From: Cryobacterium arcticum
GTDB lineage: Bacteria > Actinomycetota > Actinomycetes > Actinomycetales > Microbacteriaceae
Assembly: GCF_003185895.1 (NCBI RefSeq)
Contig: NZ_QHLY01000012.1
Span: forward strand, 310,001 to 374,000
DNA length: 64,000 nt
Direction: 5' to 3'
The position numbers were made by a program, and so were the translations under genes. Below the pieces are notes generated by a model. It ran no database searches, had not been told where the DNA came from, and worked only from the letters and a program-made list of their open reading frames with translations. Shown here piece after piece: positions 1 to 64,000 of the stretch. Positions within the stretch are counted from its first letter, which is position 1. Each line of letters starts with the position of its first letter.

Positions 1-132
1 CACGCTCAGGGTGCCGGTGCCGGTACGGTCGGCCTTGTTCGCGCCGGTTTCCAGAACCAGCCGGAGCAGGTCCTCATACGGAGTGGCGATGCTGCTGGCC
101 TCGGATGCGCTGGTGTCAGGCTGACTGTTCAT
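1..132 (-). CDS. thyA: Thymidylate synthase, N-terminal part (cut by window edge)
   Basis: Reading the minus strand from the ATG at 130-132 gives 44 residues with no stop before the window edge. They contain [13 protein letters not shown] followed by [12 protein letters not shown], the conserved opening of ThyA-type thymidylate synthases, where DRTGTGT belongs to the phosphate/folate loop. The enzyme methylates dUMP to dTMP using methylenetetrahydrofolate as carbon donor and reductant in the cytoplasm. About 18 residues precede the conserved block, a modest N-terminal extension. The catalytic cysteine lies outside the window. The gene diverges from the glutamine amidotransferase, and the 99 bases between them must hold both promoters. 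In many bacteria folA follows thyA; that cannot be seen here. Confidence 0.9.
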
Positions 133-231
133 TGGCTCAAATCTACCCGGTGCGCAGCACGATTAAGGTGTTGCTGCGGGTCTGGCCGTCATATCCGTAA
201 TACCCGCCCGCATCCTCGGTAGCATGGGCCC

Positions 232-966
232 GTGAAGCCCTTTCTGCTGCTCGCGACCCGGTCTGAGGACGAGGCCGCCGACGACGAGTACAACGGCTTC
301 CTTGCCGCGGGCGGGCTGCGGCCCGAACAGCTGCACCGGGTGCGCCTCGAAGCCGGCCCGATGCCCCCGATCGCCCTCGACGACTACTCCGGCGTGATCG
401 TCGGCGGCAGCCCGTTCAATGCCAGTGACGCCGCAGAGACCAAGTCGGCTGTTCAGCGGCGGGTCGAGGGGGAACTCGACGGCCTGCTCGCCGATGTGGT
501 GGCGCGAGACTACCCGTTCCTCGGCGCCTGCTACGGCATCGGCCTGCTCACCAGCTACCTCGACGGTGTCGTCGACGATACCTGGTCGGAGGCGGCCGGA
601 CCCATCGAGGTGAGCCTCACCGCCGACGGCGAGGCCGATCAGCTCTTCGGTCGCGTGGCGCCCCGCTTCGAAGCGTTCGTGGGCCACAAGGAGGCCTGCA
701 CGGCGCTGCCGACCGGAGCGGTGTTGCTGGCCACGGGGGAGAACTGCCCGGTGCAGGCCTTCCGGGTGGGCCAGAACGTCTACGCCACGCAATTCCATCC
801 CGAACTGACCCAGGCCGGCATCCTCACCCGGCTGCGCGTCTACCACGACAACGGCTACTTCGAACCGGATGCCTACGACGACGTCATCGCCGCGATCGAC
901 GCGTCCACGGTCACCGAGCCGGCCACCATCATGAAGGCCTTCGTGCAGCGGTTCGGCACGGACTGA
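232..966 (+). CDS. Class I glutamine amidotransferase (GMP-synthase-like)
   Basis: A stand-alone glutaminase domain of 244 residues starting at GTG. The nucleophile elbow reads FLGACYGIGLL, with the catalytic Cys at residue 100, and the His/Glu pair of the triad lies in QFHPELTQ (His189, Glu191). An oxyanion-region glycine motif, VIVGGSPFN, is near residue 57. The family transfers ammonia from glutamine to a partner or hydrolyses small gamma-glutamyl compounds; stand-alone members are often annotated as GMP synthase subunits although no synthase partner is present here. It is monocistronic and convergent with the CotH lipoprotein gene 28 bases downstream. The real substrate is unknown. Catalytic competence is well supported by the intact triad. 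Confidence 0.85.
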   Translation: MKPFLLLATRSEDEAADDEYNGFLAAGGLRPEQLHRVRLEAGPMPPIALDDYSGVIVGGSPFNASDAAETKSAVQRRVEGELDGLLADVVARDYPFLGACYGIGLLTSYLDGVVDDTWSEAAGPIEVSLTADGEADQLFGRVAPRFEAFVGHKEACTALPTGAVLLATGENCPVQAFRVGQNVYATQFHPELTQAGILTRLRVYHDNGYFEPDAYDDVIAAIDASTVTEPATIMKAFVQRFGTD

Positions 967-994
967 CGGCACGCCTGAGTCGACGCCGGCCGGG

Positions 995-2467
995 TCACTC
1001 CGCTGCGGTGAGGTACGCCGCGATCGTGTCGGATTCCTCCTGGAGGGTGTCTTCCGGCACGAGATCGCTCGCCTGGTCGGTCAGCAGGGCGGTCCACCGG
1101 TCGAGCACGTCCTGGGCGTCGCCGCTGTCGTAAAGGCTGGCGGTGAGGGTGGTCGTGGCCGTGTCGACGAGCGCGGAGAAGGTGCTGTCGGCCAGGAACC
1201 GGGTGGCCAGGATGTTGTCGCCCCCGCCGGGACCGCCGTCTGGTGCTGCGCCGTCTGGTGCAGCGCCATCTGGTGCTTCCCCGTCGGGCGCGGTCGCACC
1301 GTCCGGCGGGGCGCCGCGATCGCCACCGTCTCCGCCGAAGCCGCCGCCCATCCCGCCATTCATGCCGCCGAAGGAGAGGTTGGCGTCCCAGGCCACAACC
1401 GTCATCAGCCCGGTCTCGCTGTCGTAGCGCAGGTAGGAATTATTGCCGGGGCCATCGATGTCGTCGGTGTTCGCGGTGAGGTCCTGCATGGCCAGATAAG
1501 TGGCGAACGAGTCCACGTCGAGGTGATCACCGAGGTCGGCGGCGAAGGTCGCGTCGTCGGAATTGTTGATGAAGTCGAGGAAGTCGATCAGCGGGGTGAG
1601 GTCGTCGTCGCCGGTCTTCTGGTCGAAGACGTCGGTGTACTCCGCGGGATCGTCGCCCCGATAGCTGTAGTCGCCGCCGGAGTCGGCCTTGTACGTAGAG
1701 CCGCCGGCCTCGAAGGCGTCGTCGTTCCAGGCGTCGTCGTCGATGCTCTCCATCACCAGCCGCAGCGCATCGTCGCCGCCGTTCACGCTCAACCGCACCG
1801 CGGCCGACTTCTCGGTGGCGAGTCCGCTCAGACCGATGAGCTCGAGTGCCACTGCCTCGTTGAGCGAGGATTCGCTGGTATTGCCCCGCACGATGAATTC
1901 GGTGCGGTCCTGATAGGACTGATCGGTGACGTACTTGTCGAGCCGGATGAGCCAGGGCAGCGTCTCGGGGTCGTCGGTGTTCACCGAGCCGTCGCCCGAG
2001 TCCGGGGCAGCCGGCGCCCCGGTGTCTGCTCCGTCGTCGTCGGTGTCGGCCGTCGAGTCGCTTCCGATGCCGCGCAGGCTGGAGTTGCCCTTCAGCCGCA
2101 GTCCGACCTGCTCGAAGACCGTGCCGTCGATGGTGACCGTCGCCGAGATCCAGCCTTTGTCGCCGGTCTCGCTGTAGGCGTCGAGCATCGCCTGGTAGTC
2201 ATCGTCGTCGAAGTCGATGGTGATGGAATGCACCAGGCTGGTGTCGTAGAAGTCCGAGTCGAGCAGCGCAGCGGCCTGCTCGGCGGTCAGCGATGACGAG
2301 GTCGTGGCTCCGGTGGCTCCGGTGGCGTCGCAGGCGGTCAGCCCGGCCAGCGCGAGGGCGCCGATCGCGAGGGCGGCGACGGGGCGCATCCGGCTGCGCG
2401 GCCGGAAGATGTCACGTCGGGAACTCTCACGTCGGGACCTGTCGCGTGGGTTCGGTAGCTGGGGCAC
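995..2467 (-). CDS. CotH-kinase-family lipoprotein
   Basis: 490 residues from a GTG start preceded by GGAAGG at suitable spacing. An arginine-rich N-terminus leads into a hydrophobic segment and the lipobox LTAC (Cys46), so the protein should be lipid-anchored outside the membrane. CotH features follow: LRLKGNSS (about 123-130), a long middle domain, NTDDIDGPGNNSYL (about 333-346) and VAWDANLSFGG (358-368), which match the family core with its metal-binding Asp. A low-complexity Ala-Pro-Asp-Gly/Gly linker (369-417) precedes a helical tail. CotH proteins are atypical kinases; the Bacillus protein phosphorylates spore-coat protein. In many bacteria CotH genes sit beside DUF4956 and VTC genes, which here lie 13 kb away (15540-16972). 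The substrate is unknown. Confidence 0.85.
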   Translation of the reverse strand: MPQLPNPRDRSRRESSRRDIFRPRSRMRPVAALAIGALALAGLTACDATGATGATTSSSLTAEQAAALLDSDFYDTSLVHSITIDFDDDDYQAMLDAYSETGDKGWISATVTIDGTVFEQVGLRLKGNSSLRGIGSDSTADTDDDGADTGAPAAPDSGDGSVNTDDPETLPWLIRLDKYVTDQSYQDRTEFIVRGNTSESSLNEAVALELIGLSGLATEKSAAVRLSVNGGDDALRLVMESIDDDAWNDDAFEAGGSTYKADSGGDYSYRGDDPAEYTDVFDQKTGDDDLTPLIDFLDFINNSDDATFAADLGDHLDVDSFATYLAMQDLTANTDDIDGPGNNSYLRYDSETGLMTVVAWDANLSFGGMNGGMGGGFGGDGGDRGAPPDGATAPDGEAPDGAAPDGAAPDGGPGGGDNILATRFLADSTFSALVDTATTTLTASLYDSGDAQDVLDRWTALLTDQASDLVPEDTLQEESDTIAAYLTAAE

Positions 2468-2565
2468 TGGGCACCTTCCGGTAGGGAGTGATCCAGTGCA
2501 CCAGCACCGCCTATGGGGCGGCTATGGGCGGCTCGTGCATCCGCTGAACGGATGCGCCGCGCCGG

Positions 2566-3258
2566 CTACAACAGCTTGCGTGCCGTGGCCCAGGCGGTGA
2601 GTTCGTGCCGACTGGAGAGCTGCAGCTTGCGCAGTACCGCCGACACGTGCGTCTCCACGGTCTTGGGGGAGATGAAGAGCGCCGTCGCCACCTCCTTGTA
2701 GGCATAGCCGCGGGCGATCAGGCGCATCACTTCCTGCTCCCGGGCGGAGAGCCTGTCAAGCTCGTCACTGGTGGAGGCGGTCTCGCCGGCGACGGCTCCG
2801 AATGCGTCGAGCACGAACCCGGCCAAGCGCGGCGAGAAAACGGCGTCACCGCCGGCGACCCGGCGGGCGGCGTCGGAGACCTCGGCGCCCGACGAGCTCT
2901 TGGTGATGTAGCCGCGGGCACCGGCCCGGATGACACTGACCACGTCATCAGCCGCATCCGACACGCTCAACGCCAGGAACAGAGTCGCCGGAGCCTGGGG
3001 TGCGGCGGCGCGGATTACCTCGGCGCCGCCACCGCCGATGCCACCGGGCAGGTGCACGTCGAGCAGTACCACCCGGGGCTGGGTGGCGATCACCACGGCC
3101 ACGGCCTCATCGACAGTGGCGGCTTCGCCGAGCACCAGCAGAGCCGGGTCGAGCTCTGAGCGCAGGCCCGACCGGAAAATGGAGTGGTCGTCGACGATCA
3201 CGATGGTCAGCGGCGGATTGGCGTTCTGCGCTGCACTCTGGGTGCCGGGATCGGTCAT
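2566..3258 (-). CDS. NarL/LuxR-family response regulator
   Basis: A 230-residue response regulator. The receiver domain has the acidic pair Asp23-Asp24 in VIVDDHSIF and the phosphoacceptor Asp67 in VVLLDVHLPGG; the switch Thr/Ser and Lys follow (FLALS, ITKSS). The C-terminal LuxR helix-turn-helix (about 170-226) contains LSAREQEVMRLIARG and FISPKTVETHVSAVLRKL. Its ATG overlaps the stop of the upstream histidine kinase by four bases, so the pair is translated together. The family dimerises on phosphorylation and activates transcription, commonly of the divergent gene. Kinases with an N-terminal PspC domain are typical partners of envelope-stress regulators in Actinobacteria, so the divergent PspC protein gene is the likeliest target. 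Confidence 0.93.
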   Translation of the reverse strand: MTDPGTQSAAQNANPPLTIVIVDDHSIFRSGLRSELDPALLVLGEAATVDEAVAVVIATQPRVVLLDVHLPGGIGGGGAEVIRAAAPQAPATLFLALSVSDAADDVVSVIRAGARGYITKSSSGAEVSDAARRVAGGDAVFSPRLAGFVLDAFGAVAGETASTSDELDRLSAREQEVMRLIARGYAYKEVATALFISPKTVETHVSAVLRKLQLSSRHELTAWATARKLL

Positions 3259-4664
3259 GGGGTGTCTTCCTGAACGTCGAGGGGGAGGGTCAACCGGATC
3301 TCGGTGCCGGTGCCGCCGGGGCCGGACTGCACTGTCGCCGTGCCACCGGCGCGCTGCATCCGCCCCAGAATGGACTCCCGCACGCCCATGCGGTCAGCGG
3401 GGATGTCGCTGAGCGTGAACCCGGGACCGCGGTCGGTGATGCTCACTTCGATGGCGGTGGGGGAGCTTTCCAGGTAGACCGACACGCGCCCGCCGGCGTG
3501 CCGGGCGGCGTTGAGCATTGCTTCGCGGCTGGCGGCGAGCAGGGCCTCCGGCACGTCGCGATCGACGGATCCGACCGCGACCACATCCACGTGCACCGCG
3601 AAGTCGCGCTCAACGATGGTGGCCACCCGGCGCAGTTCGGTGGAGAGGTCGACCCGGCCCGTCGTGGCGCCGGTGAACAACCATTCCCGCAGGTCGCGTT
3701 CCTGCGCACGGGCGAGCCTGGCGGCATCCGAGTGCGGGCCGGCTTTCTGTTGGATGAGCGCGAGGGTCTGCAGCACAGAGTCGTGCAGGTGTGCGGCCAT
3801 CTCGGCGCGTTCGCCCGCTCGTTCCCGTGCCGCTCGCTCGTCGGAGAGGTCACGGGTGAGCCGCACGGCCCACGGCGCCACCACCACAGCCACCCCGATC
3901 AGCACCGACACCGCCGCAACTACGACGGTCCAGACGTTGGGGTTCTCGCTGGTGACGAAGAAGAGCAGGATGCCCAGCGCCACCAGAACGAGCGCGCCGA
4001 GGGCACGCACCAGCATGCCGGAACTGCGCGGGCCGGCGCCGCTGCGCAGTTCGGCGAACTGCCGCCAGGCCAGACCGGTGCCGGCCAGGGCCACGATCGC
4101 GGGGATGATCGCGTCCAGCGGAAGGTCGGCGCCGAGCCGGTTGGCGATCAGCGCGCCGGCCGTGGCCACCAGGGCGAGGCCCAGGAAGATCTCGGTGACG
4201 GGCGCTCGGTGGAACTCCTCGGTCTCGAGGGCGGCGGCGGTCTCGTCTGCCGGCTCCGGGCTGGTCGCGGCATGGGCCGTGAGGCCGGAGGTGGGGCCGG
4301 CACTGCCCGGAGTGAACGGGGCTGCCACCGTGGGAATGGAGCCGGTGAGGGTGGGGCCTCCGGTCGCGGTGCGGCCGGAGCCCAGTAACACAGCCTTGGG
4401 CAGTTGCTCCGGTCGGCCGTCGAAGCCGAGCCGCGCATCCGCCGCTTCGTCGGGGGTGGTCGCCCACAACCAGCCGTAGAGCAGCGCACCGGCGCCGCCG
4501 CAGAGTGCCAACACGAATGTCACCGTGCGCACGAACGTCACCGGCAGGCCGGTGTGCCGGGCGAAACCCGCGCACACGCCAGCCACTATGCGCAGGCGTG
4601 GCCGAGTGAGTCGCCCGGTAATGCGGGCTTCGGTGGCGCGCGTTTCGGTCACCTGTTCATCCAA
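3255..4664 (-). CDS. Sensor histidine kinase with N-terminal PspC domain
   Basis: 469 residues. A PspC domain (about 19-73, RIVAGVCAGFARHTG and a hydrophobic helix ending GWLWATTPDE) is followed by a disordered linker, four predicted membrane helices (about 157-265), a HisKA_3 dimerisation helix with the phospho-His294 in AHLHDSVLQT, and a HATPase_c domain (ARHAGG, DRGPGF, GTGTEIRLTLP). Sensing is therefore within the membrane. It is co-translated with the response regulator downstream. The start is uncertain: TTG at 4664 is used here; an in-frame GTG lies four codons further in, and the nearby ATG is out of frame. The architecture resembles the LiaS/DesK-like kinases that answer to cell-wall damage. 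Confidence 0.9.
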   Translation of the reverse strand: MDEQVTETRATEARITGRLTRPRLRIVAGVCAGFARHTGLPVTFVRTVTFVLALCGGAGALLYGWLWATTPDEAADARLGFDGRPEQLPKAVLLGSGRTATGGPTLTGSIPTVAAPFTPGSAGPTSGLTAHAATSPEPADETAAALETEEFHRAPVTEIFLGLALVATAGALIANRLGADLPLDAIIPAIVALAGTGLAWRQFAELRSGAGPRSSGMLVRALGALVLVALGILLFFVTSENPNVWTVVVAAVSVLIGVAVVVAPWAVRLTRDLSDERAARERAGERAEMAAHLHDSVLQTLALIQQKAGPHSDAARLARAQERDLREWLFTGATTGRVDLSTELRRVATIVERDFAVHVDVVAVGSVDRDVPEALLAASREAMLNAARHAGGRVSVYLESSPTAIEVSITDRGPGFTLSDIPADRMGVRESILGRMQRAGGTATVQSGPGGTGTEIRLTLPLDVQEDTP

Positions 4665-4681
4665 TCACCTACGGTCTTGCC

Positions 4682-4724
4682 GGGTGCACCCCGAAGCGCA
4701 TCCTCAGGGTGCAATCAGGGACTT
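4682..4724. promoter_or_regulatory. Candidate regulator site between kinase and PspC genes
   Basis: The 102-base divergent region holds a perfect 10-bp palindrome GGGTGCACCC (4682-4691) and, 25 bases on, a second GGGTGCA (4707-4713) leading into AATCAGGGACTT. Two related half-sites at this spacing in front of a gene divergent from its presumed regulator suit binding of a NarL-type dimer, but no binding data or consensus for this family member is known to me. Confidence 0.35.
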
Positions 4725-4766
4725 CCCCCATGGCCGACCACGGCAGGGGAGCAGCAAGATGGAGCC

Positions 4767-6476
4767 ATGACAGATGCACCGTCCACCTCTTCGCCCGGCA
4801 CCCCCTACGGTTCGACCGGGCAGCCCAAGCCCGCCGGCGGCGCCCAGTTCTTCGACTGGGTGCGCGGCCTCGGCTTCGTGCGCGGCCAGGACCGATGGCT
4901 GGCCGGCGTCTGCGGCGCCCTCGCGGCCCGCACCGGCCTCGACCCGCTGATCGTGCGCGGCATCGCCGTCGTGATCGCCATCCTCGGCGGCCCGATCTTC
5001 TTCCTCTACGCGGTGGGCTGGGCGCTGATCCCAGACGAGCGAGGACGCAGCCTGGTCGAACAGGCCGTGCACCAGGTCTTCGAGCCCGCCATGATCGCCG
5101 TCGGTGTTCTGCTGTTCTTCACCTTCATTCCGTGGATGCAGGGCATCTGGTGGCAGGGACCGCCGGAGGTGTGGGGTATGCCGGGTTGGCTCGAGGTGCT
5201 GCTGCGCACGAGCTGGGCCATCGGCCTCACCGTGGGCATCGTTCTGCTGGTGGTTTACATCGCCAAGCGGGTTCCCTCTCCGCGCACTCGCCCTGGGCAG
5301 CCCGGCGGCGGATACCCCAACGGCTACCCCAACGGCGGGTACCCGAACGGCGGCGCTCCATACGGCAGTGCACCCTCCGGCAATGCTCCCTCCGGCAGCG
5401 CTCCGCACGATGCCACACCGGCCGCCACCGACTCGGCGCCGATGCCAGCCGAGGGCAGTACGCCGACCAGCACCTTTGTGCCGCCCATCCCGCCGGTGCC
5501 GGAGCCGCCGGCACCCTCGTCGCCCGCTGGGGCAGCAGGCTTTGCTGCCACACCTCCGCAGCCCTCGCTGTGGGACGATCTGACCACCCGCGGAGCAAAC
5601 TGGCAGACACGGTCGAACGGCCAGTCCGGTTCAGCACCATACGGTACCGCCCCGTACGGCACAGCCCCCTACGGCGCAGCCCCCTACGGCGCAGCCCCCT
5701 CCGGCAGCGCCCCGTACGCTTCCAGCCGCTTCGACTCCACCCCATACGGATCGAACCCGTACGCATCGACGCCCAAGTCGGCCAGTGCCAGCACCTTCGA
5801 CCCGCAGATCTACCGCGAGCTGCACCGCCGCAAGCACCTGGGTGCCGGCTTCATCTCGGTGGTCGCCGGGCTCGCCCTCAGCACCGGCGCTGTCGCCGCA
5901 TCCTTCGTCGCCGACGGAGCCTGGTCGAACACCGCCTACCTGGTGGGTGCGGCCGCCGCGCTCGCCGTGATCGCCGTGGGCATCATCGTCGCCGGCATCC
6001 GTGGCAAGGAGGGCGGCTGGCTGAACTTCTTCAGCATCGTGCTGGCCTCGACCCTGGTGTGGACCGCGTTCATCCCGGCCGGCACCGATTTTGTGACCTT
6101 CGGAGACCCCACCTGGGAGTACGACACCAGCGATCCCACCGGATTCGCCATGATTGCCGGAGCGCCCGTCATCGACCTCACCGCGATCGACAGCACCCCC
6201 TCCGCCACCGACCGAACCGTCGACATCTGGTTGGCGTTCGGTGACGTCGAGCTGGTGCTGCCCGACAACCGCACCGTCCTGGTCGAAGCCAGCAACCTGG
6301 CCGGCAGCATCGACTACGACACGACCGAAGCACCGGACGTCGACCGCCGCGGCGTGCTGGTCCACGACTCCCGAGTTGTGACGGAGGGCACCGGCACCGG
6401 CGTCACCACCGTGCGGGTGTGGAACGGCTTCGGCGAGGTCACCATCAACCAGCCGGCCGAGCCGGCCCTGCGCTAG
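4767..6476 (+). CDS. PspC-domain, LiaF-like membrane protein
   Basis: 569 residues from the ATG at 4767; a longer open frame upstream lacks a fitting start. After a short Pro/Ser leader comes a PspC domain (about residues 37-92, RWLAGVCGALAARTG, then YAVGWALIPDE), membrane helices, a long low-complexity Gly/Pro/Tyr/Asn/Ala-Ser region (about 180-335) with iterated PNGGY and APYG units, further helices near 350-430, and a C-terminal beta-rich domain (WLAFGDVELVLPDN, LAGSIDYD) resembling LiaF-type C-terminal domains. In Bacillus, LiaF restrains the LiaSR kinase system; the divergent kinase-regulator pair here also begins with PspC, so this protein is probably its modulator or target. The repeats are unusually long for the family. 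Confidence 0.8.
   Translation: MTDAPSTSSPGTPYGSTGQPKPAGGAQFFDWVRGLGFVRGQDRWLAGVCGALAARTGLDPLIVRGIAVVIAILGGPIFFLYAVGWALIPDERGRSLVEQAVHQVFEPAMIAVGVLLFFTFIPWMQGIWWQGPPEVWGMPGWLEVLLRTSWAIGLTVGIVLLVVYIAKRVPSPRTRPGQPGGGYPNGYPNGGYPNGGAPYGSAPSGNAPSGSAPHDATPAATDSAPMPAEGSTPTSTFVPPIPPVPEPPAPSSPAGAAGFAATPPQPSLWDDLTTRGANWQTRSNGQSGSAPYGTAPYGTAPYGAAPYGAAPSGSAPYASSRFDSTPYGSNPYASTPKSASASTFDPQIYRELHRRKHLGAGFISVVAGLALSTGAVAASFVADGAWSNTAYLVGAAAALAVIAVGIIVAGIRGKEGGWLNFFSIVLASTLVWTAFIPAGTDFVTFGDPTWEYDTSDPTGFAMIAGAPVIDLTAIDSTPSATDRTVDIWLAFGDVELVLPDNRTVLVEASNLAGSIDYDTTEAPDVDRRGVLVHDSRVVTEGTGTGVTTVRVWNGFGEVTINQPAEPALR
5641..5712 (+). repeat. In-gene tandem repeat encoding APYG units
   Basis: About five near-identical 15-base units, consensus TACGGCGCAGCCCCC, encode AlaProTyrGly-type pentads in the linker of the PspC protein. 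A related array encoding ProAsnGlyGlyTyr lies near 5310-5350. Copy number could vary by slippage without a frameshift because the unit is 15 bases. Confidence 0.7.
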
Positions 6477-6487
6477 GAGCACACACC

Positions 6488-6883
6488 ATGACCGACAACA
6501 CCGGCGCAAACGCCAACGCCAACACGAGTGGCAGCACGGACCCCGTCACCCAGCCCTACCCGGACAACACCACCGGGGAGAGCGCCGCCGATTCACATCC
6601 CACGGCGGCCACCACTCCGATTCCGCCGCAGGACCCGACTCCGCCGACTCAAACTCCGCCCGCCCCGGCGGCAGCCGTACCGGCGCCGCTGCCCAAACGC
6701 CGCCCCCTGTTCGCCACCATCCTGTGGGGCGCCCTGATGCTCGCCCTCGCGGCCTTCGTCGCGGCCCGAGAGCTGGTTCCGGGCGGCTTCGACCTGGTCA
6801 CCTGGTTGCTCACGGCCGTCGTGGGCATCGGGCTGTTGCTGGTCGTCGCCGGTATCGCTGCCGCATCCCGCCGGGCCGGCTGA
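6488..6883 (+). CDS. Small two-helix membrane protein
   Basis: 131 residues. The first 70 are disordered and rich in Thr, Pro, Asn and Ala; two predicted membrane helices follow (about 74-93 and 101-125), ending in a short basic tail (SRRAG). An AGGAG at 6475-6479 overlaps the previous stop and stands eight bases before the ATG, so it is very likely co-transcribed with the PspC protein. I do not recognise a named family. Its position suggests an accessory membrane component of the same envelope-stress module. Confidence 0.7.
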   Translation: MTDNTGANANANTSGSTDPVTQPYPDNTTGESAADSHPTAATTPIPPQDPTPPTQTPPAPAAAVPAPLPKRRPLFATILWGALMLALAAFVAARELVPGGFDLVTWLLTAVVGIGLLLVVAGIAAASRRAG

Positions 6884-6952
6884 CCGGCCGTCGTTTCGGT
6901 GGCGCACAGCCCTGCACCTAGGGTTGGTACAACACCGATCGGGGGGTCGCAC

Positions 6953-7984
6953 ATGGGGCAGGCAGCAGAACAGAACCAACCTGAGGTTGTCGGCCGGGCC
7001 CGCGCCCGCGACATCGCCGCGGTGGCGACCCTATGGCTGCCGGTGCTGGTGGTCGGCGTCACCGCGACCAGCTGGCTCGACCGGCTGCCGGCAGACCTGC
7101 CCAAGCAGTGGGGCCCGGATGGCGTGACCTCGACGGCTCCCACCTGGCTGCTGTTGCTCATCGCCGTCGTGCTCAGCCTGGCCGCGGCCGTCGGCTCCCT
7201 GCTCGCCCTGCCGGCCGGCGCCGCCCCCAACCGCCGCACGATCTTCCTGGCCAGCGGCTTCGTCGCCGGCCTGGCCGCCAGCGTCTGGCTAGTCTGTGCG
7301 GGATCGACCATCCTCGCGGGATCCGCGGAACCCGAGGTGGGCGCCTGGCCGCTACTGGCCATCCTGAGTTGCGGCTACGGCGGCATCGCCGCCCTGCTGG
7401 CCTCGCCGTGGTCGGCCCCGCCCCGCACCGCGGCCCTGCACGACGACGCCGCCACCGACGGCGCCGCCACCGACGGCGCCGCCACCGACGGCGCCGCGGA
7501 CCTGTACGCCGACACCGAGGAAGCCTGGTCGAGCACCGAGGTCTCCCCGCTATTCGCGTGGCTTGCGGCGGCTCTCGGCCTGGGGGCCGTCGGCTTGCTG
7601 TTCGGCCCGCTGCTGGCCGGCGGCACCACCCCGGCCAAACTGATCGGTGCGGCCACCCTGGCCGTCATCGCCCTGGTCAGCGCGGCCTTCGCCCGGATCC
7701 AGGTCGGAATCGACGCCCGCGGTCTGCTGGTCTCCTCCGGCACACTCGGCATCCCTTTGCGCACCATTCCGCTCGCCGCGATCGACGCCGTGCACGCCGA
7801 CTACCTCGAGGCCCTGCGCTGGGGAGGCTGGGGGTACCGGGTGATGCCGGGACGCTCTGCGGTGATCCTGCGCTCAGGCCCCGGACTCATCGTGAGCCTC
7901 ACCAGCGGAAGCCAGTTCGCCCTCAGCCTCAAAGAGCCGGATGAACCGGCCGGGCTGCTCGCCGCACTGGCCAAACCCGCCTGA
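6953..7984 (+). CDS. Multi-pass membrane protein with DUF1648-like N-terminus
   Basis: 343 residues from the ATG at 6953. The N-terminal part (LWLPVLVVGVTATSW, then LPADLPKQWGPDGV) resembles the SdpI/DUF1648 region in which a lumenal segment with a tryptophan-glycine follows the first helix. Four or five more hydrophobic helices follow, separated near residue 165-180 by a triple AlaAlaThrAspGly repeat. The C-terminal 100 residues (RIQVGIDARGLLVSSG, IPLRTIPLAAIDAV, WGGWGYRV) look like a bacterial PH-like domain. It lies 69 bases after the small membrane protein in the same direction and may belong to that operon. A perfect hairpin spans its stop codon. Confidence 0.7.
   Translation: MGQAAEQNQPEVVGRARARDIAAVATLWLPVLVVGVTATSWLDRLPADLPKQWGPDGVTSTAPTWLLLLIAVVLSLAAAVGSLLALPAGAAPNRRTIFLASGFVAGLAASVWLVCAGSTILAGSAEPEVGAWPLLAILSCGYGGIAALLASPWSAPPRTAALHDDAATDGAATDGAATDGAADLYADTEEAWSSTEVSPLFAWLAAALGLGAVGLLFGPLLAGGTTPAKLIGAATLAVIALVSAAFARIQVGIDARGLLVSSGTLGIPLRTIPLAAIDAVHADYLEALRWGGWGYRVMPGRSAVILRSGPGLIVSLTSGSQFALSLKEPDEPAGLLAALAKPA
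7448..7492 (+). repeat. Three perfect 15-bp tandem repeats in a coding region
   Basis: The unit GCCGCCACCGACGGC occurs three times without a mismatch and encodes AlaAlaThrAspGly in a loop between membrane helices. The identity at third codon positions points to recent slippage expansion. Confidence 0.85.
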
Positions 7985-8009
7985 CCGGCCCCGGTAGTGC
8001 CGCCGGTCA
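7982..8009 (+). terminator. Hairpin at the end of the PspC membrane-protein operon
   Basis: TGACCGGC (7982-7989, includes the stop codon) pairs perfectly with GCCGGTCA (8002-8009) over a 12-base loop. There is no T-run, so this may be a weak or bidirectional terminator between the convergent genes ending at 7984 and 8040. Confidence 0.45.
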
Positions 8010-8039
8010 GACGGTTCGCGCGGATGCGGCCGAGCCGTT

Positions 8040-8468
8040 CTAGATGACGGGTGCGTGCACGACGCGGAAGACCTTGCTGATCACCGGTTCGGCATCCGTC
8101 AGTACCCAGTCGGGGTCCTCGAGGTGTTTGCGGATGGCCGGAACGAGCGTCTGCCAGTAGTCGTGGTGCATGGCATGCCAGTTCTCAAGCGAGGGAGACT
8201 CGCGCTGTGCCAGTTCCAGGGTGGCTTCCGCAACGGTGTGCTCGTGCACCTCGAGCACCTCGACGACGGCGACCCGGGTGTTCGCGGAATCGACGAGGGC
8301 GTATTCGGTGCCCACCTCGGGAAGCGGGTCAGCCGTCAGCTCGTAGGCCACGCGCAGGTTGGACGAGCCGGTCTTGTCGCCGCTCATCACCAGCGCAACC
8401 ATCAGCTCGCGGAATTCGCCGGGTTCACCGAACACGAGCGGGGGAAGGGTGTCGATATCGGCAAGCAT
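8040..8468 (-). CDS. ASCH-domain protein
   Basis: 142 residues from the ATG at 8468, preceded by a GAGAGAAAG ribosome site. The order PPLVFGEPGEFRELMVALVMSGDKTGSSNL, then LPEVGTEYALVDSAN and VEVLEVHEH matches bacterial ASCH proteins, whose beta-barrel resembles PUA domains; GDKTGSSNL corresponds to the family GxKxxTxR-like ligand loop. ASCH proteins are thought to bind RNA, and some are nucleases or hydrolyse acetylated cytidine. The C-terminal helix region WHAMHHDYWQTLV fits. The gene diverges from topoisomerase IB across a 180-base region that contains a GC-rich hairpin near 8486-8510. The precise function is unknown. Confidence 0.8.
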   Translation of the reverse strand: MLADIDTLPPLVFGEPGEFRELMVALVMSGDKTGSSNLRVAYELTADPLPEVGTEYALVDSANTRVAVVEVLEVHEHTVAEATLELAQRESPSLENWHAMHHDYWQTLVPAIRKHLEDPDWVLTDAEPVISKVFRVVHAPVI

Positions 8469-8648
8469 GGTGACTTTCTCTCGCGTCGCCCGCGAGTGCT
8501 CGCGCGGGTCGTGAGAAAAGTATAGAGAGCGCACGCAGCGCGCCACGCCACTGCCGAGCCGGTGTTTCCGGCTGCGGGAGCCACGGGGCGCTTGCCCGGA
8601 ATGCTGCGCACGCTTACGCTGAAAAACCCACAGTCTCCGGAGGACGTT

Positions 8649-9758
8649 ATGGCGACGATGACTCGAACACGAACCACCAAGACCGTGGTGGTGAAGATAG
8701 CTGTGGCCACGGAGGCCGTGCTCACGAAGGCCGTGCCCACGAAGGCCGTGCCCCAGAAGCCGGTCAGCACCTCCGCACCTCGCCCTCGCGCCGTGCGGCT
8801 GCGCCGCAGCAATACCTCGGGCGCCGGGTACGCCCGCCGGCGCTCCGGCCGCGGTTTCAGCTACCTCGATGCCGCCGGGCTGGTCATCGCCGACCCCGAA
8901 CTACGCGCCAGGTTCGCCGCCCTGGCAATCCCGCCGGCCTGGAAGGAGGTGTGGATCGCGCCGTATGCCAACGGCCACATCCAGGCGACCGGGGTGGATG
9001 CCGCCGGCCGGCGCCAGTACCTGTACCACCCGGACTGGCGCCTGAAGCAGGACCGGGTGAAGTTCGCCCGCGCCCTCGAACTGGCCGAGTCGCTACCCAG
9101 GGCCCGCGGCTACGTGACCCGGTGCCTGCGCCAATCGGGAGCCACCCGGGAGCGCGCCCTGGCTGCCGCCTTCAGGATCCTCGATTCCGGTGCCCTGCGC
9201 ATCGGCAGCGACCGGTACGCGGAGGAGAACGGCAGTCACGGCCTCACCACCCTGCAGCGCTCGCATGTGAGCGTCGAGGGCGACACAGTGCACTTCGCCT
9301 TTCCCGCCAAGAGCGGGCAGTCCTGGCAGAGCAGCCTGATCGATCCCGACGTGGCCGCCTTCGTGCGGGACGCGCCGGATGACTCCCCGGATGCGCCGTT
9401 CCTCGCCTGGGACGACGACGGCGAACCGCGCACGGTGTCGGCCGCCGACGTGAACGAGTTCATCAAGCTGCACACGGGAGGGGACTTCACGGCCAAGGAC
9501 TTCCGCACCCTGCGCGGCACCATCGCGGCGGCGATCAGCCTGGCGAAGAACGGGCCGGAGGAGTCCAAGCGGGCCAGGGCCCGGGCGCTCACGGCGGCCA
9601 TGCAGGCCGCGGCAGAAGTGCTCGGCAACACGCCCACCATCGCACGCACGAGCTACGTCGACCCGCGGGTGGTCGACGCCTTCACCGCCGGTGAGACGAT
9701 CGATCCGGCTCGCGCTGCCTCCGCCGAGTCAGAGTTGCGCCGGCTGTTGCTGCTTTGA
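8649..9758 (+). CDS. DNA topoisomerase IB
   Basis: 369 residues from the ATG at 8649, five bases after GGAGG. A low-complexity Val/Thr/Lys/Ala leader (residues 5-45) precedes the topoisomerase I core: GYARRRSGRGFSYLDAAG, then PPAWKEVWIAP, GRRQYLYHPDWR, the catalytic-region GSDRYAEENGSHGLTTL, KDFRTLRGT and finally the nucleophilic tyrosine in ARTSYVDPRVV (Tyr336). Type IB enzymes relax supercoils through a 3-prime phosphotyrosine; bacterial members resemble the poxvirus enzyme. The bacterial genes are patchily distributed and often horizontally acquired. Its neighbours include an ATP-dependent DNA ligase, a pairing that may reflect DNA repair. All key residues appear present. Confidence 0.92.
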   Translation: MATMTRTRTTKTVVVKIAVATEAVLTKAVPTKAVPQKPVSTSAPRPRAVRLRRSNTSGAGYARRRSGRGFSYLDAAGLVIADPELRARFAALAIPPAWKEVWIAPYANGHIQATGVDAAGRRQYLYHPDWRLKQDRVKFARALELAESLPRARGYVTRCLRQSGATRERALAAAFRILDSGALRIGSDRYAEENGSHGLTTLQRSHVSVEGDTVHFAFPAKSGQSWQSSLIDPDVAAFVRDAPDDSPDAPFLAWDDDGEPRTVSAADVNEFIKLHTGGDFTAKDFRTLRGTIAAAISLAKNGPEESKRARARALTAAMQAAAEVLGNTPTIARTSYVDPRVVDAFTAGETIDPARAASAESELRRLLLL

Positions 9759-9833
9759 CCCGGTTCGGTGGCATGATGCGTCTGACGCGTGCCGCCAGTC
9801 GAGGCAGCTGCGCGACGACGACGGGAGCATGAG

Positions 9834-10049
9834 ATGGCATCGCGAAAGTGGAGCGACATGAACGGTGGGCAGAAGTTCGGCACGGTGGCGGGGGGAATCG
9901 TGCAACTCGTGCTCGCCGGACTCGCGTGGAGCGACCTGGCCCACCGGCCGGCTAAGAAGGTGAACGGTCCCAAGGGGGTCTGGGCGGCGGTCATCTCGAT
10001 CAACTTCGCCGGACCGATCGCGTACTTCCTCGCCGGTCGCAAGAACTGA
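9834..10049 (+). CDS. Small PLDc_N-like membrane protein
   Basis: 71 residues from the ATG at 9834, six bases after GGGAG. Two hydrophobic helices (about 18-32 and 48-66) flank RPAKKVNGPKGVW, giving the pattern seen in the short N-terminal domain of phospholipase D/cardiolipin synthase proteins (helix, basic loop with KxVNGPK, then W and helix ending in FLAGRK). It lacks any catalytic domain. Such stand-alone PLDc_N proteins are common in Actinobacteria with unknown role. It stands 75 bases after topoisomerase IB and converges on the ligase. Confidence 0.75.
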   Translation: MASRKWSDMNGGQKFGTVAGGIVQLVLAGLAWSDLAHRPAKKVNGPKGVWAAVISINFAGPIAYFLAGRKN

Positions 10050-10068
10050 CCAGCTGCCGGGGTACGCG

Positions 10069-11115
10069 TTAGTCGAGCACGTCACCGAGGTCGTAGGCGA
10101 TCGGCGTCTCGAGCTGGTCGAAGGTACAGGAGCGGGCTTCGCGGTCCGGCCGCCAGCGGTCGAACTGCACGGTGTGCCGGAACCTGGCGCCCTCCATGTG
10201 GTCGTACCGCACCTCGAGTACCCGAGTGGGCTCGAGCCGCACGAACGATGTGTCCTTGCCGGCTGAGAACCTGCTCTGCTCGGTCTCTCCGGTCACAACG
10301 TCACCGGCATCGTCCCGCATCACCAGGGGTTCCAGCTCCTGCACCAGTTCCTGCCTGCGGGCGTCGCTGAACGCGGATGCGCCGCCCACGTTCCGCAGCT
10401 CGCCGTCGTCGTCGTAGAGGCCGAGCAGCAACGAGCCCACACCGTGGCCGCTCACATGCCGACGGTAACCGAGCAGCACAACATCCGCGGACCGGTGGTG
10501 CTTCACTTTGAACATCGCCCGCTTGCCCGGCGCATACGGCGCGGCGAGCGGCTTGGCGACGACGCCGTCGAGGCCGGCGCCCTCGAACTCGACCAGCCAG
10601 CGGCGGGCCAGGGCCACGTCCCGGGTAGTGCGGGTGAGGTGGATCGGGTCGCCCAGCCGGCCGACCAGGTCTTCGAGGGCGGCCCGGCGCTCGGCGAACG
10701 GCGTGTCGAGCAGGCTCACACCATCGCGGGAGAGCAGGTCGAACGCCACGAAGGTGGCCGGAGTCTCGTCGGCCAGTCGGCGGATGCGGGTGGCGGCGGG
10801 GTGGATGCGCTGCGACAGCTGCTCCCAGGAGAGACGTTCGTTGCCCGGTTCGCCCGCGCGCAGAACGATCTCGCCGTCGAGCACGCACGGTTCGGGCAGT
10901 TGACTCTCGAACGCGAAGGTGAGCTCAGGGAAGTACCGGGTGAGCATCTTGGAGCCGCGGCTGCCGATGGCGCTGGTGGTGCCGTCGAAGGAGACGATAC
11001 TGCGGAACCCGTCCCACTTGGGTTCGTAGCTGAGGCCGCCCTCCACGCTATCCGGCTCGGGCACGGCGTCGACGGCTCGAGCGAGCATGGGGGAGACCGG
11101 GGCTGCGACAGACAT
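10069..11115 (-). CDS. ATP-dependent DNA ligase (LigC-like)
   Basis: 348 residues from the ATG at 11115. Motif I is YEPKWDGFRSI with the adenylated Lys33; motif III region DGEIVLRAG, motif IV near DGVVAKPL, and motif V MFKVKHHRSADVVLLGYR follow, with a C-terminal OB fold (VRYDHMEGARFRHTVQFDRWRPDR). The length and lack of zinc or BRCT domains fit the LigC/LigD-ligase-domain group that accompanies the main NAD ligase in Actinobacteria and works in repair, including ribonucleotide removal in mycobacteria. No Ku or polymerase domain is adjacent. It diverges from the acyl-CoA synthetase. Confidence 0.92.
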   Translation of the reverse strand: MSVAAPVSPMLARAVDAVPEPDSVEGGLSYEPKWDGFRSIVSFDGTTSAIGSRGSKMLTRYFPELTFAFESQLPEPCVLDGEIVLRAGEPGNERLSWEQLSQRIHPAATRIRRLADETPATFVAFDLLSRDGVSLLDTPFAERRAALEDLVGRLGDPIHLTRTTRDVALARRWLVEFEGAGLDGVVAKPLAAPYAPGKRAMFKVKHHRSADVVLLGYRRHVSGHGVGSLLLGLYDDDGELRNVGGASAFSDARRQELVQELEPLVMRDDAGDVVTGETEQSRFSAGKDTSFVRLEPTRVLEVRYDHMEGARFRHTVQFDRWRPDREARSCTFDQLETPIAYDLGDVLD

Positions 11116-11205
11116 GTCCCGATTTTGACCCTGTTGCGCCGGATCCGACAGTGCGCGCGGCAAAACGGCTCTTTATGCCGTTGGAGGCATCTAAATGTGA
11201 GGATG

Positions 11206-12924
11206 ATGGACTGCATGAATCCCGGCACGAGTACGACCAACTTCCGCAGCGCCCGCGACCAGCTCCTCGCGCTGCGCAGCGATCACGCCGGCGCATCCGC
11301 CGCTTTCGTCTGGCCCGATGTGGGCGCCTCGTTCAACTGGGCCGTCGACTGGTTCGACGTGATCGCCACCGGTAACGACAAGACCGCGCTGTGGATCGTC
11401 GAGGAGGACGGCCGTGAGCTCAAGGTCAGCTTCGACGAGATGGCCACCCGCTCCGACCAGGTCGCCACCTGGCTCGTGCAGCACGGCGTGGCCAAGGGCG
11501 ACCACGTCATGCTCATGCTCGGCAACCAGGTCGAGTTGTGGGAGACCATGCTCGCGATCATGAAGGTGGGCGCGGTCATCCTGCCCACCTCGACGGTGCT
11601 CGGCACACACGACCTAGCCGACCGGGTGCTGCGCGCCGGCGTGCAGCACGTGATCGCCAACGACGTCGACACGGCCAAGTTCGACGGCGTCGACGGCGCC
11701 TTCTCCCGTATCTGCGTCGGAACGCCCGCCGAGGGCTGGACCAGCTATGCCGACTCCACCTCCGCCGAGCCGACCAAGGTCGGCGTCGCCGTGGCCTCCA
11801 CCGACCCGTCCCTGATCTATTTCACCTCCGGCACCACGAGCAAGCCCAAGATGGTCGTGCACAGCCAGGTCTCCTACCCGGTGGGACACCTCAGCACGAT
11901 GTACTGGCTGGGCCTCCGCCCCGGCGACGTGCACCTGGCCATCAGCTCGCCCGGCTGGGGAAAGCACGCCTGGAGCTGCTTCTTCTCACCGTGGATCGCC
12001 GAGGCAACGGTCTTCATCTACAACTACTCGAAGTTCGACCCCGCCGCCCTCGCCGACCAGCTGCACCGGGCGGGCGTCACCACTTTCTGTGCGCCGCCCA
12101 CCGTCTGGCGCATGCTGATCCAGGCGGATGTCGGCGCCAAGCCGGCGAGCCTGCGCGAGATCCTCTCGGCCGGAGAGCCGCTCAACCCCGAGGTGATCAG
12201 CCAGATCCAGCGCGCCTGGGGTTTGACCATCCGCGACGGTTACGGCCAGACCGAGACCACCGCGATCGTGGGCAACGTTCCCGGCTCGGTACTCAAGGCC
12301 GGCTCGATGGGCCTGCCGCTGCCCGGCGTGGCCGTGGTGTTGGTCGATCCGATCACCGGCGCCCTGGCCGAGGAGGGCGAGATCTGCCTGGACCTCACCT
12401 CGATCGCGGTGAACCTGATGAGCGGGTACCACGGTGACACCCGGCGGAGCGCCGAGGTGCTGCGTGACGGCTACTTCCACACCGGCGACGTCGCCAACCG
12501 CGACGACAACGGCTACCTCACCTTCATCGGTCGCACCGACGACATCTTCAAGTCCTCCGACTACAAGGTCTCCCCGTTCGAGGTGGAGAGCGTGCTGATC
12601 GAGCACCCCGCAGTGATGGAGGCCGCCGTCGTGCCCGCACCGGATGACACCCGGCTCAACATCGCCAAGGCCTATGTGGCCCTGGCGGCCGGGTGGGAAC
12701 CCAACGCCGAGACCGCCCTCGCGGTGCTGCGGCACGCCCGCAACGGCTTGCCGCCGTACATGCGGGTGCGCCGGGTCGAGTTCTTCGAGCTGCCCAAGAC
12801 CAACTCGGGCAAGATCCGCCGGGTCGAGCTGCGTGCCAGGGAGAACGAGGCCGCCGCGGCCAACGAGCGCCTGGCCGACGAATGGCGCGACGATCAGTTC
12901 CCCGAGCTGAAGAAGCGCTCCTAG
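11206..12924 (+). CDS. Acyl-CoA synthetase (AMP-forming)
   Basis: About 572 residues. The adenylation-family core motifs are all visible: YFTSGTTSKPKMVVHS (phosphate loop), DGYGQTETT, YFHTGDVANRDDNGYL, the hinge IGRTDDIFKSSDYKVSP and the catalytic lysine in PKTNSGKIRRVELR. It forms an acyl-adenylate and then an acyl-CoA. The sequence GLRPGDVHLAISSPGWGKHAWSCFFSPW resembles medium-chain acyl-CoA or acetyl-CoA-like synthetases rather than long-chain enzymes; the substrate cannot be told. ATGs at 11203, 11206 and 11215 are in frame; GAGG at 11199 sits close to the first two, so 11206 is a compromise. It is single and diverges from the ligase. Confidence 0.9.
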   Translation: MDCMNPGTSTTNFRSARDQLLALRSDHAGASAAFVWPDVGASFNWAVDWFDVIATGNDKTALWIVEEDGRELKVSFDEMATRSDQVATWLVQHGVAKGDHVMLMLGNQVELWETMLAIMKVGAVILPTSTVLGTHDLADRVLRAGVQHVIANDVDTAKFDGVDGAFSRICVGTPAEGWTSYADSTSAEPTKVGVAVASTDPSLIYFTSGTTSKPKMVVHSQVSYPVGHLSTMYWLGLRPGDVHLAISSPGWGKHAWSCFFSPWIAEATVFIYNYSKFDPAALADQLHRAGVTTFCAPPTVWRMLIQADVGAKPASLREILSAGEPLNPEVISQIQRAWGLTIRDGYGQTETTAIVGNVPGSVLKAGSMGLPLPGVAVVLVDPITGALAEEGEICLDLTSIAVNLMSGYHGDTRRSAEVLRDGYFHTGDVANRDDNGYLTFIGRTDDIFKSSDYKVSPFEVESVLIEHPAVMEAAVVPAPDDTRLNIAKAYVALAAGWEPNAETALAVLRHARNGLPPYMRVRRVEFFELPKTNSGKIRRVELRARENEAAAANERLADEWRDDQFPELKKRS

Positions 12925-12931
12925 CCGCCAG

Positions 12932-14437
12932 TCAGCGCGTGGTGCTGTGCTGGCTGGCCGCCTGGTCGAGCAGTCTCCGCACAGCGCGCAGCGGAATCTG
13001 CACCCAGGTCGGCCGGTTGCGGGTCTCGTAGACGCTCTCGTAGACGGCCTTGTCGAGCTCGAACGCGGCCAGTAGCGGCTCCTGGCCGGCCAGGGTGCCG
13101 CCCGAGCCGAGGTATCCAGACAGGAATGCGGCCCGCGCAGCCATCGTCCAGTCGACGGCGCGGCCCTCCACGACCGCCGGATCGCGCATCAGGATGGTCG
13201 CGCCGACGTAGGAGAACGAGCGCAGCATGCCGGCCACATCCCGCAGTGGAATGTCGGGAAGCGTGCGCTCGGCCAGCGGCCGGAGCGGTTCGCCCTCGAA
13301 GTCGATCAGTACCCAGCCGCGCCCCGGTGCGTCCAGCACCTGACCGAGGTGATAGTCGCCGTGGATGCGCTGCAGCCTCGGCCAGGTCGCCGCTTGGGCA
13401 CGATTGAACACGGCGAGGATCGCATCGCGGTGCGCCGCCAGTTCCGGCACTTCCCTGGCCGCCAGCCGGTAGCGTTCGCGCATGCTGAAGCAGAGCTGGT
13501 TGACCACGTCGGCGGTGGCATCCACGGTGGGGAAGGCCAGGGCCAGGTCGCGGTGCACGGCGGCGGTCGCGACGCCGAGCGCGTGGGCCTGGGCCTCGAA
13601 GTCATGACCGGCCGCGGCGGCCTGAAGCGCGACCCGCCAGGCATCCTCGACACCGGGCAGGAACTCCTGGGCGAAGGCCAGGTGTCCGCTGTGCCGTTCG
13701 GACGAGAGCGGGTCAGACCACTCGCCAGAGACCGCGCCGATCGGTTCCGGCACAAACCGCGAACCGGCCCGCGCGAGCGCGGACTGCACGGAGACGTCGG
13801 GATTTTGACCATTGGCCACCACCCTGAAGATCTTGACGATCACGGGCCGGGCCGGCCGGCCGAAGCGGTCGGTGAGGTCGATGATGATCGAGGTGTTCGA
13901 CTGCTCACCGCTGATCACCCGGCTGGCGGTGACCGACATGCCCGCCAGAGCGCCGGGGTCGGTCGGAGCGCCATCGAGGGTGAGCGCGTGCACCACGTCG
14001 CCGCTTGCGAGTACTCCAGATGGTGCGTCCTCGGTGGCCACGTGCCTCTCCGGCCGGGCCTCGCCCCGCACGGCGCCGCCGGTGACCATGAACGTCAGCA
14101 GAGCAGACGCGTACGCGGGGTCGTGAGTGGCGTCGTAGACGAACCACAGAGTGCCGTCCAGGTCGGTGCTCTGCCCGATCAAGCCGCCGGTGGCGGACTC
14201 CAGCGGGTACCGCCGCGCGGTGAGCGGCACCTGGTAGAGGGTGGAAAACCTGCTGGCCGTGTCGATGACGAGGTGGCTGGCGATGCGCACGTCGGCCGCA
14301 TCCGTGGGCAACGACCACTGGCCGATGCTGCGCAGTACCGGGCTGTGCGCCTTGCCGGCGAACCACCGTTGGTGACCTGCCCAGTCGTCGAGTTCGGCGG
14401 GGAGGTCGATACCGGTGCCCGCGCTGGCATGCTTCAT
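12932..14437 (-). CDS. Maltokinase-like phosphotransferase
   Basis: 501 residues from the ATG at 14437. The N-terminal cap begins DLPAELDDWAGHQRWFAGK, a signature of maltokinases and of the kinase part fused to trehalose synthase. The phosphotransferase lobe has VIVKIFRV (ATP lysine), HGDYHLGQ near residue 360 (catalytic Asp) and LIDFEGEP near 378 (metal Asp). The enzyme makes maltose 1-phosphate from maltose and ATP, the substrate of GlgE in alpha-glucan synthesis. Usually it neighbours treS, glgE or glgB; none is here, so it is an orphan copy or the pathway genes are elsewhere. It converges on the synthetase with a seven-base gap. Confidence 0.87.
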   Translation of the reverse strand: MKHASAGTGIDLPAELDDWAGHQRWFAGKAHSPVLRSIGQWSLPTDAADVRIASHLVIDTASRFSTLYQVPLTARRYPLESATGGLIGQSTDLDGTLWFVYDATHDPAYASALLTFMVTGGAVRGEARPERHVATEDAPSGVLASGDVVHALTLDGAPTDPGALAGMSVTASRVISGEQSNTSIIIDLTDRFGRPARPVIVKIFRVVANGQNPDVSVQSALARAGSRFVPEPIGAVSGEWSDPLSSERHSGHLAFAQEFLPGVEDAWRVALQAAAAGHDFEAQAHALGVATAAVHRDLALAFPTVDATADVVNQLCFSMRERYRLAAREVPELAAHRDAILAVFNRAQAATWPRLQRIHGDYHLGQVLDAPGRGWVLIDFEGEPLRPLAERTLPDIPLRDVAGMLRSFSYVGATILMRDPAVVEGRAVDWTMAARAAFLSGYLGSGGTLAGQEPLLAAFELDKAVYESVYETRNRPTWVQIPLRAVRRLLDQAASQHSTTR

Positions 14438-14459
14438 GCGCTCAGCGTAGCTCGACCTG

Positions 14460-15008
14460 CTATTCCGGGGGCGCCGAACGGGTATCCGACACGGATGCAC
14501 TCAGCAACGACACCACCACGGTGTCGTTCTTGGTCGATTGCCGGCCGACCTCGGTGAAGCCCAAACGCTTGTGGAAGGCCAGCGATTCCGGGTTGGCCGG
14601 TCGCAGGTTCACCTCGCAGAACACGGTCTCGGTGCCGAGCGCCCTGGCCGCATCGAAGATCCCCGAGTAGATCAGGGCGCCGAGGCCCTGCCCGCGCTGG
14701 CCGGCGGCCACGACGATGCGGTCCACGTAGAGGAACTGCGCCGCCCGGGCGGAGAACCAGGTGTAGTTCTCGCTGGCGTAGTCGGCACCGGCGGCGAACA
14801 GGATCGCGAAGCCGAGCACGGTCTCGGGCTCGGTGTCGGCCACGACAGCCAGGGCGTTGTGGCTGCTGCCGAGGATCGCGGTGAGTTCGGCGACATCGAG
14901 GTCGTTCACGGCCGGTACCGCGGCGGAATTGAGAGCCAGCAGTTGGTGCGTATCGGTGTCGCGCACCCGGCGCAGGGACATCGGCCGGTCGGCAAGCTCT
15001 GGTGTCAT
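14460..15008 (-). CDS. GNAT-family N-acetyltransferase
   Basis: 182 residues. The acetyl-CoA pyrophosphate loop reads RIVVAAGQRGQGLGALIY (about 96-113), followed by the usual CEVNLRPANPESLAFHKRLGFTEVGRQ, in which NPESLAFHKRLGF is the hallmark final helix and strand. N-terminal RRVRDTDTHQLLALN fits the first strand and helix. GNAT enzymes acetylate amines of small molecules or proteins; no substrate can be inferred. It precedes the maltokinase gene by 22 bases in the same direction and could be upstream in one transcript. Confidence 0.88.
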   Translation of the reverse strand: MTPELADRPMSLRRVRDTDTHQLLALNSAAVPAVNDLDVAELTAILGSSHNALAVVADTEPETVLGFAILFAAGADYASENYTWFSARAAQFLYVDRIVVAAGQRGQGLGALIYSGIFDAARALGTETVFCEVNLRPANPESLAFHKRLGFTEVGRQSTKNDTVVVSLLSASVSDTRSAPPE

Positions 15009-15074
15009 GCCTCGACACTATCGGCCGCGCGAAGCCCGCTGCCGTGCTGCCGACGCGGCGCTGTACCTGCGCGG

Positions 15075-15356
15075 CTAGTCGTAGGCGCGCAGGAGTTGCC
15101 AGCTGCCCCGGCCGTCATCGTGCTGGATATCGAAGACGAGCGACGTGCCGTCATCGGCCGTGCCCTGGCAGCGCCATGCGGCAACGGGTTTGGGCGGGTG
15201 GGTGAGGAACTGCAGCAGCTCGTCGGGCAGGGACAACGCCTTGGTCAGCGGAGTGGGGGTGTCGGTCACCCGGAACCGGCGGGAGCGCCAGACCAGGCGC
15301 ACGGGCGCCCCGGCGGGCGACATCCACACGGTGATGGATTCATTGATCAGACTCAT
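15075..15356 (-). CDS. DUF6504 protein, SOS-associated
   Basis: 93 residues from the ATG at 15356. The pattern (INESITVWMSPAGAPVRLVWRSRRFRV, then LVFDIQHDDGRGSWQLLRAYD) is the DUF6504 family, small proteins usually encoded beside imuA-imuB or dnaE2 of the actinobacterial mutasome. A second family member precedes dnaE2 at 41499. A LexA-type box lies 22 bases upstream of the start, supporting damage induction. Here it has no mutasome gene next to it. The molecular role is unknown. Confidence 0.75.
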   Translation of the reverse strand: MSLINESITVWMSPAGAPVRLVWRSRRFRVTDTPTPLTKALSLPDELLQFLTHPPKPVAAWRCQGTADDGTSLVFDIQHDDGRGSWQLLRAYD

Positions 15357-15376
15357 GGGAGATTCCCTCGAACGAT

Positions 15377-15391
15377 AGAACATATGTTCGA
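15377..15391 (-). promoter_or_regulatory. LexA (SOS) box before the stand-alone DUF6504 gene
   Basis: GAACATATGTTC (15378-15389) is a perfect 12-bp palindrome within AGAACATATGTTCGA, matching the actinobacterial SOS consensus TCGAAC-N4-GTTCGA except for the first two bases. It stands 22 bases before the ATG at 15356. A further TCGAAC half-site is at 15368-15373. Confidence 0.75.
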
Positions 15392-15539
15392 AGTTTACCT
15401 CAGACCCTCCGACAGTGCGAGGCCGAACTGCCACCGGAGCGGACTCGTGTGCGGCTCATAACATCGCCATAGCCGCCTCATAGGAACGTCCGGCTAGATG
15501 GACATCGTTGCGTTACCGATTGTTCATTTGGAGGACACC

Positions 15540-16172
15540 ATGCTGCAGGCCGCGATCATCCTGATCGATCTGCTCTTCATCAGTCTGCTCACGTTCGGGC
15601 TGTATTTTCCGCGTCACCGTCGTCGTGACCTCGTCGTCGCGTACCTCATCGTGAACGTCGGCGTGCTCGCCGTGGCCCAGGTTCTGGCCTCGAGCACCGT
15701 CGGCGTCGGCCTCGGCCTCGGCCTGTTCGGGGTGCTGTCGATCATCCGGTTGCGCTCGAGCGAGATCGAGCAGCACGAGGTGGCGTACTACTTCGCCGCC
15801 CTCGCGATGGGGCTCCTGGCCGGCCTGAGCGCCGAACCCACCGTGCTCACCGTGGTGCTGATGGCCCTCATCGTGGCCGTGGTGTACTTCGGCGACAACC
15901 CCCGGCTGTTCCGCCGCTACCGGCAGCAGACCGTGGTGCTGGACGCCGCGTTCGCGGACGAATCCGCACTCATCGCCCACCTCGAGGGGCTCCTCGGCGC
16001 CCGGGTGCACGGTGTGCACGTGCGCACTCTCGACCTGGTCAACGACACCACCCTCGTCGACGTGCGCTACCAGGTGGGAGCACCGCGCTCCAGTCGCGCC
16101 GAACCCCTGGTGGCGCGCACCGGCGCCACCGCCGCCGGCGGAACCGCCGTTCTGCAGGAGACGGGCCGATGA
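15540..16172 (+). CDS. DUF4956 membrane protein
   Basis: 210 residues from the ATG at 15540, chosen because GGAGG (15530-15534) stands five bases upstream; an earlier in-frame ATG at 15498 has none. Four hydrophobic helices fill the first 120 residues (AIILIDLLFISLLTFGLY, VVAYLIVNVGVLAVAQVL, VGVGLGLGLFGVLSIIRLRS, YYFAALAMGLLAGLSA and a final one), with the family motif FGVLSIIRLRSSEIEQHEVAYYF. A soluble alpha/beta domain follows. DUF4956 genes are constantly paired with VTC-domain genes; here the two overlap by four bases. The protein may anchor or guide the polymerase at the membrane, by analogy with Vtc complexes; this is inference. Confidence 0.87.
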   Translation: MLQAAIILIDLLFISLLTFGLYFPRHRRRDLVVAYLIVNVGVLAVAQVLASSTVGVGLGLGLFGVLSIIRLRSSEIEQHEVAYYFAALAMGLLAGLSAEPTVLTVVLMALIVAVVYFGDNPRLFRRYRQQTVVLDAAFADESALIAHLEGLLGARVHGVHVRTLDLVNDTTLVDVRYQVGAPRSSRAEPLVARTGATAAGGTAVLQETGR

Positions 16173-16972
16173 GCCCGGCAGGCGCCGCGGTGCTCGACCC
16201 GTCGCTCGATGTCGCCCTCGCCGGCCTCGCGCCCATCGGCCTGGCCGAACTCACCGAACGGGCCAGCCTGCTCACCCGGATCGACCGCAAATACGTGTTG
16301 CCGCGCACCGAGCTCGAGGCGGTGCTGGGCGACCTCGATCCAGGAGTGCGGGTGCTCGACATCGACGGGGTGCGCTCCAGCGCCTACGAATCGGTGTACT
16401 TCGACACCCCGGAGCTCACCAGCTTCCTGATGGCCGCGCATCCCCGCCGGCGCCGGTTCAAGATCCGCACCCGCACCTACGTCGATTCGGCCGAGAGCTA
16501 CCTCGAGGTGAAGACCAGGGGAGGCCGCGGCGTGACGGTCAAGGACCGCCTGCCCTACGCGGTCGACGACCGGGCAACGCTCACTCCCGAGGGCCGCCAG
16601 TACGCCGATTACGTGCTCGACGCGGCCGACATCACCGGAGCGGAAGGGCAGGAGCTGGCTCCGACGCTGATGACCCGCTACCTGCGCACGACCATGTTCC
16701 TGCCGCAGTCCTGCAGCCGGGCCACGATCGACACGGGCTTGTCCTGGTCGACCCTGTCGCCGGGGGACACCCCGGAAGAACGGCTGGACCTGCCCCGGGT
16801 GGCGATCGTCGAGACCAAGTCCGGGGCACGGGCATCCGCCGTCGACCGAATTCTCTGGGCACACGGCCACCGCCCCGCCACCATCTCGAAGTACGCCACC
16901 GGCATGGCCGCCCTGCACGGCGAGTTGCCCTCCAACAAATGGGCTCCCGTGCTGCGCCGGTACTTCCACTGA
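16169..16972 (+). CDS. VTC-domain (polyphosphate polymerase-like) protein
   Basis: 267 residues. The tunnel residues of the VTC fold are recognisable: LTRIDRKYVLP (substrate lysine), YESVYFDTPELTSF, RRRRFKIRTRTYVDSAESYLEVKTRGGRGVTVKDRLPY (arginines and the YLEVK glutamate), MTRYLRTTMF and VAIVETKSG (metal glutamate). In yeast Vtc4 this domain makes polyphosphate from ATP; bacterial homologues are grouped with CYTH/triphosphate tunnel proteins and are probably phosphotransferases. It is coupled to DUF4956 upstream and followed after 70 bases by a beta-solenoid lipoprotein. Confidence 0.9.
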   Translation: MSPAGAAVLDPSLDVALAGLAPIGLAELTERASLLTRIDRKYVLPRTELEAVLGDLDPGVRVLDIDGVRSSAYESVYFDTPELTSFLMAAHPRRRRFKIRTRTYVDSAESYLEVKTRGGRGVTVKDRLPYAVDDRATLTPEGRQYADYVLDAADITGAEGQELAPTLMTRYLRTTMFLPQSCSRATIDTGLSWSTLSPGDTPEERLDLPRVAIVETKSGARASAVDRILWAHGHRPATISKYATGMAALHGELPSNKWAPVLRRYFH

Positions 16973-17042
16973 CGCCCACGCCTGTCGTGCGCTCGCCCCC
17001 TCTCGTTTCTTGACCCTGACCGACCCCGATTGTGAGTACCCC

Positions 17043-18923
17043 ATGAAGAATTCATCCCCCAGAGCCGCCGGCAGCCGCCGCTTCGGCGTGAAGGCCTGCA
17101 CCTACCGGGTGTTGCCGTTCCTGGTGACCGCCGCCCTGCTGACCGGCTGCACCGCCGTCGCGTCGACCGGCTCCACCGGAACATCGACCTCGACGTCCAG
17201 CGACAGCACCGCCGTCGTCGCCATCGACGAGTCCACAACCGCCGCAGAGGTCCTCGCCGCCAACCAGGAGACCCACGACGACGACGCCGACTACGAATGG
17301 GAGGACGCCGACGTGGTGCCGGTCACCCTCGACGGTGACAGCGCGACGGTCGATTCCTCGGCGGCGGGCAGCGACGCGGTCACGATCTCCGGCAGCACTG
17401 TCACCATCACTGCGGCCGGCACCTACGAACTCAGCGGCACCCTCGACGACGGCCAGATCGTCGTCGCCTCCACCGGCGAGGGCACCGTGCGACTGATCCT
17501 CAACGGGGTCGAGGTCACCAACTCCACCGGGTCCGCTCTCGTCGTGACCGAAGCCGACGAAGCCATGATCGTGCTCGCCGACGGGTCGACCAACACTCTG
17601 GCCGACACCGACAGCTACGCAGAGGATGACGAGGCGAACGCGGCGCTCTACAGTGCGGCGGACCTCACCATCACCGGCACCGGATCCCTCGACGTGACCG
17701 GCAACGGCGCAGACGGCATCACCGGCAAGGACGGCCTGATCATCAACTCCGGCACCATCACGGTGACGGCGGCGGACGACGGCATCCGTGGCAAGGACTA
17801 CCTGGTGATCGACGGCGGCACCGTGACGGTGACGGCGGGCGGCGACGGTCTGAAGTCGGACAACGAGGAAGACGCCACCCGTGGCTACATCTCGCTGACC
17901 GGTGGCACCGTCGACGTGACCGCGGATGGCGACGGCATGCAGGCATTCACCGACGTGGTCTTCTCCGGTGCCGATGTGACCGTGCTCGTCGGCGGCGGCA
18001 ACACGGCGACGGTCTCCGACGACGTGTCGGCCAAGGGCGTGAAGAGCGGGGTGGTGACCGTCGTCGACGGCGGCACCCTCAGCGTCGACGCGGCGGATGA
18101 CGCGCTGCACTCCGACGGCACCGTGCGGATCGCGTCGGGCGAGGTCACCCTCGCTTCCGGTGACGACGGCGTGCACGCCGACACTGCCCTGGACATCATC
18201 GGCGGCTCGACCACCGTCACGACCTCGAATGAAGGCCTGGAGAGCATGGCCATCAGCATCGGTGGCGGCACCGTCTCGGTCACCTCCAGCGATGACGGCC
18301 TGAACGCCTCCAGCGGCAGCAGCACCACCACGACCCAGGGTGGCGGCGGCGGCGGAATGGACTCGGATGGGGGAGAGACCATCACCATCACCGGCGGTAC
18401 CACCGTGATCGACGCCGGCGGCGACGGATTCGACTCCAACGGCTCCGCGACCATGTCGGGCGGAACCCTGGTGGTGAACGGACCGACCGACAGCGGAAAC
18501 GGCGCCCTCGACGTGAACGGCACCTTCACCGTCACGGGAGGCACCCTGCTGGCCGCCGGGAGCGCCGGAATGGCCGTGTCACCCGAGGCCGGATCTGCGC
18601 AGAGCTTCGTGGCCATCGCCCTGGACTCCGTGCAGGACGCCGGCACCACCGTGCAGCTGGTCGACAGCGCCGGAGACGTAGTGATGGCCTTCGAATCCAC
18701 CAAGGAGTTCCAGTCGGTGGTGTTCTCCAGCGACGAGCTCGTCGACGGCGAGAGTTACAGCGTCTATGTCGGTGGAACGGCGTCCACCGAGGTGGCCGCC
18801 GGGGTGTACGCCGACGGCGACTACTCCGCAGCCTCGAACTCCAGCACAGTCACCGCCGGGGTGGCGGCGACCGGAACGATGGGCGGCGGTGGGGGCGGCG
18901 CCGGTGGTGGCGGACCCCGCTAA
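17043..18923 (+). CDS. Beta-solenoid carbohydrate-binding-domain lipoprotein
   Basis: 626 residues from the ATG at 17043. A basic N-terminus and hydrophobic helix end in the lipobox LLTGC (Cys36), so the mature protein is lipid-anchored outside. After an acidic Ser/Thr linker come many turns of a Gly-Thr-Val-Thr-Val pattern ending in DDG or GDG (about 110-500), as in right-handed beta-helices of the DUF4353 carbohydrate-binding family. The C-terminus is Gly-rich. In other bacteria this family sits with CotH, DUF4956 and VTC genes, as here with the latter two. A strong terminator follows. Its ligand is unknown; the many aspartates could bind calcium. Confidence 0.82.
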   Translation: MKNSSPRAAGSRRFGVKACTYRVLPFLVTAALLTGCTAVASTGSTGTSTSTSSDSTAVVAIDESTTAAEVLAANQETHDDDADYEWEDADVVPVTLDGDSATVDSSAAGSDAVTISGSTVTITAAGTYELSGTLDDGQIVVASTGEGTVRLILNGVEVTNSTGSALVVTEADEAMIVLADGSTNTLADTDSYAEDDEANAALYSAADLTITGTGSLDVTGNGADGITGKDGLIINSGTITVTAADDGIRGKDYLVIDGGTVTVTAGGDGLKSDNEEDATRGYISLTGGTVDVTADGDGMQAFTDVVFSGADVTVLVGGGNTATVSDDVSAKGVKSGVVTVVDGGTLSVDAADDALHSDGTVRIASGEVTLASGDDGVHADTALDIIGGSTTVTTSNEGLESMAISIGGGTVSVTSSDDGLNASSGSSTTTTQGGGGGGMDSDGGETITITGGTTVIDAGGDGFDSNGSATMSGGTLVVNGPTDSGNGALDVNGTFTVTGGTLLAAGSAGMAVSPEAGSAQSFVAIALDSVQDAGTTVQLVDSAGDVVMAFESTKEFQSVVFSSDELVDGESYSVYVGGTASTEVAAGVYADGDYSAASNSSTVTAGVAATGTMGGGGGGAGGGGPR

Positions 18924-18957
18924 CCGGCTCAGCACACAAGCTAGAGACCCGAACAGA

Positions 18958-18986
18958 ACGGCCGGCCCTTCAGGGCCGGCCGTTTC
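18958..18986 (+). terminator. Rho-independent terminator
   Basis: A perfect 12-bp stem, ACGGCCGGCCCT pairing with AGGGCCGGCCGT across a two-base TC in the loop, is followed by TTTCG. It ends the DUF4956-VTC-solenoid transcript. Confidence 0.85.
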
Positions 18987-19037
18987 GTGTGCCGGGGCGG
19001 TGCTGACGGACGGCGGCGGCGGCGCTACCATCGCGGC

Positions 19038-19460
19038 ATGGTCCGCCTGTTGCTGCGCGCACTGGTCTTTCTACTCTCGGCCGCACTCGGGCTGTGGGTG
19101 GCATCGCTGGTGCTGCCGGAGCTCACCGTCACCCCGACCGGGTTCGTCACGGCGGTTGTCGTCTTCGCCGTCGCGCAGAGCCTGCTCACCCCGGTGCTCA
19201 CCAAGATCGTGGCCCGTGGTGCCCCGGCCTTCCTCGGCGGCATCGGGCTGGTGTCCACCTTCGGTGCGCTCTGGCTCGCCTCGCTGTTGCCCGGGGGTAT
19301 CACCATCCGGGGTTGGCAGACCTGGATCCTTGCCGCCCTGGTGGTGTGGCTGCTCACCACGGTGGCATCCCTGCTGCTCCCGTTGGTGTTCCTGCGGGGT
19401 GACTCGAAGCCCGGTCGGGCCGGCGGGGGCACCATGCCGCGAGGAGGGGCAGGGGGCTAG
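19038..19460 (+). CDS. Phage-holin-IV-like four-helix membrane protein
   Basis: 140 residues from the ATG at 19038. Four hydrophobic segments (VRLLLRALVFLLSAALGLWV, VTAVVVFAVAQSLLTPVLTKI, FLGGIGLVSTFGALWLASL, WILAALVVWLLTTVASLLLPLVF) and the motif VAQSLLTPVLTKI match the actinobacterial phage-holin family IV, a DUF360-like group mostly found on chromosomes outside prophages. No lysin or phage gene is nearby, so a lysis role is unlikely. It stands after the terminator with its own promoter and converges on the MFS gene. Confidence 0.75.
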   Translation: MVRLLLRALVFLLSAALGLWVASLVLPELTVTPTGFVTAVVVFAVAQSLLTPVLTKIVARGAPAFLGGIGLVSTFGALWLASLLPGGITIRGWQTWILAALVVWLLTTVASLLLPLVFLRGDSKPGRAGGGTMPRGGAGG

Positions 19461-19479
19461 GTGCTCCGGGCGCTGCGGC

Positions 19480-20679
19480 TCAGCTGCGACGCAGTCCGAG
19501 GGCGGTCGCGGCCAGGCAGGCGGCGCACGCCGCGGCCAGGAGCGAGAGCATCAGCGGGTAACTGACGAAGTCGCTCAGGCTGGCGAAAGCCACCGGCAAC
19601 AGGAACCCCACATAGGTGAGGCTGTAGTACACGCCGGTGATGCCGGCGAGGTCGGTCGGAGTGGAGATCCGCTGGATCTCTACGAGCCCAGCCACCACGG
19701 TGATGCCGTAGGCGGCTCCGAGCAGGATGCCGGTGACCAGGGCGAGCACGGGGGAGACCGTGATCGCTGTCGCCAGGGCGCTGAGCACACCGACGGTCAT
19801 CAGGCCCATGCCCACCAGGAGCGCTTTGCCCCGGGTGAGGGAGTTGAGCCTGGACACCTGTGGCTGCACGAGCGCGCCGGTACCGAGGGTGACGACGGTC
19901 AGGAGGGTGGCGAAGGCGAGGTTGAGTTCGCCGAGCTGCGTCTCCACCAGCTTGGGCATCATGGCGTAGGCGATGCCGGCGGCGCCGAACACCCAGGGGG
20001 CGGTGGGCAGCACCACCCGCAGGAAGCGCCGGTGTCCGGCCAGTGGCACCTGCAGGTCGAGCCAGAGCGACCCGTGCACGCGGCTCCGCGGCACGGTTTC
20101 GGGTGCCTTCAGCAGGAAGGGCAGCACGAGCAGGCTGAGCAGGATGTGCACCAGGTAGGGCAGCAGGGTGGGAAGCGGCCCCCACTGGGCCAGCACCCCC
20201 GAGACACCGGCCCCCAGGCCGAAGCCGACGGTGAGGGTCAGCGCCGGTCGCCTGGCCCCAGCGGTCGGCCGGGCGACCCGGTCGAATGGGGCGCTGGAGA
20301 GCTCCTTGAGCCAGGCCGTGCCGACGGACATGGCCACGCCGACACTCAGGCCGGCCAGGAACCGGCCGAAGCAGATGACAACCTCGCTGGAGAAGCCCAG
20401 GCCGAGCAGGATGCTGGCCACGATGCCGGCGATCACGCCGACGAGCACGAGGGGCTTGCGTCCGTAACGGTCGGAGAGGGCACCGGCCAGCAGGAGACCG
20501 GGCACCAGTCCGACGACGTAAAAGCCGAGGAACAGGTCGGCCGTGACCGTGGAGTAATGACCGAGGGTCTCGTACATGTGCAGCAGGGGAGTGAAGTGGT
20601 TGCCGCCCCAGGCCATCACGAAGAGAGCGGGCGCGGCGAGTTGCCAGGCTGGGAGTGGGCGGGGGCTACGGCTGGTCAT
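19480..20679 (-). CDS. MFS transporter
   Basis: 399 residues with about twelve hydrophobic helices. The loop between helices 2 and 3 reads GALSDRYGRKPLVLVG, the major facilitator signature, and the loop 8-9 region SRLNSLTRGKALL is its second-half counterpart. The opening WGGNHFTPLLHMYE has a charged and polar first helix. Substrate is unknown; such members are often drug or sugar exporters. The GntR regulator gene lies 63 bases upstream in the same direction, so the pair is probably one regulated unit. Confidence 0.88.
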   Translation of the reverse strand: MTSRSPRPLPAWQLAAPALFVMAWGGNHFTPLLHMYETLGHYSTVTADLFLGFYVVGLVPGLLLAGALSDRYGRKPLVLVGVIAGIVASILLGLGFSSEVVICFGRFLAGLSVGVAMSVGTAWLKELSSAPFDRVARPTAGARRPALTLTVGFGLGAGVSGVLAQWGPLPTLLPYLVHILLSLLVLPFLLKAPETVPRSRVHGSLWLDLQVPLAGHRRFLRVVLPTAPWVFGAAGIAYAMMPKLVETQLGELNLAFATLLTVVTLGTGALVQPQVSRLNSLTRGKALLVGMGLMTVGVLSALATAITVSPVLALVTGILLGAAYGITVVAGLVEIQRISTPTDLAGITGVYYSLTYVGFLLPVAFASLSDFVSYPLMLSLLAAACAACLAATALGLRRS

Positions 20680-20742
20680 GGTGCTTTCCGGTGGAGGGTG
20701 ACGCGAGGAGGTGCAGCGGGAGAACGGAGACGGTGCGGGCGC

Positions 20743-21408
20743 TCAGAGTGCGCGCGCGATGCGGTGCCCGGACTCGACGTGGGAGCGCAGCTCACGGTCG
20801 TAGGCGGCGGTGTCGCCCACGTGCAGGTGCTCGGCCAGGAGTCGGTGCTCGTCGATGAGCCGACCGATGCTGGCGGGGTCGCGGGCGGCCACCCGGTGGA
20901 CCAAACGCTCCAGCCGGGGGCCGAGCCTGGCGTAGATGTCGTCGATGACCCGGTTGCGGGTCTCGTCGACGATGCGGGAGTGGAAGCGATGGTCGGCGCG
21001 GGCGTAGGCGAGTAGGTCGCCCGCTGCGGCAGCATCCGATTGGGCCTGGATGAGTTCGCGCAGTTCGGTGGCCACTGCGTCGATGTGTTGCGGGCGCTCG
21101 CCGAGGAGTTGCACGGCCTTGGTCTCGAGCAGGATGCGCACCTGCAGCAGCTCTGCGGTCTCGTCGTCGTCGATGGCCGTCACGACGGCGCCCTTCTTGG
21201 GGAAGAGGCGGAGCAGGCCGGCGGATTCGAGCGCGAGGAATGCTTCCCGCACCGGAGTGCGGCTCAGACCGAGCGTCTGGGCGATGTCGCCCTCTGTGAT
21301 CAGGCTGCTCGCGGCCAGGGCGCCGGAGATGATGGCGTCGGCCACGAAGGTGTAGGCGCGGTCGACCGCCGAGAGCACCGGGGTGCGGGCCTGATTCGGA
21401 GGGAGCAT
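20743..21408 (-). CDS. GntR-family regulator, FCD type
   Basis: 221 residues. The winged helix (about 11-75) has LITEGDIAQTLGLSRTPVREAFLALESAGLLRLFPKKG, the GntR pattern, and the rest is the all-helical FCD ligand domain with acidic and histidine residues for metal and carboxylate binding (AYARADHRFHSRIVDETRN). FCD regulators generally respond to organic acids or sugar acids. It is transcribed toward the MFS gene and away from the SDR gene, and a palindrome in the divergent region is a candidate operator. Confidence 0.9.
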   Translation of the reverse strand: MLPPNQARTPVLSAVDRAYTFVADAIISGALAASSLITEGDIAQTLGLSRTPVREAFLALESAGLLRLFPKKGAVVTAIDDDETAELLQVRILLETKAVQLLGERPQHIDAVATELRELIQAQSDAAAAGDLLAYARADHRFHSRIVDETRNRVIDDIYARLGPRLERLVHRVAARDPASIGRLIDEHRLLAEHLHVGDTAAYDRELRSHVESGHRIARAL

Positions 21409-21434
21409 GACCCCATCGTACCGAGAAATGGCGC

Positions 21435-21448
21435 TGATAAATGCATCA
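21435..21448. promoter_or_regulatory. Possible GntR operator
   Basis: TGATAAATGCATCA has matching four-base ends (TGAT/ATCA) and an AT-rich centre unlike the GC-rich surroundings. It lies 27 bases upstream of the GntR start and 78 before the SDR start, a usual place for self-regulation. Confidence 0.35.
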
Positions 21449-21525
21449 ATGGCTACAACAGTCTGCCCGAGTAGAGTTCAGGGGTCGACAAGCCCTGCCT
21501 GTGAACCCGAGTGAAAGAACGTGTG

Positions 21526-22371
21526 ATGAGCGAACGAACCATTGTGATCACCGGCGCCAGCGACGGGATCGGCGCTGCCGCCGCACGGGCACTGAGCCAG
21601 GCCGGTGAACGGGTGGTTCTGGTCGGGCGCTCGCCGCAGAAGACCGAAGCCCTGGCCGCCGAACTCGGGGTCGATCACCACCTTGCGGATTTCACCCGAC
21701 TGGACGACGTGCGCACCCTGGCCGCCGAACTTCTGCGGCGCTACCCGCGCATCGACGTGCTGGCCAACAACGCCGGCGGCATCATGGGTGACCGGCAGCT
21801 GACCGTCGACGGCCACGAAAAGACCCTGCAGGTGAACCACCTGGCGCCGTTCCTGCTCACCACCCTGCTGCTGGACCGCCTGGTCGCGAGCCATGCGACG
21901 GTGATCAACACCTCGAGCGCCGCCAACCGCTTCGGCCGGATCAACCTCGACGACCTCGAGAACGACCGCAAGTACTCGCCGAACAAGGCCTACGGCGATG
22001 CGAAGCTGGCCAACATCCTCTTCACCCGAGAGCTGCACCGGCGCTACAGCGGGCGGGGCCTCGTGACCGCCGCCTTCCACCCCGGCGTGGTAGCCACCAG
22101 TTTCTCCACCGATTCGACGAGCGTGATGCGGCTGGTCTATCAGACCGCGCTCAAGCGCTTGCTGATCAGCCCGGAGAAGGGCGCGGACACCCTGGTCTGG
22201 CTGGCCGGCACCGCCGCCGGCGTCGACTGGCAGTCCGGCGAGTACTACGAGAAGCGCCGGGTGCGATCCGCCAACAGCCAGGCTTCCGATGCCGGGCTCG
22301 CCACCGCGCTGTGGGAGCGCAGCGTCGACATGGTGGCGTCCGACCTCCTCCCGCAGGGGAGCGCCTCCTAG
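21526..22371 (+). CDS. Short-chain dehydrogenase (retinol-dehydrogenase-like)
   Basis: 281 residues from the ATG at 21526; an in-frame GTG lies five codons upstream. The nucleotide site is ITGASDGIGAAAARAL with RSPQK following the second strand, then LANNAGG, the active Ser in VINTSSAANRFG and YGDAK as Tyr and Lys. The long insertion between Ser and Tyr (about 25 residues, INLDDLENDRKYSPNKA) is the mark of the retinol dehydrogenase/WW-oxidoreductase-like group. It probably uses NADP. Substrate is unknown; it may be linked to the divergent GntR-MFS unit. Confidence 0.88.
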   Translation: MSERTIVITGASDGIGAAAARALSQAGERVVLVGRSPQKTEALAAELGVDHHLADFTRLDDVRTLAAELLRRYPRIDVLANNAGGIMGDRQLTVDGHEKTLQVNHLAPFLLTTLLLDRLVASHATVINTSSAANRFGRINLDDLENDRKYSPNKAYGDAKLANILFTRELHRRYSGRGLVTAAFHPGVVATSFSTDSTSVMRLVYQTALKRLLISPEKGADTLVWLAGTAAGVDWQSGEYYEKRRVRSANSQASDAGLATALWERSVDMVASDLLPQGSAS

Positions 22372-22384
22372 CCGGGAGCGCGGG

Positions 22385-23329
22385 TCAGCTGACCTTGGTC
22401 AGCGCCGTGAACGACATCGTGCCCGAGTAGCCGTTCTGGCAGGTCTGGTAGAGCAGGTCGAAGCCACGCGGCAGGTCGGCCGTGCTGTCCCGGTCGGCGT
22501 TGAGCATCGCCACGATGCCGTCGACCCGGTAGGTGCCGGCATGTTCGCCGGTGAGCGTGATCATGGTGCCGGCGTCGTCGGGGAAGTTCTTGCCGCCGCA
22601 GGACCAGTGCTCGGCGATGGTGGGCACGTTCTGGTAGTGCGCGGTCACGTCGACGGAGCCGATGCACTCGTCGAGTTCGGGCGTCCAGCCGGTGGCGTGC
22701 ACGTTGTTGGTGTACCGCTCCCGCAGAATGCGATCCTGTTCGGCCTGCCAGTCCGCCATGGCCTGGGTGACGGCGGCCACCGGGGCGGCCAGCTCGCCGG
22801 CAATACCGTCCACCCCGGCGGCGGCACTGAAGTCGAAGGCCGAGAGTGTGCTCGCGCTCGTCCTGGCGCGGCCGCCCAGATCGAACAGGGCGGTGCTGAC
22901 GGTTGACGCGTCCGCGGCGGTCTCGGCTGCCGTCAGTTCCTGGGCTGCGCCGGAGAGCCGGTCGGTGGCCGCGTCGATCGCCGTGGCCAGGTCGAGGCGC
23001 GGCTGATCGGTGAGCACCTTGCCGGCGCTGGCGTCGAATACGGCGATGGCGTCGTCGAGAGCGACCTCGCCGTCGGTGACCAGCTGGGCCGCGGCGGCCT
23101 GGTCGTTGCGGAAGGCGGCGGCGGCAAGATCGTAGGCTGCCTGCGCGGCCGACAGCGACACCGCGCGAACGACCAGGACCACGGCCAGGGCCACCACGAG
23201 CAGGCCGGCGAGGGCGATCAGCCGGGCCCGAGGGTTCGCCGTCCACCGCGCGCGCTCGGGCCGTAGCCGCCTTCTCTCGCCAGAAATTCCCGCCACCCCC
23301 GTTGTACTCGTGTCCCCTGTGTGAGGCAC
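22385..23329 (-). CDS. Membrane-anchored protein of unknown function
   Basis: 314 residues. A basic N-terminus (RRRLRPERARW) leads to one membrane helix (about 36-56). An Ala-rich, largely helical extracellular region follows (60-200) and a C-terminal domain of about 105 residues (LDECIGSVDVTAHYQNVPTIAEHW, SCGGKNFPDD, YQTCQNGYSGTMSFTAL). The latter has three or four cysteines that could form disulfides and looks like a small secreted beta domain. I do not recognise a family. It overlaps nothing and converges on the SDR. Confidence 0.7.
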   Translation of the reverse strand: MPHTGDTSTTGVAGISGERRRLRPERARWTANPRARLIALAGLLVVALAVVLVVRAVSLSAAQAAYDLAAAAFRNDQAAAAQLVTDGEVALDDAIAVFDASAGKVLTDQPRLDLATAIDAATDRLSGAAQELTAAETAADASTVSTALFDLGGRARTSASTLSAFDFSAAAGVDGIAGELAAPVAAVTQAMADWQAEQDRILRERYTNNVHATGWTPELDECIGSVDVTAHYQNVPTIAEHWSCGGKNFPDDAGTMITLTGEHAGTYRVDGIVAMLNADRDSTADLPRGFDLLYQTCQNGYSGTMSFTALTKVS

Positions 23330-23434
23330 AGTTTACCGATCGGGTGTTTCGGGCGGGCAACAATTTGCGGGCGGATGCGGATCGCCGGAGTGGTTCTGGA
23401 CGGACGCCCGCACTGCAGGCCACTATGTACCTCC

Positions 23435-24172
23435 ATGACGGCACCCGGACTTCACATCGGCACCTCGGGCTGGAGCTACGACCACTGGGAGAACGTGCTC
23501 TATCCCGCCGGGCTGCCGCCGGCCAAGCGGCTGGCCTACTACGTAGGCAATTTCGACACCGTCGAACTCAACGCCAGCTTCTACCGCTGGCCGCGGTCCA
23601 CCACCTTCGCGAGCTGGCACCAGCGCCTGCCGCCCGGCTTCCAGATGTCGGTCAAGGCTCCCCGAGGGCTCACCCACGCCAAGAAGCTCTACGACCCGGA
23701 GGTCTGGTCCGGACGCATCCAGGAGGGCTGGCACGAGCTCGGCGATCGCAGGGCTGTTCTGCTGGTGCCGCTGGCGCCCGGCCAGACCAGGGACGACGCC
23801 CGGCTGGACTACTTTCTCGGTGCGCTGCCGTGGTGGATGCGGGTGGCTGTCGAGCTGCGGCACGAGAGTTGGAACGACGACGCGGTCTTCGCGATCCTGG
23901 AACGGCACGGGGCGGCGTACTGCGTGATGAGCGGCGCCGGGCTGCCCTGCGTGCTGCGGGCAACGGCCCCGTTCGTGTACCTGCGGCTGCACGGGCCCGA
24001 CCAGGAATTCCTCTACGGCGGATCGTATTCCGACGACGATCTGCGCTGGTGGGCCGACCGCATCCGCCAGTGGCAGGCGGACGGCCTGGAGGTGTTCGCC
24101 TATTTCAACAACGATGGCGGCGGCAATGCCGTGCGGAACGCCTGGACCCTGCGCCGCGAGCTCGGGGTGTGA
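23435..24172 (+). CDS. DUF72 protein
   Basis: 245 residues from the ATG at 23435. The start GLHIGTSGWSYDHWENVLYP, then YVGNFDTVELNASFYRWP, SVKAPRGLTHAKKL, RHESW and VYLRLHGP are the classic stretches of the DUF72 (YecE) family, which folds as a TIM barrel. Its biochemical activity is not established; conserved Glu, Arg and His line the barrel mouth. The gene diverges from the membrane-anchored unknown and is followed after 206 bases by the flavoprotein. Confidence 0.9.
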   Translation: MTAPGLHIGTSGWSYDHWENVLYPAGLPPAKRLAYYVGNFDTVELNASFYRWPRSTTFASWHQRLPPGFQMSVKAPRGLTHAKKLYDPEVWSGRIQEGWHELGDRRAVLLVPLAPGQTRDDARLDYFLGALPWWMRVAVELRHESWNDDAVFAILERHGAAYCVMSGAGLPCVLRATAPFVYLRLHGPDQEFLYGGSYSDDDLRWWADRIRQWQADGLEVFAYFNNDGGGNAVRNAWTLRRELGV

Positions 24173-24378
24173 CGAAAGCACTCACAAGGCCCCTAGCGCC
24201 GGGGCGGATGGTGAGATATGGAAACCGCCCCCGTCGCGGCAACCGGGCGGGGCAACCTTACACAAAGCCCGATCACGATGAAATCCCGTGCATAGACTTG
24301 TGGCCCCGGACGCGTTCTGACGAGATCGGCGCGTCGATGAGGCACCCGCAGGTGGTGCGTTTCCCGACAGAGGTATCC

Positions 24379-25773
24379 ATGTCCAACACCCTGACCGACA
24401 TCGCGTCCAGTGTTATCGACGAACTCTCCGCCGTGCTCTCCAGCGCGCAGATCGTCACCGGAGCGCGCACCGAGAGTAACCGTCGTGACCAGTCAGAGGG
24501 CACCCCGAGCGGCGAGCCGCTGGCTGTACTCTTCCCGGCCAGCACCGAAGAAGTCGCCGCCGTGGTCACCATCGCCGCCGCTCACCGCATCCCGATCGTG
24601 CCGCAGGGCGCCCGCACCGGCCTGGCCGGCGGCGGCAACGCCATCGAGGGCGCGCTTGTGCTCAGCACCACCAAGCTGAAGAAGATCCTGTCGGTGGATG
24701 TCGCCAACCAGACCGCCACCGTGCAGGCCGGCGTGCGCACCATCGCCCTGGCCCGCGCCGCAGAGGCCGTCGACCTGTTCTACCCGCCGGACCCCGGCTC
24801 CTGGCGTGCCTCGACCATCGGCGGCAATGTGGCCACCAACGCCGGCGGCATGCTGTGCGTGAAGTACGGCGTCACCGGCAACTTCGTGCGGCAGCTGACC
24901 GTGGTGCTCGCCGACGGATCGATCGTGCACACCGGCCAGCGCACCATCAAGGGCGTCGCCGGTTACAACCTCACCGCCCTGTTGGTGGGCTCTGAGGGCA
25001 CCCTCGGCATCATCACCGAGATCACCGTGGGCCTGCTGCCCAAGCCTGCCAGCCCATCCGGCGTCTCGGCGACCTTCACCCATCCAGCGGATGCCCTCGC
25101 CGCCGCCAACAGCATCATCGCCGGCGCCCGCCGGCCGAGCGTGCTCGAATTCCTCGATGGCGCCTGCATCGCCGCCATCAACGCCTACGACCCCGCCTCC
25201 ACCCTGCCCGCCGGTGCCGGCGCCCTGCTGCTCGTGCAGTCGGACCAGCTCGGCCAGTCCAGGGAAGACGCCGAGGCCTACGCCGAGGTGCTGCGCGCGA
25301 ACGGCGCCACCGATGTCGCCATCGCCCACGATGCCGAATCCCTCGAACGGTTAATGAGCGCCCGGCGTCTGCTGCACCCCGCGGTGCACTCCGCCCGCGG
25401 CGGCGCGCTCAACGAAGACGTCACGGTGCCGCGCTCCCAGCTCGGTGCCCTGCTCGACGGCCTGGCGGAGATCTCCCGGGAACTCGACGTGCCGATCAGC
25501 ACCGGCGGTCACATCGGCGACGGAAATCTGCACCCGGTGATCGGCTACAACCCGGACGTGCCGGCCGAGATCGACGCGGCCCACGCCGCCTTCGCCCGCG
25601 TGATCGCCCTGGCCATCGCCCTGGGCGGTTCGGCCTCGGGGGAGCACGGCATCGGCGTGCTCAAGCGCGACCACCTCGACGACGAACTCGGCCCGGTGCT
25701 GCGCGACCTGCAGCGCAGGGTCAAGGCGGCGTTCGACCCGCACTCGCTCCTGAACCCCGGAAAGAAGCTCTAA
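24379..25773 (+). CDS. FAD-linked oxidase (glycolate / D-lactate dehydrogenase type)
   Basis: 464 residues from the ATG at 24379, five bases after AGAGG. The FAD_binding_4 domain shows IPIVPQGARTGLAGGGN, NVATNAGGMLCVKYGVTGNFV and LLVGSEGTLGIITE; the C-terminal oxidase domain ends GEHGIGVLKRDHL and DPHSLLNPGKKL, with the catalytic-site histidines in GGHIGDGNLHPVI. It should oxidise a 2-hydroxy acid such as D-lactate or glycolate. No glcE/glcF or iron-sulfur partner adjoins, so it is more like the single-chain D-lactate dehydrogenases. The upstream 206 bases show no clear promoter. Confidence 0.9.
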   Translation: MSNTLTDIASSVIDELSAVLSSAQIVTGARTESNRRDQSEGTPSGEPLAVLFPASTEEVAAVVTIAAAHRIPIVPQGARTGLAGGGNAIEGALVLSTTKLKKILSVDVANQTATVQAGVRTIALARAAEAVDLFYPPDPGSWRASTIGGNVATNAGGMLCVKYGVTGNFVRQLTVVLADGSIVHTGQRTIKGVAGYNLTALLVGSEGTLGIITEITVGLLPKPASPSGVSATFTHPADALAAANSIIAGARRPSVLEFLDGACIAAINAYDPASTLPAGAGALLLVQSDQLGQSREDAEAYAEVLRANGATDVAIAHDAESLERLMSARRLLHPAVHSARGGALNEDVTVPRSQLGALLDGLAEISRELDVPISTGGHIGDGNLHPVIGYNPDVPAEIDAAHAAFARVIALAIALGGSASGEHGIGVLKRDHLDDELGPVLRDLQRRVKAAFDPHSLLNPGKKL

Positions 25774-25808
25774 CTCCCGTTCACGGGTCCCGCCGGTCCC
25801 GACCCATC

Positions 25809-26084
25809 CGCTGGTCGAGCTTGTCGAGACCTCGTGAGTCGGTCTGCTCAACGTCCCCCACGTCCGTCACTGGGTCTCGACAAGCTCGACCAGCGAGGTG
25901 GCGCGTCCCATGGATTCGCTCACCGGGTCTCGGCGAGCTCCCATGCGCTGGTCGAGCCTGTCGAGATCTCGTGAGTCGGTCTGCTCAACGTCCCCCACGC
26001 CCGTCACTGGGTCTCGACGAGCTCGACCAGCGAGTGGCTCGTCCCGCGGATTCGCTCGCCGGGTCTCCTTCGACGGGCTCAGCA
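25809..26084. repeat. Tandem 137-bp repeat with long inverted arms
   Basis: This fills most of the 440-base gap between the flavoprotein and the small repeat protein. In copy 1, the arm CTGGTCGAGCTTGTCGAGAC (25811-25830) is a perfect 20-bp inverse of 25874-25893, extending to 22 bp, with a 43-base spacer. Copy 2 repeats the whole unit exactly 137 bases on (arms 25948-25967 and 26011-26030, 17 of 20 pairing), including the same spacer CTCGTGAGTCGGTCTGCTC. A degraded third arm lies near 26061-26095. No coding sequence in it is credible. It resembles dispersed REP-like palindromes and may also act as a terminator. Confidence 0.85.
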
Positions 26085-26213
26085 CGAGTCGACGAGCTCG
26101 CCCGTGTGGCGGATGCGATGAATTGCGTGGTTAGACTCCCATTCGCGAACCGGGCGTCGTACTATCGCCAGTGGGCGTCAGCCGACGCCAGACAACGGCT
26201 ACGGAGGTTCGCA

Positions 26214-26468
26214 GTGAGCATCAACGATGACGACATCACCACATCCGGTCTGGACCCGAACGAGGGCACGGCCGACGGCGGTGCCAACCCCGAGGGGCAC
26301 GACGGCGGCGCAGACGGTACGGCCGATGCCGGCGAGGGCACCGCAGACGGCGGCGCCAACCCCAAGGGGCACGACGGCGGAGCCGACGGCTCGGCTGCGG
26401 AAGAAGGCGTCGCCGACGGCGGCGCGAACCGCGAAGGGCACGACGGCGGCGCCGACGGATCCGCCTGA
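26214..26468 (+). CDS. Small Asp/Gly/His repeat protein (BatC-like)
   Basis: 84 residues from GTG at 26214, six bases after GGAGG. After a 17-residue acidic leader the protein is three near-copies of about 24 residues, consensus GTADGGANPEGHDGGADG, beginning at residues 18, 42 and 65. It has no Cys, no aromatic residue and no hydrophobic core, so it must be disordered or metal-bound. I recall similar sequences labelled BatC in Actinobacteria, with no known function. Its stop overlaps the start of the JmjC cupin gene by one base (TGATG), so the two are coupled. Each repeat carries one His-Asp pair, which could be a modification site for that oxygenase. Confidence 0.8.
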   Translation: MSINDDDITTSGLDPNEGTADGGANPEGHDGGADGTADAGEGTADGGANPKGHDGGADGSAAEEGVADGGANREGHDGGADGSA

Positions 26469-27709
26469 TGCGGGGCGACGAGCGCGGGTCGGGCGAGCGA
26501 CCCGCGCTCGCGCGCCTACTCGCCATATCGCCGCATACCTTTGCGGCCGAATACTGGGCCGAACGGCCCCTGTTCACCCGGGCGAGCGAGTTGCCCCACA
26601 CCTTCGGTGATCTCTTCTCCGCCGGAGCGGTCGATGAACTCGTCACCCGCCGGGCCCTGCGCACGCCGTTCGTGCGGATGGCCACAGAGGGCGCGGTGCT
26701 GAACGCCGCCCGGTTCACCGCGCCCGGCGGATTCGGCGCCGAGATCGCTGACCAGGTCAGCGCCGACAAGGTGCTCGACGAGTTCGCCGCCGGGGCGACC
26801 CTGGTGCTGCAGGGGCTACATCGCACCTGGACTCCGCTGGCCGAATACACCCGCCAACTCGTGGCCGACCTCGGCCATCCCGCGCAGGTCAACGCCTACA
26901 TCACGCCGGCATCGGCCCGTGGCTTCGACCCGCACTATGACGTGCACGATGTCTTCGTGATCCAGATCGCGGGGGAGAAGCGCTGGCGCATCCACGCCCC
27001 GGTGCACCCCAGCCCGCTCCGCGACCAGCCCTGGGACGAGCACCGCGCCGCCGTCGCCCGGCAGGCCGAGAACACGCCGGAGATCGAGGAGACCTTCAGG
27101 CCCGGCGATGTGCTCTACCTGCCGCGGGGCTGGATCCATTCGGCCACGGCGCTCGGCGGCACCTCCATCCACCTCACCATCGGCGTCGCCGCCCTCACCC
27201 GGCACGATGTGCTGAAAGAGGTCCTGGCCACGGCCGCCCAGCACGAAGGCCTGCGCGCCGCCCTGCCCCTGGGCGTCGACTTCACCGACCCGGCCGTGGT
27301 GGCCGCCCTCGTGGCAGATGCCGTCGACGACCTGGCCCGATTCAGCCGGGACGATCCCGACCAGGCCGGGCAGGTGGCCAGACGGCTGGCCCGCCGGGTG
27401 CGCACCTCGACCCGGCCGGAGCCGATCGCGCCGCTGGCCACGATGGAAGGCGCCGCGGCCCTGCACGAAGCCACCACGGTGAGCCTGCGGCACGGCCTCG
27501 ACGCCCGGATCGGAGACGCCGCCGACGGCCAGGTGGCCCTGGTCCTGCCGGGGAAGACGGTGACCCTGCCCGCCGAGGCAGCGGCCGCGCTCGACGCCGT
27601 GATCGTCGGCGACACCATCCGGGCCGGCGACCTGCCCGGACTCGACTCCGCCTCCTCGCTCGTGGTCGCCCGGCGCCTCGTGCGCGAGGGCGTCCTGGTC
27701 GTTCGGTGA
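26468..27709 (+). CDS. JmjC/cupin_4-type 2-oxoglutarate oxygenase
   Basis: 413 residues. The iron site is HxD in GFDPHYDVHDVFVIQIAGEKRW (His156, Asp158) with the distal His224 in LPRGWIHSA, the arrangement of the ribosomal-oxygenase (YcfD/ROXA-like) JmjC proteins; the lysine or arginine in GEKRWRIH would hold 2-oxoglutarate. A dimerisation helical region and a winged-helix-like C-terminus (to residue 413) also match that family. Known members hydroxylate Arg or His in ribosomal proteins. Here the gene sits between a small repeat protein and a ferredoxin-like protein, overlapping each, so its substrate may be the repeat protein rather than a ribosomal one; that is inference. Confidence 0.88.
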   Translation: MRGDERGSGERPALARLLAISPHTFAAEYWAERPLFTRASELPHTFGDLFSAGAVDELVTRRALRTPFVRMATEGAVLNAARFTAPGGFGAEIADQVSADKVLDEFAAGATLVLQGLHRTWTPLAEYTRQLVADLGHPAQVNAYITPASARGFDPHYDVHDVFVIQIAGEKRWRIHAPVHPSPLRDQPWDEHRAAVARQAENTPEIEETFRPGDVLYLPRGWIHSATALGGTSIHLTIGVAALTRHDVLKEVLATAAQHEGLRAALPLGVDFTDPAVVAALVADAVDDLARFSRDDPDQAGQVARRLARRVRTSTRPEPIAPLATMEGAAALHEATTVSLRHGLDARIGDAADGQVALVLPGKTVTLPAEAAAALDAVIVGDTIRAGDLPGLDSASSLVVARRLVREGVLVVR

Positions 27710-28605
27710 CCACGCCAGCGCCCGGCTGGTTGCCGTGCAGTGACCGGTCGGTGGAGCGCGACGATCCGCTGGCCGGCACCGCCGGGTACGGCGAACGCTG
27801 GTTCCTGGTCGAGATCGACGGGGCCTGGGGAGCGCACGCCTTTCTGCAATCGCAGCTCGACCCCGCCTTGGGCCGTGCCTTGGTCACCCGAATAGAAGGC
27901 GCCGGCATCCGCCCACTCGCCATCCGCCGCACCGGCCGGAAGGCGGACCAGCGCCGCGACCAGACGACGTGGCGTTGGGCGGCTGTCGACTCCAGGGTCG
28001 GTCACGAGTCGGTGCACTGGGGATCTGTCGACGATCCGGCCGACCTGCTTACCGTGCCCCTGGACGGCTCGACCGGAGTGCTGTCGACTGATCCCGTGAT
28101 CTGCGTGTGCACGCACGCCCGGCACGACCAGTGCTGCGCCGTCAAGGGCCGTCCCGTGGTCACGGCACTGGCCAAGGCCTACCCGCGCGCGACCTGGGAG
28201 TGCTCGCACCTGGGCGGTGACAGGTTCGCGGCCACCTTCATCCTCTTTCCGCACGGCCTCTACTACGGGCGGGCGACGGGCGCGGATGCCCCGGGCATCG
28301 TGGACGCGTACCGGAACGGCCGGCTCGAACCGCGCTGGTTCCGCGGCCGCAGCTCACTGCCGAATGTGGTGCAGGCCGCCGCGGCATTCGCGCGCGCGGA
28401 CCGCGGCGACAACCGGATCACCGCATTCGAATATCTGGCCTGGACCGAGGACGGGGGAGTGCACGAGGTGGACTTCAACCACGACGGCGAGCACCTCACC
28501 GTACGGCTGGGTGAGACCCTCTCGGCTCCGCTGCTGAGCACCTGCGCGGCCGTCACCGCACGCCCGGTGCGGGAGTTCGAATTGCTCGCCATCGACGTGA
28601 GGTAG
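27706..28605 (+). CDS. Sucrase/ferredoxin-like protein
   Basis: 299 residues from GTG overlapping the previous stop by four bases. It has the Suc_Fer-like signatures VICVCTHARHDQCCAVKGRP (Cys133, 135, 143, 144) and WECSHLGGDRFAATFILFPHGLYYG (Cys166), typical of thioredoxin-fold ferredoxin-like proteins; the cysteines could hold a 2Fe-2S cluster. The name derives from an old sucrase annotation and no sucrase activity is expected. Co-translation with a JmjC oxygenase suggests a redox or iron-supply role for it. It ends the operon; the next gene is behind its own promoter. Confidence 0.85.
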   Translation: MTTPAPGWLPCSDRSVERDDPLAGTAGYGERWFLVEIDGAWGAHAFLQSQLDPALGRALVTRIEGAGIRPLAIRRTGRKADQRRDQTTWRWAAVDSRVGHESVHWGSVDDPADLLTVPLDGSTGVLSTDPVICVCTHARHDQCCAVKGRPVVTALAKAYPRATWECSHLGGDRFAATFILFPHGLYYGRATGADAPGIVDAYRNGRLEPRWFRGRSSLPNVVQAAAAFARADRGDNRITAFEYLAWTEDGGVHEVDFNHDGEHLTVRLGETLSAPLLSTCAAVTARPVREFELLAIDVR

Positions 28606-28640
28606 ACCTGCGGACAGCACCCCCAACTGGAGGTGAATCA

Positions 28641-28654
28641 GGGACTTAGGTCCC
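28641..28654. promoter_or_regulatory. DosR/DevR-like box upstream of pyruvate formate-lyase
   Basis: GGGACTTAGGTCCC matches 13 of 14 core positions of the mycobacterial DosR box (GGGACTWWAGTCCC). It lies 160 bases before the pflB start, within the 208-base leader, which otherwise shows an AAGGAGAG ribosome site at 28797-28804. The box suggests induction by hypoxia through a NarL-type regulator. The regulator itself cannot be identified from this window. Confidence 0.65.
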
Positions 28655-28813
28655 GGTTCCGGGAGTATGCAAAAGAGTAGTGTTCAAAACAGAGGGCGAA
28701 CCACCGGCGCCGACGTAGTAGCTGGTACCTCGTGGTCTGCTCTTGTGGCCTGCTGTTGGGATCAACACTCAGTCAGCGGGAAAGCCTCGATCCTACAAGG
28801 AGAGCAAATCCAT

Positions 28814-31081
28814 ATGACCGTAACAGATGGCATCCGAAGCGACCAGCGCGGTCTCGCAGAACCCGGCCAGGCAGAATTCGTTGCCGGCCCGTGGCAAGAC
28901 TCGATCAACCTGCGCGACTTCATCCAGCGCAACTACACGCCGTACACCGGCGACGCAAGCTTCCTCGAAGGCGCCACCGAGCGCACCACAGGCATTTGGG
29001 CCAAGCTGTCCGCGATGTTCCCGGTCGAGCGCGAGAAGGGCGTCTATGACATCGACGCCACGACGCCCTCGTCCATCACCGCGCACAAGCCCGGCTACAT
29101 CGACAAGGACAACGAGGTCATCGTCGGCCTCCAGACCGACGCGCCCCTGAAGCGCGCGATCATGCCCTTCGGTGGCTGGCGTATGGTCGCCACCTCGCTC
29201 GAGACCTACGGTTACCCGGTCTCGCCCGAGCTGGAGACGATCTTCACCGACTACCGCAAGACCCACAACACGGCCGTGTTCGACGTCTACCCTCCCGGGG
29301 TCCGCCGCGCACGCAGCAGCCACCTGATCACGGGTCTGCCGGATGCCTACGGCCGCGGCCGTATCATCGGCGACTACCGTCGCGTGGCCCTGTACGGCAT
29401 CGATGCACTCGTCGCCGGCAAGAAGAACGACCGCGCCGAGCTGGACATGGAGCCCTCGACCGAGGACATCATCCGTGCCCGCGAGGAGAACTCGGAGCAG
29501 ATCCGGGCCCTCAAGGAACTCGCCCAGATGGCAGCCAGCTACGGCTCCGACATCACCAAGCCGGCCACCACCGCCCGCGAAGCCGTGCAGTGGCTGTACT
29601 TCGCCTACCTCGGTGCCGTCAAGGAGCAGAACGGTGCAGCAATGTCGTTCGGCCGCAACGCGGCCTTCCTCGACGCCTTCATCGAGCGCGACCTCAAGGC
29701 CGGCACGCTGACCGAGTCCGGTGCGCAGGAGCTCATCGATGACCTGGTCATCAAGCTGCGCATCGTACGCTTCCTCCGCACCCCGGAGTACGACGAGATC
29801 TTCGCCGGCGACCCCACCTGGGTCACCGAGTCGCTCGCCGGCATCGGTGAAGACGGCCGCCCGCTGGTCACCAAGACCGCGTTCCGCTTCCTGCAGACCC
29901 TCTACAACGTGGGCCCCGCACCCGAGCCGAACCTGACCGTGCTGTGGAGCGACAAGCTGCCCGAGGGCTTCAAGCGCTTCTGCGCCCAGGTCTCGATCGA
30001 CACGTCGGCCATCCAGTACGAGTCCGACGACCTGATCCGCAACGAGATGGGTGACGACGCCGCGATCGCATGTTGCGTCTCCCCGATGCGGGTCGGCAAG
30101 CAGATGCAGTTCTTCGGAGCTCGCGTCAACGCCGTCAAGGCGCTCTTGTACTCCATCAACGGTGGCAAGGACGAGGTGTCCGGCAAGCAGATCGCCCCGG
30201 CCACCGCGCCGAACACCGACGAGATCCTCGACTACGAGACCGTGTTCCCGGCCTACCTCGAGACCCTCGAATGGCTTGCTGAGACCTACGTCACCGCGCT
30301 CAACTGCATCCACTACATGCACGACAAGTACGCGTACGAGCGCCTCGAAATGGCACTGCATGACAAGGAAATCATCCGCACCCTGGCCTGCGGCATCGCC
30401 GGCCTGAGCGTGGTTGCCGACTCGCTGTCCGCCATCAAGTACGCCACGGTCCGTCCGGTGCGCGACGAGACCGGCCTGGTTGTCGACTACACCGTCGAGG
30501 GCGAATTCCCCACCTTCGGCAACGACGACGACCGCGTCGACGTCATTGCGGTCGACGTCATGGAACGCTTCATGACCATGATCCGCAAGCACCCGACCTA
30601 CCGCGACGCGATCCACACCCAGTCGATCCTGACGATCACGTCCAACGTGGTCTACGGCAAGGCCACCGGCAACACGCCCGATGGTCGCCGCAAGGGTGAG
30701 CCGTTCGCACCGGGTGCCAACCCGATGAACGGCCGCGACACGCACGGCATGCTCGCGTCGGCACTCAGCGTCGCGAAGCTCCCGTACAGTGAAGCGCAGG
30801 ACGGCATCTCGCTGACCAACACGGTCGTTCCGAGCGGCCTGGGTCACACCAAGGACGAGCAGATCACCAGTCTGGTCGGCCTGCTCGACGCGTTCACGTC
30901 GGCGACGGGTTACCACCTGAACGTCAACGTGCTCAACAAGGAAACCCTTGAAGACGCCATGCTTCACCCGGAGAACTACCCGCAGCTGACGATTCGCGTC
31001 TCCGGCTACGCGGTGAACTTCGTTCGCCTCACCCGCGAGCAGCAGATGGATGTCATCAGCCGCACGTTCCACTCGCACTAA
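28814..31081 (+). CDS. pflB: Pyruvate formate-lyase (formate acetyltransferase)
   Basis: 755 residues, close to the 760 of the E. coli enzyme, from the ATG at 28814. Both active-site features are intact: the Cys-Cys pair (420-421) in [13 protein letters not shown] and the glycyl-radical site Gly731 in RVSGYAVNF near the C-terminus. It splits pyruvate with CoA to acetyl-CoA and formate and works only without oxygen. Codons are the strongly biased, C-ending type, suggesting high expression. The activase gene follows after 46 bases. Presence in an actinobacterium of generally aerobic relatives, behind a DosR-like box, indicates facultative fermentation. Confidence 0.96.
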
Positions 31082-31127
31082 AGAAAATCCGCAACACATG
31101 ACCGGCAACGCTAGGTAGGACGAGACC

Positions 31128-32018
31128 ATGACCGCAATCAACCTCGGCTTCCCTAGCGTTGCCTGTCCCGTTGTCGAACTCGACGCCCACGTCGACCTCT
31201 CGGTCGACGTGGCCGACGGGGTCAGCGCCCTCAACGACGCTGACCGCAAGGCCGAGCTGCACACGCTCGAGATGAAGGCGATCCGCGAAGGCACCGTCGC
31301 CAGTGTGCACTCCTGGGAGCTCGTCACCGCAGTCGACGGCCCCGGCACCCGCATGACCCTCTTTCTTTCCGGCTGCCTGTTGCGCTGCCAGTACTGCCAC
31401 AACCCCGATACCTGGAAGATGCGCGACGGGCTGGTCACCCCGATCGACGAGCTCACCGCCCGCATGAAGCGGTACCTGGGCGTCTTCAAGGCCACCAACG
31501 GCGGCCTGACCATTTCCGGCGGCGAACCGCTGATGCAGCCCGCGTTCGTGAAGCGGATGTTCGCCGAAGCCCACGCCCTCGGCGTGCACACCACCCTGGA
31601 CACCTCCGGCTACCTCGGCAAGAGCGCCTCAGACGAACTCCTCGACAACGTCGACCTCGTACTTCTCGACGTGAAGTCCGGGCTTCCCGAGACCTACAAG
31701 AAGGTCACCGGCCGCGAACTCGCCCCGACCATCGCCTTCGGCGACCGGCTCGCCGAACGCAACATCCCGGTCTGGGTGCGCTTCGTGCTGGTACCCGGGC
31801 TCACCGACGCCGTCGAGAACGTCGAAGCCGTCGTGGACATCGTCACGTCCTGGCCGAATGTGCAGCGCGTCGAAGTGCTGCCCTTCCACCAGATGGGCGA
31901 AGACAAGTGGGATCGCCTGAGCATCCCCTACCCGCTGCACGGCGTGCACCCGCCGGAGAACGACCTGCTGGCCCGCGTGCGCGGCCAGTTCGAGGCCCGC
32001 GGCCTCACGGTCTTCTAA
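31128..32018 (+). CDS. pflA: Pyruvate formate-lyase activating enzyme
   Basis: 296 residues, a radical-SAM protein. The cluster motif CLLRCQYC has Cys83, 87 and 90, followed by HNPDTWKM as in PflA proteins. TISGGEPLMQ, LDTSGYLG, VDLVLLDVKS and VPVWVRFVLVPG-like stretches match later strands. It uses S-adenosylmethionine to make the glycyl radical on PflB. E. coli PflA has about 246 residues; here about 50 extra residues lie at the N-terminus (acidic, LDAHVDLSVDVADGVSALND), probably a clade-specific extension. The start is a clear ATG after TAGGACGAG. Confidence 0.95.
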   Translation: MTAINLGFPSVACPVVELDAHVDLSVDVADGVSALNDADRKAELHTLEMKAIREGTVASVHSWELVTAVDGPGTRMTLFLSGCLLRCQYCHNPDTWKMRDGLVTPIDELTARMKRYLGVFKATNGGLTISGGEPLMQPAFVKRMFAEAHALGVHTTLDTSGYLGKSASDELLDNVDLVLLDVKSGLPETYKKVTGRELAPTIAFGDRLAERNIPVWVRFVLVPGLTDAVENVEAVVDIVTSWPNVQRVEVLPFHQMGEDKWDRLSIPYPLHGVHPPENDLLARVRGQFEARGLTVF

Positions 32019-32173
32019 GCCGCGCTTCTCGGCCTCGGACCGGGTACCGGCCGGGGGCGGCGCGCTGAACAGTGCGTGAACGCGGAATCCCGATACAAGC
32101 CTTACGCATATAAATTTTCGCGCGTGGTTTTACGGCTTGATCAGTATTTTTAATGTTTCGAGTTCAAAGCACC

Positions 32174-32187
32174 GGGACTTTATACCC
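32174..32187. promoter_or_regulatory. Weaker DosR-like box
   Basis: GGGACTTTATACCC agrees with the DosR core at 12 of 14 positions. It follows an unusually AT-rich stretch (32100-32160) and lies 65 bases before the GTG of the membrane protein gene, within the 234-base gap after pflA. With the box upstream of pflB it would place the two transcripts in one regulon. Confidence 0.5.
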
Positions 32188-32252
32188 TGACTGGGAAAAC
32201 CGGATGCTGCCAGACTGTGGTTATCTTCAGAATCACAACGAAAGGCAACATC

Positions 32253-32738
32253 GTGTCAACAGCAACCGTTCCGGCCACGGCCCTGAGCGCCACCAAAATC
32301 AAGGTAGTCAAGCTCATCGGCTGGGCTGGAATCCTCGGTGCAATCGTCATGATCATCGGCGGCGGCGTCGTCTGGGGCATCGTGAGCTCGCAGCTCGCTG
32401 CCGAGAACATCACCGTGTCCGAAGACGCCGAGTTCCTCGCCGGCGCTCCGGTGGTCGGTCCGTTCTCCGCTTACGCGCAGGCGACCATCATCAACCACCA
32501 CGCCCTCGAGATGGCCGACAACAAGACCTACGCCGAGCTCGAGCAGGATGACCCGCTGCGCGCGACCGTCATGAACGCCTCGTTCCTGCGCACCTCGCTC
32601 TTCACCTCAGTGGTGTCGTTCGGTGTCTCGGCCTTCGCCATCGGCATGGGCGTTCTGTCCGGCCTCTTCGGCTGGGCTCTCCTGACCCTCGCTCCGGCCT
32701 GGCCCAAGAAGATCACCGCAACGGGTACCGTCGCGTAA
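32253..32738 (+). CDS. Two-helix membrane protein (often mislabelled LigA)
   Basis: 161 residues from GTG at 32253, seven bases after AAAGG. Helix 1 (about 20-45, LIGWAGILGAIVMIIGGGVVWGIV) is followed by an outside domain with ENITVSEDAEFLAGAPVVGPF, AQATIINHHALEMADNKTYAELEQDD, and helix 2 (about 120-145). Proteins of this kind are common in Actinobacteria and frequently labelled aromatic ring-opening dioxygenase, which nothing in the sequence supports. The conserved His-His and acidic residues may bind a metal. A DosR-like box upstream and the pfl neighbours suggest an anaerobic stress role. Confidence 0.75.
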   Translation: MSTATVPATALSATKIKVVKLIGWAGILGAIVMIIGGGVVWGIVSSQLAAENITVSEDAEFLAGAPVVGPFSAYAQATIINHHALEMADNKTYAELEQDDPLRATVMNASFLRTSLFTSVVSFGVSAFAIGMGVLSGLFGWALLTLAPAWPKKITATGTVA

Positions 32739-32769
32739 CCTGCGTTCTCGCACTACCTGCACCATCCGA

Positions 32770-32803
32770 AACGACCCGGCAGCACCCGCCGCCGGGTCGT
32801 TTC
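32770..32803 (+). terminator. Rho-independent terminator
   Basis: AACGACCCGGC (32770-32780) pairs perfectly with GCCGGGTCGTT (32791-32801) across a ten-base loop, followed by TCTGT. It ends the gene at 32738. Confidence 0.8.
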
Positions 32804-32960
32804 TGTGTGCCAGGACAGGGGCGAGTGACGCGAGCTACGTTTTTCGGTCCGTGACGATTTGCGCAAGTTCGACGACGACGTGCTCAACTGGCCCTAGTGT
32901 GATCGAAGGCGGCCGTTTCACGGCCCCGAAATCGTGGCCGTAGATCTGCCTGGGGGAACA

Positions 32961-34595
32961 ATGAGCGCGCATCTGTCGTCACGCTTGCGGCGTGCACTGA
33001 CGGCCCTGGCCCTGACCGCGGTTCTGGTCGGCGGCGCCGTCGCGACGCCCGCGAGTGCTGCCGTGCCCGCCGCCACGACAGCGGCGCCCGGCTGGCTGCA
33101 CACCTCCGGTGGCCGCATCGTGACGGCGTCCGGCGCCCCCTATGTGATCAAGGGCATCTCCTGGTTCGGGATGGAGACGTCGAACTGCGCCCCGCACGGA
33201 CTCTGGACCATCTCCCTGGCCGCCGGCCTGGCCCAGATCAGGTCGATGGGCTTCACCACCGTGCGGGTGCCTTTCTCCAACGAATGCCTGGCTGCCGGCG
33301 CCACCAGCTCGATCAACTACTCGGTGAATCCCGACCTGGCAGGCAAGACGCCGCAGCAGGTGCTCGACGTCGTGATCACCAAGGCCGCCGCAGCCGGGCT
33401 CAACGTGATCCTGGACCGGCATCGCCCCGACTCCGGTTCGCAGTCCGAACTCTGGTACACCTCGCAGTACAGCGAGGCCCGCTGGATCGCCGACTGGAGG
33501 GCCCTGGCCACCCGGTACAAGACCAACTCCACCGTGATCGGTGTCGACCTGCACAACGAGCCGCACGGCCAGGCCTGCTGGGGCTGCGGCAACCCGGCCA
33601 CCGACTGGCAGGCCGCGGCCACCCGCGGCGGCAACGCGGTGCTCGCGGTCAACCCCAAACTCCTCATCCTGGTGGAGGGCATCGAGAACCAGTCCGGCGG
33701 CACCTCCACCTGGTGGGGTGGGGGACTCAGCGGAGTGGCCGCAAAGCCCGTCACCCTCAAGGTCGCCCACCAGGTGGTCTACTCGCCGCATGACTACCCG
33801 GCCTCCGTCTACTACCAGAAATGGTTCAGTGCCTCGAACTACCCGGCCAACCTGACCGCGGTGTGGGACGCCAACTGGGGCTACATCAGCAAGAAGGGCA
33901 TCGCTCCCGTGCTGGTGGGGGAGTTCGGCAGCAAGTTGGAGACAACGTCTGACAAGCAATGGATGAGCGCGCTCGTGAGCTATCTCGGCACGAACAAGAC
34001 GAGCTTCGCCTACTGGTCGTTCAACCCCAACAGCGGCGACACCGGTGGAATCGTCGCCGACGACTGGGTTACCCCGCAGGCCGCCAAACTCGCCGCCATC
34101 AAGCCGCTGCTGGCTGGCACGGTGCCGCCGGTGTCACCGACCCCGAAGCCGACCGCGACAGCGACGCCTAAGCCGACAGCAACGCCCAAGCCGACAGCAA
34201 CGGCCACGCCGAAGCCGACAGCGACGCCGAAGCCCACCGCCACGCCCAAGCCGACCGCGACACCTACCCCGACCGCGACTCCTCGGCCCACCGGGGCAGG
34301 CGCCACAGCCAGCTGGAAGTTGCAGAACTCCTGGGGCGAGGGCTACGTCGCCGACGTTCTCATCGCCGGCACCACCGGGGTGAAAGGCTGGACTGTGACC
34401 TGGCCCGACACCAAGGCCACGAGCATCGTGAACGCCTGGGGAATGAGCTGCACCGTCAAGGCGAAGATCTCGATCACCTGCACCGGCGCCGACTGGGCCG
34501 GACCGGTTGCGCCCGGCCAGACCGTGCGCGTTGGCCTCCAGGTCGCCGCGAGTGGCGCTCCGACCACTCCGAAGTTGACTCTCACCACCAAGTAG
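32961..34595 (+). CDS. Secreted GH5 endoglucanase with C-terminal CBM2
   Basis: 544 residues from the ATG at 32961 after GGGGGA. A Sec signal (hydrophobic core ALALTAVLVGGAV, cleavage after ASA near residue 34) precedes the GH5 domain (about 45-385). The acid/base Glu200 is in VDLHNEPHG and the nucleophile Glu321 in LVGEFGSK; LDRHRPDS and SPHDYP are substrate-site motifs. A Pro-Lys-Pro-Thr-Ala-Thr linker (about 393-442) leads to a CBM2-type domain of 100 residues (SWKLQNSWGEGYVADV, WTVTWPD, ISITCTGADWAGPVAPGQ). It should cleave cellulose or beta-glucan outside the cell. The leader, from 32804, holds no other gene. Confidence 0.93.
   Translation: MSAHLSSRLRRALTALALTAVLVGGAVATPASAAVPAATTAAPGWLHTSGGRIVTASGAPYVIKGISWFGMETSNCAPHGLWTISLAAGLAQIRSMGFTTVRVPFSNECLAAGATSSINYSVNPDLAGKTPQQVLDVVITKAAAAGLNVILDRHRPDSGSQSELWYTSQYSEARWIADWRALATRYKTNSTVIGVDLHNEPHGQACWGCGNPATDWQAAATRGGNAVLAVNPKLLILVEGIENQSGGTSTWWGGGLSGVAAKPVTLKVAHQVVYSPHDYPASVYYQKWFSASNYPANLTAVWDANWGYISKKGIAPVLVGEFGSKLETTSDKQWMSALVSYLGTNKTSFAYWSFNPNSGDTGGIVADDWVTPQAAKLAAIKPLLAGTVPPVSPTPKPTATATPKPTATPKPTATATPKPTATPKPTATPKPTATPTPTATPRPTGAGATASWKLQNSWGEGYVADVLIAGTTGVKGWTVTWPDTKATSIVNAWGMSCTVKAKISITCTGADWAGPVAPGQTVRVGLQVAASGAPTTPKLTLTTK
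34138..34284 (+). repeat. Linker repeats in the cellulase gene
   Basis: About eight imperfect 18-24-base units encode ProLysProThrAlaThr segments joining the catalytic and cellulose-binding domains. They are not CRISPR-like: no spacers, and the frame is kept. Confidence 0.8.
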
Positions 34596-34619
34596 TGGGG
34601 CACGACCAAGTAGTCGGGC

Positions 34620-35054
34620 CTAGTCGGTGATGGTGATAGTGCCGTCGGCCGAGACCGGGAAGCCCGGCGCGAAGGCCGCCTCCCACAGATGCCCGTCGGG
34701 GTCGGCGAAGTAGCCCGAGTAGCCGCCCCACACGGCGCGCTCAGCCGGTTTCACCAGCCGGGCCCCGGTGGCGACAGCGTGAGCGAGCGCCGCATCCACT
34801 TCATCCTCTGTACCGAAGTTGAGGGCCAGCGTGATTCCCCGGTACTCGGCGGGGGCGGAGGGCGCCAGTCCGATGTCTGCCGCGAGCTCGTCGTATCCGA
34901 ACAGGCCGATCCAGGTACCGGAGGTGCGAAACCAGGTGATGCCGGCCGACGGATCGCCGCGCTGCTCCCAGCCGAGCCCGGAGTAGAAGGCCATGGAGCG
35001 GCCCAGGTCGGCCACACCGAGGGTGACGATGGTGAAGTTCGGTTCGATGCCCAT
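34620..35054 (-). CDS. VOC (glyoxalase/bleomycin-resistance fold) protein
   Basis: 144 residues from the ATG at 35054. Two paired beta-alpha-beta-beta-beta units are visible: FTIVTLGVADLGRSMAFYSGLGWEQRG at the start and ITLALNFGTEDEVDAALAHAVATGARLVKP, then GGYSGYFADPDGHLWEAAFAP in the second half. FADPDGHLWE carries the metal-ligand Glu common to the superfamily. Function is unknown; such proteins range from dioxygenases to lyases and antibiotic-binding proteins. It stands 29 bases after the end of the duplicated-domain gene in the same direction. Confidence 0.87.
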   Translation of the reverse strand: MGIEPNFTIVTLGVADLGRSMAFYSGLGWEQRGDPSAGITWFRTSGTWIGLFGYDELAADIGLAPSAPAEYRGITLALNFGTEDEVDAALAHAVATGARLVKPAERAVWGGYSGYFADPDGHLWEAAFAPGFPVSADGTITITD

Positions 35055-35083
35055 GCGGAGCTCCAGTCCTGTCGTTCTGCCGG

Positions 35084-35680
35084 TCAGTACTCTGTTGCGC
35101 CTTCGGTGTCTTCGCCCCAGCTCACGATGCGCGGGGGCAGCGGATACTCGTGGGTACCGTTCGCAGCCAGGATCTCGATGCTCGCCACGCGAGGAGCGGT
35201 GGCGCCGGCCTGGCTGACGAACCATCCGCCGACCAGCACCACGTCGCTGACGGTGGAGGCGACACTCACTCCGGTGACAGTGAACGGGCCGTAGGCCGGA
35301 TCGATGAAGCGCACCGAGATCAGGTCGCCGTGCTGCACCTCCGGGGCTGTCTGCCCGGATTCGGCGAGGAGGGGTACGACGGGCGCGGGTTCGGTCTCGG
35401 CGGTGGCTTCGTCGGTCTCACCGAGCACAAGCTCGGGTTCCGGTTGCAACGCCTGCAGCGACTTGTGCGGCTTGAGGTTCTGCTCGATGGAACGTCCGCC
35501 CACCGTGAGGGTCTTCACGGACGCCGAGATGAACGCCGTGCCGTCGATGGTGAAGGCGCCGTAGCGCTTAGTGAGGAACATCGCACTGACGTTGGTGCCG
35601 GACTTCAGCGAAGCGATCGCATCGGTCAGCACCTTGACGTTGCGTCTGGTGGGCACATTGGGGATTGCGGGACCGGCCAT
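35084..35680 (-). CDS. Unknown protein with two homologous domains
   Basis: 198 residues without signal peptide or membrane helix. Two segments are alike: residues about 28-66 (GTNVSAMFLTKRYGAFTIDG, then KTLTVGGRSI) and about 118-155 (GDLISVRFIDPAYGPFTVTG, then DVVLVGGWFV). Both have the order strand, RYG/AYGPFT, strand, LxVGG, so the protein is an internal duplication joined by an acidic Pro/Glu/Thr linker. It ends PPRIVSWGEDTEGATEY. I recognise no named family. It diverges from the penicillin-binding protein gene. Confidence 0.72.
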   Translation of the reverse strand: MAGPAIPNVPTRRNVKVLTDAIASLKSGTNVSAMFLTKRYGAFTIDGTAFISASVKTLTVGGRSIEQNLKPHKSLQALQPEPELVLGETDEATAETEPAPVVPLLAESGQTAPEVQHGDLISVRFIDPAYGPFTVTGVSVASTVSDVVLVGGWFVSQAGATAPRVASIEILAANGTHEYPLPPRIVSWGEDTEGATEY

Positions 35681-35714
35681 CCTCCAACTCTATCCGCGAA
35701 CATCTGAGGCTCGA

Positions 35715-35735
35715 TCGCGCAAGCCCCTTGCGCGA
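35715..35735. promoter_or_regulatory. Perfect hairpin in a divergent promoter region
   Basis: TCGCGCAAG (35715-35723) pairs with CTTGCGCGA (35727-35735) across CCC. It lies between divergent starts at 35680 and 35797, so it is not a terminator of either gene; it could be an operator or a leader hairpin. Confidence 0.4.
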
Positions 35736-35796
35736 CGCGGCCTGCCGGAATTGAGTGGTGGTTCGTTGGCGGGAATCGTCGGAAGTCGAAAACGTG

Positions 35797-38082
35797 ATGG
35801 CGGGTAACGGCACAAATGGAATGAACGGGACCGGAGTGACCGAACAGCGGTCGTTCGGTGGCGTGCTCGGCGGGGTCCTCGGCCTGGTCGCGGCGAGTGC
35901 GGTCGCGGGGTTGCTCGTGACCGTCGGCCTCACCCCCGTGCTCGCCCTCAGCGGCCTCACCGCCACCAACACCATCAATGCGTTCGAGACCCTGCCGGAC
36001 TACCTCGCCATCGAACCGCTGTCCCAGCGCAGCAGCATCTACGCCACGGCCTCGGACGGCACGCCGGTGTTGCTGGCCACTCTGTACGACCAGAATCGCA
36101 TCGAGGTGGGCTGGGACGACATCGGACAGAACGTGAAGGATGCCGCGATCGCGGGCGAGGATCCCCGCTTCTACGAACACGGCGGCGTCGATATCCAGGG
36201 CACGGTGCGCGGCGCCCTCACCACGGTGCTGAACGGCACCGTGCAGGGCGGATCGTCGATCACCCAGCAATACGTGAAGAACGTGCTGGTGCAGAAGTGC
36301 GAGCTGCTGCCGACCGAAGCCGAGATCGCGGACTGTTACGACCAGGCCACGGTCACCACCGCATCCCGCAAGCTCAAGGAGATGCGCCTGGCGATCGGGG
36401 TGGAGAAGTCGTACTCGAAGAACGAGATCCTGCGCCAATACCTCAACATCACCGGCTTCGGCGGCCGGGTGTACGGCATCGAGGCCGCCGCGAACTACTA
36501 CTTCAACACCTCGGCGTCGGCCCTCACGGCCGCCCAGGCAGCCAGTCTCGTCGCAGTGGTCAACAACCCCGACAAATTCCGGCTCGACCGGCCCGAGAGT
36601 GAGACGAACGGGGTGGCCAACGGCTATCTGGACAACAAGCAGCGTCGCGACTACATCCTGGGCGCCATGCTCACGTACCAGAAGATCACTCCCGCCGAGT
36701 ACGACGAGGCGGTGGCTTCCCCCGTGCAGCCGAGTATCCACGAGCCCAGCACGGGCTGTCAGACCGCCCTGGCGGATGCCTTCTTCTGCGACTATGTCGT
36801 GCACGTGCTGGCCAGCGACCCGGTCTTCGGCGCCGACGAGGAGACCAGGATCAAGAACATCCGCCGCGGCGGATTCGAGGTGTATACGACCCTCGACCTC
36901 GACCTGCAGCACGCGGCGGTGACCACCCTGAACGAGAATGTGCCCAAGTCGGTGGCCGGTTGGGATGTGGGCGCCGTGGTCAGCAGCGTGCAGGTGGGCA
37001 GCGGCCGCGTGCTCGCGATGGCACAGAACAAGGACTACAGCCAGGATCCGGCGGTGCAGGCCACCGGCAACAACTGGACGAGCGTGAACTACAACACCGA
37101 CTTCGCCTACGGCGGTTCGCGGGGATTCCAGCCTGGGTCGACCTACAAGGTGTTCACCCTGGCGCAATGGCTGGAGAGCGGCCACTCGTTGCGGGAACGG
37201 GTCGATTCCGCCCCCAAGTCCCGCTGGGGAACATTCCAGGACCGGTGTCTCGGGCCGCAGAATTACGACGCTGAAGGCTGGAGCCCGAAGAACGACGCCA
37301 ACGAGTCCGGCCGCAACTACAGCGCACTCGAATCAACCGTTCGGTCGATCAACACCGGTTACATCGGCATGGCCAAACGGCTCGACCTCTGCGATATCCG
37401 CACGAGGGCCGAAGCGTTCGGCATGCACAGAGCGGATGGCGACCCTCTGAGCCAGAGCGCTGCCGCCGTGATCGGCACGAACGAGGTGGCGCCGCTGAGC
37501 CTGGCCGTGGCCTTCGCGGGCATCGCCAACAACGGCGTCACCTGCAGTCCCATCGTGATCGACCGGATGCTCGACTCCGCCGGCGCCGAGGTGCTGGTTC
37601 CCGCCAGCCAGTGCACTCAATCGGTGTCGCCGGAGACCGACCGGCAGATGGTTGCCGCCCTCGGCCAAGTGATGACCGGGGGCACGGCGACGCAGTCGAA
37701 CTCTGCAACCAGCCCCAAGGTGCAGATGATCGGCAAGACCGGAACGACAGACGGCGCCAAGGACACCTGGATGAGCGGGGCGAGCAGCCGGGTCGCGACC
37801 GTGGTCGGGGTGGTCAGCGTGACCGGCGACGCCAACCAACGCGCGATGCGATTCGACAGCGGTCCTGTCGCCACCGCGAGACACCGGATGTGGCCCGATG
37901 TGATGTCGGTGGCCAACGCGAAGTACGGCGGAGAACCGTTTGTGGGGCCGGTGGCCCCCGACCCGTCGGACGACGACGAGAACGACAACGACAACGACGA
38001 CGAGAACGACAACAATGACGGCAACAACGACGACGACCAGGGCCCCGATCAGAATGACGACACCGACGACGGCAACTTCTAG
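35797..38082 (+). CDS. Class A penicillin-binding protein (bifunctional)
   Basis: 761 residues from the ATG at 35797 (ribosome site weak). A short Asn/Gly leader and one membrane helix (about 20-45) precede the GT51 domain: catalytic Glu121 in AGEDPRFYEHGGVD and GGSSITQQYVKN. The transpeptidase has the nucleophile Ser448 in GSTYKVF, SINTG as SxN motif and KTGTTDG at 647. It polymerises and cross-links peptidoglycan. The last 40 residues are an Asp/Asn/Glu run (SDDDENDNDND), a strongly acidic tail. Its end overlaps dnaE2 by four bases on the opposite strand. Confidence 0.93.
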   Translation: MAGNGTNGMNGTGVTEQRSFGGVLGGVLGLVAASAVAGLLVTVGLTPVLALSGLTATNTINAFETLPDYLAIEPLSQRSSIYATASDGTPVLLATLYDQNRIEVGWDDIGQNVKDAAIAGEDPRFYEHGGVDIQGTVRGALTTVLNGTVQGGSSITQQYVKNVLVQKCELLPTEAEIADCYDQATVTTASRKLKEMRLAIGVEKSYSKNEILRQYLNITGFGGRVYGIEAAANYYFNTSASALTAAQAASLVAVVNNPDKFRLDRPESETNGVANGYLDNKQRRDYILGAMLTYQKITPAEYDEAVASPVQPSIHEPSTGCQTALADAFFCDYVVHVLASDPVFGADEETRIKNIRRGGFEVYTTLDLDLQHAAVTTLNENVPKSVAGWDVGAVVSSVQVGSGRVLAMAQNKDYSQDPAVQATGNNWTSVNYNTDFAYGGSRGFQPGSTYKVFTLAQWLESGHSLRERVDSAPKSRWGTFQDRCLGPQNYDAEGWSPKNDANESGRNYSALESTVRSINTGYIGMAKRLDLCDIRTRAEAFGMHRADGDPLSQSAAAVIGTNEVAPLSLAVAFAGIANNGVTCSPIVIDRMLDSAGAEVLVPASQCTQSVSPETDRQMVAALGQVMTGGTATQSNSATSPKVQMIGKTGTTDGAKDTWMSGASSRVATVVGVVSVTGDANQRAMRFDSGPVATARHRMWPDVMSVANAKYGGEPFVGPVAPDPSDDDENDNDNDDENDNNDGNNDDDQGPDQNDDTDDGNF

Positions 38083-41000
38083 CCGGTACGGGTAGACCAG
38101 AGGTCGAATTCGGCCGTGCCGGCGCCGGGGCGACGCTCGGCCTGACGTTGCACTGCCGCTGATCCGGGCGCAGTGCCGGGACCGGTGCCGGTCACGGTGC
38201 CGGCCAGCTCGGCCTTCGCCGCCGCTGCGAGAGCCCTGGCACGGTTCTTGGCCACGGTCACCAGGTCCCACATGCCGTCGCCGGTCACCGAGACGCCGCG
38301 GGCGCCGGAGCGCCGGGTGCGGCCGCGCACCAGCATGAGTTCGGTCTGGAACACTCCGCTGCCGATGCTCTCCTGCGCGTCATGGAAGAACACCACGTTC
38401 GCGACCGGCCCGGTGCCGTCGTCCAGGCTCACGAACACCACCCGGCGCCCGCCCCGCATCGGCGGGGTGTTCGTGGCCCGGCGCACCCCGGCCAGCAGCA
38501 CCTCGGTGCCGCCCGGCAGGGTTGCCAACTGCGACGCCGGGGTGACCCCGAGCTCGGCGAACAGCGGATAGTACTTGCGCATCCGGTGCCCGGACACGGC
38601 CAGCCCGGTGTCGAGAAGTTCGAGGTCCGACTGGGTGCGCCCGCGCAGCTGCAGCGAAGTGACGGTATCAAACCGGGCGCCCTCGTAATCCAGTACCGGC
38701 AGTGGCACCTCGAATGCCAGCTGGTCGTCGGTGATCGAGATGGCGGTGCCGCGCAACGACTGGATGTGCGCGAGCAGCTCGTGCCGCCTGGTGCGGTCGT
38801 GGTCGATGAAGCTGTCGAGCGCCCCGATGCGGGCGAGGGCCTCGAAGGTGCGCCGGCGGGGGCGCACCCGGTCGCGAAAATCCTGCAGCGACGTGAACGG
38901 CTGGTGGCGCACGATACGGGCGCGCTCGGCGTCGCTCGAGCCCGAGAGCTCCGGCAGGGGCATCCGGATGCCCTGGCCCTCGCCGTGCGACTCCACCCGG
39001 TAGTCCAGGGCGCTGCGTTGCACATCGAGGCCGAGCACGGGAACACCGAGCACCCTGGCCTCGGCCACGAGCAGGTCCTTGGGCCACATGCCCGGGTCGT
39101 GGGTGAGCAGGCCGGCCAGGAACGCGGCCGGGTGGTGGGTCTTGAGCCAGGCGGACTGGTAGGTGGGCAGCGCGAACGCCGCACCGTGCGCCTTGGCGAA
39201 ACCGAAACTGCCGAACCCGGCCAGCACGGTCCAGACCCGGCTGATGGTGGCGTCGTCGAACCCGCGGGCGAGGGCGTTCTCGCGCACGTAAGCCTCGATC
39301 TGCGGCAGCTGGTCCGGCCGGCCGAGGTGCCGGCGCAGCACGTCGGCGTGGCCGAGGCCGCAGCCGGTGAGCTCGTCGAACAGTCGCATAACCTGCTCGT
39401 GGAAGATCACCACGCCCTTGGTCTCGCGCAGGATCGGCTCGAAGCGGGGATGGATGTAGTCCGGAGCGACCTCGCCGTGCCTGGCCTCGAGGTAGCGCAG
39501 CGGCATGTTGTTCTTCATCGGCCCGGGCCGGAACAGCGAGATCTCCACGGTGAGGTCGTTGAACTCTTCGGGTTGCAGCTTGCCCACCAGCTCCATCTGG
39601 CCGGGCGATTCGATCTGGAAGATCCCCAGGGTGCGGGTGGACCGGATCAGCTCGAACGTGGCCGGGTCGTCCAGCGGCACCCGGTCCAGGTCAATGTGCT
39701 CACCGGTGAGCCGGCGGTGCTCCTCCACGGCATGGGCCATCGCCGACTGCATGCGGACCCCGAGGATGTCGAGCTTGATCAGCCCCATCGGGTCCATGTC
39801 GTGCTTGTCGAACTGCGACATCGGCAGGCCCATCCCCGACACCTGCACCGGGGTGCGGTCCAGCAGCGAGGCGTCGGAGAGGATCACCCCGCACGGGTGC
39901 ACCGAGATGTGCCGGGGCAGGCGGTCGAGCCTGGCGGTGAGATCCACCAGCAGGTCGAGTTGGGACGACTCGCGCACCTCGGCGGCGAGGTCCTCGAGTT
40001 CGGGCTTCTCAGCCAGCGCGGCCCGGAAGTCGCGGGCATTGAACCGCCACATCTGCTTGGCGATCGCGGCCACCTCGGTGTCGGGCATGCCGAGGGCGAG
40101 GCCGGCGTCGCGTACCGCACCGCGACCGCGATAGGCATTCGTCATCGACATCAGCGAGACCCTGTCGCCGCCGAACGTCTCGAACACCGCGCGGTAGATG
40201 TCGTGCCGCCTGGCCGACTCGACATCGAGGTCGATATCGGGCAGGGTCTGGCGTTCGGGGGAGAGGAAGCGTTCCCAGAGCAGGCCATTGCCGATCGGCT
40301 CGACCGAAGAGGTGTGCAGGGCATAGTTGAGCACCGAGCCGACGCCGGAGCCGCGGGCCTGAATACGGATGCCCATGCCGCGCACGAGGTCGGCCACCTT
40401 CGCCACGGTGAGGAAGTAGCTGGCGAAACCGAGGGAGCGCACCGTCGCCATCTCGTGGGCGAGCCTGTCGTGCGCGGCGGTCAGCGCCCCTCGCCCCGCG
40501 TCGCCGTATCTCTCGTCGATGCCGTGTCGCGCCCTGGCCCAGAGCTCGGTGAGCGGGTCGCCGGTGATGCCGATCACGCTCGCCTCTGGCATCCGCGGTC
40601 GGCCGAGCCCGATGTCGCCGACGGGATCGAGCGCGCACCGCTCGGCGAGTTCGATGGTGTCGCGCAGCAGCCGGGCCAGCGCGCCGTCGTTGTGCGTTCC
40701 GGCGTCAACGACCATGCGAGCGACCTGCCGCATCGCGGCGGCCGGTTTCAGCCAGGCCTGCCCGTTCAGCTGGATCTGGTCGAGCTGCGCTAGCGGGGTG
40801 AGGTGCCTGGCGGCATCGGCCAGGTCGGCCGTCACGGCCTCGTCTGGCGTGCCGTAGCGCACCGCGTTGGTCAGCACGGCCGGCAGCTGGGCGTATTCGG
40901 CCAGCGCGAGCATGCGGGTGGCCGGAGCGACGCTGCCGGGAGTGCCGGGTTCGGTGAGGTGGCACACCACCTCCAGGGCGAGGGCGCCAGGCGGCAGCAG

Positions 41001-41489
41001 GCGCAGCCAGTCGGCCAGGCCCGCCCTGGCGGCGGCCGTGTCCCGGCGCTCCACGGCCTGGCCCACGTCACTGGCCGGGCCGAGCAGAACGGTCAGCGAA
41101 CTGAGCCCGGCCAGCTGGGCCAGCCGGCCACGCGGGACGCTCGGGGTGTGACCCTGCACCCGCACTGTGGTCTCGTGGGCGCTGGAGACGGCCCGGCAGA
41201 GCGCCGCGTAGCCGCGCCCGGCGGTGTCACCGTGGGCGAGCACCACCACCCGGCCGAGCGGGGCGAGAGTGTCATCATCGTGCACCTCGAGGTCGGCGCC
41301 GAGTCCGGGGCGGATGCCGGCGGCGACACACGCCCGCACGTGCTTGACCGCGCCGTACAGCCCGTCGCGGTCGGTGACGGCCAGGAAGCTCGCCCCGTCG
41401 GCGGCGGCCTGCTCGGCCAGCGCCTCCGGCAGGGTGGCGCCGAAATGCGTCGAATACGCGCTGGCGACGTGCAGGTGCGGAAAAGACAC
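38079..41489 (-). CDS. dnaE2: Error-prone DNA polymerase III alpha subunit
   Basis: 1136 residues from GTG at 41489, ten bases after the DUF6504 stop. The PHP domain (1-280) begins FPHLHVASAYSTHFGAT where DnaE1 has a more complete HxH set. The catalytic aspartates lie in LPDIDLDVESARR, and IQARGSGVGSVLNY, FHEQVMRL, GFGSFGFAKAHGAAFA are polymerase-palm motifs. The C-terminal OB domain follows. The length and lack of a beta-clamp or tau tail fit DnaE2, the mutasome polymerase needing ImuA and ImuB in SOS mutagenesis. It is the last gene of a two-gene operon behind a perfect LexA box; imuA/imuB are not in the window. Confidence 0.93.
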   Translation of the reverse strand: MSFPHLHVASAYSTHFGATLPEALAEQAAADGASFLAVTDRDGLYGAVKHVRACVAAGIRPGLGADLEVHDDDTLAPLGRVVVLAHGDTAGRGYAALCRAVSSAHETTVRVQGHTPSVPRGRLAQLAGLSSLTVLLGPASDVGQAVERRDTAAARAGLADWLRLLPPGALALEVVCHLTEPGTPGSVAPATRMLALAEYAQLPAVLTNAVRYGTPDEAVTADLADAARHLTPLAQLDQIQLNGQAWLKPAAAMRQVARMVVDAGTHNDGALARLLRDTIELAERCALDPVGDIGLGRPRMPEASVIGITGDPLTELWARARHGIDERYGDAGRGALTAAHDRLAHEMATVRSLGFASYFLTVAKVADLVRGMGIRIQARGSGVGSVLNYALHTSSVEPIGNGLLWERFLSPERQTLPDIDLDVESARRHDIYRAVFETFGGDRVSLMSMTNAYRGRGAVRDAGLALGMPDTEVAAIAKQMWRFNARDFRAALAEKPELEDLAAEVRESSQLDLLVDLTARLDRLPRHISVHPCGVILSDASLLDRTPVQVSGMGLPMSQFDKHDMDPMGLIKLDILGVRMQSAMAHAVEEHRRLTGEHIDLDRVPLDDPATFELIRSTRTLGIFQIESPGQMELVGKLQPEEFNDLTVEISLFRPGPMKNNMPLRYLEARHGEVAPDYIHPRFEPILRETKGVVIFHEQVMRLFDELTGCGLGHADVLRRHLGRPDQLPQIEAYVRENALARGFDDATISRVWTVLAGFGSFGFAKAHGAAFALPTYQSAWLKTHHPAAFLAGLLTHDPGMWPKDLLVAEARVLGVPVLGLDVQRSALDYRVESHGEGQGIRMPLPELSGSSDAERARIVRHQPFTSLQDFRDRVRPRRRTFEALARIGALDSFIDHDRTRRHELLAHIQSLRGTAISITDDQLAFEVPLPVLDYEGARFDTVTSLQLRGRTQSDLELLDTGLAVSGHRMRKYYPLFAELGVTPASQLATLPGGTEVLLAGVRRATNTPPMRGGRRVVFVSLDDGTGPVANVVFFHDAQESIGSGVFQTELMLVRGRTRRSGARGVSVTGDGMWDLVTVAKNRARALAAAAKAELAGTVTGTGPGTAPGSAAVQRQAERRPGAGTAEFDLWSTRTG

Positions 41490-41498
41490 GATGCCGGC

Positions 41499-41771
41499 TC
41501 AGCCCCAGTCGACCGACAGCACCCAGGTGCCGTCGGCGTCGTGACGCAGGTCGTAACGATGCTGGTCTTCCGTGCCGCGAGCGGCATCCACCCGCCACAG
41601 CTCGGTGTCGATCCGGGTGGGGGTGCCCTCGTTCTCCCACCACCTGGTGCGGGTGAAAACAGCCTGTGGCTGGCCGATGATGGTGTGTTCGAACCTGTCC
41701 CAGACGAAGGCCTGCGGGTCTCCGTCTTCGGAGAGCTCAACCTGCACCTCGGCGTCGATGATCTGGGGCAT
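41499..41771 (-). CDS. DUF6504 protein in the dnaE2 operon
   Basis: 90 residues from the ATG at 41771. Charged, with AEVQVELSEDGDPQAFVWDRFEHTIIGQPQAVF, then WRVDA and YDLRHDADGTWVLSVDWG, which align in order with the 15075 protein (opening strand, central WRxxR-like region, final W/L repeat). The family occurs with imuB-dnaE2 in Actinobacteria but has no known activity. Being first in the operon, it would be made before the polymerase upon damage. Confidence 0.85.
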   Translation of the reverse strand: MPQIIDAEVQVELSEDGDPQAFVWDRFEHTIIGQPQAVFTRTRWWENEGTPTRIDTELWRVDAARGTEDQHRYDLRHDADGTWVLSVDWG

Positions 41772-41795
41772 GGGGGCCGCCTTCCGAATCGCACT

Positions 41796-41811
41796 TCGAA
41801 CAAATGTTCGA
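41796..41811 (-). promoter_or_regulatory. Perfect LexA (SOS) box of the dnaE2 operon
   Basis: TCGAACAAATGTTCGA matches the actinobacterial consensus TCGAAC-N4-GTTCGA at every fixed base, 24 bases before the ATG at 41771. Confidence 0.92.
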
Positions 41812-41913
41812 TATTCGGAAGTGTACGTCACTCCTCCGACACACGCCAACGGGCCGCTCCGCCCCGCGCCACGGGGTAGACCACGGGCCCGCGCGGGGGC
41901 ACTCTGGTGTTCC

Positions 41914-43290
41914 ATGGCGACGAACCCAGAATTCATCCAGGTCAATCCGCTCTTTGCCCGGCCGGGCGAGGTCACCCTCGCCCCCCGGTACCAGCTCGGT
42001 GAGGATCAGATGGCGCCGGATACGGCGTATCAAATCGTGCACGACGAGATCAAGCTGGACGGCAATTCCCGACTCAATCTGGCGACGTTCGTGGGCACCT
42101 GGATGGACGACCATGCCCGCCGGCTCTACGCGGAGTCCTTCGACAAGAACATGATCGACAAGGACGAGTACCCGCAGACCGCCGCCATCGAGGACTATTG
42201 CTGGCACATCGTGGCCGATCTCTGGCACGCCCCGGAGCCGCGCTCCACCATCGGCACCTCCACCATCGGTTCATCGGAGGCCTGCATGCTTGGCGGGCTC
42301 GCGTTCAAGCGTCGGTGGCAGCACGCCCGGCGCGCCGCCGGGCTGTCCACCGAGAAGCCCAACCTGGTGATGAGCAGCGCCGTGCAGGTGTGCTGGGAGA
42401 AGTTCTGCAACTACTGGGACGTCGAGGCGCGCCTGGTGCCGGTGACCGACGAGCATCCGTGCCTGGACGGACACGACCTGGCCGACTACGTCGACGAGAA
42501 CACCATCGGCGTGGTCGCCATCATGGGGGTGACGTACACCGGCATCTACGAGCCGGTGCAGGAGATCGCCGCTGCACTCGACGAGATCCAGGCGCGGACC
42601 GGCCTGGATGTGCCGATCCACGTGGACGGCGCCTCCGGCGGCATGGTCGCGCCGTTCCTGCAGCCCGACCTGGTCTGGGACTTCAGGCTGGAGCGGGTGC
42701 ACTCGATCAGCACCTCCGCGCACAAGTACGGCCTGGTCTACCCGGGCCTGGGCTGGGTGGTCTGGCGCAGCCGGGACCTGCTTCCGGAGGACATGGTCTT
42801 CGAGGTGAGTTACCTCGGCGGCAACATGCCGACCCTCGCCCTCAATTTCTCCCGGCCGGGCGCGCAGGTGTTGCTGCAGTACTACCTGTTCCTGCGGCTG
42901 GGCTTCGACGGCTTTCGCAAGGTGCAGCAGGCGTCGCAGGATGTGGCGATGTACCTCTCCAAGGGGATCGGGGCCAACGACGCCTTCACCCTGGTCAGCG
43001 ACGGGTCGGATATCCCGGTCTTCGCCTGGCAGCTCACCGCCGGGCACACCGACAAGTGGAACCTGCACCACCTCTCCGACCGGCTTCGGGCTCGGGGCTG
43101 GCTGGTGCCGGCGTACCCGATGCCCGACAACCTGGCCGACCGCACCGTGCAGCGCATCGTGGTGCGGAACGGACTGAGCCTGGACCTCGCCTCCCGCCTG
43201 TTGACCGCGATCACCGAAGAAACCGACTACCTCGACCGGTTGGAAGCCCCGATGCCGGCTGAAAAGCATCACTCTGGATTCGCCCATTGA
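41914..43290 (+). CDS. gadB: Glutamate decarboxylase
   Basis: 458 residues from the ATG at 41914, near the 466 of E. coli GadB. PLP is bound by Lys271 in TSAHKYGLVYPG; IGSSEACMLGG, HVDGASGGMVAPF and GNMPTLALNFSRPG are family motifs. It turns glutamate plus a proton into GABA and CO2, raising cytoplasmic pH. The C-terminal tail ends KHHSGFAH; in E. coli a penultimate histidine of the tail closes the active site at neutral pH, and the tail here may do likewise. No glutamate/GABA antiporter adjoins. It is monocistronic. Confidence 0.94.
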   Translation: MATNPEFIQVNPLFARPGEVTLAPRYQLGEDQMAPDTAYQIVHDEIKLDGNSRLNLATFVGTWMDDHARRLYAESFDKNMIDKDEYPQTAAIEDYCWHIVADLWHAPEPRSTIGTSTIGSSEACMLGGLAFKRRWQHARRAAGLSTEKPNLVMSSAVQVCWEKFCNYWDVEARLVPVTDEHPCLDGHDLADYVDENTIGVVAIMGVTYTGIYEPVQEIAAALDEIQARTGLDVPIHVDGASGGMVAPFLQPDLVWDFRLERVHSISTSAHKYGLVYPGLGWVVWRSRDLLPEDMVFEVSYLGGNMPTLALNFSRPGAQVLLQYYLFLRLGFDGFRKVQQASQDVAMYLSKGIGANDAFTLVSDGSDIPVFAWQLTAGHTDKWNLHHLSDRLRARGWLVPAYPMPDNLADRTVQRIVVRNGLSLDLASRLLTAITEETDYLDRLEAPMPAEKHHSGFAH

Positions 43291-43405
43291 CCTGTTAAGC
43301 GAGCCGCACGCGGGCTGGCGCGAAAGATTACCCAATCGGGGCCGGCCGAGCGTAGCATTTTGATGGGTGCGCAATCGCCAGCTGCGATCCCGTGAGAAGG
43401 TGCGT

Positions 43406-44233
43406 ATGACACTCGATATTGAGAGTCAGAAAGCAAAGTCCCAGCTCTTTGAGGCCGAGAAAGCCGAGCCTCAGCTCGTTGAGGCCCCGGAGAGCGAGCC
43501 ACGAACGCCGGTTGCCCTGGTCACCGAGGCAGGATCGATCATCGGCCGGGCCGTCGTGGCCCGCCTTCTCGCCGACGGATACGCCGTCGCCGGCATCGAC
43601 GGACGCAGCACCGCGGTGCTGGGTAAGAACCATGTGTCCCTGGTGGCGGACGTGGGCACGGAGCGCGACTCCCGCCTGGCGGTGACGCACACCCTCGACA
43701 CCTTCGGGCGTCTCGACTCCGCCGTGCTGCTCGCCGACATCGGCGGGTCCCGAGCCCTGCACGCGCCGGCCAGCGTCGCGGAAGGCGAACACCTCCTGGC
43801 CCGCAACCTGAACAGCATCGCGCTGGGCATCCAGGCCGCGGTGGAGGGACTCTCCCTCGACGGCCACCGCAGCATCGTCGCCTCGGCCTCCGTTGCCGGC
43901 CTGCTCTCCGACCCCGGCAACTGGGCGTACCACGCGTCGAAAGTCGCCATGATCGACTTGGTGCGGTCCTCCGCGCTGACCTATGCGGCCCGCGGCATCC
44001 GGGTGAACAACGTCGCCTCAGGGCTGGTGCGTACCGACACCGAGGCCGACACAGCCGACAACCACGTGTTCGGCCGGGATTTCTCCCGCCGGATCCCGCT
44101 CTGCCGGCTGGCGGAACCGCCGGAGATCGCCCAGGTCATCGCCTTCCTGATCTCTCCGGCCGCGTCGTATGTGACCGGCACCACGCTGGCGGTCGACGGC
44201 GGCCTGACCGCCTCGGCTGGACTGGTCTTCTAA
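43406..44233 (+). CDS. SDR-family protein with degenerate cofactor motif
   Basis: 275 residues from the ATG at 43406, five bases after AGAAGG. An N-terminal extension repeats a KSQLFEAEKAEPQLVEAP pattern before the fold begins at residue 36. The usual TGxxxGIG is VTEAGSIIGRAV, and NNAG is replaced by LLADIGG, but the active Ser (SASVAG), YHASK and the ending RLAEPPEIAQVIAFLISPAASYVTGTTLAVDGG are kept. So the protein has the reductase scaffold and catalytic pair but a changed dinucleotide loop. Substrate unknown. It precedes the glycosyltransferase pair by 186 bases. Confidence 0.82.
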   Translation: MTLDIESQKAKSQLFEAEKAEPQLVEAPESEPRTPVALVTEAGSIIGRAVVARLLADGYAVAGIDGRSTAVLGKNHVSLVADVGTERDSRLAVTHTLDTFGRLDSAVLLADIGGSRALHAPASVAEGEHLLARNLNSIALGIQAAVEGLSLDGHRSIVASASVAGLLSDPGNWAYHASKVAMIDLVRSSALTYAARGIRVNNVASGLVRTDTEADTADNHVFGRDFSRRIPLCRLAEPPEIAQVIAFLISPAASYVTGTTLAVDGGLTASAGLVF

Positions 44234-44419
44234 TCGCTAACCAGGTTACCTACCTGCTAATCTGCTGACCAAGACTCGGAGACCCACGGCAACGGTTGTG
44301 CACGGTGACAGACTGTCGCTCCGGGGCAAACCGTTCGGTGCCTGGCTCCGAAGTTGATACGTACCACCCGGGCGATGGCCCCGGACGATGCGCGGGGAAT
44401 CCGCCAAGAGGGAGACACT

Positions 44420-46555
44420 GTGGGAACCCACACTGCGTTGGACTCGATGCGACAGGCCGAGAGCATTCTGGCCGGCATCCGCTCGGCCGACGATCTCACC
44501 ATCGAGGCGAGCCGCGATGGCGGCAGCAGGGCCGTGCGGCTGCTCGCGCAGGCCGCGCTCGACCCCACCGATCAGCTCACCGCCATCGCGGCCGTGCACT
44601 CGCTGGCCCAGGTGTTCGACGAGGCGGCGGACGAGGTCCTGGTCGCACTGCTCGAGCACGACGCCGCGTTCCTTCGTGAGCACGCCGCCTGGGCCTTCGG
44701 CACCCGGCTGCCCCGGTTCGACGCCGTCGGCGGGCTCGTGCGAATGGTCGTCGGCGGCGGGTTCTCCGGAATGATCGCCCAGCGCACCCTCGAGCAGTGG
44801 GCGGCATCCGCCCCCGAGCACGTGGCCCTGGCCGTAGAGGGCGGCATGCTCGGCGTCGCCGACCCGGGCGCCCGCGCCCGCCTCGTCGAGACCATCGGCC
44901 TGATCGCCGGCCGCATTCCGCAGCGCCTGCTCCGCCGCATTGCCGGCGACGCCGCCGAGGCCCTTGAACCGCGTGCCGCCGCGGTCGCCGCGCTCGGCGA
45001 CCGGCCCGCATCCGATGCCGTCATCACCCTCGTCAGCGACCTCGCCCGGGGAGACGACGAACTGGCCGATGTGGCCAGGCTCGCCCTGCTCGACCTCACC
45101 GTTCCCGCCTACCCGCGGGCGCCGTGGAGCCGCGGCCAGACCGTGGCCCAGCTCTTCCTGCACGCCGACATCGACCGTGAGCTCAGCCAGGTCGGCGCCG
45201 GTGACAACGGCGGCATCGCCACGCTGCTCGTGCGCCTGGGCGATTCCCTCGTGGCCGACGCCGGCGTCGACCGGGTGCTGACCCTGTCCCGCGGCGGCCC
45301 AGCGGATGCACTGGCCTGCCTGCCCGAGGTGAGCTCCACCCTGCCCGGGCATGCCTTCGCGACCGTGCCGTTCCTCGGCGCCCCCATCTCCTCCGCCGAC
45401 TCCTGGCCGCGCCGGGTGGCCGTGCAACGCGGCATCCGGCGCATCCTGCGCGCAGCCGGCACCGTGGATGTGATGCACCTGCGGATGGCCGACGTCGGCA
45501 CCCTCGCCGCGTCAACCGTCGCCCGGGAACTCGAGATCCCCGTGGTCTTCACCGTTGCCCCCGACCCGCACAGCGTGATCAGCGCGATGGAGGGAGCAGG
45601 CTCGCTCACCCGCGCCAACTTCGGCGCCGTCGACGAGGTCGAGCACTTCTGGTTCAGGGCCCGCCTGGTGCAACGACTGGCCGCCGATGCCGCCCGCACG
45701 GTGCTGTTCCCCAGGCCGGAGCTGGAACGGGACATGCGCGAGCTGGTCGGGATCGACATCACGGCGCATCCCGAACGCCACTCCGTCGTCGCCGAGGGCA
45801 TCGACCTCACCGTGATCGAACGCTCCGTGGCCGCCGCGCTCACCGCCGACCCGGCCGACTTCGCCGACCTCGACGCCCTGCTCGAAACCCTGCCGCCGCA
45901 CCGCCGCCACCTGCCCTTGGCCGTCACCGTCGGACGGCTGCACCGGGTGAAGGGCATGGCGACGCTGGTGCAGGCCTGGGCAGCGGATGCCGCCCTGCGG
46001 GAGCGCTGCAATCTGCTGATCGTGGGCGGCGACCTGGTCACCCCATCGGTCGACGAGCGCGGCCAACTCGACCTCATCGATGCCGTCGTACCGCGAGCCG
46101 CCGCGTCCGATAACGGCCTGCTGCTCGCCGGGCACCGCGCCAACGACTCTGTGGCCCGGTGGCTGGCCGCCACCAGGCACGGCCGACCCGGCCTGGCCGC
46201 TCCGAACGGCGTGTATGTCTGCGCGAGCATGAAGGAAGAATTCGGTATCGCCCTGCTGGAAGCCATGGCGACCGGGCTCACCGTCGTCGCCCCGGACAAG
46301 GGCGGACCGGCCACCTACGTGGAAGCCGGCACCACCGGCTTCCTGGTCAACACCAGCAGCACCACCGCCCTGGCCGGCGGCATCCGTGAGGCACTCGACC
46401 TGGCCGCCGGCCCCTTCGGCGAGGAATTCGCCGAGAAGGCCGCGGACATGGTCGCGGGCACCTTCGCGATCCAGGCCATGGCCTCAACGCTCGCCGACGT
46501 CTACAGTTCGGTCGCCGAAGCGCACGCGCTCGACCTGGCGCTGAGCGCCTCATGA
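44420..46555 (+). CDS. HEAT-like repeat protein fused to GT4 glycosyltransferase
   Basis: 711 residues from GTG at 44420, after GGGAG. The first 230 residues are paired helices of HEAT type (QAALDPTDQLTAIAAVHSLAQVF, LLEHDAAFLREHAAWAFG, RAAAVAALGDRPASDAVITLV). The rest is a GT-B glycosyltransferase: LAVTVGRLHRVKGMATLVQAW and CASMKEEFGIALLEAMATGLTVVAPDKGGPATYVEAGTTGFLV contain the ExxxxxxxE nucleotide-sugar motif of family GT4, resembling sucrose-phosphate-synthase-like enzymes. Fusion of HEAT repeats with a glycosyltransferase is uncommon. The gene overlaps the following glycosyltransferase by four bases. Acceptor and product are unknown. Confidence 0.8.
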   Translation: MGTHTALDSMRQAESILAGIRSADDLTIEASRDGGSRAVRLLAQAALDPTDQLTAIAAVHSLAQVFDEAADEVLVALLEHDAAFLREHAAWAFGTRLPRFDAVGGLVRMVVGGGFSGMIAQRTLEQWAASAPEHVALAVEGGMLGVADPGARARLVETIGLIAGRIPQRLLRRIAGDAAEALEPRAAAVAALGDRPASDAVITLVSDLARGDDELADVARLALLDLTVPAYPRAPWSRGQTVAQLFLHADIDRELSQVGAGDNGGIATLLVRLGDSLVADAGVDRVLTLSRGGPADALACLPEVSSTLPGHAFATVPFLGAPISSADSWPRRVAVQRGIRRILRAAGTVDVMHLRMADVGTLAASTVARELEIPVVFTVAPDPHSVISAMEGAGSLTRANFGAVDEVEHFWFRARLVQRLAADAARTVLFPRPELERDMRELVGIDITAHPERHSVVAEGIDLTVIERSVAAALTADPADFADLDALLETLPPHRRHLPLAVTVGRLHRVKGMATLVQAWAADAALRERCNLLIVGGDLVTPSVDERGQLDLIDAVVPRAAASDNGLLLAGHRANDSVARWLAATRHGRPGLAAPNGVYVCASMKEEFGIALLEAMATGLTVVAPDKGGPATYVEAGTTGFLVNTSSTTALAGGIREALDLAAGPFGEEFAEKAADMVAGTFAIQAMASTLADVYSSVAEAHALDLALSAS

Positions 46556-47931
46556 CCCTCCTGATCATCAGCCCCGACTACGCCTCGCACCTCTTTCCGC
46601 TCGCCACCCTCGGCACCGCCTGGCAGGCCAAGGGGGAACGCGTCGTGGTGGCCAGCGGGCCGGCCACGGCCGGGATCGTGGCCGAGTTCGGCTTCGAGCG
46701 GGTGAACCTGCAGCTCGGCCGCGGGTCGAACCCCGGCACCATCCGTGCCGAGGACCAGCCCACCGGAGAGGATGACGCCCTGCGCGGCTTCTTCGCTGCC
46801 ACCAGGGTCGGTCTTGTCGAAACCCTGCGGTTCCAGGCCGAAGCACGCAGCAGCGACCTGCTCTGGAACCCGGTCGCGGTGGCACGCGAAGTGCAGCGCA
46901 TCGTGGCGGAGGTGCGGCCGGACCACGTGATCGTCGACCACCTCGCCTTCAGCGCCAGGCTGGCCCTGATCAGCGCCGGCGTGCGGCATGCCGATGTCGT
47001 GCTCGGGCATCCGACCGCCCTGCCGGTGGGGGACGAGGTCTACGGCTACCCGTCCCAGTGGCCGGCCGCCTTCACCCCTGACCCGCTCGAGCTGGTGCGG
47101 CTGCGGGAACTCTGCGAACGGGTGCGCGATGATTTCACCCTGCAGTGGAACGACGCTCTTCTGCAGCTGGACCCGGCTGCTCCGCCCAGCGGGGACGCGT
47201 TCACCGAGTCCGGTGACGTGCTGCTGCTCAACTACCCGGCCGAACTGCACTCTCCGGCCCGCACGGCGCTGCTGCCGGAGCACGCCTTCCTCGGCTCCGC
47301 GGTGCGCACGGAGGCCGACGACCCCGAGGTGACCCGGTGGCTCGACGAGGCCGGCGACACCCCGATCGTCTACGTGAGCTTCGGCAGCTTCCTGTCGGTG
47401 CGCGATGATGTGCTCGCCCGGGTGACCGAGGCGCTGCGCAGCCTGCAGTACGACGGGCACGACCTGCGGGTGGCGATCGCGGTGGGATCCACGGATGCCG
47501 CCACCCTCGGCCCCCTGCCGGCGACCTGGCTGGTGCGATCCTTCCTACCCCAGGTGGCGGTGCTCAGCCACGCAGCCCTGGCCGTGACCCACGGCGGGAA
47601 CAACTCGGTGACAGAGGCCATGACGGCCGGCGTTCCGCTGCTGGTGCTGCCCTTCTCGACCGACCAGTTCGCCGGGGCCGCGGCCCTCGACGACGCCGGC
47701 TTCGCGCTCTCCCTCGATCCCAACACGGCGAGCCCGTCCGAGTTGCGCGAGGCCGCCGCGACACTGCTCGCGCTGACCGGGGAACCGCGACAGCGGCTGC
47801 GGGCGCTCAGCGCCTCACTTGCCGACGGTGCCGGGCCAAGACGCGCCTACGCGGCGCTCACGCAGCTGGCTGAGCTGCCCGAGAGCGAACCGGCCGAGGA
47901 CGACGACGACGGTTACGCGTCGATCGCGTAG
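46552..47931 (+). CDS. GT1-type glycosyltransferase
   Basis: 459 residues. The C-terminal half has the UDP-glycosyltransferase pattern: YVSFGSFLSV, SFLPQVAVLSHAALAVTHGGNNSVTEAMTAGVPLLVLPFSTDQFAGA, the HGG-N-S-E loop and the D-Q pair for the sugar donor. The N-terminal domain starts with LIISPDYASHLFPLATLG, where a basic catalytic histidine lies. It resembles macrolide and glycolipid glycosyltransferases. Coupled to the HEAT-GT4 protein, it probably adds a second sugar to the same acceptor. Its 3-prime end overlaps DUF2017 by 19 bases on the other strand. Confidence 0.87.
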   Translation: MTLLIISPDYASHLFPLATLGTAWQAKGERVVVASGPATAGIVAEFGFERVNLQLGRGSNPGTIRAEDQPTGEDDALRGFFAATRVGLVETLRFQAEARSSDLLWNPVAVAREVQRIVAEVRPDHVIVDHLAFSARLALISAGVRHADVVLGHPTALPVGDEVYGYPSQWPAAFTPDPLELVRLRELCERVRDDFTLQWNDALLQLDPAAPPSGDAFTESGDVLLLNYPAELHSPARTALLPEHAFLGSAVRTEADDPEVTRWLDEAGDTPIVYVSFGSFLSVRDDVLARVTEALRSLQYDGHDLRVAIAVGSTDAATLGPLPATWLVRSFLPQVAVLSHAALAVTHGGNNSVTEAMTAGVPLLVLPFSTDQFAGAAALDDAGFALSLDPNTASPSELREAAATLLALTGEPRQRLRALSASLADGAGPRRAYAALTQLAELPESEPAEDDDDGYASIA

Positions 47932-48431
47932 ACCAGCGACTCCTGCACCATGCCCAGCCAGTCGTAGACGTCGCCCAGAACCTGGGACTCCTCATCGTGC
48001 AACTGGGGGACCCCGTTCGGGTCGACCTGCAGCCGGTCGGCCACCACGAGGCGCAGGTCGGTGAGGGTGCGCAGCCACGACTGCACCTGGGCGGGATGCA
48101 GCACGACCGGAACCGGCAGGGGGTCGTGCAGCGTGGCATCCGGCACAGGTTCGTCACCGAGCCCGGCGAGAACTGTGCCGGCATTGGCGATCTTGCCCTC
48201 GAGCAGGCCGTCGGCGGTGAACCGGCGGAATTCGGCGCTGGCCTCGGCGTCGTCCGGGTAGGCGGCCGGCAGCAGTCGGCTCACATTCGAGAGCGTGAAG
48301 GTCTCGGGGTTCTCGGTGTCAATGCTCTGCAGCATGCGGATGAGTTGGCCAGAGACCTGGCGAAGCAGGTCGACCTCGATGGGTTCGAACATCGCCGAGA
48401 CCGTTCCGGACTCGTCCCGGCTGAATTCCAT
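47913..48431 (-). CDS. DUF2017 protein
   Basis: 172 residues from the ATG at 48431. It is rich in helices, with VDLLRQVSGQLIRMLQSID, RLLPAAYPDDAEASAEFRRFT and DVYDWLGMVQESLVYAI, the DUF2017 signatures of Actinobacteria. The family lies next to clpS in most of these genomes, as here (10 bases downstream of the clpS stop). It may modulate Clp proteolysis; no activity is known. Confidence 0.87.
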   Translation of the reverse strand: MEFSRDESGTVSAMFEPIEVDLLRQVSGQLIRMLQSIDTENPETFTLSNVSRLLPAAYPDDAEASAEFRRFTADGLLEGKIANAGTVLAGLGDEPVPDATLHDPLPVPVVLHPAQVQSWLRTLTDLRLVVADRLQVDPNGVPQLHDEESQVLGDVYDWLGMVQESLVYAIDA

Positions 48432-48441
48432 CACTGTGCGC

Positions 48442-48726
48442 TCACTCTTCCGCTTGGTCGAGGGTGGCCCAGAGGCCGTACCCGTGCATGGCTTCGACGT
48501 GGCGCTCCATCGATTCGCGATTGCCGGTGGCCACGATGGCCCGACCGTTGTTGTGCACCTGCAGCATGAGCCGTTCGGCCTCCTCGGCGGGCACGCCGAA
48601 GTAGCTGCGGAAAACGTAGGACACATACGACATCAGGTTGACCGGGTCGTCCCAGACCACGGTGACCCACGGCCGGTCGAGGGACACGGCCTCGTCGAGG
48701 TGCACTCGTTCGTCGGTTTTGGGCAC
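48442..48726 (-). CDS. clpS: ATP-dependent Clp protease adaptor ClpS
   Basis: 94 residues. The binding pocket motif is [22 protein letters not shown] (Asn/Asp-Asp-x-x-N and Met), followed by [11 protein letters not shown] and the helix [12 protein letters not shown] typical of ClpS. It carries N-end-rule substrates to ClpAP or ClpCP. It is followed by DUF2017 in the same operon. The first residues are poorly conserved and disordered, as usual. Confidence 0.94.
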
Positions 48727-48800
48727 GCTTAAGCCTCACACGCGCGGGCGGATAGTTCCACCACCACATGACAAGATGGGGACACCGTGAGACACCAGCT

Positions 48801-49649
48801 ATGAGCCGCCGCCCGACCGCTCGCCCCCGCAGCACCACTCGCACCCGGCGGACCCGCCCGCTCCTGTTACTCGTGGTGGTGGCCATCGCCCTGGTGTCGG
48901 GGGTGGGCTACCTCTCCGGCGAATGGGGCGACACTGATTCCAGCGGCACCGGCCAGGACTCCTCGGTCGACGGCGGCACTGCCGTTCCTCCCGCCGTGCC
49001 GGCATCCACGCTCTCCAGCGCCGAGGCGCTCGCGCTCCTTGCCGCCCTGCCCGATGCGGTGTACACCGACGACGGCAGTTACGCCGGCAATCGGGAGGAG
49101 CTGTTCGGTGACGCCTGGGCGTTCGACTTCGACCAGAACGGCTGCGACACCCGCAACGACATCCTCACCAGAGATCTCACCTCCGCCGACATCGACCCGG
49201 GCAGCTGCCGGGTCTTCTCCGGCATCCTCACCGACCCGTACACCGGCGAGACCATCGACTTCGAACGCGGCCAGGACACCTCGGCTGAGGTGCAGATCGA
49301 CCACCTGCTGCCCTTGAAAGCCGTGTACGCCACCGGGGGAGAGGCCTGGCCGGCCGAGAAGCGCGAGGCACTGGCGAACGACCCGGTCAACCTGCTCGCG
49401 GTGAAGGGTTCGGAGAACTCCTCGAAGTCGGATTCCCTGCCCAGCGACTGGCTGCCCGGTTTCTACCCCGACGTGTCCGACCGGCACGACCTGGGCCAGC
49501 GGGTGGCCTGGGACGACCTGCCCGCGGACACCAGCCTGCAGTGCTGGTATATCGACAAACTGGTGCCGGTGTTCGTCGCCTACGAGCTCGGCGTCACCCC
49601 CGAAGACCGCGCCGCGATGACCGCCGTGCTCGCCACCTGCGACGCCTGA
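48801..49649 (+). CDS. Membrane-anchored or secreted HNH (DUF1524-like) nuclease
   Basis: 282 residues from the ATG at 48801. An arginine-rich N-terminus and one hydrophobic helix (about 28-48) place the rest outside; a Ser/Gly/Asp linker follows. The nuclease domain (about 110-282) has GCDTRNDILTRDL, then EVQIDHLLPLKAVY (catalytic His), and NDPVNLLAVKGSENSSKSDSLPSDWLP, the DUF1524/HNH order. Export suggests extracellular DNA breakdown for nutrient use, or a toxin, rather than restriction. No immunity gene is obvious. It converges on the IclR gene two bases on. Confidence 0.83.
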   Translation: MSRRPTARPRSTTRTRRTRPLLLLVVVAIALVSGVGYLSGEWGDTDSSGTGQDSSVDGGTAVPPAVPASTLSSAEALALLAALPDAVYTDDGSYAGNREELFGDAWAFDFDQNGCDTRNDILTRDLTSADIDPGSCRVFSGILTDPYTGETIDFERGQDTSAEVQIDHLLPLKAVYATGGEAWPAEKREALANDPVNLLAVKGSENSSKSDSLPSDWLPGFYPDVSDRHDLGQRVAWDDLPADTSLQCWYIDKLVPVFVAYELGVTPEDRAAMTAVLATCDA

Positions 49650-49651
49650 AC

Positions 49652-50389
49652 TTAAGCGAGGAGAGGGGCCAGGGTGAGGGCGGCCTGCTGCAGGAGAAGC
49701 AGGTGGTCGCCGGGCTGCTCGATCCGGGCCGTGGGCGCGGCCAGGCAGAGGCCCGCCACGAGGGTGCCGTCCCGGTCCCGGATCGGCACCGCGAGGCATC
49801 CGCTGCCGGCGCTGAACGCGTCGAACTGGCGGGCGAAGCCGAGGGAGCGCAGCTCGGCGCCGGCCTCGGCAGCCGCGGTGGCCGTGAGCGGGTCGGTGTA
49901 GGCCGGGTCTCCGGTGTGCCGGCCGTCGGGGAGGGTGCGTTCCGCCAGCAGGAGCCGTCCCATCGCCGACGTGCGAAGCGGAGCACCGCCCGAGGCGCCG
50001 GTCGGCGGGAAGTCGGGGTCGGGGTCGATGATGCGCGGCCCCTCGCGGTCGTAGCGCACCAGGTGCACGCCGCCGCGGATCCGGGCGCGGAGGTCGGTCA
50101 GGACCGTCCGCACCGCCTCCGGGGGCCGGGCAGGCGCAACGAGCTGGGCCAGTTCGACGACCTTGCGGCCGAGGGCGAAGCCGCGGAGGTCGGGCATCCG
50201 CACCAGGTATTCGTCTTGCACCAGCAGGTTGAGCAGCCGGTAAGCGGTGGCACGTGGCAGGCCGAGATTGTCGGAGACCTGCCTGGCGGTCACGCCGGCA
50301 CCGCACCGAGCCACCTCCTCGAGCACGGTCAACGCGCTGTGGATGGCCTTGGGCTGGCGTGCGCGCAGGTCGCCGGCCTCGGCGGTCAC
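49652..50389 (-). CDS. IclR-family regulator
   Basis: 245 residues from GTG at 50389. The winged helix (about 14-80) has SALTVLEEVARCGAGVTARQVSDNLGLPRATAYRLLNLL; the effector domain ends SGCLAVPIRDRDGTLVAGLCLAAPTARIEQPG, the IclR C-terminal pattern. It overlaps the upstream permease by four bases, so they are co-translated. Such proteins respond to small organic acids or purine intermediates. Its targets are likely the permease pair and amine-oxidase genes across the divergent 225-base region. Confidence 0.88.
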   Translation of the reverse strand: MTAEAGDLRARQPKAIHSALTVLEEVARCGAGVTARQVSDNLGLPRATAYRLLNLLVQDEYLVRMPDLRGFALGRKVVELAQLVAPARPPEAVRTVLTDLRARIRGGVHLVRYDREGPRIIDPDPDFPPTGASGGAPLRTSAMGRLLLAERTLPDGRHTGDPAYTDPLTATAAAEAGAELRSLGFARQFDAFSAGSGCLAVPIRDRDGTLVAGLCLAAPTARIEQPGDHLLLLQQAALTLAPLLA

Positions 50390-51903
50390 GGAGCGGCCCG
50401 GTCCTCAAGCCCCATGGTGCCGAGCACGTCGCCGGTCACCGGTACGTCGTAGATGCCCACGACATTCCGCAGCCACGGCCGGCGCCGGTGCCGTACCGCG
50501 GCGTAGGCCGTGCCAGCGGCCAGCACCGCCAGGAACACCCACACGCCCGCCGACCGGGTCGATGTGGCCTCAACGCCGATGTAGACCACCAGCACGGCGC
50601 TCAGCAGCACAGTGGCGGCCGCCGCCCGCACGAGCGGCCAGAGGGTGAGCTCGCCGATCCGCCAGAGGAAGACCGGAGCCGCGACACAGGTGAGGATGTA
50701 GGCGGTGATGTACCCGCCGGCCGCGCCGACGATGAGAATCTGCATCGCCGGCCACACCCCGCCGGCCAGCAGGATGGTGCCGATCAGTGCGGCCGTGAGG
50801 ACAGGCACGGTCACCAGAATCGCGAAGTACGGGGTGCGGTGCCGCGGGTGGCTGCGACCGAAGGCGCTGGTCACCAGGCCCTCCCGGCCCATCGAGAACA
50901 GCACCCGCACGAGAGCCGTGATCGACGCGATCGCGCAGGCCAGGAAGGACGCGGCAATGCCGCCGTCCAGGAGCAGGCCCAGCGCGTCGACGCCGTATGC
51001 CGCGGACAGGTCATTGACCGGGGAGGAACTGCCGGTGATGCTGCCGCCCACCGAGGCGAAACCTACCAGCTGGCTGAACGCGGCCAGCAGGTAGAGCAGC
51101 CCGGAGCCGATCACGGTCCAGGTCACCGCGCGCGGGATCGTCGCGTACGGCCGCCTGGCTTCCACACCCAGGGTGGCCGAGCTCTCGAACCCGACGAACG
51201 CAGTGAGGGCGATGGCCGCGCCTACGGCGAAGTCGGCCGGCTCCGCGCCGGCGAGGTTCAACACCGACCAGTCCAGGCTGGGGCCCTGCATCACCAGAAG
51301 CGCCACGACGAGCCCGAGAATGATCACCACCGAGGCACATTCCACCAGCAGCGTGGCCCTGGTCGACACGCGGATGCCTCGCACCAGCAGATACAGGCAG
51401 CCGGCGGCCATCAGCACGATCAGCAGCACCGGTACGAGCACGGTGCCGGCCAGCGCCGGCCAGAATCTCGAGGCCACGATCGCCAAGTAGTAGCCCGCGC
51501 CTCCCAGAGCGAACATCGCCACGAAGCCGTAGCCGACCAACAACGCAACCCCGGTGACGAAGGACGCCGTGGTGCCCAGGCCGTGCGCGACGAAGGTGTA
51601 CAGCGACCCGGTGGCGGCGATGCGCCGGGTGAACTGGTTCACCGTGGTCGCCACCAGCAGGGCGAGGAGCATCGCTGCCAGCAGCGCCCAGACCGTGGCG
51701 CCGCCGGCGACCATCGCCACCAGCAGCGGCATGGTCGTGGCAGCGGCCGACGGGGCCACCGCCGACACCGACTGGGCGAGAACGTCGAGAAAGCCGACGC
51801 TGCGGCGGTTCAGCCCGTCGACCGGCGACCGCGCTTCGATCCCGGCCACCGGTTGCGGGTCGACGATGGCCCGCTCCAGGGCGGACATCCCGGTGGCGCT
51901 CAT
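50386..51903 (-). CDS. APC-superfamily amino acid/amine permease
   Basis: 505 residues from the ATG at 51903, with about twelve hydrophobic helices. The first helix region VDGLNRRSVGFLDVLAQSVSAVAPSAAATTMPLL and the helix 6 FVGFESSATLGVEARRPYATIPRAV are APC signatures (acid residue and Pro). Substrate could be an amine or amino acid. It precedes the IclR gene by translational coupling and diverges from a second APC permease, an arrangement seen in amine-use loci. Confidence 0.88.
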   Translation of the reverse strand: MSATGMSALERAIVDPQPVAGIEARSPVDGLNRRSVGFLDVLAQSVSAVAPSAAATTMPLLVAMVAGGATVWALLAAMLLALLVATTVNQFTRRIAATGSLYTFVAHGLGTTASFVTGVALLVGYGFVAMFALGGAGYYLAIVASRFWPALAGTVLVPVLLIVLMAAGCLYLLVRGIRVSTRATLLVECASVVIILGLVVALLVMQGPSLDWSVLNLAGAEPADFAVGAAIALTAFVGFESSATLGVEARRPYATIPRAVTWTVIGSGLLYLLAAFSQLVGFASVGGSITGSSSPVNDLSAAYGVDALGLLLDGGIAASFLACAIASITALVRVLFSMGREGLVTSAFGRSHPRHRTPYFAILVTVPVLTAALIGTILLAGGVWPAMQILIVGAAGGYITAYILTCVAAPVFLWRIGELTLWPLVRAAAATVLLSAVLVVYIGVEATSTRSAGVWVFLAVLAAGTAYAAVRHRRRPWLRNVVGIYDVPVTGDVLGTMGLEDRAAP

Positions 51904-52128
51904 GGCCCCTCGCTTCCCTGCCGATCGGGCAGGTGCCCACGGTAGCCAGCCACGATTGCCGCGCGGAGACGTCGATGTTTCGGGGATGTGTCCGCCAAAT
52001 GAGACAACCCGCCCGAACGGTCCCATTCGCGGGCGAACTGGCTTTTACCTGCGGGAGACCGGGGCGCAACAGGGCCTCGGCAGGCTGAAGGAATTCGCTC
52101 ACCCGCATCCGCCCAGTTTGGAGTCGCC

Positions 52129-53607
52129 ATGACCGTAACGACAGAATCGACCGCCGTCGGGGCCGCGCCGCCGAGAAAGCTCACCGGCTCGCTCGGGGTC
52201 ACCGCCATCGTGCTGATGGTCGTGGCGGCCGCCGCACCCCTCACCGTGATCGGCGGCGCGGCTCCGCTGGGCATCCTGCTCGGCAACGGGGTGGGCTTTC
52301 CGGCCATGTTCGCCATCGCCGCGATCGTGCTGCTGTTCTTCGCCGTGGGTCTGGCCGCGATGACCAGGCATGTTCCCAAGCCCGGCGCCTTCTTCACCTT
52401 CGTCAACTACGGCCTGGGCAAGCCCGCCGGCCTGGCCACCGCGTTCCTCGCGCTGCTCACCTACACGACCATCCAGGTCTCGGTGCACGGCTACGTGGGG
52501 TACATCCTCTCGGTCACCGTCACCGGCCTGGGCGGCCCCGACCTGCCCTGGTATCTGTACTCCCTGGTCGTGGTGGCCCTGGTCGGGGTGCTCGGCTTCC
52601 GTCACATCGACCTGAGCTCCAAGGTGCTGGGCGTGCTGCTGATCGGCGAGGTCGGCATCGTGCTGGTGCTCGTGGCCGCCGTGGTGATCTCCGGCGGCGC
52701 CGACGGACTGTCGTTGGCCCCGTTCGAACCGAACAACGTGCTCAGCGGTTCGCCCTCCGTCGGCCTGATGTTCGCCATCGCCGCGTTCATCGGCTTCGAA
52801 TCGACCGCCATCTTCCGCGACGAGGCCAAGGACCCGGCGCGCACGATTCCGCGCGCCACCTATGTCGCGGTCATCGGCATCGGCATCTTCTACACCCTCG
52901 CCTCCTGGGCTCTCGTGATGGCCTGGGGTCCGGACGGGGTGGTCGCGCAGGCGGCGCAGGACCCCGGCGCGATGATCCTGATCACCACGCTCACCTACCT
53001 CGGCTCGGTCGGTGAACTGGTCATGAACGTGCTGCTGATCACCAGCATGCTCGCCTGCGTGCTCTCCTTCCACAACGTGATCACCCGGTACCAGCACTCC
53101 ATGTCCACCGCCAAGGTGCTGCCGCACTCGCTCTCCGCCGTGCACTCCAAGCATTCCGCCCCGCACGTGTCATCGGTGGTCCAGACCATCACGGCCGGCC
53201 TGCTCGTGGTCCTGTTCGCGGTTCTCGGCCTCGACCCCGTGCTGCAGGTGTTCACCTGGTTCTCCGGTGTCGCCACCCTGTCTGTGGCCCTGCTGATGGC
53301 CGTGACCAGCATCGCCGTCGTGGTCTACTTCGCCCGCACCCGGAGCGACCGCCGGCTCTGGAACACCGTGATCGCCCCGACACTCGGTTTCGTGGGCCTG
53401 CTGATCTCGGCCGTCATGATCGGCGTGAACTTCCCGTTCCTGGTCGGCGACGTTGACGCCAACGGCGAGCCCACCTTCGGCGCCCTCACCGCCGTGCTGC
53501 TCGGCCTGATCGTGCTCTTCCCGTTGGTCGGCCTGGTGCAGGCGCTCTGGCTGAAGCGCAACAACCCGGCCGTGTACGAGCAGATCACGGATGCCATCGG
53601 CGCCTGA
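52129..53607 (+). CDS. APC-superfamily permease
   Basis: 492 residues, about twelve helices. The opening KLTGSLGVTAIVLMVVAAAAPLTVIGG and FIGFESTAIFRDEAKDPARTIPRATY are family features. Its gene lies 58 bases before a copper amine oxidase, so primary amine import (for example phenethylamine or tyramine) is likely; this is inferred from position. The 225-base divergent region to the first permease shows no strong operator by eye. Confidence 0.87.
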   Translation: MTVTTESTAVGAAPPRKLTGSLGVTAIVLMVVAAAAPLTVIGGAAPLGILLGNGVGFPAMFAIAAIVLLFFAVGLAAMTRHVPKPGAFFTFVNYGLGKPAGLATAFLALLTYTTIQVSVHGYVGYILSVTVTGLGGPDLPWYLYSLVVVALVGVLGFRHIDLSSKVLGVLLIGEVGIVLVLVAAVVISGGADGLSLAPFEPNNVLSGSPSVGLMFAIAAFIGFESTAIFRDEAKDPARTIPRATYVAVIGIGIFYTLASWALVMAWGPDGVVAQAAQDPGAMILITTLTYLGSVGELVMNVLLITSMLACVLSFHNVITRYQHSMSTAKVLPHSLSAVHSKHSAPHVSSVVQTITAGLLVVLFAVLGLDPVLQVFTWFSGVATLSVALLMAVTSIAVVVYFARTRSDRRLWNTVIAPTLGFVGLLISAVMIGVNFPFLVGDVDANGEPTFGALTAVLLGLIVLFPLVGLVQALWLKRNNPAVYEQITDAIGA

Positions 53608-53665
53608 CCCGCCACCACCACTTTCCTCGCACCCGCACACCCCCGTTTCGACAGGAGTATCACAC

Positions 53666-55777
53666 ATGACCATCACCGATCTCACCCTCACCGGCGCGGC
53701 TGCCCCGGCAACGCCGCATCCGCTCGGCAGCCTCAGCACCGCGGAGTTCACCGCCATCCGCGACATCATCGTGGCCGCACCCGACTTCACCGACACCACC
53801 CGGTTCGCCTACGTGGGCCTGTCCGAACCGCACAAACGCGACGTGCTCGCCTGGCAGGCCGGCACCGGGGCGCTGCCCGACCGGAAGGCACGGGTCATGC
53901 TGCTCGACATGGCCACCGGACGCTCCACCGACAACGTGGTGTCGCTGGGATGCGGTGTCATTGAGAGCACCCACGTGCTGGACGGCTCGGCTGGGCAGCT
54001 GCCGATTCTCGACACCGAGTTCGAGGCGATTGCCGGCATCGTCAACGCCGACCCGCGCTGGGTCGCCGCCCTCGCCGAGCGCGGCACCAGCATCGACGAG
54101 GTCGTGGTGGTGCCGCTGTCGGCGGGCTTCTACGACTACCCGGAGGAGATCGGCCGGCGCATCGTGCGGGTGCTCGCCTTCCGCCAGGACTACCCGACGG
54201 ACCACCCGTGGGCGCACCCCGTCGACGGCCTCTGCGCCTATGTGGACACCGCGGCCGGCACCATCACCCGGCTGATCGACGCGGCCACCCTGGCCATCCC
54301 CGCCGAGGGCGGCAACTTCGACGACCCGGCCGTGCAGGGCGAACCGCTCACCACCCTCAAGCCCATCGTGATCACCCAGCCGGAGGGGCCGAGCTTCACC
54401 GTCGACGGTGAATGGGTCACCTGGGCGAACTGGAAATTCCAGGTGGGCTTCGACACCCGCGAGGGCCTGGTGTTGCGCCAACTCTCGTTCACGGATGCCG
54501 GCGAGGAACGTCCGATCGTCTACCGGGCGTCGATCAACGAGATGCTGGTGCCCTACGGCGACCCGTCGCCGGTGCGGTTCTGGCAGAACTACTTCGACAC
54601 CGGCGAGTACCTCTTCGGCCGGTACACCAACTCGCTCGCCCTGGGCTGCGACTGCGTGGGCGAGATCAAGTACTTCGATGCGGTGCTGGCCGATGAGCTC
54701 GGCAACCCGTTCACCATCCCGAACGGCATCTGCATGCACGAGGAAGACGTGGGAACGCTGTGGAAGCATGGCGACCTGTTCACCGGCGCGAACGAGGTGC
54801 GCCGCCAGCGCCGCCTGGTGATCAGCTTCTTCACCACCGTGGGCAACTACGACTACGGCTTCTACTGGTACCTGTCGCTGGACGGCACCATCGAATGCGA
54901 GGCCAAGCTCACCGGGGTGCTGTTCACCAGCGCCTACCCGGGTGTGGCCGCCCCTGGTGCCACAGTCGAGGCGGGAGCAGACTACCCGTATGCCAGCGAG
55001 GTCGCTCCGGGGCTCGGTGCCCCGTACCACCAGCACCTGTTCAGTGCCCGGCTCGACATGACCGTCGACGGACTGGCCAACGCCGTCGATGAGATCGAAG
55101 CGGTGCGCCTGCCGATGGGCCCCGGCAACGAACACGGCAACGCCTTCACCATGAAGAGCACCCGGCTCACCGGTGAGGCCGGCTCCGGCCGCGTCGCCGA
55201 CGCATCCGTGGCCCGCTCCTGGCACATCGTGAACACCGAGAAGACCAACCGGATGGGCCGGCCCACCGGCTACGCCCTGCTGCCCGAGGCCAACCCGACC
55301 CTGATGGCCGACCCGCAGTCGTCGATCGCCAAGCGGGCGGAGTTCTCCACCAAACACCTCTTCGTGACCCGCTACGACCCGGCGGAGCAGTACGCCGCCG
55401 GCGACTTCGTGCACCAGAACCCGGGCGGCGACGGCATCACGAAGTACATCGCTGACGACGCTCCGATCGACGGTGAGGACATCGTGCTCTGGCACACCTT
55501 CGGACCGACCCACTTTCCGCGGGTGGAGGACTGGCCGGTGATGCCGGTGGACTATGCCAAATTCACCCTCAAGCCCTATGGCTTCTTCGGCAAGAACCCG
55601 ACCCTGAACGTGCCGGCCAACGAACCGGTGGCGCACTGCTCGCACGGCGGCGACCCAGAGGTGCACGCGGCGCATGGTGCCGCTGCCGGTGTTCCGGCCG
55701 ATTCGGCTGCGGCTGCTTCGGCGGCTCCGGCAGCGGGCGGCTGCGCCTGCGCCGGCCACGCGGCCCACGACGAGTAA
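53666..55777 (+). CDS. Copper-containing primary amine oxidase
   Basis: 703 residues from the ATG at 53666, eight bases after AGGAG. The topaquinone tyrosine is Tyr395 in TVGNYDYGFYW, and the copper histidines are His455 and His457 in HQHLFSARLD and His616 in GPTHFPRVED. It oxidises a primary amine to aldehyde, with hydrogen peroxide and ammonia. There is no signal peptide, so it is cytoplasmic. The last 40 residues are Ala-rich and end CACAGHAAHDE, an odd Cys/His tail not needed for the fold and perhaps copper-binding. The membrane-protein gene follows after 23 bases. Confidence 0.94.
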   Translation: MTITDLTLTGAAAPATPHPLGSLSTAEFTAIRDIIVAAPDFTDTTRFAYVGLSEPHKRDVLAWQAGTGALPDRKARVMLLDMATGRSTDNVVSLGCGVIESTHVLDGSAGQLPILDTEFEAIAGIVNADPRWVAALAERGTSIDEVVVVPLSAGFYDYPEEIGRRIVRVLAFRQDYPTDHPWAHPVDGLCAYVDTAAGTITRLIDAATLAIPAEGGNFDDPAVQGEPLTTLKPIVITQPEGPSFTVDGEWVTWANWKFQVGFDTREGLVLRQLSFTDAGEERPIVYRASINEMLVPYGDPSPVRFWQNYFDTGEYLFGRYTNSLALGCDCVGEIKYFDAVLADELGNPFTIPNGICMHEEDVGTLWKHGDLFTGANEVRRQRRLVISFFTTVGNYDYGFYWYLSLDGTIECEAKLTGVLFTSAYPGVAAPGATVEAGADYPYASEVAPGLGAPYHQHLFSARLDMTVDGLANAVDEIEAVRLPMGPGNEHGNAFTMKSTRLTGEAGSGRVADASVARSWHIVNTEKTNRMGRPTGYALLPEANPTLMADPQSSIAKRAEFSTKHLFVTRYDPAEQYAAGDFVHQNPGGDGITKYIADDAPIDGEDIVLWHTFGPTHFPRVEDWPVMPVDYAKFTLKPYGFFGKNPTLNVPANEPVAHCSHGGDPEVHAAHGAAAGVPADSAAAASAAPAAGGCACAGHAAHDE

Positions 55778-55800
55778 CCGAGCGGCCGGAGGAGCACACC

Positions 55801-56418
55801 GTGATCTCAGCGCTGCACCTGATCATGATCGTGGCGGCGGCGACGAGCCTCTGCTGCGTGCTCGGCAGCCGGCGCACCCGGTCGGTCACGGCCGTGGGCG
55901 GCACCGTGCTGATGGTCGCGGCCATGGCCGACCTGGCCTTCGGGCTGGTCGGCCTGCCGCCACTCGGGTGGACCGGCATCCTGCTCGGCTGGGCGATGGT
56001 GGCCGCCGGTGCCGCCCGGTGGCGGGAGCGCCGGACGGAGGCGCATGTGGTCTCATCGGCCAGTGCCAGCCCGGGAGGTATTCCCGCGGACGCCGCCGCG
56101 GTCGCGGACCGTCGGCACCTGCACCTGCTGCACCAACTCGGGCTGGTGGTGGTGGCCGGGCAGATCGCGCTCTGCTCGGCCATGACCGGCGGGTCGGCAA
56201 CCGGTGGCCAGGGAGCGGGCGGGTCGGGTGCGATGGCCGGCCTGACGCATCCGCACTCGGTATCGATCTTCGTGGCCGTGGTGTGCGTGGCCGGGGCGCT
56301 GTTCGTGCTCGCCGCCGCCGCCATGGTGTTGGTCGGCCGGCGCAGCCGGTCGGAGCGCGGCAACCTGCTGAGCATGTCGGTCATGACGGCCGCAATGGCC
56401 GTGATGCCGTTCGGCTGA
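55801..56418 (+). CDS. His/Met-containing membrane protein (DUF5134-like)
   Basis: 205 residues from GTG at 55801 after GGAGGAG. About five hydrophobic helices; two cysteines in helix 1 (ATSLCCVLG), a cluster RRHLHLLHQLG (about 101-111), THPHS, and a Met-rich end (LLSMSVMTAAMAVMPFG). It resembles DUF5134 membrane proteins, some of which seem linked to metal handling. Behind a copper amine oxidase it may supply or store copper; that is a guess from composition and position. Confidence 0.68.
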   Translation: MISALHLIMIVAAATSLCCVLGSRRTRSVTAVGGTVLMVAAMADLAFGLVGLPPLGWTGILLGWAMVAAGAARWRERRTEAHVVSSASASPGGIPADAAAVADRRHLHLLHQLGLVVVAGQIALCSAMTGGSATGGQGAGGSGAMAGLTHPHSVSIFVAVVCVAGALFVLAAAAMVLVGRRSRSERGNLLSMSVMTAAMAVMPFG

Positions 56419-56437
56419 GCGCTACCCCGTTGGCCGG

Positions 56438-56519
56438 TGCACAACTCCTGCAATTCTCCGCCGAACGGCCCCCAGCGGCCGGTTTGAGACCGATCGGGGA
56501 ATCCAGCAGGAGTTATGCA
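56438..56519. repeat. Inverted repeat between convergent genes
   Basis: TGCACAACTCCTGC (56438-56451) and GCAGGAGTTATGCA (56506-56519) pair at 13 of 14 positions, with the inner GAACGGCC...GGCCGGTTT also able to pair. The right arm overlaps the end of the DUF1275 gene. It can form a long hairpin that terminates both genes, or is a mobile palindromic element. Confidence 0.6.
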
Positions 56520-57229
56520 ACCGGGGCCGGGGCGTGGTGCGGGCGGCCGGCGACGTGGCCGATGGCGGTGACGACCAGGGTGATCAGCGCGGTGAGGGCG
56601 ATGCCCCAGCCGATGTGCACCATCAGCAGCAGGGCGCCCACACCGGCGCCGGCCAGGATCAGCACGATCGCGGCCAGTCGGCGGAACCAGGGCTGGTTTT
56701 TGGCGCCGCCGAAACGGGAGTCCGCGGCGAAGCCGGTGATGGTGGAGGTGACGACCACGGTGGTGACGTCCTTCACCGCGATGTGCCGGGCCACGGCAGC
56801 CTGAAGGCCCATCACGGCGGCCAGGAAACCGGTCACGATCAGGTCGAACGGTGCCGGAGGGGTGCCGCCGACCACGAACAAGAACACCGCCAGAACGGCC
56901 ATGATCACGCCGACCGCGCCGAACAGCACCGTCGACTCCGTGGTCCAGCCGACCTTCACGTGCCGCAGCACCCGGCCGCCGACCGCGGCGCCGACCATGA
57001 AGGTGAACAGGGCGATGAGCGGGCCCACCACCGGCAGGTCGTCGGCGCCGGCGATGGCCATGCCTAGGATGACGACGTTGCCGGTCATGTTGCCGGTGAA
57101 CACCTTGTCGAGGCCGAGGTAACCCACCGCATCCGCCACACCGGTGGAGAAGGTGAGGGCCAGCATCAGGCCGAGGTGCAGGTGATCGGGCTTGCTGCGC
57201 AGACGGTGGATGACGGGAGTGGAGGGCAC
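56513..57229 (-). CDS. DUF1275 (YoaK-like) membrane protein
   Basis: 238 residues from GTG at 57229 with about six helices. The motif ALTFSTGVADAVGYLGLDKVFTGNMTGNVVILG is the family signature of YoaK/DUF1275. Possible roles (anion or small solute permease) are unknown. It lies between the oxidase operon and the amidase operon, in opposite direction to both; the 146-base gap to the acetamidase gene is shared promoter space. Confidence 0.87.
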   Translation of the reverse strand: MPSTPVIHRLRSKPDHLHLGLMLALTFSTGVADAVGYLGLDKVFTGNMTGNVVILGMAIAGADDLPVVGPLIALFTFMVGAAVGGRVLRHVKVGWTTESTVLFGAVGVIMAVLAVFLFVVGGTPPAPFDLIVTGFLAAVMGLQAAVARHIAVKDVTTVVVTSTITGFAADSRFGGAKNQPWFRRLAAIVLILAGAGVGALLLMVHIGWGIALTALITLVVTAIGHVAGRPHHAPAPVA

Positions 57230-57375
57230 GGCGGTCCTATCGGCTCGGGAATTGTCACGGTAGCGGCTGTCGGGCTGGGCGCAAAACTGGCGCTACTCTC
57301 GACCAACGGAAGATGTGCCGACCACGTGGCCATCACCGAGCCGGTTGCTCATCCACGATCCGAGAAGGCGCATTC

Positions 57376-58470
57376 ATGCCAGTCGACGTCCAGCCATTCG
57401 ACATCCTGCAGCCCGGCACCGGGCCCATCCGTGCCGCGCAGTACCTGCCCGCCACGCCGGACACCGTGCTCTGGGGCCGGCTGCCCTGCGCAACGGATGC
57501 GGCCGTGCTCACGATCGACGCCGGCACCGAGGTCACCATCGACACCATCAGCCACGAGGGCGTGCTCGAAGACCAGGGCAGCGACCCGGTGGCCTTCTTC
57601 GCCGGCCACGGCGTCGAGCGCACGGCTGTGCTCGACGACGCCGTGCTGCTGGCCTCCGTCAGCGCCCGTGAGGCCGCCGTGGACGGGCCGCACCTGGTCA
57701 CCGGGCCGATCCACGTGCGGGGCGCCCGGCCGGGCGACCTGCTCAAGATCACGGTGCTCGAGGCCACACCACGGGTGCCGTACGGAGTGATCTCCAACCG
57801 GCACGGCCGCGGCGCGCTGCCGGGGGAGTACCCGCTCGGCGCGGCCAACGTGAGCGTCTTCGCCGCCCTCGACGACACCGGGGCCGGCCAGGTCGGCACT
57901 CTCCCGCTGGTGCCGGGCGGGCCGCGGAGCGTGCACTTCCCGCTCCGGCCGTTCCTGGGCATCATGGGTGTCGCCGTCGCCGGCGACGTGCGCCCGCATT
58001 CGGTGCCGCCCGGCGCGCACGGCGGCAACATCGACATTAACCTGCTCACGGTGGGCAGCGCGCTGTACCTGCCGGTGCAGGTGCCGGGCGCGCTGGCCTA
58101 CGTGGGCGACCCGCACTTCGCCCAGGGCGACGGCGAGGTGGCGCTCACGGCCATGGAAGCGTCGCTGCGGGTGACGCTCCGCTTCGACGTGGTGACCCAG
58201 GCCGACGCGATCGCCGCGTTCGGCGAACTGGCCGGGCCGCTCGCCGAGACGACCGAGTTCCTGGTGCCGACCGGCATGGACGCCGACCTCGACGAGGCCG
58301 TGCGCAAATGCGTGCGCGCGGCGATCGACCTGCTCGCCGCGCGGTACGGCATGGACCGCACCCTGGCCTACGCCTACCTCAGCGCCGCCACAGACTTCAA
58401 CATCTCGCAGGTGGTCGACCTGGTCACCGGCGTGCACGCTCGCATCCGAGTGGCGGACTTCGATGTCTGA
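57376..58470 (+). CDS. Acetamidase/formamidase family protein
   Basis: 364 residues from the ATG at 57376 after GAGAAGG. The order VTIDTISHEGVLEDQG, HLVTGPIHVRGARPGDLLKITVLEA, FLGIMGVAV, PPGAHGGNIDINLLTVGSALYLPVQVPGALAYVGDPHFAQGDGEVALTAMEAS is that of acetamidase/formamidase proteins, with the metal-site HGGN-D and GD-H. It hydrolyses a short-chain amide to ammonia and acid. The next gene (amidase fusion) overlaps by eight bases, so the pair is co-translated. Confidence 0.9.
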   Translation: MPVDVQPFDILQPGTGPIRAAQYLPATPDTVLWGRLPCATDAAVLTIDAGTEVTIDTISHEGVLEDQGSDPVAFFAGHGVERTAVLDDAVLLASVSAREAAVDGPHLVTGPIHVRGARPGDLLKITVLEATPRVPYGVISNRHGRGALPGEYPLGAANVSVFAALDDTGAGQVGTLPLVPGGPRSVHFPLRPFLGIMGVAVAGDVRPHSVPPGAHGGNIDINLLTVGSALYLPVQVPGALAYVGDPHFAQGDGEVALTAMEASLRVTLRFDVVTQADAIAAFGELAGPLAETTEFLVPTGMDADLDEAVRKCVRAAIDLLAARYGMDRTLAYAYLSAATDFNISQVVDLVTGVHARIRVADFDV

Positions 58471-60079
58471 GCCGCTGCTGCCTGAGCCGGCACTGCCTGA
58501 GCCGGCCGCACCGGCGTTGCCGACTCCGACCAGCGTGACCGGCGAGTTGCCCGACGGCCTCCTGGCCGCCTTCGCGGGCTACGAAAACGCCCTGGCCGCG
58601 AACGACCTCGCCGCGCTCGACGCCTACTTCGCGCCGGGCGAGCATACCCTGCGCGGCGATGCGAGCGGCCTGCTGGTGGGCCACGACGCGATCAGCGGTT
58701 TTCGTGGGGCCCGCAGCGGAACCGTGGCCCGGAGCATCCGGAGCCTGCACGTGCGCGTGATCGACGCCGGGCATGCCCTGATCGTTTCGGTGAACGCCCC
58801 GGATGCCGGCGGCGCCGGCCTGGTGACCCAGCTCTGGACCGTGAGTGACACGGGCGCCTGGCAGGTGGAGGCCGCTCAGGTGGCCGCCCCGCCGGCCGCG
58901 ATCAACCCCACCGTGTGGCGCCTGGTGGGCAACCCGCTCGTGGCCGCCGACGCCCCGGCCGACGGCGCCACACCGGGTGCCCTGGCCGGCGAGACCATCG
59001 CCGTGAAGGACCTCTACGACATCGTCGGTTTCACCGTGGGCGCCGGCAACCCGGCCTACCTGCGCGAAGCCCGGCCGGCCACCGAAACCGCCCCGGCGGT
59101 CGCGGTCCTGCTCGGTGCCGGCGCGAGCGTGCGCGGCATCGCCCAGACCGACGAGTTCGCGTACAGCATCGCCGGTGACAACGAGCACTACGGCACCCCG
59201 CCGAACGTGCGGGTGCCCGGCGGCCTGCCCGGCGGGTCGTCGAGCGGACCGGCCGCCGCAGTGGCCCTCGGCCAGGCGAGCATCGGGCTGGCCACCGACA
59301 CCGCCGGCTCGATCCGGGTGCCCGCGTCGTACCAGGGACTCTGGGGGCTGCGCAGCACCCACGGCGCCGTCGACCGGGCCGGGCTGCTGCCGCTTGCGCC
59401 CTCGTTCGACACCGTGGGCTGGCTCACCCGCCGCCCCGGCGTCTTGCGTGCGGCAGCGGCCGCCTCACTCGACGCGTCGCTCCAGGTGCCGGTGCCCCCC
59501 CGGTTCGCTGTTTCGGCCGCGCTGGTCTTCGCCGCTGACGAGAGCGTTCAGGCCGCATTCGTCGACGGCCTCGACCGGCTCACCCGCGCGGGGCGGATCG
59601 ACGCACCGGATCTCGTCGACGTCGGCGACCTCGCCGAGGCGCTGGGCATCTTCCGGGCCGTGCAGGCCGCCGAAGCCTGGCTAGCCAACGGCGATTGGGT
59701 CACCGCGCACCCGGGAGCGCTGGGCGCGGCGATTGCCGGCCGGTTCGCCGCTGCGGCCCGAGTGGGTGCCACCGCGGAGGCCGAGGCCCGCACCGAGCTG
59801 GCCGCGGCCAGGGCACGGCTGGACGCGGTGCTCGACGGGCGCATCCTGTTGCTGCCGTCGGCGTCGTCGACCGCGCCGGCACGAAACGCCGGCCCGGCCG
59901 AGATCGAAGCCACCCGCACCGCGACCCTCTCGATGACCAGCCTGGCCGGCATCGGCGGGTACCCCGCGTTGTCGGTACCGCTGTTCGAGATCGACGGCGC
60001 ACCGTTCGGGCTCTGCCTGGTGGGTCCGCGATACAGCGACCTGGCGCTGATCGACATCGGGGCCGCCCTGGCCGGCTGA
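58463..60079 (+). CDS. AtzH-like domain fused to amidase
   Basis: 538 residues. Residues about 30-145 (ALAANDLAALDAYFAPGEHTLRGD, LLVGHDAISGFRGARSG) are an SnoaL-like DUF3225/AtzH domain. The rest is an amidase-signature enzyme with Lys182 (IAVKDLYD), Ser259 in GGSSSGPAAAVALGQ and the nucleophile Ser283 in TDTAGSIRVPASYQGLWG, the Ser24-apart pattern of the family. AtzH with AtzE deaminates or hydrolyses biuret-type compounds in s-triazine use; here both are in one chain. It likely attacks a urea- or amide-type nitrogen compound. Confidence 0.9.
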   Translation: MSEPLLPEPALPEPAAPALPTPTSVTGELPDGLLAAFAGYENALAANDLAALDAYFAPGEHTLRGDASGLLVGHDAISGFRGARSGTVARSIRSLHVRVIDAGHALIVSVNAPDAGGAGLVTQLWTVSDTGAWQVEAAQVAAPPAAINPTVWRLVGNPLVAADAPADGATPGALAGETIAVKDLYDIVGFTVGAGNPAYLREARPATETAPAVAVLLGAGASVRGIAQTDEFAYSIAGDNEHYGTPPNVRVPGGLPGGSSSGPAAAVALGQASIGLATDTAGSIRVPASYQGLWGLRSTHGAVDRAGLLPLAPSFDTVGWLTRRPGVLRAAAAASLDASLQVPVPPRFAVSAALVFAADESVQAAFVDGLDRLTRAGRIDAPDLVDVGDLAEALGIFRAVQAAEAWLANGDWVTAHPGALGAAIAGRFAAAARVGATAEAEARTELAAARARLDAVLDGRILLLPSASSTAPARNAGPAEIEATRTATLSMTSLAGIGGYPALSVPLFEIDGAPFGLCLVGPRYSDLALIDIGAALAG

Positions 60080-60150
60080 GCGGGCCAGCTGAGCCGGCCG
60101 GCCGGGGGACTCGGTCGACGGATCGGGGACGAGAACCACTGGAAACATGG

Positions 60151-60197
60151 CTGAAACACCTGTTGCGTAAACTGAGCACCTGAAACACATGATTCAG
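60151..60197. promoter_or_regulatory. Candidate RpiR operator with two TGAAAC repeats
   Basis: CTGAAACACATGATTCAG (60180-60197) is an imperfect palindrome: CTGAA.CA..TG.TTCAG reads the same on both strands. A related half, CTGAAACACCTGTTGC (60151-60166), lies 29 bases upstream, and TGGAAACATGGC precedes it. They sit just before the aminotransferase start. The last gene of the operon encodes an RpiR regulator, the natural candidate to bind them. Confidence 0.55.
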
Positions 60198-60199
60198 AA

Positions 60200-61450
60200 T
60201 TGCCGAGGGGTGAAACAGCCATTTCCAGTCTTCCGATCAATCCGCCGCCCCGCCTCCTGATGGGCCCCGGCCCGGTCAACGCCGACCCGCGGATTCTGCG
60301 CGCCATGTCCGCCCAGCTCGTGGGCCAGTACGACCCGTCGATGACGGCGTACATGAACGAGACCATGGAGCTGTACCGCGGCGTCTTCAAGACCGAGAAC
60401 GAGCAGACCCTGCTCATCGACGGCACCTCCCGGGCCGGCATCGAGGCGGCACTCGTGTCACTGATCAGCCCCGGCGACCGGGTGCTGGTGCCCATCTTCG
60501 GCCGGTTCGGCCACCTGCTGCGCGAGATCGCCGAACGCGCCGGCGCCGAGGTGCACGTGCGGGAGATCGAGTGGGGCACGGTGTTCACGCCCGCCCAGAT
60601 CGAGCAGGCCATCCGCGAGACCAAGCCAGCTCTGCTCGCCATCGTGCACGGCGACACCTCCACCACCGTGGCCCAGCCGCTCGACGAACTCGGCGAGATC
60701 TGCGAGCGGTACGGCGTGCTCTTCTACACCGACGTCACCGCATCTCTGGCGGGCAACGCCTTCGAGGCGGATGCCTGGGGGCTGGATGCCGTCACGGCCG
60801 GCCTGCAGAAATGCCTGGGCGGCCCATCCGGTTCGGCACCGGCCACGTTCTCGCCCCGCGCGGTCGAGGCCATCAATGCCCGCAAGAGCATCGAAGCCGG
60901 CATCCGCGAGGCCGGGGACGCCGTGAGCGCCCACCCGATCCGCTCCAACTACTTCGACCTGTCGATGATCTTCGACTACTGGGGGCCCAAACGGCTCAAC
61001 CACCACACCGAGGCCACCACCATGCTCTACGGCGCCCGCGAATGCGCCCGGCTGCTGGTGGACGAGGGCATCGACGCAGCCGTCGAACGGCACCGGCTGC
61101 ACGGCGCCGCGATGCTCGCCGGGGTGCAGGGCCTGGGTCTGGGCGTCTTCGGCGACCTGGACCACCGGATGAACAACGTGGTGGCGGTGCACATCCCCGA
61201 GGGCGTGACCGGTGACGCCGTGCGCGGTGAGCTGCTGAACGACTTCGGCATCGAGATCGGCACCTCGTTCGGCCCGCTGCACGGCAAGGTGTGGCGGATC
61301 GGCACGATGGGGTACAACGCCCGCAAGGACTCCGTGCTCACCACCCTGGCCGCGCTCGAGCAGGTGCTGCGCCGGGCCGGCGTGGCCGTGACCGGTGGCG
61401 GCGGCGTCGGTGCCGCCTACGAGGTCTACCAGGATGCCGCGGGCTCATGA
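60200..61450 (+). CDS. Ureidoglycine-glyoxylate aminotransferase-like (PucG-type)
   Basis: Class V aminotransferase of about 416 residues. PLP is held by Lys204 in AGLQKCLGGPSGSAP; NPPPRLLMGPGPVNADPRILRAM, DGTSRAGIEAAL, VHGDTSTTVAQPLDEL and TDVTASLAGNAFEADAWGLDAVTAG are family motifs, with a closeness to PucG (S-ureidoglycine-glyoxylate aminotransferase) and alanine-glyoxylate aminotransferase. The following allantoate amidohydrolase gene supports a purine-degradation role. The start is unusual: TTG at 60200 is given; ATT at 60221 has a better ribosome site (GAGGGG at 60205-60210), and the next ATG (60260) would cut conserved sequence. Confidence 0.85.
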   Translation: MPRGETAISSLPINPPPRLLMGPGPVNADPRILRAMSAQLVGQYDPSMTAYMNETMELYRGVFKTENEQTLLIDGTSRAGIEAALVSLISPGDRVLVPIFGRFGHLLREIAERAGAEVHVREIEWGTVFTPAQIEQAIRETKPALLAIVHGDTSTTVAQPLDELGEICERYGVLFYTDVTASLAGNAFEADAWGLDAVTAGLQKCLGGPSGSAPATFSPRAVEAINARKSIEAGIREAGDAVSAHPIRSNYFDLSMIFDYWGPKRLNHHTEATTMLYGARECARLLVDEGIDAAVERHRLHGAAMLAGVQGLGLGVFGDLDHRMNNVVAVHIPEGVTGDAVRGELLNDFGIEIGTSFGPLHGKVWRIGTMGYNARKDSVLTTLAALEQVLRRAGVAVTGGGGVGAAYEVYQDAAGS

Positions 61451-62724
61451 CCCCCCGGGATGCGGCTCTGCGCACCAGTGCTGCCGCCGTGCTGGAACGC
61501 TGCGACGAACTCGCCACCCACTCCAGCCTGCCCGACGGCCTGATCGAACGGGTCTACCTCTCGCCGGAGCATGCCGCCGTGAACGCCCTCGCGGCGGGCT
61601 GGATGCGCGAGGCCGGGCTGACCACCTGGCAGGACGCCGCGGGCAACCAGTGCGGCCGCCTCGAGGGCGCAACGCCGGGGCTGCCCGCGCTGCTGCTCGG
61701 GTCGCACCTGGACACCGTGCCCTCGGCCGGCCGGTACGACGGAATCCTCGGTGTGCTCACCGCCATCGCCGTGGTGGATCGGATCCGCTCCAGCGGTCGC
61801 ACCTTGCCGTTCGCCCTGGAGGTCGTGGCCTTCGGCGACGAGGAGGGCACCCGCTTCGGCACGGCGTTGCTCGGCAGTCGGGCTCTGGCCGGCACCTGGC
61901 TGGATGCCTGGTGGGAGCTGACCGACGAAGCCGGCACCACCCTGCACGAAGCGTTCGTGGCCTTCGGCCTCGACCCGGCCGCCGTGGGCCGGGCCGCGCG
62001 CAGCTCCAATGACTTCGTCGGCTACCTCGAGACCCACATCGAGCAGGGCCCGGTACTCGAGGAGCAGGACCGGCCGTTGGGCATCGTGTCGTCGATCGCC
62101 GGTGCCCGCCGGTTCCAGATCACCATCACCGGCAAGGCCGGTCACTCCGGCACCCCGTGGGCGCACCGCCGGGATGCCCTCGCCGGAGCCAGCGAAGCCA
62201 TCGTCGCCATCGAACGGCTCGCCCGCGACGCCGACCTGATCGCCACGGTCGGGCACCTCGAGGTGTTCCCCGATGCCGTCAACGTGATCGCCGGCCGGGC
62301 GGAGTTCAGCCTCGACCTGCGCGGACGCTTCGACGCCGACCGTGACGCCGCCTGGCAACGGATCGAGGATCTGCTCGAGGAGATCTGCGCCGCGCGCGGC
62401 CTGCACGTGGCGGTCGAGCAGACCCACGCGGCGCCGGCCGCGCACTGCAGCGACCGGTTGCGTGCGGTGATCGGTGCGGGCATCCGTGCTGCAGGCGACG
62501 GCACCGCGGATGCGTCGCGTGCGCCGCTGGAACTGTTGTCGATGGCGGGCCACGACGCGATGGCCGTGGGCCATCTCACCGAGATCGGCATGCTCTTCGT
62601 GCGCTGCGCCGGCGGGGTGAGCCACCACCCCGACGAATCCGTCATAGAGGCCGACGTGGCCCGGGCGCTGGATGCATTCGAGGCGGCCGTTCTGACCCTG
62701 GCCGACCACGACGGTGCCGCATGA
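61447..62724 (+). CDS. Allantoate amidohydrolase-like M20 hydrolase
   Basis: 425 residues, starting at ATG that overlaps the previous stop (ATGA). Metal-site motifs of the M20 family are present: GSHLDTVPSAGRYDGILGVL (His, Asp), FGDEEGTRFG (Glu-Glu), YLETHIEQGPVLEE and the terminal SHHPDESV. Substrate residues of the AllC/ureidopropionase group such as GKAGHSGTPWAHRRDA are conserved. It should release ammonia and CO2 from allantoate or a related carbamoyl amide. Order and coupling with the PucG-like enzyme fit the ureide pathway (allantoate to ureidoglycine to glyoxylate derivatives). Confidence 0.87.
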   Translation: MTPRDAALRTSAAAVLERCDELATHSSLPDGLIERVYLSPEHAAVNALAAGWMREAGLTTWQDAAGNQCGRLEGATPGLPALLLGSHLDTVPSAGRYDGILGVLTAIAVVDRIRSSGRTLPFALEVVAFGDEEGTRFGTALLGSRALAGTWLDAWWELTDEAGTTLHEAFVAFGLDPAAVGRAARSSNDFVGYLETHIEQGPVLEEQDRPLGIVSSIAGARRFQITITGKAGHSGTPWAHRRDALAGASEAIVAIERLARDADLIATVGHLEVFPDAVNVIAGRAEFSLDLRGRFDADRDAAWQRIEDLLEEICAARGLHVAVEQTHAAPAAHCSDRLRAVIGAGIRAAGDGTADASRAPLELLSMAGHDAMAVGHLTEIGMLFVRCAGGVSHHPDESVIEADVARALDAFEAAVLTLADHDGAA

Positions 62725-63566
62725 CGATGAACATCGGCCAGCGCATCGACGGACGCTATGGCGAGCTCTCTCCCCAGGAACAGCGCGCCGCGGACTTCAT
62801 CCTCGACCACATGAGCGACCTCGCCGTGTACAACGCCTCGGAGCTGGCCCGGCTCAGCGGGGTGTCCAAGGCCACGGTCTCCCGGCTGTTCCGCCGGCTC
62901 GGCTTCCAGGACTCGGCGGAGGTGCGTGAGCATGCCCGGGCCCTCCGCAGCCTGGGCGCCCCGCTCGGCGGTCCGGGCGCATCCGCCGGTACGCCGTCAC
63001 GTCTGGCCGCGCACGCCGAGGCCGAACACGACAACCTGCGGCGGCTGTTGCTCACGCTGGAAGACGGCCGGCTCGATGCCGCCGCCCGGTTGGTGCAGTC
63101 CGCCCAGAACGTGGTGATCGTGGGGCTGCGCAACAGCTACCCGTTGGCGCTGCACCTGCGCCAACAACTGGTGCAGGCCCGCGGCCACGTGCGCCTCGCT
63201 CCGCTGCCCGGCCAGTCGCTGGGGGAGGAACTCGCCGGCCTCGGCCCGCGGGATGTGGTGGTCCTGATGGGGTTTCGCCGCCGGATGGAGGGTTTCGGTG
63301 ACCTCGTGGCTGCCATCCGCCGCCGGGACATCCCGCTGGTGCTGATCGCGGATTCCTCGGCCCGCAAGTACTCCGACCAGGCAACGCACTGGCTGGAGTG
63401 CCCGGTGGATTCGGTCTCGGCGTTCGACAGTTACGCCACGGCGATGAGCCTGGTGAACCTGCTGGCCACCGGGGCGATGGGCGCGCAGGTGCGGGAGAGC
63501 CGCACCCGGATCGCGGCGATCACCAGCGTTTACGAGGATCTCGAGGAACTCGAAGCGCCCTGGTGA
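62721..63566 (+). CDS. RpiR/MurR-family regulator
   Basis: 281 residues. The N-terminal HTH (about 15-70, LSPQEQRAADFILDHMSDLAVYNASELARLSGVSKATVSRLFRRLGF) and the SIS domain (about 125-260, VVIVGLRNSYPLALHLRQQL, DVVVLMGFRRRM) define it. Such regulators bind phosphosugars or small acids; in purine-use loci they may sense ureides. It overlaps allC-like by four bases and is the last gene of the operon, so it is probably autoregulated. TGAAAC repeats at 60151-60197 are likely its sites. Confidence 0.9.
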   Translation: MTMNIGQRIDGRYGELSPQEQRAADFILDHMSDLAVYNASELARLSGVSKATVSRLFRRLGFQDSAEVREHARALRSLGAPLGGPGASAGTPSRLAAHAEAEHDNLRRLLLTLEDGRLDAAARLVQSAQNVVIVGLRNSYPLALHLRQQLVQARGHVRLAPLPGQSLGEELAGLGPRDVVVLMGFRRRMEGFGDLVAAIRRRDIPLVLIADSSARKYSDQATHWLECPVDSVSAFDSYATAMSLVNLLATGAMGAQVRESRTRIAAITSVYEDLEELEAPW

Positions 63567-63594
63567 GTGGATTGTGGAACGAAGACGGCGCGGG

Positions 63595-64000
63595 TTATGC
63601 CGGGGGCAGATCGACGTCGAGTCCCGTGCCGAGGTCGTCGCAGGCCACGGCGGTCACGTTGTGCGCCAGCAGGTACGGCCTCGCGCCCGTGTCGCCGCCC
63701 AGGCTCGCCGTCAGCGGCGCCCAGTGCGAGCGGCCGATGACCACCGGATGCCCGGGCCGGCTGCCGAAGTGCGCCTGGCGGAGCGAGTCCGCATCGACCG
63801 GACCCACCGCGGCATCGGCGGCCGTGCTGCCGAGCACGCGGGTCACGGTCGCGGCGGTGAGATCGGGCACGTCTACCGGCACCAGGGCGACCGCGACGAC
63901 CGCGTCCATCTCGCTCAGGCGGTGCAGGCCGGCTTCGAGTGACGCCGACAGCCCGTCTGCCCACCGTTCGGCGTGCACGGTCAGCTGCCGGTGCGGCCGG
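63595..64000 (-). CDS. MobA-like nucleotidyltransferase, C-terminal part
   Basis: The frame stays open to the window edge, so at least 135 residues of a longer protein are seen. HAERWADGLSASLEAGLHRL, then VAVALVPVDVPDLTAATVTRVL, then HFGSRPGHPVVIGRSHWAPLTASLGGDTGARPYL match the second half of MobA/MocA-type nucleotidyltransferases, in which DVPDLT carries the metal aspartate and GHPV the substrate loop. MocA adds CMP to molybdopterin for enzymes such as xanthine dehydrogenase. Next to ureide genes, a role in purine oxidation is likely. The N-terminal GxG/nucleotide motif lies outside. Confidence 0.82.
   Translation of the reverse strand, partial: RPHRQLTVHAERWADGLSASLEAGLHRLSEMDAVVAVALVPVDVPDLTAATVTRVLGSTAADAAVGPVDADSLRQAHFGSRPGHPVVIGRSHWAPLTASLGGDTGARPYLLAHNVTAVACDDLGTGLDVDLPPA

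Follow-up and report, generated by a model that had tools for sequence, protein, structure and literature searches.

The locus described here occupies positions 26214-28605 of a 64,000-nucleotide stretch of Cryobacterium arcticum DNA (the window) and, by reading of the sequence, holds one overlapping operon encoding an 84-residue repeat peptide, a JmjC oxygenase and a sucrase/ferredoxin-like (Suc_Fer) protein (Table 1). The stop codon of the peptide gene (TGA, 26466-26468) and the JmjC start codon (ATG at 26468) overlap by one base, and the Suc_Fer start codon (GTG, 27706) overlaps the JmjC stop codon (27707-27709) by four. The three overlapping genes and the intact HxD...H motif of the JmjC protein, as given in an initial annotation of this DNA, were borne out by the sequence and by Pfam assignments (JmjC_2, PF08007, E 9.6e-29; Suc_Fer-like, PF06999, E 7.9e-19, the domain of Apd1-type proteins). 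The JmjC protein is the sole PF08007 match in the window's genome. No Rfam match was found at 25700-28900, and a search for promoter and terminator consensus sequences at the locus returned none, a result judged uninformative. Boxes for IdeR/DtxR, Zur, PerR/FurA, OxyR, NrdR, LexA, CRP and ArgR were not enriched in 102 upstream stretches relative to shuffles, as judged by simple scoring with consensus strings, and regulation by iron, zinc or stress was dropped as a candidate on this basis.

Table 1. Features of the peptide-JmjC-Suc_Fer locus (window coordinates).
Feature	Position	Strand	Basis
Shine-Dalgarno-like GGAGG ahead of peptide gene	26203..26207	+	read directly
Peptide gene, 84 aa, GTG start, TGA stop; candidate precursor/substrate	26214..26468	+	sequence, dN/dS
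N-terminal 16 residues MSINDDDITTSGLDPN, candidate leader	26214..26261	+	motif recurrence in other peptides
Repeat 1 + linker, 24 residues	26262..26333	+	sequence reading
Repeat 2 + linker, 23 residues	26334..26402	+	sequence reading
Repeat 3, 21 residues	26403..26465	+	sequence reading
JmjC 2-oxoglutarate oxygenase, 413 aa, NO66/MINA-like	26468..27709	+	PF08007; NO66 top by profile and fold
Arg119 codon, candidate Asp-binding residue	26822..26824	+	119/119 peptide-linked JmjC, 16/31 others
H156-x-D158 codons, iron ligands	26933..26941	+	149/149 JmjC rows counted
H224 codon, third iron ligand	27137..27139	+	149/149 rows counted
Gly239 codon, aligned with NO66 Ser421 (holds substrate His)	27182..27184	+	alignment
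C-terminal winged-helix, RRE-like domain, residues 326-413	27443..27706	+	model mean pLDDT 89.7, fold matches
Suc_Fer-like (Apd1-type) thioredoxin-like ferredoxin protein, 299 aa	27706..28605	+	PF06999; weak 1m2b match
Predicted cluster region: C135, C143, C144, H168, residue 172	28108..28221	+	column counts, 112 rows

Repeat peptide and its association with the oxygenase

The peptide consists of a 16-residue N-terminal stretch and three copies of the unit EG(T/V)ADGGAN-x-x-GHDGGADG(S/T)A; the three copies described previously were confirmed, but the unit is 21 residues long rather than 24, with copies spaced 24 and 23 residues apart. The chain is repetitive, Asp/Gly-rich and probably disordered. 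It matched no Pfam or NCBIfam family, and six other peptides of the type gave nothing above cut-off in these databases. Among the papers searched, DGGADGG, PADGGA, LDDDDIT and DGGADGT had no match, and ADGGADG had one, a pig-breeding paper. The peptide is under purifying selection: in comparisons of 11 members of the genus that share this 84-residue layout, median dN/dS was 0.095 (range 0.011-0.205; 54 of 55 pairs, the single pair with dS <0.1 being left out).

Co-occurrence across Actinobacteria, proposed with the initial annotation as a check, was strongly positive for the peptide and JmjC by genus, class and reverse searches. Within the genus, the 7 of 37 genomes with the peptide were those with the JmjC gene. 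For the class sample, 89 loci were examined, which form part of the JmjC matches listed, several split or weak matches lying outside. Among these listed matches, a DGG-type peptide lay no more than 250 nt upstream of JmjC at 51 of the 52 loci scoring 450 bits or more, at 7 of 12 scoring 300-450 bits and at 0 of 25 scoring under 300 bits, counts that omit four strong matches (three with the peptide, in G053, G040 and G037, and one without, locus L038 of G105). An adjacent Suc_Fer gene was present in the same bands, again among the matches listed, at 43/52, 11/12 and 0/25 loci. The 5 mid-band loci lacking a DGG peptide carried other Asp-rich ORFs upstream, and two loci with strong JmjC matches (L038 and L110) had nothing upstream but an acidic ORF that looks unrelated, and Suc_Fer did not adjoin the oxygenase gene in either. 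In the reverse direction, a mycobacterial peptide query, which is insensitive to more distant peptide types, matched 24 of 394 genomes, and a JmjC gene adjoined the peptide gene in all 24. Peptide and oxygenase accordingly hold up as a dedicated pair by genus co-presence, by the strong loci among the matches listed and by the reverse search.

The arrangement recurs across the phylum, including relatives outside the class with cores such as DADGTDGDATD, and this recurrence together with the low dN/dS places the peptide cassette beyond chance. Many actinobacteria encode a short Asp-rich repeat peptide beside an NO66-related oxygenase, usually with an iron-sulfur protein. Since JmjC matches of 300 bits or more make up 64 of the 89 class-sample loci examined, and relatives outside the class carry the cassette too, the role of its product may lie in general physiology.

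Neighboring genes were clustered from six-frame ORFs at the 89 loci, which represent 42 lineages, with flanks of median 1.6 kb upstream and 2.0 kb downstream. Suc_Fer was recovered in 78 loci of 36 lineages, and apart from it no neighbor gene in these flanks occurred in more than 3 of the 42 lineages. One further cluster, MsrA-like by reading, occurred in 3 lineages; two opposite-strand clusters were taken as reverse-frame shadows of Suc_Fer because of their position. An earlier clustering with crude gene calling (49 loci) had recovered Suc_Fer at only some of the loci having it. A ribosomal precursor peptide gene beside a modifying enzyme is the arrangement of RiPP systems, and the peptide would be the substrate here; unlike in many RiPP clusters, no recurrent transporter or protease gene was found beside the cassette in the 89 loci of 42 lineages.

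Oxygenase and iron-sulfur protein

NO66 was the best match to the JmjC protein by profile (E about 1e-38) and by fold (Z 24.1, rmsd 11.1 over 361, aligned on model residues 11-413). The protein has the features of the ROX enzymes, namely HxD...H in a JmjC fold and a JmjC domain, middle helical region and winged-helix C-terminus, and its iron triad, H156-x-D158...H224, is intact (Table 1). A quick tree was built from 150 JmjC rows, repeat copies and rows of <300 residues being left out; its branches are long and 5 changes are required to account for the peptide-linked enzymes, so these are not called a clade. Locus L110 was labeled DxD by regular expression and is therefore counted among the 119 peptide-linked enzymes, though its ORF looks unrelated.

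The Tyr/Ser pair that holds the substrate imidazole in NO66 and MINA is incomplete in these enzymes: in the alignment, NO66 Tyr328 corresponds to Tyr144, kept in 119/119, and the position of NO66 Ser421, which hydrogen-bonds to the substrate His, is Gly239, likewise in 119/119. The Ser-to-Gly change is also found in 27 of 31 JmjC proteins without such a peptide, and therefore argues against His as the target but not by itself for Asp. Arg119, present in all peptide-linked enzymes versus about half of the others (Table 1), may serve as an Asp-binding residue. In the alignment it is four residues away from NO66 L299, the site that, by the title of the structure entry, carries a cysteine substitution in a complex with substrate.

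Residues 326-413 are predicted to form a winged helix. Compared alone, this domain best matched the winged helices of ribosomal oxygenases (MINA, Z 12.0, rmsd 2.0 over 84). Several RRE structures matched at Z about 5-7.5 (PqqD, Z 7.5; TbiB1, Z 6.5; PbtF RRE, Z 6.3), all <8 and so in the range where a common arrangement alone may explain a match, and proteins without an RRE label scored equally (8hkr methyltransferase, Z 7.5; GdmN, Z 6.8). The modeled C-terminal domain may resemble RiPP recognition elements, and RRE-like folds fused to PF08007 domains are reported in section 6 of PMC12710340.

The Suc_Fer protein gave a weak match to the [2Fe-2S] ferredoxin 1m2b (E 0.0019). Columns C135, C143, C144 and H168 were each constant in 112/112 rows, and residue 172 was Asp in 107, Cys in 4 and His in 1; from the HxxxH spacing, we take this column to be that of the second His ligand of Apd1. 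In common with the Apd1-type [2Fe-2S] proteins, it has PF06999 and resembles thioredoxin-like [2Fe-2S] ferredoxins, weakly, by profile; it differs at one of the two His ligand positions reported for Apd1, which appears to be Asp in those 107 of 112 rows. Suc_Fer is coupled more loosely to the cassette than peptide and JmjC are to each other: 10 loci without an adjacent copy were checked (L036 and L116, on short contigs, being outside this set), of which 7 have Suc_Fer at another place in the genome; no match was obtained for the other 3, whose genomes keep peptide and JmjC.

Candidate target residue and proposed reaction

Residue and motif counts were drawn from loci L017-L151, separate from the phylum sample; peptide start codons were picked by score, the core was defined as residue 15 onward, and DGG and DxD labels were assigned by regular expression (L149 is labeled DGG though mostly DxD). 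Asp, Gly and Ala were present in all 99 unique cores, whereas His was absent from 22 (12/89 DGG-type, 10/10 DxD-type), so that Asp and not His is constant. The initial annotation had proposed a hydroxylated peptide modified on its three His-Asp sites; the RiPP-like reading gains from the RRE-like C-terminal domain, but the choice of His-Asp as main target was rejected, because His is inconstant and the His-holding Ser of NO66 is lost, and is probably wrong by these patterns. We infer that Asp suits the role of target better.

Judging from the sequence patterns, the aspartates of the peptide may be what the oxygenase oxidizes, and we favor, at a probability of roughly 0.58, a self-contained RiPP-like cassette in which the NO66-type JmjC enzyme oxidizes the repeated Asp, most likely by C-beta hydroxylation. 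A small gene would supply the repetitive Asp/Gly-rich peptide. To bind it, JmjC would probably use its C-terminal winged-helix (RRE-like) domain, with the acidic N-terminal stretch (L/I-x-D-D-D-I-T-T type) as a putative further binding site in many lineages. With Fe(II), O2 and 2-oxoglutarate, the repeated Asp would then be oxidized one after another, the most likely product being beta-hydroxyaspartate. Suc_Fer, probably with a thioredoxin-like iron-sulfur cluster, would be an accessory, perhaps keeping the oxygenase iron reduced. A strict motif of the type D-[DES]-[DENS]-[IM]-x-[TS] was found in 51/89 DGG-type and 10/10 DxD-type unique peptides and a loose leader-like motif in 63/89 and 9/10; since 26/89 DGG peptides are without even the loose motif, the leader idea is not general. 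FIH oxidizes aspartyl residues (PMC9994133); the same source describes MINA and NO66 as narrow His hydroxylases, which counts against Asp.

That the His of each GHDGG site is hydroxylated, as NO66 and MINA do on ribosomal His, would agree with the activity of these closest solved relatives, with HD being present in 71/89 DGG peptides and with all three repeat His being invariant among the 11 genus members. His is common in the peptides even if not constant, as 182 of 745 DGG motifs have His just before them. HD is nevertheless wholly absent from 18/89 DGG peptides; some DGG-type and all DxD-type cores lack His although the enzymes of both groups keep the same triad, and the Ser that would hold His has been replaced in all 119 peptide-linked enzymes, which makes His an improbable target. 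Even more doubtful is the reading in which JmjC, as a ribosomal oxygenase, modifies a ribosomal protein and the peptide serves as a regulator or unmodified partner, such as an acidic iron-loading or inhibitory peptide. The ROX architecture and the single PF08007 match in the genome speak for it, but part of the genus genomes lack the pair, unlike what would be expected of a housekeeping ribosome modifier, and the repeat number, which differs between loci (e.g., L048 vs L050), fits a multi-site substrate better than a regulator.

A different oxidation of the peptide's Asp/Gly, be it backbone C-alpha hydroxylation with cleavage, desaturation, decarboxylation or a crosslink, is unlikely, though better placed than either of these. 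Iron/2OG enzymes in RiPP pathways go beyond hydroxylation, a ketoglutarate-dependent dioxygenase reportedly performing macrocyclization according to the title of a JACS paper (10.1021/jacs.5c07332), and Gly is as universal in the cores as Asp. Oxidative peptide backbone cleavage is described for an HEXXH enzyme (PMC12636437), and FIH is able to desaturate (PMC9994133). The closest-fold JmjC enzymes, NO66, MINA and YcfD, are however C-3 hydroxylases (PMC9994133), and the common crosslink partners are missing, as Cys, Phe, Trp and Tyr occur in 0/99 cores.

Relation to known systems

A broader and more tentative proposal, held at less than even odds, is that the cassettes form a phylum-wide unrecognized class in which an NO66-like JmjC enzyme with its own RRE makes a ribosomally templated poly-(beta-hydroxyaspartate), the product being a stand-alone cytosolic metal-binding polymer and not a secreted antibiotic. 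The cytosolic metal-binding poly-(hydroxy)Asp product is a guess. If the proposal holds, it would point to kinship between a peptide-recognition element and the winged helix found in human ribosomal oxygenases. With a candidate substrate encoded beside JmjC, the target of a bacterial NO66-like oxygenase becomes directly testable.

Human NO66 (RIOX1) and MINA53 (RIOX2), the best profile and fold matches, resemble the window JmjC in HxD...H and the C-terminal winged helix; the window enzyme differs in sitting beside a repeat peptide, in Gly239 for Ser421 and in the Arg119 common to peptide-linked enzymes. We know of no ribosomal substrate of a JmjC enzyme of the window type. E. coli YcfD (RoxA), also bacterial, shares the PF08007 JmjC domain and winged helix (Z about 18) but is farther by profile (E about 4e-11, vs the value above for NO66). 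YcfD is a uL16 arginyl hydroxylase, its known substrate being ribosomal and not an adjacent peptide.

The cassette bears on the kinship of the ribosomal-oxygenase winged helix and RREs, touched on in PMC12710340, section 6. The JmjC-RRE fusions of the RRE-Finder authors, compared by description only, likewise combine PF08007 with RRE-like folds, with bacterial homologues in RiPP-like settings; for none of them is a precursor, substrate or Suc_Fer gene described in that section. BipG, a JmjC ornithine hydroxylase of the biphenomycin pathway (PMC12707348), is also a JmjC enzyme of a RiPP pathway, again compared by description only. Its cluster contains MFS transporter, radical SAM, MNIO and metallopeptidase genes, whereas the cassette described here consists of three genes, with a poly-Asp repeat peptide and Suc_Fer.

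The three genes and their conservation

The arrangement proposed in the initial annotation, an Asp/Gly repeat peptide gene followed by a JmjC oxygenase gene and a ferredoxin-like Suc_Fer gene, was borne out by start and stop coordinates. The peptide opens with MSINDDDITTSGLDPN and continues with EG(T/V)ADGGAN-x-x-GHDGGADG(S/T)A in three copies, spaced 24 and 23 residues apart; it matched no Pfam family, and six relatives likewise gave no family above cut-off. A GlcD-like FAD oxidase lies upstream and a pyruvate formate-lyase downstream.

Features of the cassette and its upstream region (positions within the window)
Feature	Start	End	Strand	Remarks
23-bp repeat GGTCTCGACAAGCTCGACCAGCG	25809	26032	both orientations	upstream of peptide gene; 161 genome copies at ≤1 mismatch, reversed control 0
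Peptide gene	26214 (GTG)	TGA 26466-26468	+	GGAGG ahead of start
JmjC gene	26468 (ATG)	27709	+	start is last base of peptide stop; Pfam JmjC_2
Suc_Fer gene	27706 (GTG)	28605	+	Pfam Suc_Fer-like

The cassette is a genuine conserved unit. The expected co-occurrence of its families was found within the genus, where the peptide is present in 7/37 genomes and JmjC, among the matches listed, in the same 7 only. Outside the genus, the peptide search matched three genomes, of which G053 is genuine and has the cassette; weak matches in G039 and G043 (E 0.009 and 0.003), one containing a stop codon and the other sitting inside a 1392-codon frame, were not counted. JmjC was detected at E ≤ 1e-20 in 28/120 genomes, and a class-wide profile built from 31 JmjC sequences found a relative in 129/394. 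Neighborhoods were counted at 89 class loci, among the matches listed by the profile search, and a peptide was counted if of DGG-repeat type and ≤250 nt upstream of JmjC. At ≥450 bits, 51/52 loci had the peptide and 43/52 an adjacent Suc_Fer; at 300-450 bits, the figures were 7/12 and 11/12, with other Asp-rich ORFs seen on inspection at the remaining five, and below 300 bits both were 0/25. The reverse search, with a mycobacterial peptide as query, matched 24/394 genomes, and coordinates placed JmjC beside the peptide in all 24, every one of which was also among the genomes found by the JmjC profile.

In the phylum sample, JmjC was present at E ≤ 1e-40 in 28/198 genomes, and 24 loci were inspected (22 scoring >270 bits; L160 and L176 are repeats of earlier-seen genes). 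An Asp-rich repeat ORF lies just upstream of JmjC at 19 of the 22; most of these ORFs begin like LxDEDIxTV, and 17 of the 19 loci have a same-strand Suc_Fer match (exceptions L162 and L169). At L178 and L179 (one gene), JmjC begins too near the sequence end for the upstream ORF to be judged, and two weaker loci, L171 and L176, have neither Asp-rich repeat ORF nor Suc_Fer. The upstream ORF differs at L175 (ITDNDIT start, two-copy repeat PTEDDENLDAPGEHSQDTGDE, no Suc_Fer match), where JmjC is more distant. The peptide is under strong purifying selection (median dN/dS 0.095 for 54 pairs of 11 sequences, a value that repeat homogenization could depress). The JmjC match is broken into two in G383 (L121) and begins only at residue 61 in G030 (L028), reflecting decay or sequencing errors.

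Candidate target residue and active site

The 99 unique peptides whose composition was determined come from L017-L151 and comprise 89 of DGG and 10 of DxD type by regular expression; residue 15 onward is taken as the core. Asp, Gly and Ala occur in 99/99 cores and Cys, Phe, Trp and Tyr in 0/99. The His-Asp target of the initial annotation was not sustained, as His is missing from 12/89 DGG-type and 10/10 DxD-type cores. GHDGG is swapped for GVQDGG or GVSDGG in some lineages, and at L098, L102, L105 and L111 the long unit is lost and runs of ADGG are found instead. Of the two, Asp and not His is constant, and we favor it as the candidate target. Among Agreia peptides, L048 and L049 have three repeat units versus two in L050, though all are close relatives; this whole-unit difference fits a multi-site substrate.

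The iron-ligand triad H156, D158 and H224 is present in 149/149 JmjC rows, covering both peptide types. With NO66 numbering set via the L299C/C300S variant in the title of 4ccn, NO66 Tyr328 aligns with Tyr144 and NO66 Ser421 with Gly239. According to PMC9994133, both NO66 residues are part of a hydrogen-bond network to the substrate His, and in simulations the Asn side chain was too short for reaching the NO66 Ser. Gly239 occurs in 119/119 peptide-linked enzymes and also in 27/31 others, so the loss of Ser speaks against His and not, alone, for Asp. Arg119 is more specific to peptide-linked enzymes (119/119 versus 16/31 others); aligned with NO66 A303, four residues off L299, it could bind the Asp carboxylate.

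Proposed mechanism and accessory gene

We favor a RiPP-like cassette in which the peptide is modified by the JmjC enzyme. The C-terminal domain of the enzyme would serve to read the peptide, whose successive Asp residues the enzyme would then oxidize, probably at C-beta. FIH, also a JmjC enzyme, is reported to oxidize aspartyl residues (PMC9994133), and biphenomycin biosynthesis to include a JmjC ornithine hydroxylase (PMC12707348).

The full JmjC model (AlphaFold2, 15-row alignment, mean pLDDT 74.6) matched NO66 best (Z 24.1, rmsd 11.1 over 361), then MINA (Z 22.4) and YcfD (Z 18.3). The C-terminal 88 residues, modeled alone (pLDDT 89.7), matched MINA (Z 12.0, rmsd 2.0 over 84) better than NO66 (Z 10.5), followed by PqqD (Z 7.5, rmsd 2.6 over 81), TbiB1 with leader peptide (Z 6.5), the PbtF recognition element (Z 6.3) and, more weakly, MibB, McbBCD and heterocyclases such as TruD. 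Counting against identity as a RiPP recognition element (RRE) are proteins without that label in the same range (methyltransferase 8hkr, Z 7.5; carbamoyltransferase GdmN, Z 6.8) and the tool's warning that matches at Z <8 may reflect merely a common arrangement. RRE-like folds fused to PF08007 domains, with bacterial homologues in RiPP-like contexts, are described independently in PMC12710340. The cassette's parts are of known kinds; we take their combination to be a RiPP-like class joining a JmjC enzyme with RRE-like domain to an Asp-repeat peptide, and it was not found described in a literature search with most subscription papers outside its reach.

Suc_Fer residues C135, C143, C144 and H168 are each present in 112/112 rows. 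Residue 172, which we take to be the second His position by HxxxH spacing, is Asp in 107 rows, with Cys at four of the others and His at the last, an exchange consistent with a ligand role there. A 2Cys2His site is reported for yeast Apd1 (PMC11126956). Suc_Fer is adjacent at 80/90 DGG and 26/29 DxD loci; of 10 loci without it that were checked, 7 had a match elsewhere in the genome and 3 lay in genomes without one, and the gene is thus accessory.

The surroundings of 89 peptide-linked loci, which fall into 42 lineages when JmjC is grouped at 65% identity, were surveyed as six-frame ORFs over a median of 1.6 kb upstream and 2.0 kb downstream. Suc_Fer is found again in 36/42 lineages and no other gene in >3/42. 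The lack of a recurring exporter or protease, together with patchy presence within the genus, suggests an optional, probably intracellular function. Our guess is that poly-(hydroxy)Asp would bind hard metal ions; metal-regulator boxes, sought as consensus strings in 102 upstream stretches versus shuffles, gave no support for a metal role.

Other JmjC genes with upstream ORFs

Very short ORFs lie just upstream of distant JmjC genes at L126, L131, L132, L135, L138 and L142 and, as a second type, at L144, L145, L147, L148 and L151; many end ...DGTDSSSDFI or carry SDGSDG-like tails. Possibly these are precursors of further JmjC-modified peptides. JmjC relatives at L038 (G105) and L110 (G382) are without DGG repeat peptide or adjacent Suc_Fer and follow a different acidic ORF ending DDPEL(A/S)GADL-x-EDQ...GPT(I/V)EPGA. 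On a Streptomyces clavuligerus plasmid (L152), a 35%-identical JmjC annotated 'cupin domain-containing protein' is preceded by an annotated Asp-Pro-rich 48-aa hypothetical protein (L152:6832-6978); an ABC transporter and a peptidase of family S9 are encoded close by.
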